DNA of 42,019 nt from a virus: positions 1-42,019 of the IMG/VR virus record IMGVR_UViG_3300046683_000633. One strand, given 5' to 3'. The notes under the pieces were generated by a model. It did no database searches, was not told the origin of the DNA, and saw only the letters and a program-made list of their open reading frames with translations. A program made the translations under genes and the position numbers. Positions 1 to 42,019 of the stretch are shown here, one piece after another (position 1 is the stretch's first letter; each line of letters starts with the position of its first letter).

Positions 1-48
1 CCGTGCGCGGTCAGGAAGCGGGCGACGACGGCCTCGGACTGGCCGATG
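1..48. repeat. Left copy of the terminal overlap
   Basis: Bases 1-48 match 41972-42019 with 3 mismatches in 48, near the inner end of the match. Both copies code for the same stretch of the SNF2 helicase (the motif after HRIGQ), so this is one locus cut open. The mismatches change Gln-Ser-Glu to Gln-Arg-Glu. This looks like contig ends over population variants rather than a true virion terminal repeat. Confidence 0.85.
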
Positions 49-1256
49 CGGTGGATGCGGCAGGCGGCTTGCGCGTTGTCGGCGGCGCTGAACGACGATT
101 CGACGAAGATGACGTCGGAGCAGTGGCAATTCGGGCCGACCAGGGTAAGCCCGGTGCCGGCGGCCTGTATGTTACCTATAATGATACGGCAGGAATGGTC
201 GCCAAGGAAACGATTGACGGCGGCGGTACGCTCCCGGCTTGTCGAGGCGCCGACGATCATCGCCGGCTGCCAGTCGGCAAGACCCTGGATAAGGCCGTCG
301 ATCACCGATGTGTGGTGGGCGAAGACCAGCACTTTTTTGTTAGCCGGCAAATTAGTCAGGAAGTCATCGATGTACTCTATCGCCGGCAGGCACTTGGCGA
401 CGCCAAGCAGCCGGCGCAGCCGCATGATGTGTTCCTCACCCGATGCCGAGAGGTACCTGAGGAAGGCGTCGTCGTCGTCAATGACCGGCATCGCCGGCGC
501 CGCCATGCTGGACACCGCCAGCGGCACGACGTCGTAGCGGATCGGCGGCAGGTCTTTCAGCACGTCCTCCTTCCTGACCCTGACCATGAAGCCTTCGAGC
601 CTTCTCCTGAGTTCGGGCAAATTCTTGGAACCCTCGATCACCCTGACCGAGGGGCCGCTGCCGAAACGCTTCGAGACGACGCGGCAGAAGACGTCCTCGA
701 ACTCCCACTGCGTCATCACCGACCTGCCAGCCTGGATGGCGCCGGGATGCAACGCTCGGAGGATCGGGTAGAGTTCGCCGGCATGGTTGGGCGCCGGGGT
801 GCCGCTGAGCGGTAGCGGGTAACCCAACTTCGAAAACATCTTGCCGAGGATGGCGCGGGTGCGGTTGGCGCCGGCGTTTTTCACGGCGGCGGCCTCGTCG
901 AGGATGGTCATGTCGAAGGTGGTGCCGGCGGCGATGGCGTCGGCGTAGGGGCTGCCCTTCTGGGAGAGCAGGCCGTAGGTGATGATGAAGACGCCGTCGC
1001 CCCGCAACGCCGAGAGGTCGGCGAGGCCCTGCACGGGGATCGGGCGGATGCCGGTCCACTTCCTGATCTCGGCGTCCCATACATATCTGCCGGATGCCTG
1101 GCAGATGATCAGCACCCGCCGCGCCTTGCGGCGCCTGGCGGCCTCCAGTGCGGTGCGGCTCTTGCCGAGGCCGGGGTCGAAGCCGAGATAGAGTTGTTCG
1201 CCGGCGGCGATGCGGTCGACGGCGGCGGCCTGGAAGGCATAGAGCGGGGCGTTCAT
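1..1256 (-). CDS. SNF2/DEAD-like DNA helicase (N-terminal 418 codons)
   Basis: Superfamily 2 ATPase of the SNF2 type found in phage replication modules, probably remodelling or unwinding DNA during replication or recombination. Starting at ATG 1256, residues 25-33 are the Walker A motif GFDPGLGKS, residues 119-123 (LDEAA) are motif II, residues 151-157 (SGTPAPN) are motif III, and HRIGQ near the left edge is the arginine-finger motif VI. The reading frame leaves the window at base 1 and is completed by 41902-42019, giving about 441 residues. The ATG overlaps the stop of the upstream gene (ATGA) and follows GGAGTAACGAC at 1259-1269. The family is certain; the exact role is inferred. Confidence 0.9.
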   Translation of the reverse strand, partial: MNAPLYAFQAAAVDRIAAGEQLYLGFDPGLGKSRTALEAARRRKARRVLIICQASGRYVWDAEIRKWTGIRPIPVQGLADLSALRGDGVFIITYGLLSQKGSPYADAIAAGTTFDMTILDEAAAVKNAGANRTRAILGKMFSKLGYPLPLSGTPAPNHAGELYPILRALHPGAIQAGRSVMTQWEFEDVFCRVVSKRFGSGPSVRVIEGSKNLPELRRRLEGFMVRVRKEDVLKDLPPIRYDVVPLAVSSMAAPAMPVIDDDDAFLRYLSASGEEHIMRLRRLLGVAKCLPAIEYIDDFLTNLPANKKVLVFAHHTSVIDGLIQGLADWQPAMIVGASTSRERTAAVNRFLGDHSCRIIIGNIQAAGTGLTLVGPNCHCSDVIFVESSFSAADNAQAACRIHRIGQSEAVVARFLTAH

Positions 1257-1579
1257 TGGTCGTTACTCCGGTTCACATTCACTTTCCTCAAAATCTGGTA
1301 GTGGTGGGCATGGTTGGGCGCGGACTTGGCGCTGTCCCAGACGCCGGTCTGTTGCAGCCAGCCCTGGCGAATGCAGTACATGGCCAAGGCCCCCCAGGCG
1401 TTGGGATCATGCGGAGGATAGTAACCCTGCGCCCGCGTGATGCGATGGCGGATGTCTTCGAACAGCCCCTCCCAGCCCACGGGAACACGTTTCAGGACGA
1501 ACTCACGAGCGCGGCGCTGCCACTCCTCGCGCTGGACCCGTTCGATGCCTTCATCGCGGCGGTCCTCGCCATCACTCAT
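1253..1579 (-). CDS. Small hypothetical protein, 108 aa
   Basis: No family recognised with certainty. The frame stays open upstream to 1666, but ATG 1579 (MSDGEDRRDEG) is preferred: it has an AGGGGTGG ribosome site and overlaps the upstream stop by 8 nt. The protein is charged at the N-terminus. It then has an aromatic, Trp- and His-containing second half (WEGLFEDIRHR, YYPPHDPNAWG, IRQGWLQQTG) that looks like a small folded domain. Its stop overlaps the helicase start, so the two are translationally coupled. Confidence 0.7.
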   Translation of the reverse strand: MSDGEDRRDEGIERVQREEWQRRAREFVLKRVPVGWEGLFEDIRHRITRAQGYYPPHDPNAWGALAMYCIRQGWLQQTGVWDSAKSAPNHAHHYQILRKVNVNRSNDQ

Positions 1580-1763
1580 GGTCGCCACCCCTGGTTGCGG
1601 ATGGCCTGGCCCAGAGGTAGCCGTCGCCGGATGGATAGAAGCGGGCGCGCTCCTCGCGCAGTTCAAGCCTGTCGATGCGCTCGGCCAGCGACATCATCCA
1701 GATGATGAGCGCCGTGTTGACGATGCCGATAAGCGGGATGGTGACGAGGTAGATATAGGTCAA
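1572..1763 (-). CDS. Single-pass membrane peptide, TTG start, 63 aa
   Basis: Short protein with one N-terminal hydrophobic segment (residues about 2-24, YLVTIPLIGIVNTALIIW) followed by a charged helix (ERIDRLELREERARF). It probably sits in the inner membrane with a cytoplasmic tail. The TTG start at 1763 is supported by GGAGTAACGAC at 1766-1776, nine bases beyond GGAG. The TAA inside that motif is the stop of the upstream resolvase gene, so termination and re-initiation are coupled. Function is unknown; a holin-like or regulatory role would be a guess. Confidence 0.65.
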   Translation of the reverse strand: MTYIYLVTIPLIGIVNTALIIWMMSLAERIDRLELREERARFYPSGDGYLWARPSATRGGDHE

Positions 1764-1765
1764 GC

Positions 1766-1776
1766 GTCGTTACTCC
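1766..1776 (-). promoter_or_regulatory. GGAGTAACGAC ribosome site deciding a TTG start
   Basis: The motif ends just before TTG 1763. Its TAA (1770-1772) is the stop codon of the upstream RuvC-like gene. The same 11-mer precedes several other genes here, which supports this unusual start codon. Confidence 0.7.
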
Positions 1777-2228
1777 TTGCGGCGGTGCATGAACCAGTGC
1801 CCCAGCAGCAGGGCGTCGGCCCTGCCATGATCCTTCTTGCGCTCCAGCCCGACGACGCCGGGATAGAGGCGGATGGCGAGCGCGCGGGCGCTTTCCTTGT
1901 CGGTGCCGATCAGCGACATACCCTTCTTCCACTGCGTCGGCGTCACCAGGTGGATGGGGACGCCGATGCTGCCCAGCACCCCGTGGATGATGCCGACGGC
2001 GACGCCGAATTTGAACGTCGAGGAGACGCCCTGGCGCGGCATCGAGGCGACACGCTCGACGACGGCGGCCTTGGGGTCGATGCCGCGCAGCCAGCGGGCC
2101 AGCTGCGCGGCATCCACCTGCCCGTCGACCACCGGCAGGTCGGTGACCGATGGGCTGTTCCCCTCCGGAAAGACAGCGACGGCGCCGGAGATGGCGCCGG
2201 GGTCAATGGCGATCAGCTGGACTGTCAT
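1770..2228 (-). CDS. RuvC-like Holliday junction resolvase
   Basis: RNase H-fold endonuclease of the RuvC type, expected to cut branched DNA before packaging or in recombination. Of 152 residues, the first strand carries IAIDPG (catalytic Asp9), AAVVERV holds Glu58, and the C-terminal KKDHGRADALLL provides the last acidic pair (Asp133, Asp138). The length is close to the family norm. ATG 2228 overlaps the stop of the methyltransferase-like gene (ATGA). An upstream GTG/ATG extension of four residues (MGDV) is possible but less likely. Confidence 0.85.
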   Translation of the reverse strand: MTVQLIAIDPGAISGAVAVFPEGNSPSVTDLPVVDGQVDAAQLARWLRGIDPKAAVVERVASMPRQGVSSTFKFGVAVGIIHGVLGSIGVPIHLVTPTQWKKGMSLIGTDKESARALAIRLYPGVVGLERKKDHGRADALLLGHWFMHRRKE

Positions 2229-2881
2229 GACGTCCCCCACTGGGCAGCCATGGCATCGGCGATGCCGGGATAGGTGCGGCTGCGGTTCTTCCAGCGGTCA
2301 TCGCTGGGCGACAGGCGGTTCTGGCCTGAATCGGTCTGGTTGGCCCAGCGTGGCCTGCCGTCGACATAGCGCGGCGCGACGGCACGGGTGGGCTGCAGCT
2401 TCGGCAGGCCCTTCAGCCACAGGCACGTCGCCTTGGAGGCGTCGTCGCCGAACTGATGCGGCTGCACGATCTGGTCGGCGGGGCGGATGCGGCTGCCGAT
2501 GGCGCCAATGGGGTTCTCGATGGCGATGCGCGCAATCGGCAGCGCCATGATGCGACGCACGGTGTCGAGAGCTTCCTCGCGGGCGGCGCGGCGCTCGGCG
2601 CCGGCCAGTGTGCCGGGCTTCAGCTTCTGGTGGTAGGGGCCGTCGGTGAAGGCCCACGCGGCACTGCCGGTGAGATAGGTGCAGGTCGGATGGAAGATGG
2701 CCAGATCAGGCCAGCAGCCACTTTTACGCAAGGCGTCCAGCGCGACGAAGACATCGCCGACCATGTGCCCGGCGCCGGCGTCCTCGCTGTCGAGCAGATC
2801 GGCGCTGTGGGTCCGGTGGCCCAGCGCCCGGAACCGCCGGCGCAGCGCGCCGGAAGTTTCCATGCCGATGAAAACGTTCAT
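2225..2881 (-). CDS. DNA cytosine methyltransferase-like protein
   Basis: 218 residues resembling the phage proteins annotated as DNA (cytosine-5) methyltransferase. The N-terminus MNVFIGMETSG fits a SAM-binding first strand. HPTCTYL (residues 64-70, Cys67) matches the catalytic PC loop in variant form, and IENP (121-124) matches the ENV motif. It is much shorter than a full C5 methyltransferase and has HPTC rather than PPC, so activity is uncertain; modifying phage DNA against restriction is the natural inference. The frame continues upstream to 3109, but ATG 2881 has a GGAGTAACGGC site (2883-2893) whose TAA ends the upstream gene. Confidence 0.75.
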   Translation of the reverse strand: MNVFIGMETSGALRRRFRALGHRTHSADLLDSEDAGAGHMVGDVFVALDALRKSGCWPDLAIFHPTCTYLTGSAAWAFTDGPYHQKLKPGTLAGAERRAAREEALDTVRRIMALPIARIAIENPIGAIGSRIRPADQIVQPHQFGDDASKATCLWLKGLPKLQPTRAVAPRYVDGRPRWANQTDSGQNRLSPSDDRWKNRSRTYPGIADAMAAQWGTS

Positions 2882-2886
2882 TGCCG

Positions 2887-3198
2887 TTACTCCGTTGAAG
2901 GCGCCTTGAGGTCCTTCTCGACGTTCCTGATCAGCCCGGCTTCGATGCCAAGCTGGATGAATACCGGCAGCCACGCCGGCGGGATCGAATTGCGCAGGCG
3001 CCAGCCGACAATCGACGTCGGCGGCACCCTCGAATATCCGCGCCCGACGAGGTCCTCGACGATCTGGTCCTCGCGACCGAGGCCGAGGATCAATTCGTCG
3101 AAGCGCCACACCGGCGGGATGTAGGTGACCTTACCGCCGCTGCCGGAGGCGGCGCGGCGGCGAAGCCGTTTCTTCCTGATTGGAATGTCAGTCTTCAT
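2887..3198 (-). CDS. Helix-turn-helix DNA-binding protein (carph-isopro-like)
   Basis: 103 residues. A basic N-terminus (RKKRLRRR) is followed by a helical region ending in GWRLRNSIPPAWLP (about residues 65-78). That matches the recognition-helix signature of small phage HTH proteins that read W-x-x-R-x-x-IPP. A role as transcriptional regulator of the divergent promoter region about 300 bp away is inference. ATG 3198 has AAGGAG and overlaps the preceding gene by 11 nt. The stop is the TAA inside the next gene's ribosome motif. Confidence 0.7.
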   Translation of the reverse strand: MKTDIPIRKKRLRRRAASGSGGKVTYIPPVWRFDELILGLGREDQIVEDLVGRGYSRVPPTSIVGWRLRNSIPPAWLPVFIQLGIEAGLIRNVEKDLKAPSTE

Positions 3199-3469
3199 CG
3201 CTTCTCCTTGCCAGCTTCAGGCTGCGGACCTCGCTCGCCTTGATGTAGGGTTCGATGGCGTCGCGACCGAAGGCGGCGATCAGCGCCGGCTTGTCGAGGG
3301 TCTCGCGGACGGACGCCTGGACGAAGGCGGTGAAGTTGACGCCGTCGCGCTCCTCATTGGAGGCATCCAGGAGGTAAGCGCGCAGCACCGCCTCGCGGGC
3401 TTCCAATTGCTTGATGGCGTCGCGGATGGCGCCGAGTTCGTCGGCTGGATGTAAATTTGCAATGTTCAT
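3188..3469 (-). CDS. First minus-strand early gene, hypothetical, 93 aa
   Basis: Not recognised. Residues about 10-40 form a charged, coiled-coil-like helix (AIRDAIKQLEAREAVL). The second half (FVQASVRETLDKPALIAAF) is also helical. It is the promoter-proximal gene of the minus-strand block, read from the promoter at 3510-3538. ATG 3469 is preceded by GGAGTAACGAC (3472-3482) at the same spacing as other genes with this motif. It overlaps the HTH gene downstream, indicating an operon. Confidence 0.75.
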   Translation of the reverse strand: MNIANLHPADELGAIRDAIKQLEAREAVLRAYLLDASNEERDGVNFTAFVQASVRETLDKPALIAAFGRDAIEPYIKASEVRSLKLARRSDED

Positions 3470-3485
3470 TTGTCGTTACTCCTGT

Positions 3486-3515
3486 TTGACGTTGAATTGT
3501 TGAAACCACGATATA
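3486..3515 (+). promoter_or_regulatory. Candidate sigma70-type promoter for the plus block
   Basis: TTGACG (3486-3491) and GATATA (3510-3515) are 18 bp apart, about 80 bp upstream of the polymerase ATG. The match is moderate, and no better plus-strand pair was seen in this region. Confidence 0.4.
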
Positions 3516-3538
3516 GCGCTTGCTTTTGAAGAGTTCAA
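3510..3538 (-). promoter_or_regulatory. Candidate sigma70-type promoter for the minus block
   Basis: On the minus strand TTGAAC (3538-3533) and TATATC (3515-3510) are separated by exactly 17 bp, about 40 bp upstream of ATG 3469. The -35 overlaps the TTGAA-gag-TTCAA palindrome, which would suit repression. Confidence 0.6.
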
Positions 3539-3591
3539 GCCTTATTTTGCAATTGTTCAATTTTATCCCAAACCGGAGAAACGACACGAAA

Positions 3592-5508
3592 ATGACCGTT
3601 TTGCATTGCGACGTTGAAAGCTTCAGCAGCCTCGATCTGAAGAAGGTCGGCGTTGAAAACTATGTTCGCGCTCCTGGCTTTGCCGTTACCGTTTTTGCTT
3701 GGGCCTTCGACGACGAACCAGTGCAGTCGGTGCAGTGGCCCCACACCCAACGACTTCCTGAGCGGGTGCTTGATCACATTCGTAGCGGAGAGGGCATCAA
3801 GGCGTGGAACGCCGCGTTCGAGTGGCATGTCCTGAAACTGCATTACGGCATCGTTCTGAAGCATGAAGCCTGCAACTGTGTCATGCAGAGGTCCTTGGCG
3901 TGGGGGCTGCCGGGGTCGTTGCAGCTGGCCGGCGAGGCGATTGGCGCCGCGGTGGTCAAGGACGACACGGCGCGGCGGCTGATGCTGTCGATGGGCAAGC
4001 CACGTAGGGATGGCACGGGGTGGCATGAGGACCGCAGCGGCAAGGCGGTGCGGATGCTCGACGACCTGGCGGCGTATTGCCGGAGGGACGTCGACGCCGA
4101 ACGCGAACTCGACCGGATGATCCCGGCGCTGTCGGCGGAGGAGAAGGCGTTGTCGGTGGTCGACGCCGAGATCAACCAGATGGGGGTGCTGATCGATCTG
4201 GTGGCGGTGCGCGCGCTGAAGAAGGCCGCCGAGACGGAACGCTGGGGGCTGGACGCCGAATGCGCGGTGCTGACGTCGGGCGCGGTGACCTCAGCCGGCA
4301 CCCAGTCGGAGAAGCTGCTGGCGTGGCTGCAAGGCGAGAATGTCATTCTGAAGGACACGACGAAGGAGACCATCGCCGCGTGGCTGGCGCCGGGCAGGCG
4401 GCTGCATCCACGTGTGCGCAGGGTGCTGGAAATCCGGCAGGCGGTGGCGAAGAGTTCGCTGGCGAAGTTGGACGCGATGGCGGCGGTGGCGTCGGTGGCG
4501 GACGAGCGGGCGCGGAATTTGTTGCAGTTCTATGGCGCCGGGCGAACCGGGCGCTGGGCCGGAAGGCTGATCCAGGTGCAGAACCTGCCGCGACCCGACA
4601 GGGGGATGAACGCCGACACGGTGATCGGCGTGGCGCAAAGGGATGCCGGCGGGCTGGGGATGTTCTGGGGCAAGCCGATGCGGGCGATCTCGGGGGCGTT
4701 GCGGGGCTGCCTGGTGGCGCGGCGGGGGTGTGTGCTGGTGTCGGTCGACCTGTCGCAGATCGAGGCGCGCATCACGGCGTGGCTGGCGGGGCAGGAGGAC
4801 GTGCTGCAGGCGTTTCGCGAGCAGAGGGACGTCTACACCCTGCAGGCGGCGGCGGTGGGCTCCAGCGACCGCCAACTGGGCAAGGTGCTGGTTTTAGGTT
4901 GCGGCTACGGTATGGGGCCGGAGAAGTTCAGGCAAACGGCGGCTGAACAGTATGGGGTGGTGCTGTCGGCGATGGAGGCCGAGGCGGCGCTGCGGGGGTG
5001 GCGGGCCGGCAACGACAAGATCGTTCGGTATTGGTACGCCATCGAGGATTGCGTCAAGGCGGCGGTCAGGAAGCCTGGGGTGGCGGTATGGCTCGACCAT
5101 GGGGTGGCCGCCGGCGTCGGGCCAGATGGGGTGCTGATGCTGAGGAAGCCGGGTGGTGGGCGGCTGGCCTATCATGGGATGAGGTTCTCGGACGGCGGCC
5201 TGGTGTTCTCGGGCTTGAACGGCAAGACCAAGAAGTGGGGGACGGAAAGGACATACGGTGGCCGGCTGGTCGAGAACCTGGTGCAGGGGGTGGCGCGCCA
5301 AGTGATGGCGCTGGGGATCACGGCGTCGCATCGGGCGGGGTGGACGCCGATTATGTCGGTACACGATGAAATCGTCTGGGAAGTGCCGGAGAGGGGCGCC
5401 GCCGGCACTGCCGTCGTGCTCAGGGACCTGATGATCCGGGGGGCGTCGTGGAGCGGCGGGCTGCCGCTGGCGGCGGAATACAAGATATCGCGTCGCTTCG
5501 GCAAGTGA
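3592..5508 (+). CDS. DNA polymerase, family A, with 3'-5' exonuclease domain
   Basis: Phage replicative polymerase of the Pol I family, 638 residues. Exonuclease motifs are intact: Asp7-x-Glu9, Asn73 in NAAFEWH, and Tyr162-x-x-x-Asp166. In the polymerase domain, FYGAGRTGRWAGR (about 313-325) leads into the fingers, SVDLSQIEAR (384-393) is motif A, RQLGKVLVLGCGYG (427-440) is motif B, and HDE (591-593) is motif C. The frame is open upstream to 3520, but ATG 3592 follows GGAGAAACGAC. It is the first gene of the plus block and is followed by a terminator at 5552-5586. Confidence 0.95.
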   Translation: MTVLHCDVESFSSLDLKKVGVENYVRAPGFAVTVFAWAFDDEPVQSVQWPHTQRLPERVLDHIRSGEGIKAWNAAFEWHVLKLHYGIVLKHEACNCVMQRSLAWGLPGSLQLAGEAIGAAVVKDDTARRLMLSMGKPRRDGTGWHEDRSGKAVRMLDDLAAYCRRDVDAERELDRMIPALSAEEKALSVVDAEINQMGVLIDLVAVRALKKAAETERWGLDAECAVLTSGAVTSAGTQSEKLLAWLQGENVILKDTTKETIAAWLAPGRRLHPRVRRVLEIRQAVAKSSLAKLDAMAAVASVADERARNLLQFYGAGRTGRWAGRLIQVQNLPRPDRGMNADTVIGVAQRDAGGLGMFWGKPMRAISGALRGCLVARRGCVLVSVDLSQIEARITAWLAGQEDVLQAFREQRDVYTLQAAAVGSSDRQLGKVLVLGCGYGMGPEKFRQTAAEQYGVVLSAMEAEAALRGWRAGNDKIVRYWYAIEDCVKAAVRKPGVAVWLDHGVAAGVGPDGVLMLRKPGGGRLAYHGMRFSDGGLVFSGLNGKTKKWGTERTYGGRLVENLVQGVARQVMALGITASHRAGWTPIMSVHDEIVWEVPERGAAGTAVVLRDLMIRGASWSGGLPLAAEYKISRRFGK

Positions 5509-5551
5509 ACGCTAGATGGTGTGTCTGGACTTGATTGGCCGGCTCAACGAA

Positions 5552-5586
5552 AATAGCCACCCCGTGGGCAGGGGTGGCTATTGTTT
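5552..5586 (+). terminator. Rho-independent terminator after DNA polymerase
   Basis: Perfect 12-bp stem AATAGCCACCCC (5552-5563) and GGGGTGGCTATT (5571-5582) with a 7-nt loop, followed by a short T-rich stretch. It lies 44 nt after the polymerase stop. Confidence 0.8.
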
Positions 5587-5728
5587 CGTATCCGAATGGG
5601 GTTCGAATGGCGGACGGCTGCGAAGCGGGGAAGCCTGTCCGAGATACCGCCGGAGTAACGACAAACCTACGATACCGACGCAGGGCAATCCCGCTCCGCG
5701 TCATGAGATATAGGCCACGGAGGCTTTC
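5587..5728. other. Intergenic gap with an orphan GGAGTAACGAC motif
   Basis: No convincing gene lies between the terminator and the primase ATG. The only notable element is GGAGTAACGAC at 5652-5662, identical to the ribosome motif used elsewhere here but with no usual start codon in range. A new promoter for the primase-helicase pair is expected here; no clear consensus pair was found. Confidence 0.4.
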
Positions 5729-6289
5729 ATGACAATACGCAACGCCGACACCCTGATGTATCTGAAAGAGGCTTTCGGGGACAGGTGGGAACAGGCCTGG
5801 GTGGAATGGGGGACGTTCGACGGCGGGGGTCTTTTCCGCAGGAACGGATACGGGAGGGTCGGCAAGCTGGCGGAAGGAAGTCCGCCGGAAGACCAGGCGG
5901 TCTATGTCTGCTGCGGGCTTTTAAAACCGGGTTCGACGCGGCGCTGCATCGAGAATGTGTCGCGGGTGCATGTGCTGTGCATCGACGACGTCGGCAGCAA
6001 GATCGATCTGGCGGACATGGAAGCCGGGGTCGGGATGGGCCTGGTGCCGGAGCCGTCGGCGACCATCGAAACGTCGCCGGGAAATTTCCAGTGGCACTAT
6101 TTCATCGCCGGCGGCATGGAGGTCGAGCAGTACAGGGCGCTGCGCAAGGCGATGCGGTCGAACGCAATCCACGGGCATTCCGACGCGATCTCCCCGGCGA
6201 ACCTCATAAGGCTGCCGATGGGCGTCAACGGCAAACCCGGCATGGCGCGGCACGATGTCGCCGTCCAGCAGTGGGGGATAAGCTCATGA
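5729..6289 (+). CDS. Archaeo-eukaryotic primase-like (RepB/prim-pol type) protein
   Basis: 186 residues that look like the catalytic domain of a phage primase of the AEP superfamily, which would prime DNA synthesis for the helicase encoded next. Visible signatures are VLCIDDVGSK (metal-binding acidic pair), SPGNFQWHYFI (sugar/nucleotide contact strand with His) and NLIRLPMGVNGK near the end. The stop overlaps the helicase ATG (ATGA), so primase and SF3 helicase behave like a split primase-helicase. AGG/GGAGG precedes ATG 5729. The fold is assigned by motif, not by search. Confidence 0.7.
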   Translation: MTIRNADTLMYLKEAFGDRWEQAWVEWGTFDGGGLFRRNGYGRVGKLAEGSPPEDQAVYVCCGLLKPGSTRRCIENVSRVHVLCIDDVGSKIDLADMEAGVGMGLVPEPSATIETSPGNFQWHYFIAGGMEVEQYRALRKAMRSNAIHGHSDAISPANLIRLPMGVNGKPGMARHDVAVQQWGISS

Positions 6290-8058
6290 CGTACAGCAGC
6301 GAGGACCTGCTGACGTGGTTCGGCGGCGGCGCGCCGGTGACGCCGGCGCCGCCGGCGGGAGCTTTGCTGGCACCCTCGGAGGCGCTGCTGAAGGCGGTGC
6401 TGGCGCGGCTGCCGAATGACGGTGTGGCGCCTTACTGCAACTCGTATGAGGCGTGGATCGAGTTCGGCCTGGCGCTGTACGGCGCGACCGGAGGCGAGGG
6501 GCTGGAGTTGTGGGAGGACTGGTGTTCGACGCAGGTGCAGCAGGTGGACGAGACGGCGAAGTGGGCGTCGTTCTCGGCGACGGGGCTGGGGTGGGATACG
6601 CTGTGCATGTACGAGGACACGATGGGGACGGGGTCGCGGTCGGCAATCGCGGCGCTGGTGTTCGACGACGGCGAAGTGGCGCCGGTGGCGCCGGCGGCTG
6701 GAGTGGCTGGGTTACCGCGCGCCATGCAATTGAAATACGCCGAGGACATCGCGCGGCGGTGGGGGTGGCGGATGCGCTACGTACTCGACCGCAAGGCGTG
6801 GGCGGAGTTCGACGGTGTCGCGTGGCGGCATCTGCCGTCGAAGGTCAAGCTGGCGGGAAGGGCGGCGATGGCGATGGCGAGGTCGGCACCGCCGAAGGCA
6901 CGGGGGGAGCATGACGTCACGACGCTGTCGTTTCTGGATGGGGTCGAGGGGCTGTGCCAGCAGATGCCGGCGCTGCAGTGCCGCGAAACGGATTTCGACC
7001 GGGATGTCTGGCTGCTGGGGACGCCCGGGGGGACAGTCGACCTGCGGACGGGGGTGCTTGGGGTGGCGAAGGCGTCGGATTTGATATCGAAGGTGACGGC
7101 GGTGGCGCCGGCGGCTGGGGTGACGTGTCCGCGATGGTTGCGGTTTCTGGACGAAGTGACCGAAGGCGACCTGGCGTCGGTGGCGTTCCTGCAGCAGTGG
7201 GCGGGGTACTGCCTGACAGGACTGACCATCGAGGAGAAGATTCTGTTCCTGTATGGGCCGGGTGGCAACGGCAAGAGCAAGTTTTCGGACATGCTGGCTT
7301 GGGTGCTGGGCGATTACGCGGCCAAGCCGGTGGCGGACCTGTTCATCAAGAAGGCGCACGGCATGGGACATACGTCGAAATTGGCGATGCTGTCGGGGGC
7401 GAGGCTGTGCACCATCTCGGAGGTGCCGGCTGGGGCGCAGTGGGACGAGGGGCTGCTGAAGGATATCACGGGTGGGGGTGTGGTGACGGCGGGTTTCAAG
7501 CATAGGGATGAATTCAGTTTCGAACCCCGGTTCAAGCTGCTGGCATACGGCAACCATCAGCCGACGTTTCCAGGCGGCATCGACGAGGCGATCCGCCGGC
7601 GGTTCATGATGATGGAGTTCCGCTTTCAGCCTAGGGTTGTGGACCTGGAGTTGATGGACAAGCTGAAAGGCGAGGCGCCGGGGGTGCTGCGGTGGATGAT
7701 CGAGGGGTGTTCGGCGTGGCGGAAAACGCGGCTGATCAAGCCGAAAAAGGTCGAGGATGCGACCGACGCGATGTTCAGGGAACAGGACCTCCTGGGGCAG
7801 TGGATCGGCGCCAGGATCGAAAAAGCGAGGGGCGCTGAAGTCTTGGTATTGACGTTGTTCAAGGACTGGATCGAGTGGCGAAACCAGCAGGGAAATCACG
7901 AGCTTTTTGACAGCGTAACGGTATTCGGCAAGGAATTGGTGGACCGAAGGGGCTTCGCAAGGAAGCGGATCAACAGCGGAAATGTGTATCAAGACATCAA
8001 AATCAGAGGGACTTCGGGTGTAGGGTTCGACGTTTTCGGCAATCCGCTAAGCCCTTGA
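6286..8058 (+). CDS. SF3 (D5-like) replicative helicase with PriCT domain
   Basis: 590 residues. An N-terminal PriCT-2-like region (about 35-110, with WIEFGLALYG and WEDWCS) links to the primase. LLGTPGGTVDLRTG (about 243-256) is the usual D5-N lead-in, and GPGGNGKS (324-331) is Walker A. The acidic Walker B strand lies in LCTISEV, and LLAYGNHQP is the sensor loop, followed by an arginine-rich helix (EAIRRRF). It forms the hexameric fork helicase working with the adjacent primase and polymerase. The open frame extends upstream to 5785, but ATG 6286 overlaps the primase stop. Confidence 0.92.
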   Translation: MTYSSEDLLTWFGGGAPVTPAPPAGALLAPSEALLKAVLARLPNDGVAPYCNSYEAWIEFGLALYGATGGEGLELWEDWCSTQVQQVDETAKWASFSATGLGWDTLCMYEDTMGTGSRSAIAALVFDDGEVAPVAPAAGVAGLPRAMQLKYAEDIARRWGWRMRYVLDRKAWAEFDGVAWRHLPSKVKLAGRAAMAMARSAPPKARGEHDVTTLSFLDGVEGLCQQMPALQCRETDFDRDVWLLGTPGGTVDLRTGVLGVAKASDLISKVTAVAPAAGVTCPRWLRFLDEVTEGDLASVAFLQQWAGYCLTGLTIEEKILFLYGPGGNGKSKFSDMLAWVLGDYAAKPVADLFIKKAHGMGHTSKLAMLSGARLCTISEVPAGAQWDEGLLKDITGGGVVTAGFKHRDEFSFEPRFKLLAYGNHQPTFPGGIDEAIRRRFMMMEFRFQPRVVDLELMDKLKGEAPGVLRWMIEGCSAWRKTRLIKPKKVEDATDAMFREQDLLGQWIGARIEKARGAEVLVLTLFKDWIEWRNQQGNHELFDSVTVFGKELVDRRGFARKRINSGNVYQDIKIRGTSGVGFDVFGNPLSP

Positions 8059-8065
8059 TATCATT

Positions 8066-8181
8066 GGGTTGTGTACAGTTGTGTATAGTTTTCCTAAACT
8101 TGTCCTACGCGCGAGGAGATTGAAGACATGAGTGCATCCATAGGAGAGTTTACGGAAACTATACACAACTATACACAGCCC
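8066..8181. repeat. Inverted pair of double TGTGTANAGT iterons
   Basis: The arms 8066-8094 and 8154-8181 are near-perfect inverted copies 59 bp apart. Each arm holds two tandem 10-mers of the form TGTGTA(T/C)AGT, so four sites lie in a two-plus-two symmetrical arrangement. Such a layout fits an operator or replication-initiator site. Confidence 0.7.
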
Positions 8182-8308
8182 TTGGAAAATAAGGGTTCTG
8201 CCGGTTTTGTCGGGATTTTTCCGGGCTTTTTCGAAAAAAGGTGGGGGCGCCCTTGCGTTGAAGAATTGAGTGGACTATATGGGGAAGACTTCAGAAACAA
8301 ACTTCAAA

Positions 8309-8319
8309 GGAGTAACGGC
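8309..8319 (+). promoter_or_regulatory. GGAGTAACGGC ribosome site selecting start 8323
   Basis: One-mismatch version of the recurrent ribosome motif, placed before ATG 8323 inside a longer open frame. It argues that translation starts here, at least in addition to 8128. Confidence 0.6.
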
Positions 8320-8322
8320 AAA

Positions 8323-8640
8323 ATGACTTACGGTGTACCTGGATACGCGGTCCGCGACCGCATCGATGAGCTCGAAGACCGGCTTTACGATCTGAAGGCC
8401 GACATCGTCGACGCCCGTGCCGAACGCGACAAGGCGCTCGAACAGGTCGACGAGCTCGACAATGAGCGCGCCCGCCTGCAGGACCGTCTGGCGACGCTGG
8501 AAGACATGTTGCTCGACATCCGCGACTGGATGGACAGCCGCGCGGATGCCGCCGCTGCCGACTATCACGCTGGCAAGGGTTTCGCCGCCGACGATGAAGC
8601 GCGATGGGCGATGGCGATTGACGCGGCAGTGCTGAAATGA
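8323..8640 (+). CDS. Coiled-coil hypothetical protein, 105 aa
   Basis: The short N-terminus (MTYGVPGYAVRD) leads into a long heptad-like coiled coil (RIDELEDRLYDLKADIVD through LATLEDMLLDIRDWMD). A C-terminal tail with DYHAGKGFAADDEARW follows. It probably forms a homo-oligomer. No catalytic motif is seen and no function can be assigned. ATG 8323 has the GGAGTAACGGC site; an in-frame ATG at 8128 would give 170 residues. The stop overlaps the next ATG (ATGA). Confidence 0.7.
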   Translation: MTYGVPGYAVRDRIDELEDRLYDLKADIVDARAERDKALEQVDELDNERARLQDRLATLEDMLLDIRDWMDSRADAAAADYHAGKGFAADDEARWAMAIDAAVLK

Positions 8641-8837
8641 ACCGCGCTGTTATCCGGCAGTACGCCGCCAGCCGGGGGATGCGTTACCGCATCACCCGTG
8701 CCGGCCATGTCGATCTGTTCGGGCCGCTGCCGGGTTCGCAGCTGTGCGGCTGGTATCGGTTCGCCGGCAGCGAGGCGGCGGCGGTCAGCCGTATCGTCGT
8801 GGAAAGTGTTGGCGATATCATCGGGGGTGGGGCATGA
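8637..8837 (+). CDS. Small hypothetical protein, 66 aa
   Basis: A compact basic N-terminus (RAVIRQYAASRGMRYRITRAG) is followed by HVDLFGPLPG and CGWYRFAGSEAAA, which look like a small alpha/beta fold. It is coupled to both neighbours by ATGA overlaps at 8637 and 8834, which supports it as a real gene of a three-gene set despite its size. No family recognised. Confidence 0.65.
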   Translation: MNRAVIRQYAASRGMRYRITRAGHVDLFGPLPGSQLCGWYRFAGSEAAAVSRIVVESVGDIIGGGA

Positions 8838-9133
8838 TCTGGACTGTTGTCGCGCCACATGGCGAGGAGGATATCGGCTACCTGCCGATGATTTTCACCG
8901 ATACCGATCCCCGTCCAGCCGCCATGCAGGCTAATGAGCGCTACGCTCACGGCGGCGGATGGCGACCGCAAAAAGGCTGGAAGGTCGATGCGCGGTCTGT
9001 GGCGACACCGGCGGCTCACGCCACTGGTGGAATTCGTGGTGCGAATTCGTCGCCGGCAATCGCGCCAATCGCTCGCTTGCGACCGCTGATGCGGTGTCGG
9101 CCTACCATGCGGCCTGCATTGCATAGGCCGTAA
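8834..9133 (+). CDS. Hypothetical protein, 99 aa
   Basis: It begins MIWTVVAPHGEEDIGYLP and continues FTDTDPRPAAMQANERYAHGGGW. This resembles short phage proteins of unknown function that share a strand, DxDPR and GW pattern. The last third is Ala/Arg/Pro-rich and low in complexity, so a frame error near the end is possible. ATG 8834 overlaps the upstream stop. A terminator follows at 9166-9193. Confidence 0.55.
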   Translation: MIWTVVAPHGEEDIGYLPMIFTDTDPRPAAMQANERYAHGGGWRPQKGWKVDARSVATPAAHATGGIRGANSSPAIAPIARLRPLMRCRPTMRPALHRP

Positions 9134-9165
9134 CGCCACAGGCGAGGCCATACAGAGGGTTTTAG

Positions 9166-9193
9166 GGCTCCGGAGCAATTCCGGGGCCTTTTT
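9166..9193 (+). terminator. Rho-independent terminator before the packaging genes
   Basis: Nine-bp stem GGCTCCGGA (9166-9174) and TCCGGGGCC (9180-9188) with one G-T pair and a 5-nt loop, followed by TTTTT. It ends the replication transcript and separates it from the terminase genes. Confidence 0.85.
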
Positions 9194-9237
9194 CGCGTTG
9201 GTTGCGCTGTACGGGGCTGGCGTGGCATTGTGTGGGC

Positions 9238-9783
9238 ATGTTCACACGCATCCCGGTTAAGCAGGAACAGTTTTTGCTGCTCGTCCTTGATGGCCAGCCG
9301 GCGAGCCGCGCCTATGCCCATGTCTATGGTCAGGACAAATCCAAAGCCGTCTGTGAGGTTTCCGGCTCAAGACTGTTAAGCAAGGCTAGGGTTCAGCAGC
9401 GGAAGAGCGAGCTTCTGGCCGCGCGCCATGCGGCCAGCCCCATATCAGCTGCGTTTTTGACAGGCGAACTTCTCGCCACGGCGGCGGAATCTCGCGCGTT
9501 GGGCCAGGGTTCAGCTGCCCAGGCTTGCTACATGGGCGTGGCCAAATTGCATGGCCTCATCGTCGACCGCGTCCAGGCCGACGTGCTGGTTCGTAAGCCG
9601 GCTAACAATCCCGACAGCCCCGACGAGATGACTGCCGAAGCCTGGCTGTCTGACTTTGGCGTTACAGTAATAGAGCACAACTCTACTGCGACTATACCTG
9701 CGCAACCCGAAACTATAGTTGAGATACACCAGAAAGATGTAGAGGTCGAGAGCGACGACGGGGGGTCGGCCTCTACTGTATAG
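9238..9783 (+). CDS. Terminase small subunit
   Basis: 181 residues with the organisation of phage TerS: an N-terminal HTH-like region (KQEQFLLLVLDGQPASRAYAHVYG), a conserved GSRLLSKARVQQRKSELL helix, an oligomerisation core, and an acidic C-terminal tail (EVESDDGG). It recognises packaging sites and stimulates the large subunit encoded at 10736. ATG 9238 lies just 45 nt past the terminator with a poor ribosome site; an in-frame earlier start at 9202 would run through the terminator tail and is unlikely. The repeat cluster at 9779-9850 begins at its 3' end. Confidence 0.8.
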   Translation: MFTRIPVKQEQFLLLVLDGQPASRAYAHVYGQDKSKAVCEVSGSRLLSKARVQQRKSELLAARHAASPISAAFLTGELLATAAESRALGQGSAAQACYMGVAKLHGLIVDRVQADVLVRKPANNPDSPDEMTAEAWLSDFGVTVIEHNSTATIPAQPETIVEIHQKDVEVESDDGGSASTV

Positions 9784-9850
9784 CGCTAGTATAGTGTGAG
9801 TAGTGTATGAGAGTATAGATGGTATAGTCGTAGTAGTTGCTGTAGTATAG
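9779..9850 (+). repeat. TATAG repeat cluster downstream of small terminase
   Basis: TATAG starts at 9779, 9790, 9814, 9823 and 9846, with a variant TATGA at 9806. Most copies are extended to GTATAG(T). The run is strand-biased and noncoding, and adjacent coding DNA has AACTATAGTT near 9710. It is a plausible protein-binding array such as a packaging or replication site. The rest of the 9784-9977 gap shows nothing else. Confidence 0.6.
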
Positions 9851-9977
9851 TTGGGGGTGGCGGGTCTGAACCGGAAAGTGGGTACACCCCTGGGTTGTGG
9901 GGCCTCCACAAAATCCGCACGGATACAACCGCGACGCGTTCCCGTTTTGTTCTAAAGTCCATCGTAAGGCCCTTCGG

Positions 9978-10175
9978 ATGTCGACTGCCATAGCCCAGAG
10001 CGACTACGACGACTTCAGCCGGACGCTGACCATAACCTTCACCGACGGCAGCGTGTACGAATACTACGGTGTCCCTCCCGCCGTGTTCCAGGCCGTATCG
10101 AGCGACACCACGTCGAAGGGCACCTACTTCAACCGCGACGTCCGCAAGGCGTACAGCTATTCGAGGATTGGTTGA
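9978..10175 (+). CDS. KTSC-domain protein, 65 aa
   Basis: A short protein spanning one KTSC-like domain. It starts [17 protein letters not shown] and continues [29 protein letters not shown] and [11 protein letters not shown], with the KG-x-YFN-x-x-VR-x-x-Y pattern typical of the family. Such proteins often stand alone in phages; their function is not established and they may bind nucleic acid. The frame is open upstream to 9897, but ATG 9978 is the natural domain start. Confidence 0.75.
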
Positions 10176-10199
10176 CCCTCCGTAAAAATCTTCTATGGT
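10172..10199 (+). promoter_or_regulatory. Candidate promoter of an HNH gene
   Basis: TTGACC (10172-10177) and TATGGT (10194-10199) are separated by 16 bp, directly ahead of ATG 10205. This fits a mobile gene carrying its own promoter. Confidence 0.35.
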
Positions 10200-10204
10200 G
10201 GGCC

Positions 10205-10726
10205 ATGCCTAGAGGTGTCCACTCCAGTCCCCGCAGTTTCAATGTCGTCGATATGTCGGGCCAGACCTTCGGTCGCCTGGCCGTCGTCGAGCGCGCCGGC
10301 ACCTCGCCCGACCGCAAGGCCCTTTGGCGATGCCGCTGCGCCTGCGGCAACTGGCCTGTCGTCAGTGGCAAGGACATGCGTTCCGGCCACGTCCGGTCGT
10401 GCGGCTGCCTCGCTGTCGAGGCCACCGTCCGGCGCAACACCCGACATGGTGGCGCCGGCACTCGTCTCCACGCCATCTGGAAGGACATGCACAAGCGTTG
10501 CCGGCATCATCCGCACTATGCTGGCCGTGTCCACGTCGATCCTGCCTGGGCCAGCTACCCACCTTTCAAGGCGTGGGCCTTGTCGCACGACTACCGCCCC
10601 AACCTCACCCTTGATCGCAAGGATACACTGGGCCACTATTCCCCCGACAATTGCCGTTGGGCGACGCGCAAGGAACAGGCTAACAACCGATACGACCAGC
10701 ATGGCGGCTACACCCCCGCCACCTAG
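10205..10726 (+). CDS. HNH endonuclease, zinc/AP2-like type (copy 1)
   Basis: 173-residue free-standing endonuclease, probably a homing-type nicking or cutting enzyme. The N-terminal module has [14 protein letters not shown], then CRCACG and SCGC, a four-cysteine zinc or DNA-binding knuckle. The C-terminal nuclease has [20 protein letters not shown], with Asp-Arg replacing the first His of HNH as usual in this group, and Asn-Cys-Arg-Trp. The middle YGGRGI element is altered to YAGRVHV. It ends 9 nt before the large terminase ATG and about 110 nt before the P-loop insertion. Confidence 0.85.
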
Positions 10727-10735
10727 GACATGATA

Positions 10736-12211
10736 ATGGCCCAACCCCAAAAGGTCGTGATTGGGTTCAAACCCCAACCCGGTCCTCAAGTCGCATTCCT
10801 CAAAGCCCCCTTTGACGCTGTTATCTATGGAGGCGCAAGAGGCCCCCGACCCCCGCTATTGAGTTAGCGGGGGTCGGGGGTTTCACGAAGAGGAGGAGGA
10901 AAGAGCTACGCCACCTTGGGCGAGTTCTGGCTCCACGCCGAGCGCCACGGCCCCCACGCCCGCGGCCTGATGGTGCGCAAGACCCGCGAGGATTTGAAGG
11001 ACACCATCGAGACCGCCCAGCAGATGTACGGCTCAGCCGCCACCTGGAACGACCAGAAGAAGTTCTTCCGCTTCCAGGGCGGCGCCATGCTCAACATGGC
11101 TTACCTCGAATCCGACTCCGACGCCCAGAACTACCAGGGCTGGTCACTGACCCGCGTCTACGTCGAGGAACTGACGCAATACGCCGACTCCAGGGCGATC
11201 TTCAAGCTGTTCGCCACCCTCAGGAGCGCGGTGCCGGGCATCAAGTGCCAGTTCCGCGCCACCACGAACCCGGGTGGGCCAGGACACGCATGGGTCAAGG
11301 CGTGGGCGATAGACATAGGGCCTATGAACCCCGTCACCGATCCAGTGACAGGTCTCACCCGTGTTTTTATCCCCGCGAAAGTTACTGACAATCCGGCCCT
11401 CCTGAAGAATGATCCCGGTTACATCAATCGCCTCCGCGCCAGCGGCTCCGAACAGTTGGTTCGCGCCTGGCTCGAAGGTGACTGGGATCAGGTGGAGGGT
11501 GCTTTCTTTGATGAGTGGGACCGTAGGCGGCATGTGGTGGAGCCTTTTCGTATTCCGGCGGACTGGGTACGGTTCAGGTCGATGGACTGGGGCTCTGCCA
11601 AGCCTTTTTCGGTGGGTTGGTGGGCGCATGTCCAAGATGATTTCCAGATTCCCGGCACCCGGACCCTGCTGCCTCGCGGAGCAATCGTTCGTTACCGCGA
11701 GTGGTACGGCGCTTCGGCTCCAAACACGGGGCTCAAGCTTCCGGCTGAGATTGTAGGCGCCGGCATTGTCGCCCGTGACAACCGCGAAGACATCGCCTAC
11801 GGGGTGCTGGACCCTAGCGCCTTCGCTGTCGTTTCCGGTCCCAGCGTTGGTGAGACCCTCGGGCGCGCCGGCGCTTTCTTCCGTCGCGCCGACAACGCCC
11901 GCGTCAGTCGCGACAAACGGGCCGGAGGTTGGGATCAATTGCGCGCCCGTTTGCGTGGCGACGCCGACGGCAGGCCGATGATCTATTTCTTCTCGACCTG
12001 CAAGGACAGCATCCGCACACTTCCCATGCAGCAGCATAATGAGAACAATCCGGAAGACCTCGACACCGATAACGAAGATCATGCGGTCGACGAAATTAGG
12101 TACGCCTGCATGTCACGTCCTTTCCGCGCCAGCGGGTTCGAGGTGGTTCACGAAGATCGCAATCCATGGCGGATTTCGAACATGTTCAAGCTGGACGAGC
12201 TTGACTTGTGA
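10736..12211 (+). CDS. Terminase large subunit, split in its P-loop by an in-frame 51-nt element
   Basis: ATP-driven DNA packaging motor and nuclease; 474 residues if the 51-nt insert is skipped. The N-terminus ends in IYGGARG (residues 30-36). The insert follows, and the frame resumes GGGKSYATLGEFW, so the uninterrupted motif would be GARGGGKS (Walker A). VYVEELTQY is Walker B and TTNPGG the coupling motif. SMDWGS, VLDPSAFA and DEDHAVDEI supply the nuclease acidic residues. The insert is a multiple of three and contains one in-frame TAG (10865-10867). No other stop interrupts the gene. It is either recoded, read through, disrupted, or misassembled. Confidence 0.85.
10837..10893 (+). other. 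51-nt hairpin/stop element in the terL Walker A codons
   Basis: Direct repeats AAGAGG at 10837-10842 and 10888-10893 are offset by 51 nt. Between them lies a perfect 16-bp stem (10843-10858 with 10865-10880) with a 6-nt loop. The UAG stop forms the first triplet of the 3' arm. The in-frame codon AGA (10838-10840) is repeated at 10889-10891, so moving from the first AGA to the second gives Gly-Ala-Arg-Gly-Gly-Gly-Lys-Ser. SD-like GAGGAGGAGG starts within the second copy. This resembles a ribosome-bypass element or a small mobile insertion. Confidence 0.85.
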
Positions 12212-12605
12212 AACGCCCCGTGGCCGGATCGCGAACGAGCCTTGCGTGGTATTCCGGGGCGCGGCATCCGGTGTAGTACGTGCCTTGCGTCCTCTTGTCC
12301 TGCTCATTGTCGGGTTGGTCGCCCCACTTCAGGTGCGCCGGGTTGATGCAGGCTTTCACGCCGCAGGTGTGCTGGGCTTGCGGCTTGCCTTCCGGCGCGG
12401 GGCCGTGGACATCCTCGCACAGCAGCTTCGACAGTACGTGGGTTTTGCCGTCGATGGTCCTGCGGGCGTAGCCATTGATGGTGGAATACGGCCAGATCAG
12501 GCAGTCCGAACCGCGATACGTCAGGGCATGTTCCATGAACCGCCGACCGTGGCCGTGCGAAGCCTTTCCACAATTAATGACGGAGCATATGGTGCGAGCG
12601 GACAT
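12186..12605 (-). CDS. HNH endonuclease, HNH_3-like (copy 2, antisense)
   Basis: 139 residues. GSDCLIWPYSTINGYARRTIDG is the strand region, LLCEDVHGPAPEG leads into the first His, and HTCGVKACINPAHLKWG supplies the H-N-H core with its structural cysteines. It sits between large terminase and portal on the opposite strand, and its 3' end overlaps the last 26 nt of terL. ATG 12605 has AGGAGGTCCG, shared exactly with the HNH gene starting at 16029. A GC-rich hairpin (12637-12658) lies just upstream. Confidence 0.85.
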   Translation of the reverse strand: MSARTICSVINCGKASHGHGRRFMEHALTYRGSDCLIWPYSTINGYARRTIDGKTHVLSKLLCEDVHGPAPEGKPQAQHTCGVKACINPAHLKWGDQPDNEQDKRTQGTYYTGCRAPEYHARLVRDPATGRFTSQARPA

Positions 12606-12636
12606 CGGACCTCCTTACAGGTTCGCGTTCAGGCCG

Positions 12637-12658
12637 CGCCGGGGGGCAAATCCCGGCG
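12637..12658. other. Hairpin between HNH copy 2 and portal starts
   Basis: CGCCGGG (12637-12643) pairs with CCCGGCG (12652-12658) around an 8-nt loop, in the divergent space before the portal ATG. There is no T tract. Confidence 0.5.
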
Positions 12659-12688
12659 TGGCCACACCCTATCACCGGGACGAACCTG

Positions 12689-15013
12689 ATGGCCACCAAG
12701 TTCTTCGACGACACCCCGAAAGTCGCCGGCACCATCTCAGCCGAGGCCGGCAAGCCCGACGTGCCGCCGGTCAACCCAAGCGAACCCGATGCCGACCCCA
12801 CCGACGAGGTCGACAGCCAATACTGGGAACGCTGCCTCGCCGATGCCGAGCGCGCCGAGCAGGACTGGCGCCAGCGCGGACGCGAGATCGTCCGCATCTA
12901 CCGCAACGACGGCAGCTACACCGCGCTCAACAAGAAGCGCAACGTCAACGACATCGTCTTCAACATCCTTTTCTCCAACACCGAAGTGATGCTGCCCAAC
13001 ATCTACGCCAACCCGCCGGACCCCGTCGTCCGCTCCCGTTTCATCAAGAAAACCACCCCGGTTCCGCAACCTCCCCCTCTGCCTCCGGCCCCGCCGGCGA
13101 CGGCACCGCCGCCAGGGCCGGGGATGCCGGGTGGACCGCCGGCGGCGGCCCCTCAGGCACCGCCACCGGCGCCACTGCCACCCACTCCGCCGAGCCCCAA
13201 TCTCGGCGTCGACATCAACATCCAGGGCCTGCACCCGCCGCAGCCGCCAGTCCAGCAACCACCACCGCCGCCAACCCCTCCTCCCCCCGAGGAGCCGCCT
13301 CCCCCCTCGATGCCGCCGATGATGCCGGCCCCTCCCCCGCCGGGGATGCCGGACCAGAAGGATGTCGAAACCGCCGCCGCCGTCATGGAAAAGGCGCTCG
13401 GCATCGTCGTCGACGACACCACCAGCCACGAGGCGATCAAGGCCGCCGTCAAGGACATGCTGCTGCCTGGCCGAGGTACTTGCCGTGTCCGCTGGTATCC
13501 GCAACTGCAGTCCCAGCCGGTCGCCGACCCGGTCATGGGCGGCAATCTCTCCCTGCCCGGCCAGCCCACCCCGCAAGGCGACGCCGCGCCGCTGACCGAG
13601 GACGTCAAGATATGGGAGACCGTCAGCGATGAATACGTCTACTGGGAGGACATCCTCTACGATCCCGTCCGCCAGTTCACCGACGGCTCGTGGGTCGCCT
13701 TCCGTCACCTGTTCGACGAGAAATCCCTGCTCGCCGAGTTCGAGGACAGCCAGCAGCTGCAGACGCTCAAGGCCGCCAACAAACTGCAGGACGTGCTGAA
13801 ATGGACCGACGAGAGCGCCGCCAAGTCGGTGGTCGGCGGCGGCAGCCCGATGAAGACCGCCAACAAGCTCGGCGACGTCATCAAGAAGGCGATGGTCTGG
13901 GAAATCTGGAACAAGACCAGGACCGAGGTCATCTGGTTCATTCGCGAAGTCGACGGCCTCGTGCTGCGCGTCGACCCCGACAGCCTCGGTCTTTCCAACT
14001 TCTTCCCCGTCCCCAAGCCGCTGCTGGCCGTCACCACCACCGACTCGATGCTGCCGCGGCCTTACTACGACCTCTACCGCCATCTCGCCGCCGATCTCGA
14101 CGAGACCTCCCGGCAGATTTCGCGCCTCACCGACAAGATCAAGGTCAGGGGCGGCTACAACGCCTCGAACCGCGATATCGCCGCCATCCTGACCGCCGAG
14201 GATGGCAAGATGCTGCCCGTCGCCGGCGTCGATTTGATCAATGGCGGCCTCGCCAATCACATCTGGCTGGTGCCGATCATCGAGTGGGTCAACGCGCTCA
14301 AGGAGCTTTACCTCGCCCGCGAGCAGATCAAGCAGGCGATCTACGAGGTGATGGGCATCTCCGACATCATGCGCGGCAATTCCAACCCCTACGAGACCGC
14401 CACCGCGCAGCGCATCAAGGGCACGATGGGCACCAACCGTCTCGCCGAGCAGAAGCGTGTCTGCGCCAATTTCGCCCGCGAATTACTGCGCATGAAGGCT
14501 GAGATCATCGCCAAGAACTTCGACGCCAGCACCCTTACGCGGATGACCGGCGAGGAGGTCACCCCCGAAGTCGAGGCCATCCTCAGGGACGACTTCCAGC
14601 GCACCTGCTCCATCGACGTCGAGACCGACTCCACCGTCGCCGTCGACGAGCAGGGCGAGCAGGACGCCAACGGCAAGATGATGATGGCCATGCAGGGCAT
14701 CATGCAGGGCGCCGCCGGCCTTCTCCAGGCCGGCATCCTGCCGCCTCCCATGGTGGCGCAGTTCTCGCTCGAACTGATGAAGATGATGTTGCATCCGTTG
14801 AAGAACTCCCGCGGCGTCGTCGAACTGATCGACGACTTCCAGGAGCAGATACAGGCGCTGGCCAAGATGCAGGCCATGCAGCCGCCGCCTCCGCCTGGGC
14901 CACCCCCCGGTGCTGGAGCCGGTCCGCCCGGTGCCCCTCTTACTATCCCGCCGGGCGGGCCGCCGCTGCCGAATGGCGCCGGCCCACCGCCGCCAGGAAT
15001 GCCGATGCAATGA
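12689..15013 (+). CDS. Portal protein with a long polyproline insert
   Basis: 774 residues; ring-shaped head-tail connector through which DNA passes. The N-terminus (DSQYWERCLADAERAEQDWR, NVNDIVFNILFSNTEVMLPN) and the core (WEDILYDPVRQFTDGSWVAF, YNASNRDIAAILTAEDG, YEVMGISDIMRGNSNPYETA) match podovirus-style portals. Residues 124-221 are an extraordinary Pro-rich segment (PQPPPLPPAPP, QQPPPPPTPPPP), and the C-terminus is again Pro/Gly-rich. The rest is of normal portal length. ATG 12689 is upstream-isolated by the HNH insertion. The stop overlaps the next ATG (ATGA). Confidence 0.88.
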   Translation: MATKFFDDTPKVAGTISAEAGKPDVPPVNPSEPDADPTDEVDSQYWERCLADAERAEQDWRQRGREIVRIYRNDGSYTALNKKRNVNDIVFNILFSNTEVMLPNIYANPPDPVVRSRFIKKTTPVPQPPPLPPAPPATAPPPGPGMPGGPPAAAPQAPPPAPLPPTPPSPNLGVDINIQGLHPPQPPVQQPPPPPTPPPPEEPPPPSMPPMMPAPPPPGMPDQKDVETAAAVMEKALGIVVDDTTSHEAIKAAVKDMLLPGRGTCRVRWYPQLQSQPVADPVMGGNLSLPGQPTPQGDAAPLTEDVKIWETVSDEYVYWEDILYDPVRQFTDGSWVAFRHLFDEKSLLAEFEDSQQLQTLKAANKLQDVLKWTDESAAKSVVGGGSPMKTANKLGDVIKKAMVWEIWNKTRTEVIWFIREVDGLVLRVDPDSLGLSNFFPVPKPLLAVTTTDSMLPRPYYDLYRHLAADLDETSRQISRLTDKIKVRGGYNASNRDIAAILTAEDGKMLPVAGVDLINGGLANHIWLVPIIEWVNALKELYLAREQIKQAIYEVMGISDIMRGNSNPYETATAQRIKGTMGTNRLAEQKRVCANFARELLRMKAEIIAKNFDASTLTRMTGEEVTPEVEAILRDDFQRTCSIDVETDSTVAVDEQGEQDANGKMMMAMQGIMQGAAGLLQAGILPPPMVAQFSLELMKMMLHPLKNSRGVVELIDDFQEQIQALAKMQAMQPPPPPGPPPGAGAGPPGAPLTIPPGGPPLPNGAGPPPPGMPMQ

Positions 15014-15243
15014 CCCAGAGGAGAAACGATTATGCCGTTCAAGACCAAGCCGAAAAAAGCCGTCAGGAAACCGCCGTCAAAACCATTCAGCAAAGCGGCC
15101 ACCACGGGTCCGTTCGGTGGGACGAAAGCCCCGCTGCCGGCAACGAAAGGTGGCTTCCCACCCAAGAAGCCAATGCCTGGCTGCTAGACCGCCTCCACCG
15201 CATTGAAGTCCTCGTCGAACGCATCTGGGAACGGATAAAATGA
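15010..15243 (+). CDS. Small hypothetical protein, 77 aa (overlapping frame pair, long frame)
   Basis: It begins with an ATGA overlap on the portal stop and ends with an ATGA overlap on the next gene, the coupling pattern of real genes in this region. The N-terminal half is polar (TQRRNDYAVQDQAEKSRQ). The C-terminal NAWLLDRLHRIEVLVERIW is a good amphipathic helix. Another reading frame in the same DNA (15032-15187) has its own ribosome site, so one or both may be used. No family recognised. Confidence 0.5.
   Translation: MTQRRNDYAVQDQAEKSRQETAVKTIQQSGHHGSVRWDESPAAGNERWLPTQEANAWLLDRLHRIEVLVERIWERIK
15032..15187 (+). CDS. Lys/Pro-rich peptide, 51 aa (overlapping frame pair, short frame)
   Basis: MPFKTKPKKAVRKPPSKPF followed by a Gly/Pro/Lys-rich stretch ending KKPMPGC. 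It is strongly basic, like many tiny phage proteins of unknown function. ATG 15032 is preceded by GGAGAAACGAT (15020-15030), close to the GGAGTAACGAC motif of other genes. It lies in the +1 frame inside 15010-15243. Codon third positions are GC-rich as in neighbouring genes, so it is a serious alternative. Confidence 0.45.
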   Translation: MPFKTKPKKAVRKPPSKPFSKAATTGPFGGTKAPLPATKGGFPPKKPMPGC

Positions 15244-15527
15244 ATTGGATTGTCGTCGTCTTCATCCTGCTCGCCGGCACCGTCATCGCCTTCGGCCAAA
15301 GCCAGCCACCACCGCCGACCCTGATCCAGCAGTTGCAGTCGTTCCTGAGCTACGAACTGGACGAAGAGGATGAATATCCGCAGCCGAACTACCACACCTA
15401 CCGGGCGCAAAGGCTTCAGGGACAGTTGGCTACGGCAAATGCTGCGGCAGCTAGTGGACATCCTCTGCCGCCGCAACTGAATGAGCATGGCGTTGTCACC
15501 CCGCTCTACCCGCCATCGGGGAAGTGA
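15240..15527 (+). CDS. Exported or membrane-anchored small protein, 95 aa
   Basis: Hydrophobic N-terminus (NWIVVVFILLAGTVIAFGQS, residues 2-21) acting as a signal anchor or signal peptide with a possible cleavage after AFG. A polar, Pro-rich periplasmic part follows (QPPPPTLIQQLQSF, ELDEEDEYPQPNY). Coupled by ATGA to the upstream gene. The position before the lysis genes suggests an envelope role, but no family is recognised. Confidence 0.6.
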   Translation: MNWIVVVFILLAGTVIAFGQSQPPPPTLIQQLQSFLSYELDEEDEYPQPNYHTYRAQRLQGQLATANAAAASGHPLPPQLNEHGVVTPLYPPSGK

Positions 15528-15534
15528 GATGATC

Positions 15535-16029
15535 TCAGCAGCTACGCGCCCGTTTGTGTTCGGTTTGCTGCCGGCGCGTACCCCAGCGGCAATTTTCCGG
15601 CGCGTAGTCGCCGTCATTGTCGGGGCATCTATCGATCGTCAAGTCGTCAGCGTATCCATTAGCCACTGCCCAGTCGCGAAAACGTGTGTAATCCTGCCAC
15701 CACGCATCACAGATACGGATGCCACGTCCGCCGTAGTTTTTCCAATCCGGGTTGTTCGGATTGCTGCAACGTTGGCGCATGTTTTTCCATATGCGGTAGA
15801 GGCGTGTGTGGTTATTGCGCGGCGCTTCGCCGTGCTTTGTATTAGGTCTCCACTGGCAGCCACAGCTTTTGCTGAGACCCTTGGTCAGTGCGCTACGATC
15901 GACCTGTCGTTCGGTTCCGCAGTCGCAGCGACACAGCCATTTCCAGCGCGAAGTACCAATGCGCTCGCCTTTAGCGAGAGCTGTCCAACTACCGAAACGG
16001 CGATTTGTGATATCGATTATTTTGGGCAT
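15535..16029 (-). CDS. HNH endonuclease, zinc/AP2-like type (copy 3, antisense)
   Basis: 164 residues. DITNRRFGSWTALAKG opens the protein, CRCDCG and SCGC form the cysteine knuckle, and KNYGGRGIRICDAW is the classic central motif. LTIDRCPDNDGDYAPENCRW is the nuclease core. It is intact and antisense to late transcription, inserted between the membrane protein and the endolysin. ATG 16029 uses AGGAGGTCCG, identical to the leader of the 12605 HNH gene. A hairpin at 16062-16087 lies upstream. Confidence 0.88.
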   Translation of the reverse strand: MPKIIDITNRRFGSWTALAKGERIGTSRWKWLCRCDCGTERQVDRSALTKGLSKSCGCQWRPNTKHGEAPRNNHTRLYRIWKNMRQRCSNPNNPDWKNYGGRGIRICDAWWQDYTRFRDWAVANGYADDLTIDRCPDNDGDYAPENCRWGTRRQQTEHKRARSC

Positions 16030-16061
16030 CGGACCTCCTACACGGGTTCCTTGTCAAGTAG

Positions 16062-16087
16062 CGGGTCGGTGCGTCAACACCGGCCCG
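16062..16087. other. Hairpin between HNH copy 3 and endolysin starts
   Basis: CGGGTCGGTG (16062-16071) pairs with CACCGGCCCG (16078-16087), one G-T pair, 6-nt loop, without a T tract. Its placement is the same as the hairpins at 12637 and 22040. Confidence 0.5.
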
Positions 16088-16111
16088 TTGCGTAATCTAG
16101 CAGAGGTTGCC

Positions 16112-16712
16112 ATGCGATTCGATAGAGAGGTTTACTTTGATGCGGTACGTGGTGCGCTTTTTTCCGGCGCGCTAAGCCAAATCCAAGTGGATGGTCAGCA
16201 GGTCATTCTCGGGCTTTGGGAGGGGCAATATCTCGGTACGCCGATGACCGATTTGCGGTGGTTGGCCTACATGCTCGCGACCGTTTACCACGAGACTGCT
16301 CAAAAATTCTGGCCGATCCGCGAATATGGTCTTGGTCAGGGGCACGAGTACGGAAAGGAGGACCCGCAGACAGGACAAGCCTACTACGGGCGCGGCTTTC
16401 GTGCAGCTGACTTGGAAAGACAATTACGATCGTGCGAGCGCGATGCTTGGGCTTATCGATGAACGTGACCTTGTCATGTTTCCTGATCTGGCTCTTGATT
16501 CACTTATCGCGGCACGGGTGATGTCGCGCGGCATGGCCGAAGGGCTATTTACTGAGGCCAAGCTCGGCGATTTCTTCAACGAAGACGACGACGATCCCAT
16601 CGGCGCAAGAACCATCATCAACGGCCACGACAAGGACGAGCTGATCGCGTCCTACCACGACGTCTTCCTCGAAGCGCTGAACCAAGCGCAGGGCCGTGAG
16701 CGAGCAGCCTGA
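16112..16712 (+). CDS. Endolysin, GH19 chitinase-like, with a one-base frameshift
   Basis: Peptidoglycan-degrading lysis enzyme of about 199 residues when repaired. WLAYMLATVYHETAQKFWPI carries the catalytic Glu, and HEYGKED leads to YYGRGF. The frame then breaks, and VQLTWKDNYDRASAML continues in the next frame, together forming the family motif YYGRGFVQLTW-x-x-NY. One extra C in GGCTTTCGTG (16400) explains the break. The 0 frame would stop at 16462. Either a sequencing or assembly error, a mutation, or +1 frameshifting at TTT-C. The 3' end overlaps the next gene by 17 nt. Confidence 0.8.
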
Positions 16713-17166
16713 ACCCGGCAAGCTCGAACGCGCGGCAAAAATTGTCTCGTCGCTGACCCTGTCCAACGTGCTGGTCATTGCGCTTTTGGCGGTGATCGCG
16801 GTGCCGGTCTATGTCGTCTACCGCGCGCTTGGCGACGAGAAGCTGCTCGACCGCCTCCTGTCCACCTACGAGGAGCATGATTCGAAGAGCGGCTGCGCGC
16901 TGCGCCACGTCAAGGCGCGCGGCGGCCCCGATCTGTGGGGCATCTCCGCCGGCTTCTCGTTTACCGGCGCTGACCGCTGGTATGTTAATGTCCTGCTCGA
17001 CCACGACCCGAACGAGGAGGAGGTCGAGAGCTATTGTCAATCGCTCAAGCTTATCGCCGATTCCATGCTGGCTCGCGGTCATGATGCTGCTGGCGTCGAC
17101 CAGCCGGGCGGAAACGCCGAAATTCTCGGCGGACCAGTGCCGGGTGCTGAAACAGACCGGCGTTGA
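16696..17166 (+). CDS. Membrane protein in the lysis region, GTG start, 156 aa
   Basis: A short polar N-terminus (SEQPEPGKLERAAK) and one transmembrane segment (LVIALLAVIAVPVYVVYRAL, about residues 26-46) lead to a soluble domain with GGPDLWGISAGFSFTG and NVLLDHDPNEEEVESY. That domain is presumably periplasmic or cytoplasmic depending on topology. GTG 16696 overlaps the endolysin end. Its place just after endolysin suggests a lysis or envelope role. It lacks the coiled coil of an Rz-type spanin, so no name is given. Confidence 0.65.
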   Translation: MSEQPEPGKLERAAKIVSSLTLSNVLVIALLAVIAVPVYVVYRALGDEKLLDRLLSTYEEHDSKSGCALRHVKARGGPDLWGISAGFSFTGADRWYVNVLLDHDPNEEEVESYCQSLKLIADSMLARGHDAAGVDQPGGNAEILGGPVPGAETDRR

Positions 17167-17209
17167 CACGACGGGCATCTGCCCGCCAGCGAAGAAAGAG
17201 AAGAAATGA
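17081..17209 (+). CDS. Nested small secreted-type peptide with paired cysteines, 42 aa
   Basis: Starts inside the 3' end of the 16696 gene in the +1 frame: MMLLASTSRAETPKFSADQ, then CRVLKQTGVDTTGIC and a Lys-rich tail. Its stop overlaps the following ATG (ATGA, 17206). The C-x13-C unit is similar to CQVLRQRGVNTSNLC in the lipoprotein at 17379, so the two look related. The hydrophobic N-terminus is short and no clear ribosome site was found. Moderate confidence rests on the coupling and the paralogue. Confidence 0.5.
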   Translation: MMLLASTSRAETPKFSADQCRVLKQTGVDTTGICPPAKKEKK

Positions 17210-17382
17210 AGCACAAATTCTGCACCCCCGATCCCGACCCACGCCAATGGCGCTCGCAACGCGAACTGTCCCAGGCCGAACTGGAGGCAATGGCCCACGA
17301 CGGCTCCTGGAAGCAGGAGCACTTCCTGCTCCGGATTCTCGCCGAGAACCTGCTGAAGGAGGAAGACGCTGGAAAGCAATGA
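17206..17382 (+). CDS. Small soluble protein, 58 aa
   Basis: MKHKFCTPDPDPRQWRSQRE, then a helical, acidic second half (LSQAELEAMAHDGSWKQEH, LLRILAENLLKEEDAGKQ). ATGA overlaps at both ends (17206 and 17379) place it firmly in a translationally coupled chain. No family recognised; the C-terminal helix could mediate protein contacts. Confidence 0.6.
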   Translation: MKHKFCTPDPDPRQWRSQRELSQAELEAMAHDGSWKQEHFLLRILAENLLKEEDAGKQ

Positions 17383-17822
17383 GATGGCTGGCGCTCCTGC
17401 TCATGCTCACTGCTTGCAAGACCAGCAGCGCCACCGTCGAGTTCGGCGAATACGAGTGTCAGGTGTTGCGCCAGCGCGGCGTCAACACCTCCAATCTGTG
17501 CCGGCGTCCACCGTCGGCGTCGAAGGCATCGAACGGAGGCGCCAGTGAAGGAGCGAGTGCTGGTGGCGATGGTGGGGCTGGTGGTGGTGGTGCTCCTAAC
17601 CCTCCTGTGGGTGGAGGCAACCCTCCACTAGGCGGCGGCACCACGCCACCGACGCCGGAACCGCCGATCACCGAGCCACCGCCCACTGGAGGTGGTGGCG
17701 AGCCACCGCCGACCGGCGGCAAGCCGCCCGGCGGCATCGACAGTGTCAAGCCGCCGGGAACACCCGGCGACAGCGGCGGCAAACCCGGCGATAATGGAGA
17801 CAGGCCCCATGCCCGGACCTGA
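17379..17822 (+). CDS. Lipoprotein with Gly/Pro-rich tail, 147 aa
   Basis: A signal sequence MRWLALLLMLTAC with lipobox LTAC (lipidated Cys13) predicts outer- or inner-membrane anchoring. A short cysteine module ECQVLRQRGVNTSNLC (residues about 27-42) is related to the peptide at 17081. A long Gly/Pro/Thr low-complexity tail (GGGGEPPPTGGKPPGG) could span the periplasm. The position after the endolysin suits an o-spanin-like role, but similarity to Rz1 is not demonstrated. ATG 17379 overlaps the upstream stop. A second frame inside it (17545-17631) encodes a membrane peptide. Confidence 0.65.
   Translation: MRWLALLLMLTACKTSSATVEFGEYECQVLRQRGVNTSNLCRRPPSASKASNGGASEGASAGGDGGAGGGGAPNPPVGGGNPPLGGGTTPPTPEPPITEPPPTGGGGEPPPTGGKPPGGIDSVKPPGTPGDSGGKPGDNGDRPHART
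17545..17631 (+). CDS. Nested transmembrane peptide, GTG start, 28 aa
   Basis: Within the lipoprotein gene in the +1 frame: MKERVLVAMVGLVVVVLLTL followed by LWVEATLH. It is a basic cap plus about 18 hydrophobic residues. GGAGG lies five bases before GTG 17545, an ideal ribosome site. Val/Leu richness could also arise by chance from the GGT-rich lipoprotein tail read out of frame, so confidence is low. Confidence 0.35.
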   Translation: MKERVLVAMVGLVVVVLLTLLWVEATLH

Positions 17823-17904
17823 CAACGGCTTCTGGAGGGGCGTTTTTTATGCTACGGCTTTTTCCACGGCGATTTGGTTCGTCCTCTGGCTGATTTTCCG
17901 TTGA
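17809..17904 (+). CDS. Small transmembrane peptide, 31 aa
   Basis: MPGPDNGFWRGVFYATAFST continuing AIWFVLWLIFR: one membrane helix with a short N-terminal tail and a terminal Arg. GGAGA precedes ATG 17809, which overlaps the end of the lipoprotein gene by 14 nt. It could be a holin-like or lysis-regulating peptide; this is inference from size and place. Confidence 0.55.
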   Translation: MPGPDNGFWRGVFYATAFSTAIWFVLWLIFR

Positions 17905-17916
17905 AAGGAACGCAAA

Positions 17917-18177
17917 ATGGCTCTTTCCTCCAAGGAAACCAAGGAAACTCGGGACACCAGGGAAACCAAGGAGGTCGTCGAGCCACAAGCCATCGTTCCC
18001 GGCACCTGGCCGAGCCCCATCGACGGTTTTCGCGCCGCCGTCGGCGGTGTCGCGGTGACCGTGGTCAACCCCGGTGCTGGCGACGCGCTGCTGCCCTATC
18101 CGACCGGCACCCCCTGCCCGGTTGGCTCGCGCTTCTGGCTGCAGCAGGGCTACTACAAGTCGGCGACCCCAACCTGA
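17917..18177 (+). CDS. Small virion-region protein with PYPTGTP motif, 86 aa
   Basis: A charged, Lys/Glu/Thr-rich N-terminus (SSKETKETRDTRETKEVVE) precedes a compact domain with GFRAAVGGVAVTVVN and LLPYPTGTPCPVGSRFWLQ. The PYPTGTP element recurs in the gene at 18801, whose DNA matches over 20 bases. AAGGAACG precedes ATG 17917. Probably a structural or decoration component, inferred from position before scaffold and capsid. Confidence 0.6.
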   Translation: MALSSKETKETRDTRETKEVVEPQAIVPGTWPSPIDGFRAAVGGVAVTVVNPGAGDALLPYPTGTPCPVGSRFWLQQGYYKSATPT

Positions 18178-18190
18178 AGGACAATTCGCC

Positions 18191-18790
18191 ATGGCCTTGC
18201 AGGCATTTTCCGTCAAGCGCATCCAGGAAGCCGCTGACGCCAACGCCAACATCGTCGAAATCACCCCGAAAAGCTGGCGCCGCTTCCCGACCTCTGGCCC
18301 GCCTGTAGGGGGCTCACTGCCGATTTACGTTCCGACAGTGACCTATGTCGGTGGCGTCCAGGGTGACGACGTCGCTGTCGCCACCGCCAATTCCACCACG
18401 CCCTACGCGCCGACGACGCAGGCCGCCAAGGCGACGGCGCTCGGCACCACCATCGTCGTCGACACGGGCCGCCGTCGCGGTCCGCTGGCGCCGTCCGACC
18501 CTTATCCGGTCACCGGCTACACGCCGCTCGCCGCGCCGGTGATCACCTCGCTGGCCCCCAACACCGCTGTTGCAGGCACCGATCCCAACCTGATTGTCAC
18601 CATCACCGGGACCGGTTTTTCGGCATGGTCCGCCGTCACCTCCGGTGGCTTCACGATCCCGTTCCGGTACATCTCTCCGACCAAGCTGGAGATCGTGCAG
18701 AAACCGAAGGCGTCGATAGCCGGCATCGTGCAGGTGGTCGTCTCCGACCACGGCGTCGCCTCCGCCCCCTCCAACTTCACCTTCACCTGA
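18191..18790 (+). CDS. Ig-like (IPT/TIG) domain virion protein, 199 aa
   Basis: The N-terminal half (ALQAFSVKRIQEAADANANI) is helical. A link with PSDPYPVTGYTPL leads to a C-terminal Ig-like fold (about 117-199: PVITSLAPNTAVAGTDPNL, VTITGTGFSAWSAV, VQVVVSDHGVASAPSNF) typical of IPT/TIG domains that decorate phage heads or tails. ATG 18191 follows AAGGAC. Location just before scaffold and capsid suggests a capsid decoration protein; surface display is inference. Confidence 0.7.
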   Translation: MALQAFSVKRIQEAADANANIVEITPKSWRRFPTSGPPVGGSLPIYVPTVTYVGGVQGDDVAVATANSTTPYAPTTQAAKATALGTTIVVDTGRRRGPLAPSDPYPVTGYTPLAAPVITSLAPNTAVAGTDPNLIVTITGTGFSAWSAVTSGGFTIPFRYISPTKLEIVQKPKASIAGIVQVVVSDHGVASAPSNFTFT

Positions 18791-18800
18791 GGAGCGCGAC

Positions 18801-19001
18801 ATGGCGACCCCGGACCCGCTGGCGGCAACCATCATCACCCTCAATCCGTGGGACCCCTATCCGACCGGCACCCCGGGGGTGACCAACCTCGCCAATTGCC
18901 ACGACGCCCAGGAACTGCAGACCGCCGCCAACTGGCAGGCGCAGTGCATCGCCAATCTTGCCGCCGGCGGTTCGGTGGCTGGAGGAGCCAAGTTCCCTTG
19001 A
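18801..19001 (+). CDS. Small virion-region protein with PYPTGTP motif, 66 aa
   Basis: MATPDPLAATIITLNPWDPY then PTGTPGVTNLANCHDAQEL and a helix (QTAANWQAQCIANLA). The PYPTGTP core is shared with the 17917 product and loosely with PYPVTGYTP in 18191, suggesting a common interaction surface. GAGGAG precedes ATG 18801. Function unknown. Confidence 0.6.
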   Translation: MATPDPLAATIITLNPWDPYPTGTPGVTNLANCHDAQELQTAANWQAQCIANLAAGGSVAGGAKFP

Positions 19002-19276
19002 CGGTCTTTGTCTACCGCGACGGCAAGGTGGTGCCGAAGCCGTCGGAAACGAAACGCCGGGATGGTGCCTACGTCTCGCGCTTCGAAAGTTACGAAAGCC
19101 CCATCGATGGGGCTTCGATCTCGTCGCACAGGCAGCGTGAACTGGATTTGACCAGGAATAACGCCTATGACGTGCGGGATGTAGGGCCAAATCACGAGTT
19201 CACTCGTGCTAAGGAGGCCCGGAAAGCTGAGAATGCCCGATCCGACGGACCAAGACAGCTTGATTTCTGGCGCTGA
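18998..19276 (+). CDS. Hypothetical protein, TTG start, 92 aa
   Basis: MTVFVYRDGKVVPKPSETK opens a protein of a type commonly found near phage capsid genes, followed by SRFESYESPIDGASISSHRQ and ARKAENARSDGPRQ. TTG 18998 overlaps the preceding stop (TTGA) and has GGAGGAG upstream. The open frame to 18848 would lack a ribosome site. It overlaps the scaffold start by about 40 nt. Confidence 0.65.
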   Translation: MTVFVYRDGKVVPKPSETKRRDGAYVSRFESYESPIDGASISSHRQRELDLTRNNAYDVRDVGPNHEFTRAKEARKAENARSDGPRQLDFWR

Positions 19277-20381
19277 CGACAGCGCCGAGGGGTCTTCGCC
19301 GCCTTCCCTGCGCGAAATCGCCGAGAAAGCTTACGACGAAGGCTCCCGCCCGGAGCGCGAGGCGCCCACCGATGACGGTGGTCGAGCCCGCGACGACCGA
19401 GGACGTTTCGCCCCGAAAGAGTCGAAAACAGGTGAAGCAGAGCGTGAAGCTCCCAGCCCTGAACCCAAAGCCGAGACCCCAGTACCGACCGATCCAGCTT
19501 TAAGCAATCGAGCCCCGGACCACTGGAGCGCGCAGGACAAAGCCGTCTTCGACAAGTCGCCGCCGGAAGTGAAGGAAATGCTTCAGCGGCGCTATTCCGA
19601 GATGGAAGCCGACTACACGCGCAAGTCTCAGGCCAACGCCAGTGCAGTCCAAGCCGTCAACGCGCTTGCGCCGATCTTCAACGACCCCGACATCCAAAGG
19701 TCGCTCTCTGAACTGAATGTGCATCCCGTTGGTGCCATCCAGCAGTGGGCGTCCTTCCACAAAAGGGCGGTCAGCCCGAATGTGCAGGACCGGGCCGCCT
19801 TGATGATCGACCTCGCCGAGCAGATGGGCTTCGACCCAGCCAGGCTGTTTGCCGTCAATCGCCCGCCGGAACCGCAACTCCCCCCGGGAGTGGCCGATGA
19901 TCCGGCGATCCGTCACTTTGCCAACCTTTACGGCAAGACGGCCAGCGAAATGCAGTCGCTGCGTAACCAGCTCCAGAACATCCAGGCCACCGAGCAGAAG
20001 AAATACGAGCAGGAAACCCTGAAAGTCGCCCGCTGGAACATCGATCAGTGGGCCGACGAGAAAGGCCCTGACGGCACACCGTTGCGGGCTGATTTCAACG
20101 ATCAGTTGCCGTATCTGCTCAAGTTGTTTCAGGCCGATCCCAACTACGATCTGGCTGAAGCATACGACATCGCGCGCAGCATGAACCCCAGGACACGGGG
20201 TGCGGCGCTCGCTGCCGAGCGGGCAAGGATGCAGTCGCAGCAATCGGTCGCCAAGGCCCAGGCTGCGAACCGTGGCAATCTCCGGGGGGTGACCTCCCCG
20301 GTGTCGAAGCCCACGGCGAGGACGGGGAACGGAGGTCTGCGCGACGTATTGGACGCATCAGCCGATGAGGTTGGCTTCTAG
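19233..20381 (+). CDS. Scaffolding protein
   Basis: 382 residues, acidic and highly charged. The disordered N-terminus (EREAPTDDGGRARDDRGRF, a Ser/Glu/Pro run) is followed by APDHWSAQDKAVFDKSPPEV and a helical coiled-coil core (ASEMQSLRNQLQNIQATEQ). The basic C-terminus resembles capsid-binding tails. This architecture and the position directly before the major capsid gene mark an assembly scaffold. ATG 19233 is chosen although AAGGAGG sits 15 nt upstream; GTG 19206 is the alternative. Confidence 0.82.
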   Translation: MPDPTDQDSLISGADDSAEGSSPPSLREIAEKAYDEGSRPEREAPTDDGGRARDDRGRFAPKESKTGEAEREAPSPEPKAETPVPTDPALSNRAPDHWSAQDKAVFDKSPPEVKEMLQRRYSEMEADYTRKSQANASAVQAVNALAPIFNDPDIQRSLSELNVHPVGAIQQWASFHKRAVSPNVQDRAALMIDLAEQMGFDPARLFAVNRPPEPQLPPGVADDPAIRHFANLYGKTASEMQSLRNQLQNIQATEQKKYEQETLKVARWNIDQWADEKGPDGTPLRADFNDQLPYLLKLFQADPNYDLAEAYDIARSMNPRTRGAALAAERARMQSQQSVAKAQAANRGNLRGVTSPVSKPTARTGNGGLRDVLDASADEVGF

Positions 20382-20396
20382 AAATAGGAGCCTCCA

Positions 20397-21350
20397 GTGG
20401 CCGAACCGACCGTCAACCAGCTAGTCGCTACTACGCTGGCTAACTACCATAAACAATTCGCAGATAACGTATCGAATAGTAACGCTGTAACGGCTCTGCT
20501 GCGCCAGGGTAATAGAATGCGCAGCGTCGACGGCGGGCGTTCCATCGCCTGCCCGCTGACCTATGCCGAGGAGACGTTCGCCTGGTACATGGGCAGCGAG
20601 CTTCTCTCCAGGGCCGTGAAGGAAACCATTTCGGAAGCCGACTACGAGCCGGCCAACGCGGTGGCCTCGATCACCCTCAGCGGCCCCGACCTGGCCAAGA
20701 ACAAGGGCCGCGAGCAGGTGCTAAACCTGCTCGAAGGCAAGATGACCAACGCCGAAAACACCATGAAGAACAACATCACCAAGGCGATCTACGGTGATGG
20801 CACCGTCGCCAAGAGCTTTGCTGGCCTGAAGGCGTTCGTCACCGACGCCGGCACCGGCATCGTCGGCGGCATCGACTCGACGACGTGGGTGTTCTGGAAG
20901 AACCAGTTCACCTCCATCGCCAGGGCGACGGGACTGCAATACCCGGCCCTCAAGGCCGGCCTCAACAGCCTGTGGATCAAGCTGATCCGCGGCACCGAGC
21001 ATCCCGACCTGGTGCTGGCCGACGCCGAAATCTACTCGACCTACGAGGGCGGCCTGCAGGAAAACCAGCGCTACGCCGACGCCGCCTTGGGTTCTCTCGG
21101 CTTCGAGACCCTCAAGTACAAGTCGGCGGCGATGGTCTTCGACGGCGCCGCTACCGGCCTCGCCGGCGGTTATATGTTGAACACGAAATATATGAAATTC
21201 GAAATCTACGAGGGACGGAACTTCGAGGCGCTCGATCTTCCGGATCAGTCAGTCGACATGGATGCTATAACTAAACATATAGCTTTTATGGGCGCCCTGA
21301 CCCTCTCTAATCGCTCAATGCAAGGAAGAATATTGTTAACAGGTACTTGA
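20397..21350 (+). CDS. Major capsid protein
   Basis: 317 residues expected to adopt the HK97 fold and build the icosahedral head. The N-terminal arm (NQLVATTLANYHKQFADNV, NAVTALLRQGNRM) precedes the spine and P-domain (ADYEPANAVASITLSGPD, NAENTMKNNITKAIYGDG). GLNSLWIKLIRG and LVLADAEIYSTYEG follow in the A-domain. Several capsid-typical NT/DA motifs occur, and the C-terminus ends LLTGT. The start is GTG 20397 with AGGAG. A strong hairpin follows at 21361. Confidence 0.88.
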   Translation: MAEPTVNQLVATTLANYHKQFADNVSNSNAVTALLRQGNRMRSVDGGRSIACPLTYAEETFAWYMGSELLSRAVKETISEADYEPANAVASITLSGPDLAKNKGREQVLNLLEGKMTNAENTMKNNITKAIYGDGTVAKSFAGLKAFVTDAGTGIVGGIDSTTWVFWKNQFTSIARATGLQYPALKAGLNSLWIKLIRGTEHPDLVLADAEIYSTYEGGLQENQRYADAALGSLGFETLKYKSAAMVFDGAATGLAGGYMLNTKYMKFEIYEGRNFEALDLPDQSVDMDAITKHIAFMGALTLSNRSMQGRILLTGT

Positions 21351-21352
21351 GC

Positions 21353-21398
21353 GAAAAACAAGGCGCAGAAGTGTTAAAGCTTCTGCGCCTCGGTTCTT
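21353..21398. terminator. Bidirectional terminator between capsid gene and HNH copy 4
   Basis: Perfect 11-bp stem AGGCGCAGAAG (21361-21371) and CTTCTGCGCCT (21380-21390) with an 8-nt loop. On the minus strand it is followed by TTGTTTTT (21360-21353), so it ends the antisense HNH transcript best. On the plus strand it has CGGTTCTT. Confidence 0.8.
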
Positions 21399-22005
21399 AA
21401 CGCTTCTGGGGTTTTGTTCTCAAGGCCTTCGCCACGGACCAGCCACGATGCAGACGCATGAAAATAGTTCCCTTGGCCAAGCCGGTGTGATCCGCCCACT
21501 CATCGACCGTACGGGTTACACCGAATGCGGTCAGGTATCGGCTGGTCTGGGTCTTGGTTTCCTGCTGCTGCGGTGGCGTCGCCCAGCGGACGTTTTCTGG
21601 CGTGTAGTCGCCGTCATTGTCGATGCGGTCGAGCGTATGGCCTTTCGGCCTGTCGCCGACATCGGCATAGAAATTCGCGAAGTCCAGCCAGCGCTCGCAG
21701 ACCTTGATGCCTCTGCCGCCGTAGCGTCGATACCAGGCGTCCTTCGGGTTCGAGCAGCGGGATTTCATCCCGGCCCACGTCCGGTACATCGGATGCTTGT
21801 GCAGGCCGTGCGTGGTGCGGGCCTCGACCTTGTAACAGCCACACGACACGGTCTTGCCATTGCGCAGGTGCGCGCCATTCACGACGCGCTTCGTACCGCA
21901 TTCGCAGCGGCAGTTCCAATGCATGGCGCCTGCTTTGAACTGTGCGGGGCCGAGAACGGTCCAGCGGCCAAAAGTCTGGTTTGCGAGATCAATACGAACG
22001 ACCAC
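21397..22005 (-). CDS. HNH endonuclease, zinc/AP2-like type (copy 4, antisense)
   Basis: 202 residues: DLANQTFGRWTVLG, CRCECG and SCGC knuckle, [13 protein letters not shown] centre, TLDRIDNDGDYTPENVRW core, then a C-terminal helix-turn-helix-like tail (AFGVTRTVDEWADHTGLAKG) not present in the sister copies. The GTG start at 22005 follows AAGGAGGCTACC; the TTG 22020 that begins the open frame lies on the ribosome site itself. Inserted between capsid and neck genes, with a terminator at its 3' end and a hairpin (22040-22076) upstream. Confidence 0.88.
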   Translation of the reverse strand: MVVRIDLANQTFGRWTVLGPAQFKAGAMHWNCRCECGTKRVVNGAHLRNGKTVSCGCYKVEARTTHGLHKHPMYRTWAGMKSRCSNPKDAWYRRYGGRGIKVCERWLDFANFYADVGDRPKGHTLDRIDNDGDYTPENVRWATPPQQQETKTQTSRYLTAFGVTRTVDEWADHTGLAKGTIFMRLHRGWSVAKALRTKPQKR

Positions 22006-22039
22006 GGTAGCCTCCTTCAAAGGTTGTCTGGTCTAGTGG

Positions 22040-22076
22040 CGGGACGGCGTTCTTCCTCAAAACTGACGCCGTCCCG
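22040..22076. other. Hairpin between HNH copy 4 and the next plus gene
   Basis: Perfect 11-bp stem CGGGACGGCGT (22040-22050) and ACGCCGTCCCG (22066-22076) with a 15-nt loop, 31 nt ahead of ATG 22108. There is no T tract on either side. Confidence 0.6.
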
Positions 22077-22107
22077 TCCGCTAACACTAAATAGATAGGA
22101 TAGCAAT

Positions 22108-22641
22108 ATGTCCGACACACCGACCCTCGTCCGTTTCTATTCCGGCTGGGAAACCGCCGGCACCGGCTCCGACGGGATGCCGCTCTACAAGGAGAACATC
22201 ATGATCCGGCTCGACCGGCCTCCCTTCCTCAGCGTCACCCGCGTCGCCGAGGACGAGGATTTCATCTATCACTCGATGGCCTTCGAACTGTTTCAGAAGG
22301 AGCAGTCGGCCCGCAAGGTCAGCTACTCCGAGGGCTACCCGCTGGCGCTGTGGCCCGCCGTCAGCGAAGCCGAATTCAAGATGCTGGTCGACCGCGACAT
22401 CGTCACCGTCGAGCAACTGGCCAAGGCCAAGAAAGCCGACATGCCGACCGCCCTCAAGGAGCTTTGCGACCGCGCCGCCAAGTTGGTCAAGCTGCAGGCC
22501 GGCGCCGCCAAATACGAGGAACTGCTGCGCGACCGCGACGGGCGCATCGAGGCGCTGGAGGAGCAGGTCAAGGAGGCCGTGATCACCATCGCCAGCCAGA
22601 AGACCCTCATCGAGCGTCTCTCGATCAGGGGAGCCGGCTAA
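22108..22641 (+). CDS. Coiled-coil virion-region protein, 177 aa
   Basis: A globular N-terminus (LVRFYSGWETAGTGSDGMP, PPFLSVTRVAEDEDFIYHS) includes a segment with EGYPLALWPAVSEAEFK. It is followed by a helical C-terminus (ELLRDRDGRIEALEEQVKEA). Sits between capsid and connector genes, so a head or head-tail joining role is plausible. Not recognised as a named family. AGGATAG precedes ATG 22108. The next gene starts immediately after its stop. Confidence 0.6.
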   Translation: MSDTPTLVRFYSGWETAGTGSDGMPLYKENIMIRLDRPPFLSVTRVAEDEDFIYHSMAFELFQKEQSARKVSYSEGYPLALWPAVSEAEFKMLVDRDIVTVEQLAKAKKADMPTALKELCDRAAKLVKLQAGAAKYEELLRDRDGRIEALEEQVKEAVITIASQKTLIERLSIRGAG

Positions 22642-23067
22642 ATGGCGCAGCTGATCTCCGTCGCCCAGGCCGTCAACGACGCCGCGCGCGAGATCGGCAT
22701 CTCGCAGACCGACGTCCTGCGGGTGCTGGGCTCCAACGACGAGGATGTCGTGCAGATGGCGGCGCTGCTCACCGCCGTCGCCGACGAACTGCTGCTGGAG
22801 GAGCCCTACCAGGACCTGCTTGGCGACGGCAACTGGCTGCTCGACAAGGATGGCCACACCTACAAGGCCCGCCCGACCGACGACACCGACCTGCTGCTGT
22901 TCGACAGCCGGCTGGCCATCTCCGGCCTCAAGTACCGCTTCCTGCAGGCCAAGGGCTTGGAGTTCGGCGAGCAGATGCGCGATTTCCTCGTCCGCATGGG
23001 CAAGATCGCCGTGCGCGCCAACCAGCGGGTGCTGGACCTCGACGCCGAACCCTCAAGGCAGATTTGA
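22642..23067 (+). CDS. Head-tail connector/adaptor-like protein, 141 aa
   Basis: Mainly helical (LISVAQAVNDAAREIGIS, VVQMAALLTAVADELLLEE) with a central hairpin DLLGDGNWLLDKDGHTY and a C-terminal helix bundle (LAISGLKYRFLQAKGLEF). The pattern AVNDAAREIG...VQM...A-DEL resembles neck adaptor proteins such as P22 gp4. The assignment rests on that pattern and gene order, not on a search. Confidence 0.55.
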   Translation: MAQLISVAQAVNDAAREIGISQTDVLRVLGSNDEDVVQMAALLTAVADELLLEEPYQDLLGDGNWLLDKDGHTYKARPTDDTDLLLFDSRLAISGLKYRFLQAKGLEFGEQMRDFLVRMGKIAVRANQRVLDLDAEPSRQI

Positions 23068-23079
23068 AAGGATACCGAC

Positions 23080-23799
23080 ATGGCCCAAGGCATATTGAAG
23101 AGCATCTTCGGTGGCGGCGTTCCGCAGAACGCGCAGGGACGTCCCGGATTCATGAGCGACCGCAACGCCGCCGCCCGCGACACCGTCTATCGCAAGCCAG
23201 CGGCCAAGGCGGCGCCAGCCAAATCCGGTGGCGGCGGTGGCGGTGGCGGTGGCCACAAGAAGCATGGCGGCGGTGGCAAAGGCCCGCTCACCACGTCCGC
23301 GATCCCGGCGCCGCGGCCCAATACGACCCTCGGCGGCACCCCGACAGCCGGTTACGAGCCTATTGGCAACGATCCTCGCGGTACGCCGGACCCTTTGCAG
23401 CCACCGATGGTGCCGATGATGCCGCCCCTCACCGGGGTGCCGCCGGACCTGCTGAACCCCGGCCCCAATCTGACACTCGGCGGGACGCCCACCCAAGGTT
23501 ACGGGTCGCCTTCGACCTTCCCAGGTCGGCCCGACATTCCGCAGACGCCGCCCACAGGCCCCGGTGGAACGCCGCTCGACGCCGGCAACATGCGCGGCAG
23601 GCCCGATCCGATGATGCCGCCGATGATGTCGCCAACCAATCCCGCCAGCCCCAGTCGTGATGAACTGGCGGCGATCATGAAGCAGCCGGGCATCCTGAGT
23701 TCCCTGAATGGCGGCGCCAATGGCCTGCCGTTCGGCAGGGAACTCGACGCCGCTGGGCAGAAATACCTGCCCTCCATCTTCGGGGGCGCCTACAGGTGA
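23080..23799 (+). CDS. Gly/Pro-rich low-complexity virion protein, 239 aa
   Basis: A folded-looking N-terminus (AQGILKSIFGGGVPQNAQGR) and C-terminus (ELAAIMKQPGILSSLNGG, GQKYLPSIFGGAYR) flank a disordered middle. The middle contains a nine-glycine run, HKKHGGGGK, and two copies of a TLGGTPTAGY/TLGGTPTQGY motif. IFGGG near the start and IFGGA near the end are similar. AAGGATACC precedes ATG 23080. Probably a neck or tail component; no family recognised. Confidence 0.6.
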   Translation: MAQGILKSIFGGGVPQNAQGRPGFMSDRNAAARDTVYRKPAAKAAPAKSGGGGGGGGGHKKHGGGGKGPLTTSAIPAPRPNTTLGGTPTAGYEPIGNDPRGTPDPLQPPMVPMMPPLTGVPPDLLNPGPNLTLGGTPTQGYGSPSTFPGRPDIPQTPPTGPGGTPLDAGNMRGRPDPMMPPMMSPTNPASPSRDELAAIMKQPGILSSLNGGANGLPFGRELDAAGQKYLPSIFGGAYR

Positions 23800-25658
23800 G
23801 GATGCTGCCGACCCGATATGCCAGCAAAATGGCGCCCAGCATCGTCAAGAAGACCAGGGCGCAGGTCTCGCATGTCTCGATCCCGTCGAAAGGCCTGTCG
23901 CTGGAGGCCAACACCAACGCCATCGACCCGCAATACGCCGGCGTGTTGACCAACTTCTACGTCGACGACGACCGCATCTCCGTCCGCGCCGGCTACAAGA
24001 AGATCGCCACTTGCCCCGGCGGCCAGCCGGTCGACCACCTGATCCCTTATTACGGCCAGCCGGAGCGGCTGCTCGCCGCCACCAACCATACGCTGTGCGA
24101 CGCCCAGACCGGGACGCTGCTGCGCTCCGGCTTCACCTCCAACGACTGGCACTGGTCGAGTTTCTCCAATCTCGGCGACCGCGAATACACCATCATCTGC
24201 AACGGCGCCGACGGTGTCTGGGGCTGGGATGGCGGCTCGACGGCGGGACTGGCGCCGGTCACCATCACCAGGATCGCCGGCAGCGGCACCGGAACGCCGC
24301 CGCCGTCGAACCCGGCGCAGTGCACGGTGGCGCTGGCCGACATCGGCAAGTTCCACGACGGCATGACGGTGGTCATTTCGGGCGCCGACGCCTTGCATAC
24401 CAAGGCCAATGGCGCGCACCGCATCACCAGCGTCAACAACCCGCCGAATACGTTCTCGCTGGTCGGCGTCGATCTCTCCGGCGCCGGCTCCGACCAGACC
24501 ACCGGCACCATGACGGCGACGACGCAGGGGTCGTTCGAGAAGCTGGCGCTGATGGCGCCGACCGGCAACACCTGGCTGCACCCCGACGACTTCCAGATCG
24601 TGCTGGCGCACCAGAACCGGCTGTGGTTCGCCGACGAAACCAACCTCGCCGTCTATTACCTGCCGATCCAGCAGAAGGACGGTGTGCTGGCGGTGCTGCC
24701 GATGAACGCCATCTTCAAGAAGGGTGGCACCATCCGCGCCATGTACACCTGGACCGTCGACGCCGGCATGGGCATGGACGACCAACTCGTCGTCTTCACC
24801 ACCAATGGCGAGGCGGCGATCTACAGCGGCGTCGATCCGGCTTCGGACTTCTCGCTGGTCGGCGTCTACCGCTTCGATCCGCCGATGTCGAAGCATTCGA
24901 TCCTCAACTACGGCGGCGAGCTCTACGTGCTGATCCCGACCGGGGTGACGCCGATGATCTCGATGATCAAGTCGGGCAACGAGGGCCTCGACACCGTCGA
25001 CCGCAGCATCGTGCCGATTTTCCTGCAGGCCAGCACCAACCACCGCGACCAGTTCGGCTGGCAGATGTTCCTCAATCCGTCGTCGGGCCGCGTCTTCGTC
25101 AACCTGCCACAGGGCGGCGGGCGCTACCAGCAGATGGTCCGCCACATGCCGAAGTCGGTGTATTCACTGTTTTCGGACATCCCGGCGCGCTGCTGGGGCT
25201 GGATCAACCCCTACGTCTATTTCGGCGACGACCACGGCAACATCTACCAGATGCACCCGGACTACCGTTCCGACGATGGCGCCAGCATCCGCGTCGACGT
25301 GCAGATGGCGTGGTCGCAGTTCAAGTCGCCGGCGCTGAAGCACTTCAAGATGATCCTGCCCTACATCGTCACCGACGGCGATCCGCATCCGCAGATCGAC
25401 GTCAAGGTCGATTACGACAACAGCGTTGCCATAAACGAGCCCGAACTCAGCAGCGTGGTGGCCAGCGGCGCGACGTGGGACCTGGCGACGTGGGATGTCG
25501 ACTACTGGGTGGGCGGCTCGCGCAACTGGAACAACTGGACCGGCGTCGGCGGCATTGGCCGCGTCGGCGCCATCCGCCTGTCGGCGCAGGTCAACAACTG
25601 CTCCTTCGCTGTCGTCGGCTGGGATGTACTTTACGAGACTGGTTCCGTTTTTGGCTGA
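23796..25658 (+). CDS. Tail stabilisation/neck protein, beta-propeller-like (P22 gp10-like)
   Basis: 620 residues. The opening segment (LEANTNAIDPQYAGVLTNFY followed by DDDRISVRAGYKKIA) is characteristic of podovirus stabilisation or tubular proteins that plug the neck. After it come repeated strands ending in short turns (EYTIICNGADGVWGWDGG, NRLWFADETNLAVYYLP, VFTTNGEAAIYSG), consistent with a propeller. The C-terminus has DVDYWVGGSRNWNNW. GTG 23796 overlaps the preceding stop; ATG 23802 is the alternative. The 3' end overlaps the antisense HNH gene by 28 nt. Confidence 0.75.
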   Translation: MRMLPTRYASKMAPSIVKKTRAQVSHVSIPSKGLSLEANTNAIDPQYAGVLTNFYVDDDRISVRAGYKKIATCPGGQPVDHLIPYYGQPERLLAATNHTLCDAQTGTLLRSGFTSNDWHWSSFSNLGDREYTIICNGADGVWGWDGGSTAGLAPVTITRIAGSGTGTPPPSNPAQCTVALADIGKFHDGMTVVISGADALHTKANGAHRITSVNNPPNTFSLVGVDLSGAGSDQTTGTMTATTQGSFEKLALMAPTGNTWLHPDDFQIVLAHQNRLWFADETNLAVYYLPIQQKDGVLAVLPMNAIFKKGGTIRAMYTWTVDAGMGMDDQLVVFTTNGEAAIYSGVDPASDFSLVGVYRFDPPMSKHSILNYGGELYVLIPTGVTPMISMIKSGNEGLDTVDRSIVPIFLQASTNHRDQFGWQMFLNPSSGRVFVNLPQGGGRYQQMVRHMPKSVYSLFSDIPARCWGWINPYVYFGDDHGNIYQMHPDYRSDDGASIRVDVQMAWSQFKSPALKHFKMILPYIVTDGDPHPQIDVKVDYDNSVAINEPELSSVVASGATWDLATWDVDYWVGGSRNWNNWTGVGGIGRVGAIRLSAQVNNCSFAVVGWDVLYETGSVFG

Positions 25659-26170
25659 TACTTAGGTATACTATGTTTGTTACCACTCGCCATATTCTCC
25701 GCATGATTAGCCCAAGTCAAATGGTTTGGGTTCACGCAGATTTTGTTGTGGCAACTGTGCATGGCTTCTGGCTGGCCTTCCGGCGCTGGGCCGTGCGCCA
25801 TTTCGCATATCATGCTGCTGGCGGTACGCCCGGTAACGGCGCCGTAACCGTTGGTTTGTTGCCCGTAGGGCCACGGCAGGCAGTCATTACTTTTGTAGGT
25901 GAGAGCCCGCTCAAGGAACGCCAGTGGGGTGCCGGACGGGGCGTGGACAGTCTTGGTTGGGTCTCCGTGCCGACGCCATCGCTTCCAGTGCAGGGAACAG
26001 AGGCCCCGGCCCCAAACGGGATTGCCGCATATAACGCAGAATTGCCCCACCTGTTGCCGCGTCCACGTCAGTTGGACGTTCGGATCGCCGTGGACGTGCC
26101 AGCGTGTGTAATGCTTCTTGCAGAAACCCTTAGCGTAATAGCGGTTTTCACAAATCGAACAGGTTTTCAT
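25631..26170 (-). CDS. HNH endonuclease with N-terminal zinc-like modules (copy 5, antisense)
   Basis: 179 residues. Two tandem small modules (CSICENRYYAKGFCKKHYTRW and CVICGNPVWGRGLCSLHWKRW, each C-x2-C-x9-C-x2-H) probably bind zinc and DNA. The nuclease has SNDCLPWPYG, MAHGPAPEG and HSCHNKICVNPNHLTW, the HNH_3-like core also seen in copies 2 and 6. ATG 26170 has GGTAGGG upstream. Located between the stabilisation protein and the acetyltransferase gene, antisense. Confidence 0.85.
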   Translation of the reverse strand: MKTCSICENRYYAKGFCKKHYTRWHVHGDPNVQLTWTRQQVGQFCVICGNPVWGRGLCSLHWKRWRRHGDPTKTVHAPSGTPLAFLERALTYKSNDCLPWPYGQQTNGYGAVTGRTASSMICEMAHGPAPEGQPEAMHSCHNKICVNPNHLTWANHAENMASGNKHSIPKYQPKTEPVS

Positions 26171-26200
26171 CTAAACACCCTACCACAGGAGGCTGCTTAG

Positions 26201-26686
26201 ATGAAGGTGGATTTCCATCCGCTGCGCAGCGACGCCGTCGCCATCCTCTCGGCGGCGACCGGCATCGATTACTCCGGCACCGAGTTCTCCAGGGAGCATG
26301 AGTGGTTCTGCTGCACCTCGCGCAACGAGTTCGGCCAGGTCGCCCTGGTCATCGTCTTCGAGTTCAAGTCCCGCTACGACGCCCACGTCTCGACGGTGCT
26401 GATCGACCACCGGGCGCTGACCCGCCGGCTGCTGACCTCGGTCGTCTCAGCCGTCTTCCAGCGCGCGACGCGCATCACCGCGCTGGTCGACCCCGCCAAC
26501 GAGGTCGCCATCGGGCAGATGTGGCGCATGGGCTTCAGGCACGAGGGCTACCTCAGGCGCGGCCTCGGCGACCGCGACGCCTTGCTGTTCGGCATGTTGC
26601 CGGAGGACTGCCCTTACCTCGTCGGCAAGCCTTTTCGTTTCGTCAGGGTCGAGGCGACGCACCCAACCCACCCCGGAGTGAACTGA
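26201..26686 (+). CDS. GNAT-fold acetyltransferase-like protein
   Basis: 161 residues. VALVIVFEFKSRYDAHV gives the central strands, and LLTSVVSAVFQRATRITALV the pantetheine-binding helix region. EVAIGQMWRMGFRHEGYLRR is the signature C-terminal N-x-x-A-x-x-x-x-x-x-GF-x-x-EG motif. GNAT-like proteins are often found among tail genes of such phages; the substrate is unknown. GGAGG precedes ATG 26201. HNH genes flank it on both sides. Confidence 0.75.
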   Translation: MKVDFHPLRSDAVAILSAATGIDYSGTEFSREHEWFCCTSRNEFGQVALVIVFEFKSRYDAHVSTVLIDHRALTRRLLTSVVSAVFQRATRITALVDPANEVAIGQMWRMGFRHEGYLRRGLGDRDALLFGMLPEDCPYLVGKPFRFVRVEATHPTHPGVN

Positions 26687-26687
26687 C

Positions 26688-26705
26688 ATGTCCTCGCAAC
26701 CGAAC
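26688..26705 (+). pseudogene. Displaced 5' remnant of the following virion gene
   Basis: ATG 26688 with GGAG upstream encodes MSSQPNLD before the antisense HNH gene begins. The intact gene 500 bp downstream starts MASQPKAPD. The likeness suggests the HNH gene entered at the start of this gene and a second start was rebuilt. Confidence 0.4.
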
Positions 26706-27161
26706 CTAGATGTGGGCCCACCGTTTGCGGAGCTTGATCTGGCTGACCGTGGTCTGGTGGATGCCGTAGCGGGCCGCGATGACGGCATGTGTGGCACGAG
26801 CACGGCGGATCGCCCGCACCTCGTCGGCGGTCAGCTTGGCACTTTTGTTGTTTTCGCCGCGTTGGTCGTTAGTGTGGCTGGCCCCTTCGGCGGCGTTGCT
26901 TCGGCGACTGGCCCAGCGGAAGTGCCGTTTGTTGACGCAGGCGCGGTTGCCGCAGGTGTGAGCGGCATCACCCATACCGGGAGGGGGCTCGCCATGAACC
27001 TGCCGGCATATCCAGTTGTGCACCCGCCAGAGTTTGCCCTTGACGTTAAACTGCCCGTAGCCATGCCGGTCGAGCGAGTACGGCCACAGGACGCACTCGT
27101 CAGTTTCGACAGACAGCAAGGTGGGGACAAAGTCTCTTACGACGCCATGATTTTTTACCAT
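26706..27161 (-). CDS. HNH endonuclease with C-terminal HTH (copy 6, antisense)
   Basis: 151 residues. ECVLWPYSLDRHGYGQFNV, VHGEPPPGMGDAAHTCGN and NRACVNKRHFRW form the HNH_3-like nuclease. The C-terminal AKLTADEVRAIRRARA and IAARYGIHQTTVSQIKLRK is a helix-turn-helix of the kind that gives homing nucleases site specificity. ATG 27161 has a poor ribosome site. It separates the acetyltransferase gene from the injection protein gene and appears to have duplicated the latter's start. Confidence 0.85.
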   Translation of the reverse strand: MVKNHGVVRDFVPTLLSVETDECVLWPYSLDRHGYGQFNVKGKLWRVHNWICRQVHGEPPPGMGDAAHTCGNRACVNKRHFRWASRRSNAAEGASHTNDQRGENNKSAKLTADEVRAIRRARATHAVIAARYGIHQTTVSQIKLRKRWAHI

Positions 27162-27198
27162 GACGCCAATGTAACACTATTTATAGGGAGTGTATAGC

Positions 27199-28143
27199 AT
27201 GGCGTCTCAACCTAAAGCCCCTGATCCGTACAAGCAGGCCGACGCGCAGAACAGCCAGAATGCCTACGCGGCCTTCTACAATTCGGTCGCCGGCAACGCC
27301 AACACCGTCAATCCCTACGGCTCGACGTCGAGCTCGATATCGGGCTACACGCCCTACACCGACCCGACCACCGGCAAGGTGACGCAGGTGCCGCAGTGGA
27401 CGCAGACGACGTCGCTGTCGCCGACGCAGCAGAAGCTGTTCGACCAGGAAAACCAGACCAAGATGGGCCTCGGCGGCCTCGCCAACCAGCAGATCGGCCA
27501 ATTGACCGACGTGCTGGGCAAGCCGTTCAACACCGACAACCTCAACGCCTGGCAGACCTACGGCCAAGGCCCCGACCTCAAGGTCGAGCAGGGCGCCACC
27601 GACCGCGCCTCCATCGAGAAGGCGATGATGGACAGCTACTACCGCGGCGTCCAGCCGCAGCAGGCGGCGCAGGACGCGCAACTGGCGGCGCGCGGCATGA
27701 ACCCCGGTTCGCAAATGGACTACACCACGCAGAACCAGCGCTCCGACGCCGCCGCCGAGCAGACGCGGCAGGCGTATCTCGGTTCCGGCCAGGAAAGCCG
27801 CGCCGCCATGGAGGCGCAGAACAAGGCCCTGCAGCAGGGCTGGCTCAACGCCAACAGCCGCGTCGACCAGGGCAATGCGTTGCGCCAGAGCCAGTTCGGC
27901 GAGCGCCAGCAACTGCGCAACCAATTGGTCAACGAGGTCTCGGCGCTGATGGGCAGCGGCCAGGCGACGGTGCCGAACACGCCGTCGTGGCAAGGCGGCA
28001 CGGTCAATCCGTTCGACATCGCCGGCGCCGAGAACAATGCCTACAACATCAAGATGCAGCAGGCCGCCAACAACAACGCCGGCATCTTCGGGGCGCTGGG
28101 TAGCGTACTCGGAGCCTTCAACCCCTTGTCGAGGATAGCATGA
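27199..28143 (+). CDS. Internal virion/DNA-injection-type protein, 314 aa
   Basis: Gln/Asn/Ala-rich, largely helical protein. It begins ASQPKAPDPYKQADAQNS, with NTVNPYGSTSSSISGY and SLSPTQQKLFDQENQTKMG. Long Gln-rich helices (QQAAQDAQLAARGMN) follow, and the C-terminus is hydrophobic (IFGALGSVLGAFNPL). Such proteins in podoviruses lie before the virion muramidase and are thought to be ejected into the host with the DNA. ATG 27199 has GGGAG. The stop overlaps the next ATG. Confidence 0.7.
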   Translation: MASQPKAPDPYKQADAQNSQNAYAAFYNSVAGNANTVNPYGSTSSSISGYTPYTDPTTGKVTQVPQWTQTTSLSPTQQKLFDQENQTKMGLGGLANQQIGQLTDVLGKPFNTDNLNAWQTYGQGPDLKVEQGATDRASIEKAMMDSYYRGVQPQQAAQDAQLAARGMNPGSQMDYTTQNQRSDAAAEQTRQAYLGSGQESRAAMEAQNKALQQGWLNANSRVDQGNALRQSQFGERQQLRNQLVNEVSALMGSGQATVPNTPSWQGGTVNPFDIAGAENNAYNIKMQQAANNNAGIFGALGSVLGAFNPLSRIA

Positions 28144-28865
28144 AGCTCACCCACGACCAGATCGTCGCCGGCCTCGTCGAGCGTGGCGTCCCCGCCCACG
28201 TCGCGCAGGGCGTCGCCATGAATTTCCGCGACGAGAGCGGCTTCGACACCGGCATCAACGAGCGCGGCATGTCCTTCGGCCATGGCGGCTACGGCCTGGC
28301 GCAATGGACCGGCCCGCGCCGCATCCAATTGGAGGATTTCGCCAAATCGCAGGGCAAGTCGGTCGACGACCCCAATGTGCAGATGGATTTCTTCATGCGC
28401 GAGAACGCCGGCCCGGAGAAGGGCGCCTGGAGCGCCGTCGTCAATTCGCCCGACGCCAGGTCGGCGGCGGTGTCGTTCGTCAAGAACTGGGAACGCCCGA
28501 CCTCGGCCAACGTGGCGGCGCGCAGCGCCAAGTACCTCGGCGACAGCCCGAGCGAAAGCGGTGGCGCCCGCTTCGGTGGCACCGGCCTGGGGACGCCGGG
28601 ACTGGCGCCCTTGACGCCACCGACGCCGCCGGCGCCGGCGCCCGAGAGCCCGATGCAAAAACTCAGCGACAATCTCGGTAGCGCGGTCGCCGGCTACGGC
28701 TCCGGCGCGGTCAACCCGCTGCCGTCGTCGACGGTGCCGAGGATACCGGCGGCGCTGACGCAGGCGCAGCAGGTGCAGACCGCCGACACGGCGACGCCGG
28801 AGGCGATGCGCGCCCAACTGGCGCAGCGGCTGGCGCTGCTCAACTCCGGCAAACTTTGGACTTAA
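28140..28865 (+). CDS. Virion-associated lysozyme (Phage_lysozyme2-like)
   Basis: 241 residues. The N-terminal domain (1-135: [58 protein letters not shown]) matches tail-associated lysozymes, with the catalytic Glu in RDESGF. It would locally cut peptidoglycan during entry. The C-terminal part is Pro/Gly-rich with a helical end ([15 protein letters not shown]). ATGA coupling to the injection protein gene supports joint function. Confidence 0.82.
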
Positions 28866-28911
28866 CAGAGGGAATGTTAGTATGCTGCTCTCGTTCATAA
28901 CGGAGAGCCAA

Positions 28912-29412
28912 ATGCCAAAACCCCCTGAATTAATCGGGCAGACTTTCGGTCGCCTGACCGTCCTCGCTCGTGTCGGAAGTGACAAGAACGGTCATGCTTT
29001 GTGGCGGTGTCTCTGCACATGCGGCGCTGAGAGCACTACACGCACCAACGCGCTTCGAATGGGTGTGGCAACATCATGCGGTTGCTACAACCGCGAGGTT
29101 TCTCGAAACCAGAAAACCAACTTCCGTCATGGACACGCTGTTCGTGGTCGCTGGACGACTGAATATCGAATTTGGGCGGGTATGCATTCCCGCTGCTCGA
29201 CCCCTTCCGCATCCGGTTACGAATATTACGGCGGCAGGGGCATAAAAGTTTGTGAACGGTGGCGGTCGTTTGAGAATTTTCTATCGGATATGGGCTTTCG
29301 CCCCAGCGGACTGACGCTGGACCGCATCGATACTTACGGAAATTACGAGCCCGGAAACTGTCGATGGGCAACAACTGCGGAACAAGCCCGGAACCGTAGG
29401 GCACGGAGTTAG
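28912..29412 (+). CDS. HNH endonuclease, zinc/AP2-like type (copy 7)
   Basis: 166 residues: [22 protein letters not shown] and SCGC knuckle, [13 protein letters not shown] centre, [18 protein letters not shown] core. All family landmarks are intact. Co-oriented with the late genes and set between the virion lysozyme and an internal virion protein. ATG 28912 with GGAG is preferred over 28882. A possible own promoter (TTGGAC and TAGTAT, spacing 16) overlaps the end of the lysozyme gene. Confidence 0.88.
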
Positions 29413-29415
29413 GCC

Positions 29416-30900
29416 ATGGCCATACAGCAGGCGGGTTCTTCATACCGCGATCCGATGAAGGCGATGACGATCAAGGCGCTGCAGGCCCGGCAGGCGGCTG
29501 CGGCGGCGGCGACCGCCAAATCGATGGAAGTGCCGGCGCAGATCGCCAGCCCCTGGCAGGGTGTCTCGCACCTCGCCGGCATCCTCGGCAGCGAATATTC
29601 GCAGAACAAGGTCGACAGCGCCGAATCCGACGCCCGCAACCGGCTGGCGGCGCTGAAGGCGCAGATCAATCCTGAAACCGGCGCGACCTCGCAGCAGCTG
29701 GCCGACATCGGGCAACTGGATCAGGAGTTCGCCGACAAGGAGTTCGCGCGCATCGCGGCGGCGCGCGAAGCCGCCAAGCTGGAGACGCAGCGCGAAGCCC
29801 ACGACACCAGCGAGCGGATCGGCGGGCAGCAGTTCACCTCGGGGCAGACGCAGGCCGGCTTCACCGAGCAGGAGAAGCAGGCAGCGACGCAGGTCAAGGC
29901 CAACCAGGATGCCGCCGCCGCGCAGGTCAAGGCCGATCAGGATGCCGCCGCGCAGTCGGCCAGGACCGCCGCCGACGTGGCCACCGTCGCCGACACGCGG
30001 ACGCAGGCGCAGAAGGAGCAGGAGGCGGCGCTGTCGCCGGATATGGTCAAGCTGGACCTCGCCCTCAAGGCAGGCCGGATGACGCCGGAGGATTACCAGC
30101 AGCAGAAGCAGTTGCTCATCCAGAAGCAGCAGGCGCAGGCCGCCGCCGCCGGGCCGGACATATGGAACGACATGACGCCGGATCAGCGGACCTACTACCA
30201 CGTCCCCGCCGACGCGCCGGCGCAGATCAACAGCAAGACCAAGGAGATCAAGATCGGCCAAGTCCCGACGACGCCGCAGCAGGCCGACATGAACCAAAAA
30301 ATCACTAGCGACGTGCAGGACTGGGACAACAAGGGCCGGGTCAACGTCGAGAACGCCATAGACAAGGTCGAGAAGTCGATGGCGGCCATCGCGCCTGGCC
30401 AAAGCTCCGGCGGCAAGGTCGCCGAAACCTTGGGCGTGGGCCAGACCGGCCCGGTGGCGGGTCTGCTGTCGAAGCTGCCGATCGTGGGGCCGTATACCCA
30501 GAGTTTCTTCAACTCGGACATGCTCGCGGCCCAGAAGGACATGCAAACCGCCGTGCAGAGCACCCTGAAGGAGACCTTGGGCTCCCAGTTCACGCAGCAG
30601 GAAGGCGAGGGCCTGATGTCACGCGCCTTCGACATAAACCTCGGCCCCGACAAGAACATGGAGAATGCCAGGGACATCATGCTGAAGCTGAAAAAAGCGC
30701 AGTATCTCAAGGCGGACCAGTCGAAATATTGGCACGAGCATGGCGGCGACATGAGCAAATACGTGCCGCCGGAAGGTGGCATCGAGGCGCTCAAGCAGGA
30801 GGTCGCGAACATGTTCAGGGACGGCGGCGGCGGTGCTAACGCTCCTGCTGGTGGCGGCGGTGGCGGCGCCGGCGGCTGGAAAGTGGAGGAGGCGAATTGA
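29416..30900 (+). CDS. Internal virion protein, long helical, 494 aa
   Basis: Ala/Gln/Lys-rich coiled-coil protein. The N-terminus (MKAMTIKALQARQAAAAAAT) is followed by a long helical rod with an internal duplication (VKANQDAAAAQ then VKADQDAAAQ), ALKAGRMTPEDYQQQKQLL, and a C-terminal region with GEGLMSRAFDINLGPDKN. It ends in a Gly-rich tail. Probably ejected or lining the DNA path, by analogy with podovirus internal proteins; inferred from composition and order. Confidence 0.68.
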   Translation: MAIQQAGSSYRDPMKAMTIKALQARQAAAAAATAKSMEVPAQIASPWQGVSHLAGILGSEYSQNKVDSAESDARNRLAALKAQINPETGATSQQLADIGQLDQEFADKEFARIAAAREAAKLETQREAHDTSERIGGQQFTSGQTQAGFTEQEKQAATQVKANQDAAAAQVKADQDAAAQSARTAADVATVADTRTQAQKEQEAALSPDMVKLDLALKAGRMTPEDYQQQKQLLIQKQQAQAAAAGPDIWNDMTPDQRTYYHVPADAPAQINSKTKEIKIGQVPTTPQQADMNQKITSDVQDWDNKGRVNVENAIDKVEKSMAAIAPGQSSGGKVAETLGVGQTGPVAGLLSKLPIVGPYTQSFFNSDMLAAQKDMQTAVQSTLKETLGSQFTQQEGEGLMSRAFDINLGPDKNMENARDIMLKLKKAQYLKADQSKYWHEHGGDMSKYVPPEGGIEALKQEVANMFRDGGGGANAPAGGGGGGAGGWKVEEAN

Positions 30901-30901
30901 G

Positions 30902-31777
30902 ATGGCCGACCCCAATGGGCCGATAACATACGGGAGTGTCGCGCCGGCGGTGGGGGTAAAGTCCTACTACGTCACCCGGCCCTCCGACGGCAAGCGATTC
31001 AAGGTCACCGGGCAAGGCTCCCCGGAAGAAGCGCAAGCCTACGTTATGAAGAACCACCCGGACCCCGGCACCGGCGCGCATGTCATCGACAGCCTTGAAC
31101 ACCCGACGCAGTCGATCCCCGACATGCTGCGTTCGGGTTCCGACTTCATCACCTTTGGCGCCAACGACCGGCTGCGCGCGTGGCTGAAGGGCACCAGCTA
31201 CGCCGACGAGAAGCAGGCCACCGAGCAGGCCGACACGCGGCTGGGCTCGCTCGACGACGCCGCCAAGCTGGGTGGCGCCATGGTCGCGCCGTCTGCCGCC
31301 GCCGGCTACGCGCCGGAGGCCGGCGCCTTGGGCCGGCTGGGCCAATGGGGCAAGTCGGCACTCGGCTGGGCTGGCGAGGGTGCCGGACAGGCCGGCGCGC
31401 AGGCCGTCATCAAGGGTGAGGACCCGGTGTCGGCAATGGAGAAAGGCGCGGCTTTCGGTTCCGCCGGCAAGCTGATGTCGTCCCTGCGGATGCCGAGCGC
31501 GCCAAGCCAGTGGGTGCCGTCAGCGGAGAAGATGGCCCAGACCAAGGCCCTCGCCGAGAAGGCCGCCCACCTCCTGAAAGGTGGCGACCTCGACCCGTCA
31601 CTGAAGATGGCCTGGGGCGTGGGGACTGGCGGCAAGGGTCCAGCCTTGGGCTACGCTATTGGCAGGGGGGCCAAATGGCTTCCGAATGGAATCGCCGCCC
31701 AGAGCGTCGTTTCACCGGACCCGGCTGTATCGAGGGATTACCTCGCCCGCATGATGCTGGGAGCGGGGCGGCTATGA
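30902..31777 (+). CDS. Internal virion/injection-type protein, 291 aa
   Basis: N-terminal small domain with VKSYYVTRPSDGKRFKVTG and GSPEEAQAYVMKNHPD, then SGSDFITFGANDRLRAWLKG. The C-terminal half is Ala/Gly-rich with amphipathic segments (LGGAMVAPSAAAGYAPEAG, GQAGAQAVIKGEDPVSAM) that could insert into membranes. That pattern is common in ejected proteins. ATG 30902 follows GGAGGAGG. Its stop abuts the stop of the tiny antisense gene at 31778. Confidence 0.65.
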   Translation: MADPNGPITYGSVAPAVGVKSYYVTRPSDGKRFKVTGQGSPEEAQAYVMKNHPDPGTGAHVIDSLEHPTQSIPDMLRSGSDFITFGANDRLRAWLKGTSYADEKQATEQADTRLGSLDDAAKLGGAMVAPSAAAGYAPEAGALGRLGQWGKSALGWAGEGAGQAGAQAVIKGEDPVSAMEKGAAFGSAGKLMSSLRMPSAPSQWVPSAEKMAQTKALAEKAAHLLKGGDLDPSLKMAWGVGTGGKGPALGYAIGRGAKWLPNGIAAQSVVSPDPAVSRDYLARMMLGAGRL

Positions 31778-31858
31778 TCAATCCTTCTCACCCCGCTTTT
31801 TCTTCATGCTGTCATGCGCGGCGAACAGGAAGCAGATTATCAGCAGGCAGGTGGCCAT
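31778..31858 (-). CDS. Antisense micro-membrane protein, 26 aa
   Basis: MATCLLIICFLFAAHDSMKK continuing KRGEKD: one hydrophobic segment and a basic tail, the form of a small membrane toxin, lysis inhibitor or superinfection protein. It is the only non-HNH minus-strand gene inside the late block. It has the exact early motif GGAGTAACGAC (31860-31870), eight bases beyond GGAG. The stop codons of this gene and of the plus-strand gene are adjacent. Function cannot be given. Confidence 0.6.
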   Translation of the reverse strand: MATCLLIICFLFAAHDSMKKKRGEKD

Positions 31859-31859
31859 T

Positions 31860-31870
31860 GTCGTTACTCC
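31860..31870 (-). promoter_or_regulatory. GGAGTAACGAC ribosome site of the antisense micro-protein
   Basis: Exact copy of the 11-mer used by minus-strand early genes, which is the main support for the short gene at 31778-31858. Confidence 0.65.
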
Positions 31871-31922
31871 TTTGTGGCCCCGCATATAGGCCATCTCTCC
31901 CAAGACTTCAAGGGAGTGCTTG

Positions 31923-32582
31923 ATGCCGACGCAGCAGGACTGGATGGAAGCCCAGAAGCAGCGCATGGCGCCGCAAACCCCCGACACCATCGGGCGGATG
32001 CTGATGGGCATGTTGTACCAAAATCCATCCTTTGTCATAGTGCAGTCCCAACTGGAAGAGGGACTTATGACTGCACTTATCGACATTACCGGACAACGAT
32101 TTGGTCGTCTGACAGCACTGGCTTGCGTGGGCATAGCGCCCTCCAGAAGCGCGTTGTGGCGGTGCCGCTGCGATTGCGGCGGCATTACCGTGGTAGCGGG
32201 GATTACCCTGCGCAGCGGGCACACGAAGTCCTGCGGCTGCCTGCGAGACGAGAAAATCAGCAACGTCAAACGACGTCATAACGGGGTTGGCACCCGGATA
32301 TATCGCATCTGGAAAGGGCTGCGCGCCCGATGCCTCAGCCGCACGAACGTGCGTTACATGGATTATGGCGGACGCGGCATCATGGTATGCCCAGAGTGGT
32401 CTGATTTCAGCGTCTTTCGTGATTGGGCTGTGGCCAACGGCTACGCGGATGATCTCAGCATCGACCGGATCGATAACGATGGGCCGTACGCCCCCGGCAA
32501 TTGCCGATGGGCTACGGCGCGTCAACAACGCTTAAACTCACGACCGAAGGTCAAAAAGCGGAGTAATTTTAATGCCTTATGA
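31923..32582 (+). CDS. HNH endonuclease fused to a 48-residue leader (copy 8)
   Basis: From ATG 32067 there is a complete 171-residue HNH enzyme: DITGQRFGRLTALACVG, CRCDCG and SCGC knuckle, DYGGRGIMVCPEW, SIDRIDNDGPYAPGNCRW. Upstream in the same frame lies MPTQQDWMEAQKQRMAPQTP with MLMGMLYQNPS from ATG 31923, which has its own GGGAG site. That part looks like the beginning of a small virion gene cut by the insertion. A candidate promoter (TTGTAC and CATAGT, 17 bp apart, 32013-32041) precedes ATG 32067. The 3' end overlaps the tail fibre start by 11 nt. Confidence 0.82.
   Translation: MPTQQDWMEAQKQRMAPQTPDTIGRMLMGMLYQNPSFVIVQSQLEEGLMTALIDITGQRFGRLTALACVGIAPSRSALWRCRCDCGGITVVAGITLRSGHTKSCGCLRDEKISNVKRRHNGVGTRIYRIWKGLRARCLSRTNVRYMDYGGRGIMVCPEWSDFSVFRDWAVANGYADDLSIDRIDNDGPYAPGNCRWATARQQRLNSRPKVKKRSNFNAL
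32013..32041 (+). promoter_or_regulatory. Candidate promoter of HNH copy 8
   Basis: TTGTAC (32013-32018) and CATAGT (32036-32041) are 17 bp apart and 26 bp before ATG 32067. Confidence 0.35.
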
Positions 32583-34122
32583 CTCCTCGGGCAATTTTCA
32601 GCGTGTCATCCCCGGTGGCTGGCAGGCTGATGCGGCTGCGGGTATCAAGATCACTGCTGTGCGCCATGACGCAGAGGACGATGGTTTCGCCACTGGCCTG
32701 TCGACCTGTTTGACTAAAGATGGTCGTAGTCAGCCGACCGCCGACATTCCGATGAACGGCAAGAAGCTCATCAACCTCGGCGAGCCGACCAACCCGCAGG
32801 ACGCCGCCACCCGCAACTACGTCGACACCTTCAAGACCTTCAACACCGGCATGACCATCGCCGGCGCCGGGCCGATCAACGGTTTCATCAACTTCACCGC
32901 GCCGACCGGCGTCAACGGCATTTCCTGGGCCACCGCCGACATGGCGTGGATCGGACGCGACACCGTCGCCAACCAGACCCGCAAGCTGCTGGCCATCAAC
33001 GACAAGACCGACGGCACCGGCAGCGACGTCTTCCGCGTCGACGAGGGCGGCATCGTCAACGGCCCCAACCAGTTCAGCAACAATCTGTCCTACGACGCCG
33101 GCGGCGTCTGGCGCAACATCGCTGCCGGCACGGGCAGCCTGCTGGGTTTCCAGAACGGGTCGTTCAAGCTCTATGTCAACGACACGCCGGCGACGACGAC
33201 CTACCAGCCGGCGACGCTGCGCGCCTTCTTCAAGGCGGAGGATTCGACGGTCGGCACCTTCGTCACCCTCGACAAGAAGGCGAGCGGCGAATACTGCCGC
33301 ATCACCTCGTCGATGGCCGGCAAGAACCGCTGGATGCTGGACCTCGGCGACGGCACCGCCGAGACCGCCACCGACCGCGTCGGCTCCAACTTCTACATCT
33401 ACAGCCTGGACAACGCCGGCGCGACGGCGTTCTCGGAAATGGTCATCGACCGCGCCAGCCACCTGATGACGACAGGCGGTGCCCTGACCGTCGCCGGGCA
33501 GGTCTACACCGCCAACGACTACATCACCAAGACCGGCGTCTTCCGCAGCGAGATCGCCGCCGTCGTGCTGGCATCGGGTGTCTCGCCCGGCAGCGTCTAT
33601 CTCAGGCCAAACACGGCGGTCTCGAACTACGGCGAGGTCACCATCAATTCCGACGGCACCCTCACCGTATCGAATACCGGCCTTCTGATCGCCGGCAAGG
33701 GCGTCCTGGACCGGCAGGGCATGAGCGGCGCCTACACCGGCAACGTCCACAACTTCATTTATGCGAGCCCGTACTTCTACGCCTATGTCAACGACACCAA
33801 CATGGGCGCCATCGCCTGGCAGTCCGACTACCGGATGAAGAAGGACATCCAGCCGCTACCGTCGATGTGGGACATCGTCAAGCGGCTCTCGCCCATCCAG
33901 TATTCGATCAAGGAGTGGGGCCTGTTCAAGAACGACGACACGCCGAGATGGGGCTTCGTCGCGCACGAACTGCAGGAGAAGCTGCTGCCGAGCGCCGCCA
34001 CCGGGACCAAGGACGAGGAGGACGTCATCCAGAGCCCCAATCCCTGGACCGTCATCGCCGCCCTGACCAAGGCGCTGCAGGAAGCCATGCGCCGCATCGA
34101 GGTCCTGGAGGCAAGGGCATGA
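32572..34122 (+). CDS. Tail fibre/appendage with C-terminal S74 chaperone domain
   Basis: 516 residues. The N-terminal virion-binding part (NFQRVIPGGWQADAAAGIK, DAEDDGFATGLSTCLTKDG, KLINLGEPTNPQDAATRNYV) is typical of fibres. A beta-rich middle is followed by SDYRMKKDIQPL, the start of the peptidase S74 intramolecular chaperone with its catalytic Ser/Lys pair, then WGFVAHELQE and a final coiled coil (AMRRIEVLEARA). The chaperone trimerises the fibre and is then released by self-cleavage. ATG 32572 uses GGAGTAA. Coupled by ATGA to the next gene. Confidence 0.88.
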   Translation: MPYDSSGNFQRVIPGGWQADAAAGIKITAVRHDAEDDGFATGLSTCLTKDGRSQPTADIPMNGKKLINLGEPTNPQDAATRNYVDTFKTFNTGMTIAGAGPINGFINFTAPTGVNGISWATADMAWIGRDTVANQTRKLLAINDKTDGTGSDVFRVDEGGIVNGPNQFSNNLSYDAGGVWRNIAAGTGSLLGFQNGSFKLYVNDTPATTTYQPATLRAFFKAEDSTVGTFVTLDKKASGEYCRITSSMAGKNRWMLDLGDGTAETATDRVGSNFYIYSLDNAGATAFSEMVIDRASHLMTTGGALTVAGQVYTANDYITKTGVFRSEIAAVVLASGVSPGSVYLRPNTAVSNYGEVTINSDGTLTVSNTGLLIAGKGVLDRQGMSGAYTGNVHNFIYASPYFYAYVNDTNMGAIAWQSDYRMKKDIQPLPSMWDIVKRLSPIQYSIKEWGLFKNDDTPRWGFVAHELQEKLLPSAATGTKDEEDVIQSPNPWTVIAALTKALQEAMRRIEVLEARA

Positions 34123-34817
34123 TCGTCAATAGGACAGTTTTCCTAAACTCCATCGAACCGGAGTTCCTCGCCTTCAGGTTCTCGCAAGGCGTCGACACCA
34201 GGGTCGACCTGCATTTCAAGAACCAGAACGGGACGCCGCACGGCGAGGACGTCGTCGCCCAATTGCAGATGACCGGGCGCTCGAACCGCATAACCGAGTA
34301 TTATTCCTGCCCGGCGACCGACGTCGTCAACGGCAGCGCCAGGGTGCTGATCCCGGCGGGGCTGCAATACGACCCCAATGGCTGGCAGCTGCGCCTCACC
34401 GGCACCGTCGACCAGGAACCCCAAGTGATCGCCTACGGCGTCGCCACGGCAGTGGCCGGCGCCGGCCCGCAGGTCGAGACGCAGGACGTCATCGATTCCA
34501 TCGACATCGTCATGACGCACGGCGCCGACTGCGTCATGACCGTCAAGATGTGGCAGGACGACGGCAAGAACGCGCCCTTCGATCTGACCGTCGCCAGCCT
34601 CGCCGCCGCCGTCTACGACCATCAGGGCGGCGCGCTGCTGGCACCCTTCGCGGTCACGCCGCTCACCACCAACAGCGTCCGGCTGACCATGGCCACCGCC
34701 ATCGTCAATACGCTTCCAGTCAGCGCCTGGTGGAGCATGACGGTGACGCAGGGCGGCGGCACCACCACCATCGTCGAAGGCAACGTCAGCGTTCGCGCCA
34801 TGGCATTGGGGGCATAG
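34119..34817 (+). CDS. Tail/baseplate-type beta-rich protein, 232 aa
   Basis: IVNRTVFLNSIEPEFLAFRF and DTRVDLHFKNQNGTPHGEDV open a first beta domain. The second begins around DSIDIVMTHGADCVMTVKMW and repeats the plan (FDLTVASLAAAVYDHQGG against VAQLQMTGRSN). The protein thus looks like two similar domains that describe material properties of strands, as in upper baseplate proteins. Located between two fibre genes, so it probably joins or supports fibres. ATG 34119 overlaps the fibre stop. Confidence 0.62.
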   Translation: MIVNRTVFLNSIEPEFLAFRFSQGVDTRVDLHFKNQNGTPHGEDVVAQLQMTGRSNRITEYYSCPATDVVNGSARVLIPAGLQYDPNGWQLRLTGTVDQEPQVIAYGVATAVAGAGPQVETQDVIDSIDIVMTHGADCVMTVKMWQDDGKNAPFDLTVASLAAAVYDHQGGALLAPFAVTPLTTNSVRLTMATAIVNTLPVSAWWSMTVTQGGGTTTIVEGNVSVRAMALGA

Positions 34818-34819
34818 CG

Positions 34820-37321
34820 GTGACTAAAGTCGAGATCGAGTTTTCCGGTGACGCCCTGGTCGAGGAAATCACCGTCGCCACGCCGCGGGCGACGACGCCG
34901 GCGACCGCCACGCCAGCCAGCATCGGGCTGGTGGAACTGTCGCTGCCGTCGACGCTGATCCCCGGTCCGGCGGGGCCGCCAGGCGCCGATAGCACGGTCC
35001 CCGGCCCGCCTGGCGCCGCCGGAGCGCCGGGTGCTCCCGGCACGAACGGCGTCGGCGTTCCAGTCGGGGGCACGACGGGCCAGGTGTTGGCGAAGATCGA
35101 CGCCACCAACTACAACACCCAGTGGGTGGCACAGACCGGCGGTTCCGGTGGTGGCGTCACCGACGGCGACAAGGGCGACATCGTCGTTAGTGCTTCTGGT
35201 GCAACCTGGATGTTCGACAGCGACGTGATCTCGCCTGTCGCCAGGGGGGTGCTGGACGACGCCACGACGGCGGCGATGCTGACGACGCTGGGGGCTGTCG
35301 CCAAGGCCGGCGATACCATGACCGGAAAGCTGAACCTTCCTGCCACCACGGCAGCCAATGCCGGGCTCAATATCGGCACCGGCACAGCCCCGACGACCCC
35401 GGTTGCCGGCGATGTCTGGATCAATGGCGACATCGTTTCCTATCGTGGCGTGACATCTACCCGACTGCTCATCAACGATGGCAACGCCCAGACCATATCC
35501 GGGGCCAAGACCTTCACCAACGACATCACGCTGGCCAAAGCAACGCCGGTGCTGTCCATCGACAAGGCGGCATCCGGGCAGGAGGCCGGGCTGCAGTTCA
35601 AGACGGCCACCAGCCTGCGCTGGAAGATCATTAGCGATACCACCGCCGAGAGTGCCGGTGCCGGTTCGTTGTTCCGCCTCACCCGCCACGATGACGCCGG
35701 GGCGCTCATCGAGAACGCCCTGACAATCAATCGCTCGACTGGAACGATCACGACGTACAGGCAGTTCCAGGTTGGGGCGGCACTAGCGCCAGTAGCGGGT
35801 GGCAGCACCGCCGGCTCACTGACGTTCCTGAACGCAGCCATAAGTATTTCTGCCGGTTCCGGCGCGCCGACGCTGAGCGCCGCGCAAGGCTCGATCTACC
35901 TGCGCTCCGATGGGACAGCTTCCACCCGTACCTACGTCAACACCAACGGCACCACCGGATGGGCCGCGCTGGCGGATGCCACTGTCCTCACTGGCTACGC
36001 GCCGCTCGCCGACCCGGTATTCACCGGTAACCCGACCGCGCCAACACCGACGGCAGGCGACAACGACACCAGCATCGCCACCACCGCCTTCGTGACGACA
36101 GCGGTGGCGACGCGCGAGCCGTCGCTGCCGGCGGGCGGCACGACGTCCAATTACCTGCGCGGCGACAAGACATGGCAGCCGATCACAATTCCGCCAGGAA
36201 CGGTGATTTCCGACACCCCGCCGGGATCGCCGGTCGCCGGTCAGCTGTGGTGGGAGAGCGACACCGGGGCGCTTTTTCTCTACTACACGGACGCAAACAG
36301 CAGTGCGTGGATACAGGTCAATGCCTCGCCGTCGACCGGGCTGACCGCCGAGACGCGCAATCGGCTGGTGAACCCGTGCTTCCAGATATCGCAGGAGAAC
36401 GGCAACACCTCGTCAACGACCAGCGGCTATTACGGCTCCGATGAGTGGTTCACTTTTTACATCGGCACGGTCGTGCCGACGACGCAGCGGGTGCAGTCGG
36501 CAACGCCAAACGGCTCCGTAAACCGCTACCGCGTGACGGTGACGACCGCCGACGCCACCCTGACGACGACGGATATGCTGTCGGTTAACGCCAAACTGGA
36601 GGGCATCCGCACCGCCGACTTCAAATGGGGCACGGCGGGAGCAAGGCAGATTGTCGTCCGTTTTGGCTTCAGGGGGCCAGCTGGCACTTATACGGTCAAC
36701 TTGGTCAACAGCGCCTTGAACCGTTCCTATATCGCCACCTTCACTATTGCGGCGGGGCAAGCCAACGCCGACACCGAGCAGATTATTGTCATCCCCGGTG
36801 ACACGACCGGAACGTGGCTGACCGACAGCAGCGGGGCGGGAATTATCGTTCGTTTCGTGCTGGCGGTCGGGCCGACTTATCAAGGCATTGCTGGCTGGCA
36901 GGCCGGCGATTTCCGTGGCAGTGCATCCAACACCAATGGGATGGCGACGGCTGGCAACGTCTTCGAACTTTTTGACGTCGGTCTCTATCTCGACCCGCTC
37001 GCCACCGGCCTTGCCCCCGCGTGGACGATGCCCGACGAGGCGCAGGAAATGGAAGCCTGCAAGCGCTACTGGTTCTCCCAGACCGGCATCGTGATGGGCG
37101 GCGGCGCTTATGCGCCGACCGTGCGCATGTACACGCAGTCGTTCCTGCCGGTGACCATGCGCATAGCCCCGGCAATCGCGCTGTCGAGTCTCGTTTATGG
37201 CAATGCCAGCGGACTTTCGGCCTACCAGATCGGTGTCAACAACATCAATCTTTACATGGACGGGACCGCCGCTGGTAACTGCAGCGCTGGTTTCACCATG
37301 ACCGCCAACGCGAGAATGTAA
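34820..37321 (+). CDS. Large tail fibre with collagen-like segment, 833 aa
   Basis: GTG 34820 start. The N-terminal adaptor (TKVEIEFSGDALVEEITVAT) leads to a short collagen-like stretch (about 50-75: GPAGPPGADSTVPGPPG, then AGAPGAPGTNG). Beta-rich shaft repeats include GAVAKAGDTMTGKLNLPAT and ADPVFTGNPTAPTPTAGDN (tail-fibre repeat type). The C-terminal receptor-binding part starts at RNRLVNPCFQISQENGNTS and ends AGFTMTANARM. Carbohydrate or surface receptor recognition is inferred from the architecture. Confidence 0.85.
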   Translation: MTKVEIEFSGDALVEEITVATPRATTPATATPASIGLVELSLPSTLIPGPAGPPGADSTVPGPPGAAGAPGAPGTNGVGVPVGGTTGQVLAKIDATNYNTQWVAQTGGSGGGVTDGDKGDIVVSASGATWMFDSDVISPVARGVLDDATTAAMLTTLGAVAKAGDTMTGKLNLPATTAANAGLNIGTGTAPTTPVAGDVWINGDIVSYRGVTSTRLLINDGNAQTISGAKTFTNDITLAKATPVLSIDKAASGQEAGLQFKTATSLRWKIISDTTAESAGAGSLFRLTRHDDAGALIENALTINRSTGTITTYRQFQVGAALAPVAGGSTAGSLTFLNAAISISAGSGAPTLSAAQGSIYLRSDGTASTRTYVNTNGTTGWAALADATVLTGYAPLADPVFTGNPTAPTPTAGDNDTSIATTAFVTTAVATREPSLPAGGTTSNYLRGDKTWQPITIPPGTVISDTPPGSPVAGQLWWESDTGALFLYYTDANSSAWIQVNASPSTGLTAETRNRLVNPCFQISQENGNTSSTTSGYYGSDEWFTFYIGTVVPTTQRVQSATPNGSVNRYRVTVTTADATLTTTDMLSVNAKLEGIRTADFKWGTAGARQIVVRFGFRGPAGTYTVNLVNSALNRSYIATFTIAAGQANADTEQIIVIPGDTTGTWLTDSSGAGIIVRFVLAVGPTYQGIAGWQAGDFRGSASNTNGMATAGNVFELFDVGLYLDPLATGLAPAWTMPDEAQEMEACKRYWFSQTGIVMGGGAYAPTVRMYTQSFLPVTMRIAPAIALSSLVYGNASGLSAYQIGVNNINLYMDGTAAGNCSAGFTMTANARM

Positions 37322-37323
37322 AA

Positions 37324-37536
37324 ATGTATATCTCTTGCGCCTACGCCCCACCCGATTCGCTGCAACCGAAACCGGCTGGCCAGCGCGCCATCACCTGCAT
37401 CGACGAGAATGGCCAGCAGTGGTTCCTGACCGAGGACAGCCAAGTTGGCGACTGGTTGGAGTTCCTCAAGGCCGGCGGCATCGTCGAGCCTTACGTGGCG
37501 ACACCCGAAGCCAAGCCGGCGAAAAGGAAGAAGTAG
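37324..37536 (+). CDS. Small fibre-region protein, 70 aa
   Basis: MYISCAYAPPDSLQPKPAGQ then ITCIDENGQQWFLTEDSQVG, DWLEFLKAGGIVEPYV and a basic tail AKPAKRKK. One beta-alpha mini-domain. Placed directly behind the fibre gene, it may assist fibre assembly; not recognised as a known family. No strong ribosome site, so it may depend on coupling with the fibre gene. Confidence 0.6.
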   Translation: MYISCAYAPPDSLQPKPAGQRAITCIDENGQQWFLTEDSQVGDWLEFLKAGGIVEPYVATPEAKPAKRKK

Positions 37537-37538
37537 CC

Positions 37539-37748
37539 ATGGCTTTCGATTTTCCGGGGTCCCCAACTGTCGGCGCCATCTACACCCCAGCCAGCGGCAG
37601 TCCTTCGTGGCAGTGGAACGGCACCGGCTGGATGCAGATCGCGCCGCTGTCGATGGCCCCGGATGAAGTGGTCGGCGGCATGATCACCATCGCCAGCACA
37701 GCCCCCTCTTCGCCCGCCGTCAACGATGTCTGGATCGACACGACATGA
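37539..37748 (+). CDS. Small Trp-motif tail protein, 69 aa
   Basis: AFDFPGSPTVGAIYTPASGS with SWQWNGTGWMQI is the pattern FP-x-x-PT-x-G-x-x-Y-x-x-x-x-W-x-W-N-G-x-x-W. It is widespread as a short module at the ends of phage tail fibres and baseplate proteins. The rest (SSPAVNDVWIDTT) resembles the linker after such modules. ATG 37539 lies 3 nt after the previous stop, within one transcript. Confidence 0.68.
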   Translation: MAFDFPGSPTVGAIYTPASGSPSWQWNGTGWMQIAPLSMAPDEVVGGMITIASTAPSSPAVNDVWIDTT

Positions 37749-37765
37749 AGCGAAAAGGAACAACA

Positions 37766-37942
37766 ATGACGACAGGTAAACCCGCCATCGGTTCATTCTA
37801 TCGCGATGAGGAAAGTGGAGCTTTCCACGTTTATGAACGCGATGGCTGGGTCATGCTCCCACCCGCCAGCGTGGTGCCGTTGTTTGACGATGAGTACGAC
37901 AACGATACTGAAAACCAGTATTGGCAGGACTGGGAAAAATGA
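37766..37942 (+). CDS. Small acidic protein, 58 aa
   Basis: TTGKPAIGSFYRDEESGAF, HVYERDGWVMLPPASVV and an acidic end DDEYDNDTENQYWQDWEK. ATG 37766 has AAGGAAC and is preferred. ATG 37745 overlaps the previous stop (ATGA) and would add MKRKGTT. Probably a minor tail-region protein; no family recognised. Its stop overlaps the next tiny gene. Confidence 0.58.
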   Translation: MTTGKPAIGSFYRDEESGAFHVYERDGWVMLPPASVVPLFDDEYDNDTENQYWQDWEK

Positions 37943-38040
37943 CTGAGAGGTTAGCGGATATGCTGACCGGCGGTGCGATCGCTGCCTGTTTTGGCTACTG
38001 GTTTTGCTGCTGGTGGATGAACTGGTGGATGAGCAAGTAA
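37939..38040 (+). CDS. Trp/Cys-rich membrane micro-protein, 33 aa
   Basis: MTERLADMLTGGAIAACFGY then WFCCWWMNWWMSK: five tryptophans, three cysteines and a small hydrophobic helix. It is coupled by ATGA to the preceding gene, and the next gene starts 3 nt after its stop. It could be a membrane-interface peptide involved in lysis; there is no homologue that I recognise. Confidence 0.5.
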   Translation: MTERLADMLTGGAIAACFGYWFCCWWMNWWMSK

Positions 38041-38043
38041 CAG

Positions 38044-38820
38044 ATGGCCACCGCTCCCGTCACCATTCTGAATTTCAATCCGGGCGCCGTTGCCGCGACC
38101 TTCACCACGGCCTCATTCACGCCGGTTGCCGGCACCAGGCTGCTGGTGTTTGGTGTCGCCTACCGCAACGCCGCGATGACCATCAAGCCCACGATCAGCG
38201 ACAGCGCGGCGATGACGTGGATCGAGATCGGCAACGTCAAGACCTCGACGTTCTCCAACCCCGATCTATGGACCGTCGGCTGGGTGTCGCCGCTGATCCC
38301 GTCGTCGCCCGCCGCCATGACCGTGACGGTGGCGCAGGCCAGCGCCTCCGGCATCGCCGCCTGCGTCGTGCAGCTTGCCGGGGCCGACACCGACGGCACC
38401 GTCATCCAGGCTGCCACCGGCGAGGACCTCGCCACTGGCGATCCCTCGTTCACCTTTGGCGCGACGCCGGGCGCGTCCCGGCTGGTGGTCGGCTGCAATT
38501 GGCACGGCGGCGGCAACGCCATCACCAAGCCAGCGACTTACGTCAACCTGTTCGACAACACGCCGACCAACCTGACGGCGCGGCGGGCCGAGATGTTCTA
38601 TGCCACGGCGTCGGCGCCGATTGGCCCCAACCAGTCGACATCGACCAATATCCGGTCCACCGTCATGGCCGCTGAATTGGGCGTCACCGCCGCTCCCGCC
38701 GGCAGGGCCAAGGCGTGGTCTGGATCGGCGTGGGTGGTGAAGCCGGCCAAGGTGTGGTCTGGATCGGCGTGGGTGCAGAAACCTGTTAAAATCTGGACCG
38801 GCAGCATCTGGAAAACCTAG
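38044..38820 (+). CDS. Tail-associated protein with C-terminal Trp repeats, 258 aa
   Basis: A beta-sandwich-like body (APVTILNFNPGAVAATFTTA, GTRLLVFGVAYRNAAMTI, GASRLVVGCNWHGGGNAI) is followed by three 13-residue repeats (AKAWSGSAWVVKP, AKVWSGSAWVQKP, VKIWTGSIWKT). They are encoded by 39-bp direct repeats at 38707-38817. The repeats resemble short carbohydrate-contacting tail modules. Function in adsorption is inferred. AAGTAACAG precedes ATG 38044. Confidence 0.65.
   Translation: MATAPVTILNFNPGAVAATFTTASFTPVAGTRLLVFGVAYRNAAMTIKPTISDSAAMTWIEIGNVKTSTFSNPDLWTVGWVSPLIPSSPAAMTVTVAQASASGIAACVVQLAGADTDGTVIQAATGEDLATGDPSFTFGATPGASRLVVGCNWHGGGNAITKPATYVNLFDNTPTNLTARRAEMFYATASAPIGPNQSTSTNIRSTVMAAELGVTAAPAGRAKAWSGSAWVVKPAKVWSGSAWVQKPVKIWTGSIWKT
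38707..38817 (+). repeat. 39-bp tandem repeats in the tail gene
   Basis: Units begin at 38707, 38746 and 38785. The first two differ at few bases; the third is shorter and diverged. In-frame, giving 13-residue Trp repeats. Confidence 0.8.
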
Positions 38821-38841
38821 CCGGATGAAAGGATCAAGATC

Positions 38842-39204
38842 ATGGGAAGCCATCCAAAAGGCGGCGGTAGCTCCGCCACGTCAGGCGCCTCGGCGCAGCA
38901 GGCGGCGGCCACCGACACCGCCAACCGGACGCAGCAGGCGACGCTCGCCAACCAGATCGGCGGCACGGTGGCGCCGACCGGAGCGGTACCCAAAACCGGC
39001 GGCCTGGTCATACCGACGCAGGCGCCGGGGATGCTGATGGGCGCCGGCCTCAACTGGTCGGTGCCGACAGCGCAGAAGGCGGCGATCCAGAACTCCATCG
39101 CCAGCACCTACTACCCACACGCCGACAACAGCGGCCAGCAGCGCGGCAACACCGCCTACGGCGGCAATCCGGCGCCAGGCGGCTACATCGCGAGGGGACG
39201 CTGA
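38842..39204 (+). CDS. Gln/Ala/Gly-rich hypothetical protein, 120 aa
   Basis: A low-complexity start (GSHPKGGGSSATSGASAQQA) is followed by RTQQATLANQIGGTVAPTGA and a more ordered end (AAIQNSIASTYYPHADNSG, GGNPAPGGYIARGR). Small proteins of this style occur at the ends of late operons in podoviruses of this kind. Unknown role. AAAGGATC lies before ATG 38842. The putative holin gene follows 1 nt after its stop. Confidence 0.58.
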   Translation: MGSHPKGGGSSATSGASAQQAAATDTANRTQQATLANQIGGTVAPTGAVPKTGGLVIPTQAPGMLMGAGLNWSVPTAQKAAIQNSIASTYYPHADNSGQQRGNTAYGGNPAPGGYIARGR

Positions 39205-39205
39205 C

Positions 39206-39418
39206 ATGATCCCAGCCCTCATAAGCCTTATCATCTGGCTGCTGGTGGTCGGTATCCTGTACTGGGTCGCCGTCTACGTCGTCGATAATTTCATCCCCGA
39301 CCCGCCAGCCCGCCTAGTCAAGGTGGTCCTCATCGTGATCATCGCCTTGGTCGTGGTGCTGGCGTTGTTGAACCTCATCGGCGTCGGCACCGGCATCGAC
39401 TTCCCACGACTCAAATAA
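39206..39418 (+). CDS. Two-helix membrane protein, putative holin, 70 aa
   Basis: Two strongly hydrophobic helices (ALISLIIWLLVVGILYWVAV, about residues 4-24, and KVVLIVIIALVVVLALLNLI, about 39-58) are separated by a short loop DNFIPDPPARLV, with a short C-terminal tail ending FPRLK. Size and two-segment topology suit a class II holin that would time endolysin access. The endolysin, however, is 23 kb away, so the role is inferred. Last gene of the plus block. Confidence 0.6.
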   Translation: MIPALISLIIWLLVVGILYWVAVYVVDNFIPDPPARLVKVVLIVIIALVVVLALLNLIGVGTGIDFPRLK

Positions 39419-39446
39419 AAACCCCCCTGACGGCGGGTCAGGGGGG
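39414..39446 (-). terminator. Terminator at the convergence of the two blocks
   Basis: Perfect 10-bp stem CCCCCCTGAC (39422-39431) and GTCAGGGGGG (39437-39446) with a 5-nt loop. On the minus strand it is followed by TTTTTATTT, so it ends minus-strand transcription. It also separates the opposed late and early transcripts. Confidence 0.85.
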
Positions 39447-39484
39447 CGCCGGACAACGCAATACGAAAAGTCCGGCTTGCTAGC

Positions 39485-40024
39485 TCAGTGGAACATGTCG
39501 GCGCCGGCAACCTCGCCGTCGTCGAAGGCGGCGCCCGCCGACACCCTGCCGTCGATGCGTGGGCCATCCTTGATGATCTGAACGTGGTTGAGCGCGAAAG
39601 AGACGCCCTTTTTGCCCGAATTGATCCAGGCGAATGGCGAGACATTGAAGCGCACCAGCTGGCCGGCCCAGACCTGCTCCGGCAGCAGCACCGGCTGGCG
39701 GTTGGCGTCGACGATGTCCGGCTTGTTCTTGGTCCATGGATTAATAAAAACGTCACCCTCGTTGTAGCCGTTGTACCTGCCGGCCTTCTCGCCGGCGTCG
39801 CGGAACGGCATGTGGATTTCCTTCATGTTGACCTGGGGGCCGAACTTGGTTCGGGCGACGGCGACGCAGGCGTCCCGCAGCGCCTTGAAGAAGGGATGCT
39901 TCTGCTGCTCCTTGTCGAACAGGATGGCGCCGGAATAGACCGCATCGCCGCCTTCGGCGCGCTCCTTCGGCTGGAAGAACTGCGGGAAGGCGAGGGTTCC
40001 GTAGGGGGTGTTGAGCATGGTCAT
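39485..40024 (-). CDS. ssDNA-binding protein, DUF2815-type
   Basis: 179 residues matching the phage DUF2815 group, generally taken as single-stranded DNA-binding proteins: an opening TPYGTLAFPQFFQPKERAE, GAILFDKEQQKHPFFKALR, the conserved MPFRDAGEKAGRYNGYNEG, and a C-terminal VSPFAWINSGKKGVSFALN. It would protect ssDNA at the phage fork. AAAGGAATC precedes ATG 40024. It has its own strong promoter (40070-40098), consistent with the high amounts needed of such a protein. Last gene of the minus block. Confidence 0.85.
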   Translation of the reverse strand: MTMLNTPYGTLAFPQFFQPKERAEGGDAVYSGAILFDKEQQKHPFFKALRDACVAVARTKFGPQVNMKEIHMPFRDAGEKAGRYNGYNEGDVFINPWTKNKPDIVDANRQPVLLPEQVWAGQLVRFNVSPFAWINSGKKGVSFALNHVQIIKDGPRIDGRVSAGAAFDDGEVAGADMFH

Positions 40025-40069
40025 GTCGATTCCTTTTTCGATATTTTGGTTATTGCGATATGCCTGATA

Positions 40070-40098
40070 ACTTTACGTTCAAGTGTTCAACGTGTCAA
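40070..40098 (-). promoter_or_regulatory. Strong sigma70-type promoter for the ssDNA-binding protein gene
   Basis: On the minus strand TTGACA (40098-40093) and TAAAGT (40075-40070) with exactly 17 bp between. The spacer holds two TTGAAC sites 8 bp apart, the same half-site as in the region at 3490-3560. The promoter overlaps the 3' end of the nuclease gene. Confidence 0.65.
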
Positions 40099-40819
40099 CG
40101 CCGTCGTTGAAGGCGTCGCCGGCGACACCGACTTTCACCGCCTTGTAGGCGGCGCACACCGTCTTCCTGACGCACCAGCGGCAATGGACGCCGGGGTTTT
40201 CGGTCTCGTCGCCCTTGTTGATGCGCTTGATGGCCGGCTGCAGTTCGGCGTCGCCCCAGTCGATGAGCTCGCCGGCGGATAGGGCGTGTGGCTTCGGCGC
40301 CGGATCGAGCCGGGGCTGGACGATGGTCAGGCAGACGGTCTGGAACGACACGTTGGGCCACAGCGTATCCATGGCGGCCAGCGCGTAGATTTTAAGCTGC
40401 GCCGAATCCGGCGCCACCGGCACCCCGGTGCCGTATTTGAGGTCGGCGATGACCATGGTGTCGTCGAGGCGGGCGGCGCAGTCGGCGGTGCCCCAGACGA
40501 GGCCGCCATTGCCGATCCTGACGCGCTGCTCGACGCGGACGTCGGGGGTTCGTGCCTGCAGGTTCTGGACGAAGGTGATGTACGGATTCAAGGCCCTGAG
40601 CATCGGGATGCCGACAATGAACTGCTCGCCCTCGACGGTAATTTTACCAGGTGGAAAAATATTGCCGGAGATGATCATCTCGGCGATCTGGTGCGCGGCG
40701 GTGCCTTCCCTGGCGTAGCGCGACGACGGTCGGGTCAGGCCGGCGGATTTGGTGATGCTCGCCGGGCAATTCATCCAAAGAGCCGCGCTGGACGGGGAAC
40801 ACGCCGCATGAAGGGTCAT
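40079..40819 (-). CDS. PD-(D/E)XK nuclease, DUF2800-type (Cas4/RecB-like)
   Basis: 246 residues. The N-terminus has HAACSPSSAALWMNCPAS and REGTAAHQIAE (Glu39, His43). The catalytic core is GLVWGTADCAARLDD (Asp113) and VIADLKYG (Asp126-Leu-Lys128), followed by QLKIYALAA. Cysteines near the end (HCRWCVRKTVC) could hold an iron-sulphur cluster as in AddB/Cas4. Likely acts with the ssDNA-binding protein in recombination or replication. ATG 40819 lies at the upstream stop; the open frame from 40885 is rejected because it overlaps that gene. Confidence 0.85.
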   Translation of the reverse strand: MTLHAACSPSSAALWMNCPASITKSAGLTRPSSRYAREGTAAHQIAEMIISGNIFPPGKITVEGEQFIVGIPMLRALNPYITFVQNLQARTPDVRVEQRVRIGNGGLVWGTADCAARLDDTMVIADLKYGTGVPVAPDSAQLKIYALAAMDTLWPNVSFQTVCLTIVQPRLDPAPKPHALSAGELIDWGDAELQPAIKRINKGDETENPGVHCRWCVRKTVCAAYKAVKVGVAGDAFNDGVDTLNT

Positions 40820-40820
40820 C

Positions 40821-41012
40821 CTAGTCTTCCCTTGCGTCGCAGGGGCCGCAGAAGAAGAAGGGTTCACCCTGGTCGACGCGGCCATCCTTCCACGCCGCCA
40901 GCAGGGGGCCGCCGCATTGCGGGCATTTCTCCAGTGGGGAGCGGTCCCGGAGGGCGTTGATGAGACCTTCTTTCAAGGCGGCTATCGCGGCCTTTTCACC
41001 GTCGGTGTTCAT
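40821..41012 (-). CDS. Small zinc-ribbon-like protein, 63 aa
   Basis: NTDGEKAAIAALKEGLINAL is an N-terminal helix. Then CPQCGGPLLAAWKDGR and FFCGPCDARED supply two C-x2-C knuckles of a treble-clef or ribbon zinc site. It may bind DNA or a replication protein. ATG 41012 overlaps the preceding stop (TGATG), and the nuclease gene starts within 2 nt of its stop, so all three are co-translated. Confidence 0.68.
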   Translation of the reverse strand: MNTDGEKAAIAALKEGLINALRDRSPLEKCPQCGGPLLAAWKDGRVDQGEPFFFCGPCDARED

Positions 41013-41665
41013 CAATTCGCCCCCCTGTTCATGGCCTCGCGGATTTCGGGGAATTGCGAAGCGTCGATCTCGGCGAAGGTCTTGGCGCCGTTGCCGAACT
41101 CGTCGAGGATCGACCTGATGAACTTGACCTTGCCGGAGTTGAACAGCCCGGCGAGCCGGTCGATGACCTCGGCCTTGATCTTCTCGTTGGCGATGGCGTC
41201 GGCCATTGGCGTCCGTGGTGGCGCCACTGTTGCCGGTTCGTCTTCTGCCATGGTGTCGAGCCACTCGGCGTCATCCGATGCTTCCCCAGGTGCTTCCTCG
41301 CTGTCGAACGAGGTGAGATCGACGTCCTCCAGCACCGGCTCCGCCGGCTCCGGCTCGGGCTTCGGCGTTGCCGTGGCGCGGTGCTTGCGCCTGGGCCTGG
41401 CGGGTGCTGGCGGGGCCGCGATGGGCTGCAGCGGGTCGGCCTTCCATTCCTGCTGGGCTTTACGCAGACGTTCGGTTTCTTCCTGCTGCATCTTCCATGC
41501 GGCGGCGTCATTACGCAGACGTTCGATATCTTCCTGCCGCGGCTTCCACGCGGTGGCGTCATCGGGACGCTTCTCGTCGACAGGTTCGTCAAAAAGGCCA
41601 AGAACATCGATGGCCTTATCAACGAGTTCGGCGAAGGTTTCGGCTTCGAGGTGCAGTGTGATCAT
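41012..41665 (-). CDS. Hypothetical early protein with acidic linker, 217 aa
   Basis: A small N-terminal domain (ITLHLEAETFAELVDKAIDV) of a kind seen in many phage replication modules is followed by two 17-residue repeats (around ERLRNDAAAWKMQQEE). Next come a Pro/Ala/Arg linker (PPAPARPRRKHRATATPKP) and an acidic stretch. The C-terminal helical domain is AEVIDRLAGLFNSGKVKFIR followed by EFGNGAKTFAEID. Function unknown; the C-terminal part could bind the recombination proteins encoded downstream. The ribosome site is GGGAG before ATG 41665. Confidence 0.65.
   Translation of the reverse strand: MITLHLEAETFAELVDKAIDVLGLFDEPVDEKRPDDATAWKPRQEDIERLRNDAAAWKMQQEETERLRKAQQEWKADPLQPIAAPPAPARPRRKHRATATPKPEPEPAEPVLEDVDLTSFDSEEAPGEASDDAEWLDTMAEDEPATVAPPRTPMADAIANEKIKAEVIDRLAGLFNSGKVKFIRSILDEFGNGAKTFAEIDASQFPEIREAMNRGAN
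41460..41561 (-). repeat. Two 51-bp tandem repeats in an early gene
   Basis: Units 41460-41510 and 41511-41561 share most bases and encode two diverged copies of a 17-residue helical unit. Confidence 0.7.
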
Positions 41666-41675
41666 GGTGTTCTCC

Positions 41676-41888
41676 CTAATCTTTCCTGGCTAAGGCGTCG
41701 AGGATCGCCTGCGCCTGCTCGGCGAGCAGCGGTTCGCGGGCGATGGTGAGTTCGTTGACCAGCAGCGAGGCGGCGGCGAGCGCGGTCTCGCGGCTGGATT
41801 TTCTCATGCGTTCGGTCAGGACGGCGACGAGGCTCTTGACCTCGTTCGGCGCCAGACCGGCGACGATGTCTTCGATTGCGGTGGCGAT
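41676..41888 (-). CDS. Small helical protein, probable ATC start, 71 aa
   Basis: AIEDIVAGLAPNEVKSLVAV, LTERMRKSSRETALAAASL and EPLLAEQAQAILDALARKD form an all-helical small protein of unknown role. The open frame begins at TTG 41909, without a ribosome site. The motif GGAGTAACGAC (41890-41900) places initiation at 41888, where the codon is ATC rather than ATG. Either ATC is used, or the base is miscalled or variant. Lies between the helicase stop and the next gene in one operon. Confidence 0.6.
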   Translation of the reverse strand: MATAIEDIVAGLAPNEVKSLVAVLTERMRKSSRETALAAASLLVNELTIAREPLLAEQAQAILDALARKD

Positions 41889-41889
41889 G

Positions 41890-41900
41890 GTCGTTACTCC
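41890..41900 (-). promoter_or_regulatory. GGAGTAACGAC ribosome site before an ATC codon
   Basis: Exact copy of the recurrent motif, beginning two bases before the helicase TAG. At the spacing used elsewhere the next codon is ATC 41888-41886. Confidence 0.6.
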
Positions 41901-41901
41901 T

Positions 41902-42019
41902 CTAGTCAAACAGCGCCGAAAAGTCGGCGGCCTTTCGTTGCAGAATCCGGGATATGCGGTCGTCGATGGTGCCGTGCGCGGTCAGGAAGCGGGCGACGAC
42001 GGCTTCGCGCTGGCCGATG
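41902..42019 (-). CDS. SNF2-type helicase, C-terminal part
   Basis: Continuation of the gene that leaves the window at base 1. It reads IGQREAVVARFLTAHGTIDD then RISRILQRKAADFSALFD and stops at TAG 41902. It overlaps the left-end copy over 48 bases, with Arg in place of Ser after IGQ. Together with 49-1256 it gives a complete protein of about 441 residues. Confidence 0.88.
   Translation of the reverse strand, partial: IGQREAVVARFLTAHGTIDDRISRILQRKAADFSALFD
41972..42019. repeat. Right copy of the terminal overlap
   Basis: Matches 1-48 with 3 mismatches; see the left copy. Shows that the sequence is a circular or permuted map opened within the helicase gene. Confidence 0.85.

Follow-up and report, generated by a model that had tools for sequence, protein, structure and literature searches.

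The window (the whole 42,019-nucleotide stretch analyzed here) derives from a soil phage with a 51-letter hairpin in its DNA-packaging motor gene, terL, adjoining a homing endonuclease gene. The more probable account, in our view, is that these belong to a free-standing HNH homing cassette, with terL shielded by an insert that would be skipped through translational bypassing of the T4 mobA/gene 60 kind. The cassette is well supported by the insert, its three recurrent forms, their linkage to HNH genes, the absence of the cassette from a close relative, the border of a divergent tract, and a common register; we further infer that the HNH protein cleaves at the P-loop, that the insert protects against this, and that ribosomes bypass it. 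A sequence-only reading had proposed bypassing, or a mobile element tolerated by recoding, or both, and with an HNH gene found upstream and three versions of the element known this stands as the best reading.

An insert in the P-loop codons of terL

The first segment of terL (10736-10843, plus strand; 36 codons from ATG 10736) reads MAQPQKVVIGFKPQPGPQVAFLKAPFDAVIYGGARG up to 10843 and ends ...GGARG, in the codons GGA GGC GCA AGA GGC. The P-loop is completed by GGA GGA AAG AGC from 10895, where the second segment begins (10895-12211, plus strand; 438 codons, GGKS onward), and we confirm that one frame is shared by both sides of the 51 nt (10844-10894) lying between the GARG and GGKS codons. The second segment is that of a terminase large subunit (Terminase_6N above the gathering score; phrog_2; dN/dS of 0.09 versus L002), and the 36 and 438 codons together make 474, the length of the intact TerL of L008. 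The window has one terL, and the rest of it resembles a full phage genome. Its two ends, 1-50 and 41970-42019, resemble each other over about 50 bases without being identical, and may be a repeat that has diverged.

The 51 nt contain most of a perfect hairpin (10843-10880, plus strand) with 100% complementary arms at 10843-10858 and 10865-10880; the 16-bp stem, the 6-nt loop, and the UAG (10865-10867, in the first segment's frame) are all as first described. No other perfect hairpin in the 42-kb window is as long: its 16 bp compare with maxima of 9-12 bp in 20 first-order Markov shuffles, and it folds with z = -9.8. An intrinsic terminator was considered and set aside: none is called at the site, and no T-run follows the stem in the corresponding elements of loci L058 and L009.

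TerL relatives were collected from IMG/VR and GTDB by patterns located downstream of the P-loop, and the P-loop is intact in 102 of 106 distinct loci. This agrees with the prediction that omission of the 51 nt yields the canonical GARGGGKS, and with the close relative L002 free of the insert it provides the clean presence and absence among relatives that had been suggested as a check. The other four loci are interrupted at the same site, each by a hairpin with a UAG: the window and L014 by 51 nt, L058 by 43 nt, and L009 by 40 nt. Three different inserts are therefore represented, the L014 insert being the same as that of the window letter for letter, in another assembly. The 40-nt insert of L009 occurs in two assemblies (99.97% identical across 3.2 kb), and the 43-nt insert of L058 was first detected by a scan for interrupted P-loops, in which it was the one new case, the remaining new matches being chance occurrences in unrelated sequence. 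GTDB genomes yielded one TerL only, which is distant and intact, and a hairpin-pattern scan of IMG/VR returned 27 contigs that, beyond the terL cases, are apparently intergenic, mostly with T-rich tails.

The inserts of L058 and L009 shift the frame, and the 51 nt are a multiple of three; exact omission of the insert restores a canonical P-loop in all four loci. The second segments of the interrupted genes are full-length and open, with dN/dS values of 0.03 to 0.12, which may mostly reflect the time before insertion. Through a 39-nt in-frame deletion (L014 about 3530-3570), 13 residues belonging to the conserved W..(V/I)EGAFF motif are missing from the L014 TerL; this could mark a pseudogene, an assembly error, or a tolerated variant, and the L014 TerL may be dead.

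HNH genes and divergent tracts around terL

Directly upstream of terL is an HNH endonuclease ORF, HNH1 (10172-10726, plus strand; phrog_374, E=4.1e-48), which starts at TTG 10172 or at the in-frame ATG 10205. It falls below the Pfam report threshold, and an HNH profile searched against PDB gave nothing at 0.01. A second HNH gene, HNH2 (12186-12605, minus strand), stands at the end of terL and is of a different family (phrog_1872 endonuclease, E=6.5e-17), the same as that of the L058 HNH, to which it is 38% identical.

A sense HNH ORF lies immediately upstream of terL in all four interrupted loci and in one of the 85 intact loci whose upstream sequence could be read (Fisher p = 2e-6); adding three antisense HNH genes (L164, L167, and L169) and an HNH gene one gene further upstream in L008 gives p = 5e-5. 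These counts are incompletely independent, because the window and L014 have a common cassette. The HNH proteins of L014 and L009 are related to HNH1 (85% and 65%, respectively), and that of L058 comes from another HNH family; such pairings of an HNH gene with an insert in three distantly related forms suggest a selfish cassette. The sole intact locus with a sense HNH gene directly upstream is L174, in which the HNH (1932-2381) is 72% identical to that of L058; its uninterrupted P-loop counts against the cassette account. The L174 P-loop codons are unusual, though synonymous (TAT GGA GGC GCG AGA GGT GGT GGT AAA, with GGA there in 1 of 99), and we would guess that they protect L174, as another way of self-protection.

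In the loci around 80 HNH relatives, no additional case of a hairpin within a gene was recognized. We note, however, a perfect 14-bp hairpin (AATGCCAGCGAGCGAGACACGAACGCTCGCTGGCATT) at L269 777-813, within a stretch matching the HNH query, which may be another hairpin insert. Cultured phages have many HNH relatives, and the two nearest rhizobial ones, when checked, do not adjoin terL.

Comparison with L002 (record G001), a close relative with about 91-100% identity across much of the window, is informative about how the cassette may have arrived. L002 has no HNH gene at the place of HNH1, lacks HNH2 and a further window gene, HNH3, and has no terL insert. Identity between the two is about 92% up to 10173, 75-80% in the first terL segment, and about 96% between the insert's end and 11210, and from this jump it follows that the divergent tract stops at the insert. 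Such a border would be expected if a cassette donor had served to repair a break in a recipient's P-loop. Identity to L002 falls again, to about 72%, over about 11250-12211 (flanks of 93-96%), and this second divergent tract leads into the minus-strand HNH2; the region 11250-12605 has the look of another homing tract, separate from the first. From the start of the HNH gene through the insert, L014 matches the window, and its codons past the insert (AGC GGC GGT AAG AGC TAC GCG ACG CTG) are nearer to those of L002. The insert is unchanged between the window and L014 despite divergence of the adjoining HNH genes.

Two other HNH genes of the window lie away from terL. HNH3 (28882-29412; phrog_374, E=9e-66) is the third, a clean insertion of ~550 bp between two intact genes; it is not present in G001, and no hairpin insert was recognized in the genes flanking it. 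The ORF of the fourth (31920-32582) opens with the first codons of a G001 283-aa ORF (LMPTQQDWMEAQKQRMAPQTPDTIGRMLMGM), replacing the remainder.

As we envisage the cycle, the HNH endonuclease would act on the terL of related phages, at the conserved codons for the Walker A motif (P-loop). In the carrier, the hairpin insert would shield terL by interrupting that target site, and when a recipient that had been cut was repaired, the HNH gene, the start of terL, and the insert would be copied together. Carriers of free-standing homing endonucleases are commonly protected by divergence of the target sequence, whereas here protection would come from an insert that must be skipped. The arrangement is otherwise like intronless homing by free-standing HNH endonucleases (PMC2988022), with an HNH gene adjoining a conserved gene, presence and absence in close relatives, and divergent tracts.

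A common register and putative bypassing

The three element types have the same geometry when aligned from a glycine codon, GGY. The window element reads GGC CCC CGA CCC CCG CTA TTG AGT TAG CGG GGG, that of L058 reads GGT CTT TTG CCC CCG CTG CTC AGG TAG CGG GGG, and that of L009 reads GGT GCC CTG CCC CCT CTG CTT CGG TAG AGG GGG, so that in each the GGY is followed by 6 nt and then the hairpin core, with UAG eight codons beyond GGY. Each element type has its own 6-nt spacer sequence, and the predicted helix of the window takes in the GGC as well. The hairpin cores align without gaps; one stem pair has both its bases changed (G-C to U-A), and a G.U wobble is kept in two elements, its U being part of the UAG. 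With three sequences, and values not above those of shuffles, these stem-pair changes are suggestive only. The stretch from the UAG to the landing site varies (24, 16, and 13 nt), and this varying 3' part accounts for the net lengths of 51, 43, and 40 nt. The GGY is the third P-loop glycine in L009 and the first in the others, which indicates that the register follows GGY, wherever in the P-loop this lies.

These features bear on where a ribosome might leave and rejoin the message. The AAGAGG repeats said to bound the element are present in the window (10837 and 10888), but the downstream copy is not in L014, which has the same insert. Likewise, the AGA codons at 10838-10840 and 10889-10891 stand where they were placed, but their pairing as matched take-off and landing codons is not upheld: the AGA pair occurs only in the window and L014, and an AGA-to-AGA hop misfits L058 and L009 and would leave L014 with GGARSGGKS, whereas take-off at GGY with landing on the triplet preceding the resume codon would give GGARGGGK[ST] in all four loci. 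A glycine codon is thus the more likely take-off site, in the window GGC 10841-10843, and the canonical P-loop of relatives points to GGA 10892-10894 as the landing triplet, with decoding resuming at 10895. The GGY and landing triplets are synonymous in L058 (GGT/GGC), and are GGC/GGA in the window, GGC/AGC in L014, and GGT/AGC in L009, the AGC triplets of L014 and L009 matching GGY at two positions only.

In the proposed mechanism, the hairpin would pause the ribosome with peptidyl-tRNA-Gly on GGC 10841 in the P site; the ribosome would release the mRNA, slide across the gap, and re-engage at the triplet just ahead of 10895 to give GGARGGGKS and a viable phage, and ribosomes that do not hop would be released at the in-frame UAG. 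A fixed distance between hairpin and GGY, together with a loose 3' part, suits a take-off set by a hairpin pause and a flexible landing. Several observations count against bypassing. First, the UAG is not beside the take-off codon in any of the three types; the likeness to T4 drawn earlier on this point does not hold, as the stop comes only at the eighth codon past the glycine. Second, the SD-like run noticed at the landing site, GAGGAGGAGG, is present at the downstream edge of the window insert, overlapping the proposed landing triplet, but is not common to the other copies; L014 has AAGAAGCGGCGG instead, and nothing comparable precedes landing in L058 or L009. Third, no KKYK-like nascent peptide was seen, the first segment being the TerL N-terminus usual in relatives that lack the insert, although it could hold a nascent-peptide signal of an unrecognized kind. 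Fourth, two of the landing triplets are imperfect; on this point a title cited in PMC3014915 states that minimal conventional pairing can suffice.

The comparison with T4 is nonetheless close in several respects. In T4 gene 60, whose bypass and associated mobA have been described (PMC3014915, PMC11194080, PMC5009743), the HNH gene (mobA) is likewise upstream of the interrupted gene, and the insert is early in an essential ATPase gene (codon 46/47 in T4, 36/37 in the window). The gaps are similar (50 nt versus 51, 43, and 40 nt here), and the T4 gap follows a Gly codon, GGA, and carries a UAG and a hairpin at the take-off region, comparable to GGY, UAG, and hairpin here; the UUCG hairpin loop of T4 is also that of L009. 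T4 sliding is processive to 56 nt (PMC11194080), and inserts of 40-51 nt are within this range. A review (PMC5009743) considers that the T4 insert may have protected against the endonuclease. The differences are that another gene is concerned and the sequences are unrelated, that the UAG is adjacent to take-off in T4 and 8 codons after it here, that the hairpin here is 6 nt downstream and much more stable, that the landing triplets are imperfectly matched with no SD or KKYK-like signal found, and that for these phages the bypass is putative.

Other systems share some of these features. The mitochondria of Magnusiomyces capitatus (PMC5009743) have short coding inserts avoided at translation, also with imperfect take-off and landing matches, but at 81 mitochondrial sites with no linked endonuclease known, and in a manner described as independent of mRNA context. 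In Streptomyces phage Hau3 (PMC5009743), a terminase gene has been proposed to be read by bypassing, but across a far shorter gap at a UUA codon and with a proposed regulatory role, not as the bypass of an insert. Mycobacteriophage Corndog (PMC4351075) has an HNH gene beside a tape-measure gene that possibly needs bypassing, but there a noncoding gap lies ahead of the gene start, and a noncanonical ACG start is equally possible.

A literature search, with most subscription papers outside its reach, found no terminase described as carrying such an insert, hairpin or bypass, in its P-loop. To our knowledge, phage T4 gene 60 has hitherto been essentially the one example of an HNH gene combined with a bypass insert. 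For decades it has also been almost the sole case of efficient long-range bypassing on an mRNA of bacteria or phages, and that a homing endonuclease accompanies it might have been chance. If our account is correct, three more element types in an essential motor gene, with a function open to checking, would make endonuclease plus bypass insert a recurring strategy; as they differ naturally in the length and frame of the gap, in the hairpin, and in the landing codon, they would also offer tests of the rules of ribosome sliding. We regard as evenly balanced the stronger claim that these are a second HNH-linked bypass cassette lineage, acting on Walker A codons, with at least three element types, two endonuclease families, and bypass signals unlike those of T4, namely a hairpin at a fixed distance from a Gly codon, a delayed fail-safe UAG, and a loosely matched landing with no adjacent stop. 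If this claim holds, homing endonucleases would have used bypass inserts repeatedly for immunity, and T4 would not be a lone curiosity.

Competing explanations

An alternative that we consider unlikely, yet which has the most in its favor, is that the protective hairpin is purely selfish and destroys terL, with no recoding; packaging would then depend on the TerL of co-infecting relatives, or the phages would be dead ends. This stays alive because the L014 TerL is without 13 conserved residues; in addition, recoding is so far a deduction from the sequences, and the 40- and 43-nt inserts would abolish TerL unless recoded. Harder to reconcile with loss of the gene are a window that has no second terL and is otherwise like a full phage genome, one GGY-hairpin-UAG register in three elements, second segments that are open and constrained, and the constancy of the insert in the window and L014 while the adjoining HNH genes diverged.

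Excision of the insert from the terL mRNA prior to translation, whether the hairpin is processed and the ends ligated or the insert is what remains of an intron, fits the exact restoration of the P-loop in four of four loci equally with bypassing. We nonetheless think it improbable: no Rfam family, group I/II introns included, was found at threshold, nor any intron family at E<=1 over 9900-12700 in a search for a catalytic group I/II core, and the placement of the UAG at a constant distance from GGY suggests a meaning for the ribosome. Moreover, 40-51 nt is far below the size of self-splicing introns.

Very improbable is a split terminase, in which the second segment is internally initiated and the two pieces cooperate. 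HNH genes are known to split genes, T4 genes 39/60 being an example (PMC2988022), and in L058 a frame from ATG 7142 passes through the insert into terL to give ...STTGGGKT; the corresponding frame of L009 gives GGKPSKS, however, and the first start codon past the UAG in the window, TTG 10916, is beyond the Walker A lysine.

Readthrough of the UAG, adding 17 residues to the P-loop, is conceivable for the window and L014, where the insert is a multiple of three and the UAG its sole stop, but as the inserts of L058 and L009 are out of frame it is no general solution, and 17 residues within GGARGGGKS would break Walker A; we give this reading almost no credence. As for the artefact of assembly or sequencing once thought possible, GC-rich hairpins are difficult to sequence and one contig, L001, starts exactly at this P-loop spot (L001 1-20), but the same 51 nt stand between diverged flanks in L014, from another assembly, the 40-nt insert is found in two assemblies, and the inserts are linked to HNH genes, and this recurrence in independent assemblies makes an artefact very unlikely. 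The L001 contig is 98-100% identical to the window from 12689 onward, and its terL is the other allele, with 79.6% identity to that of the window and 98.9% to that of L002.
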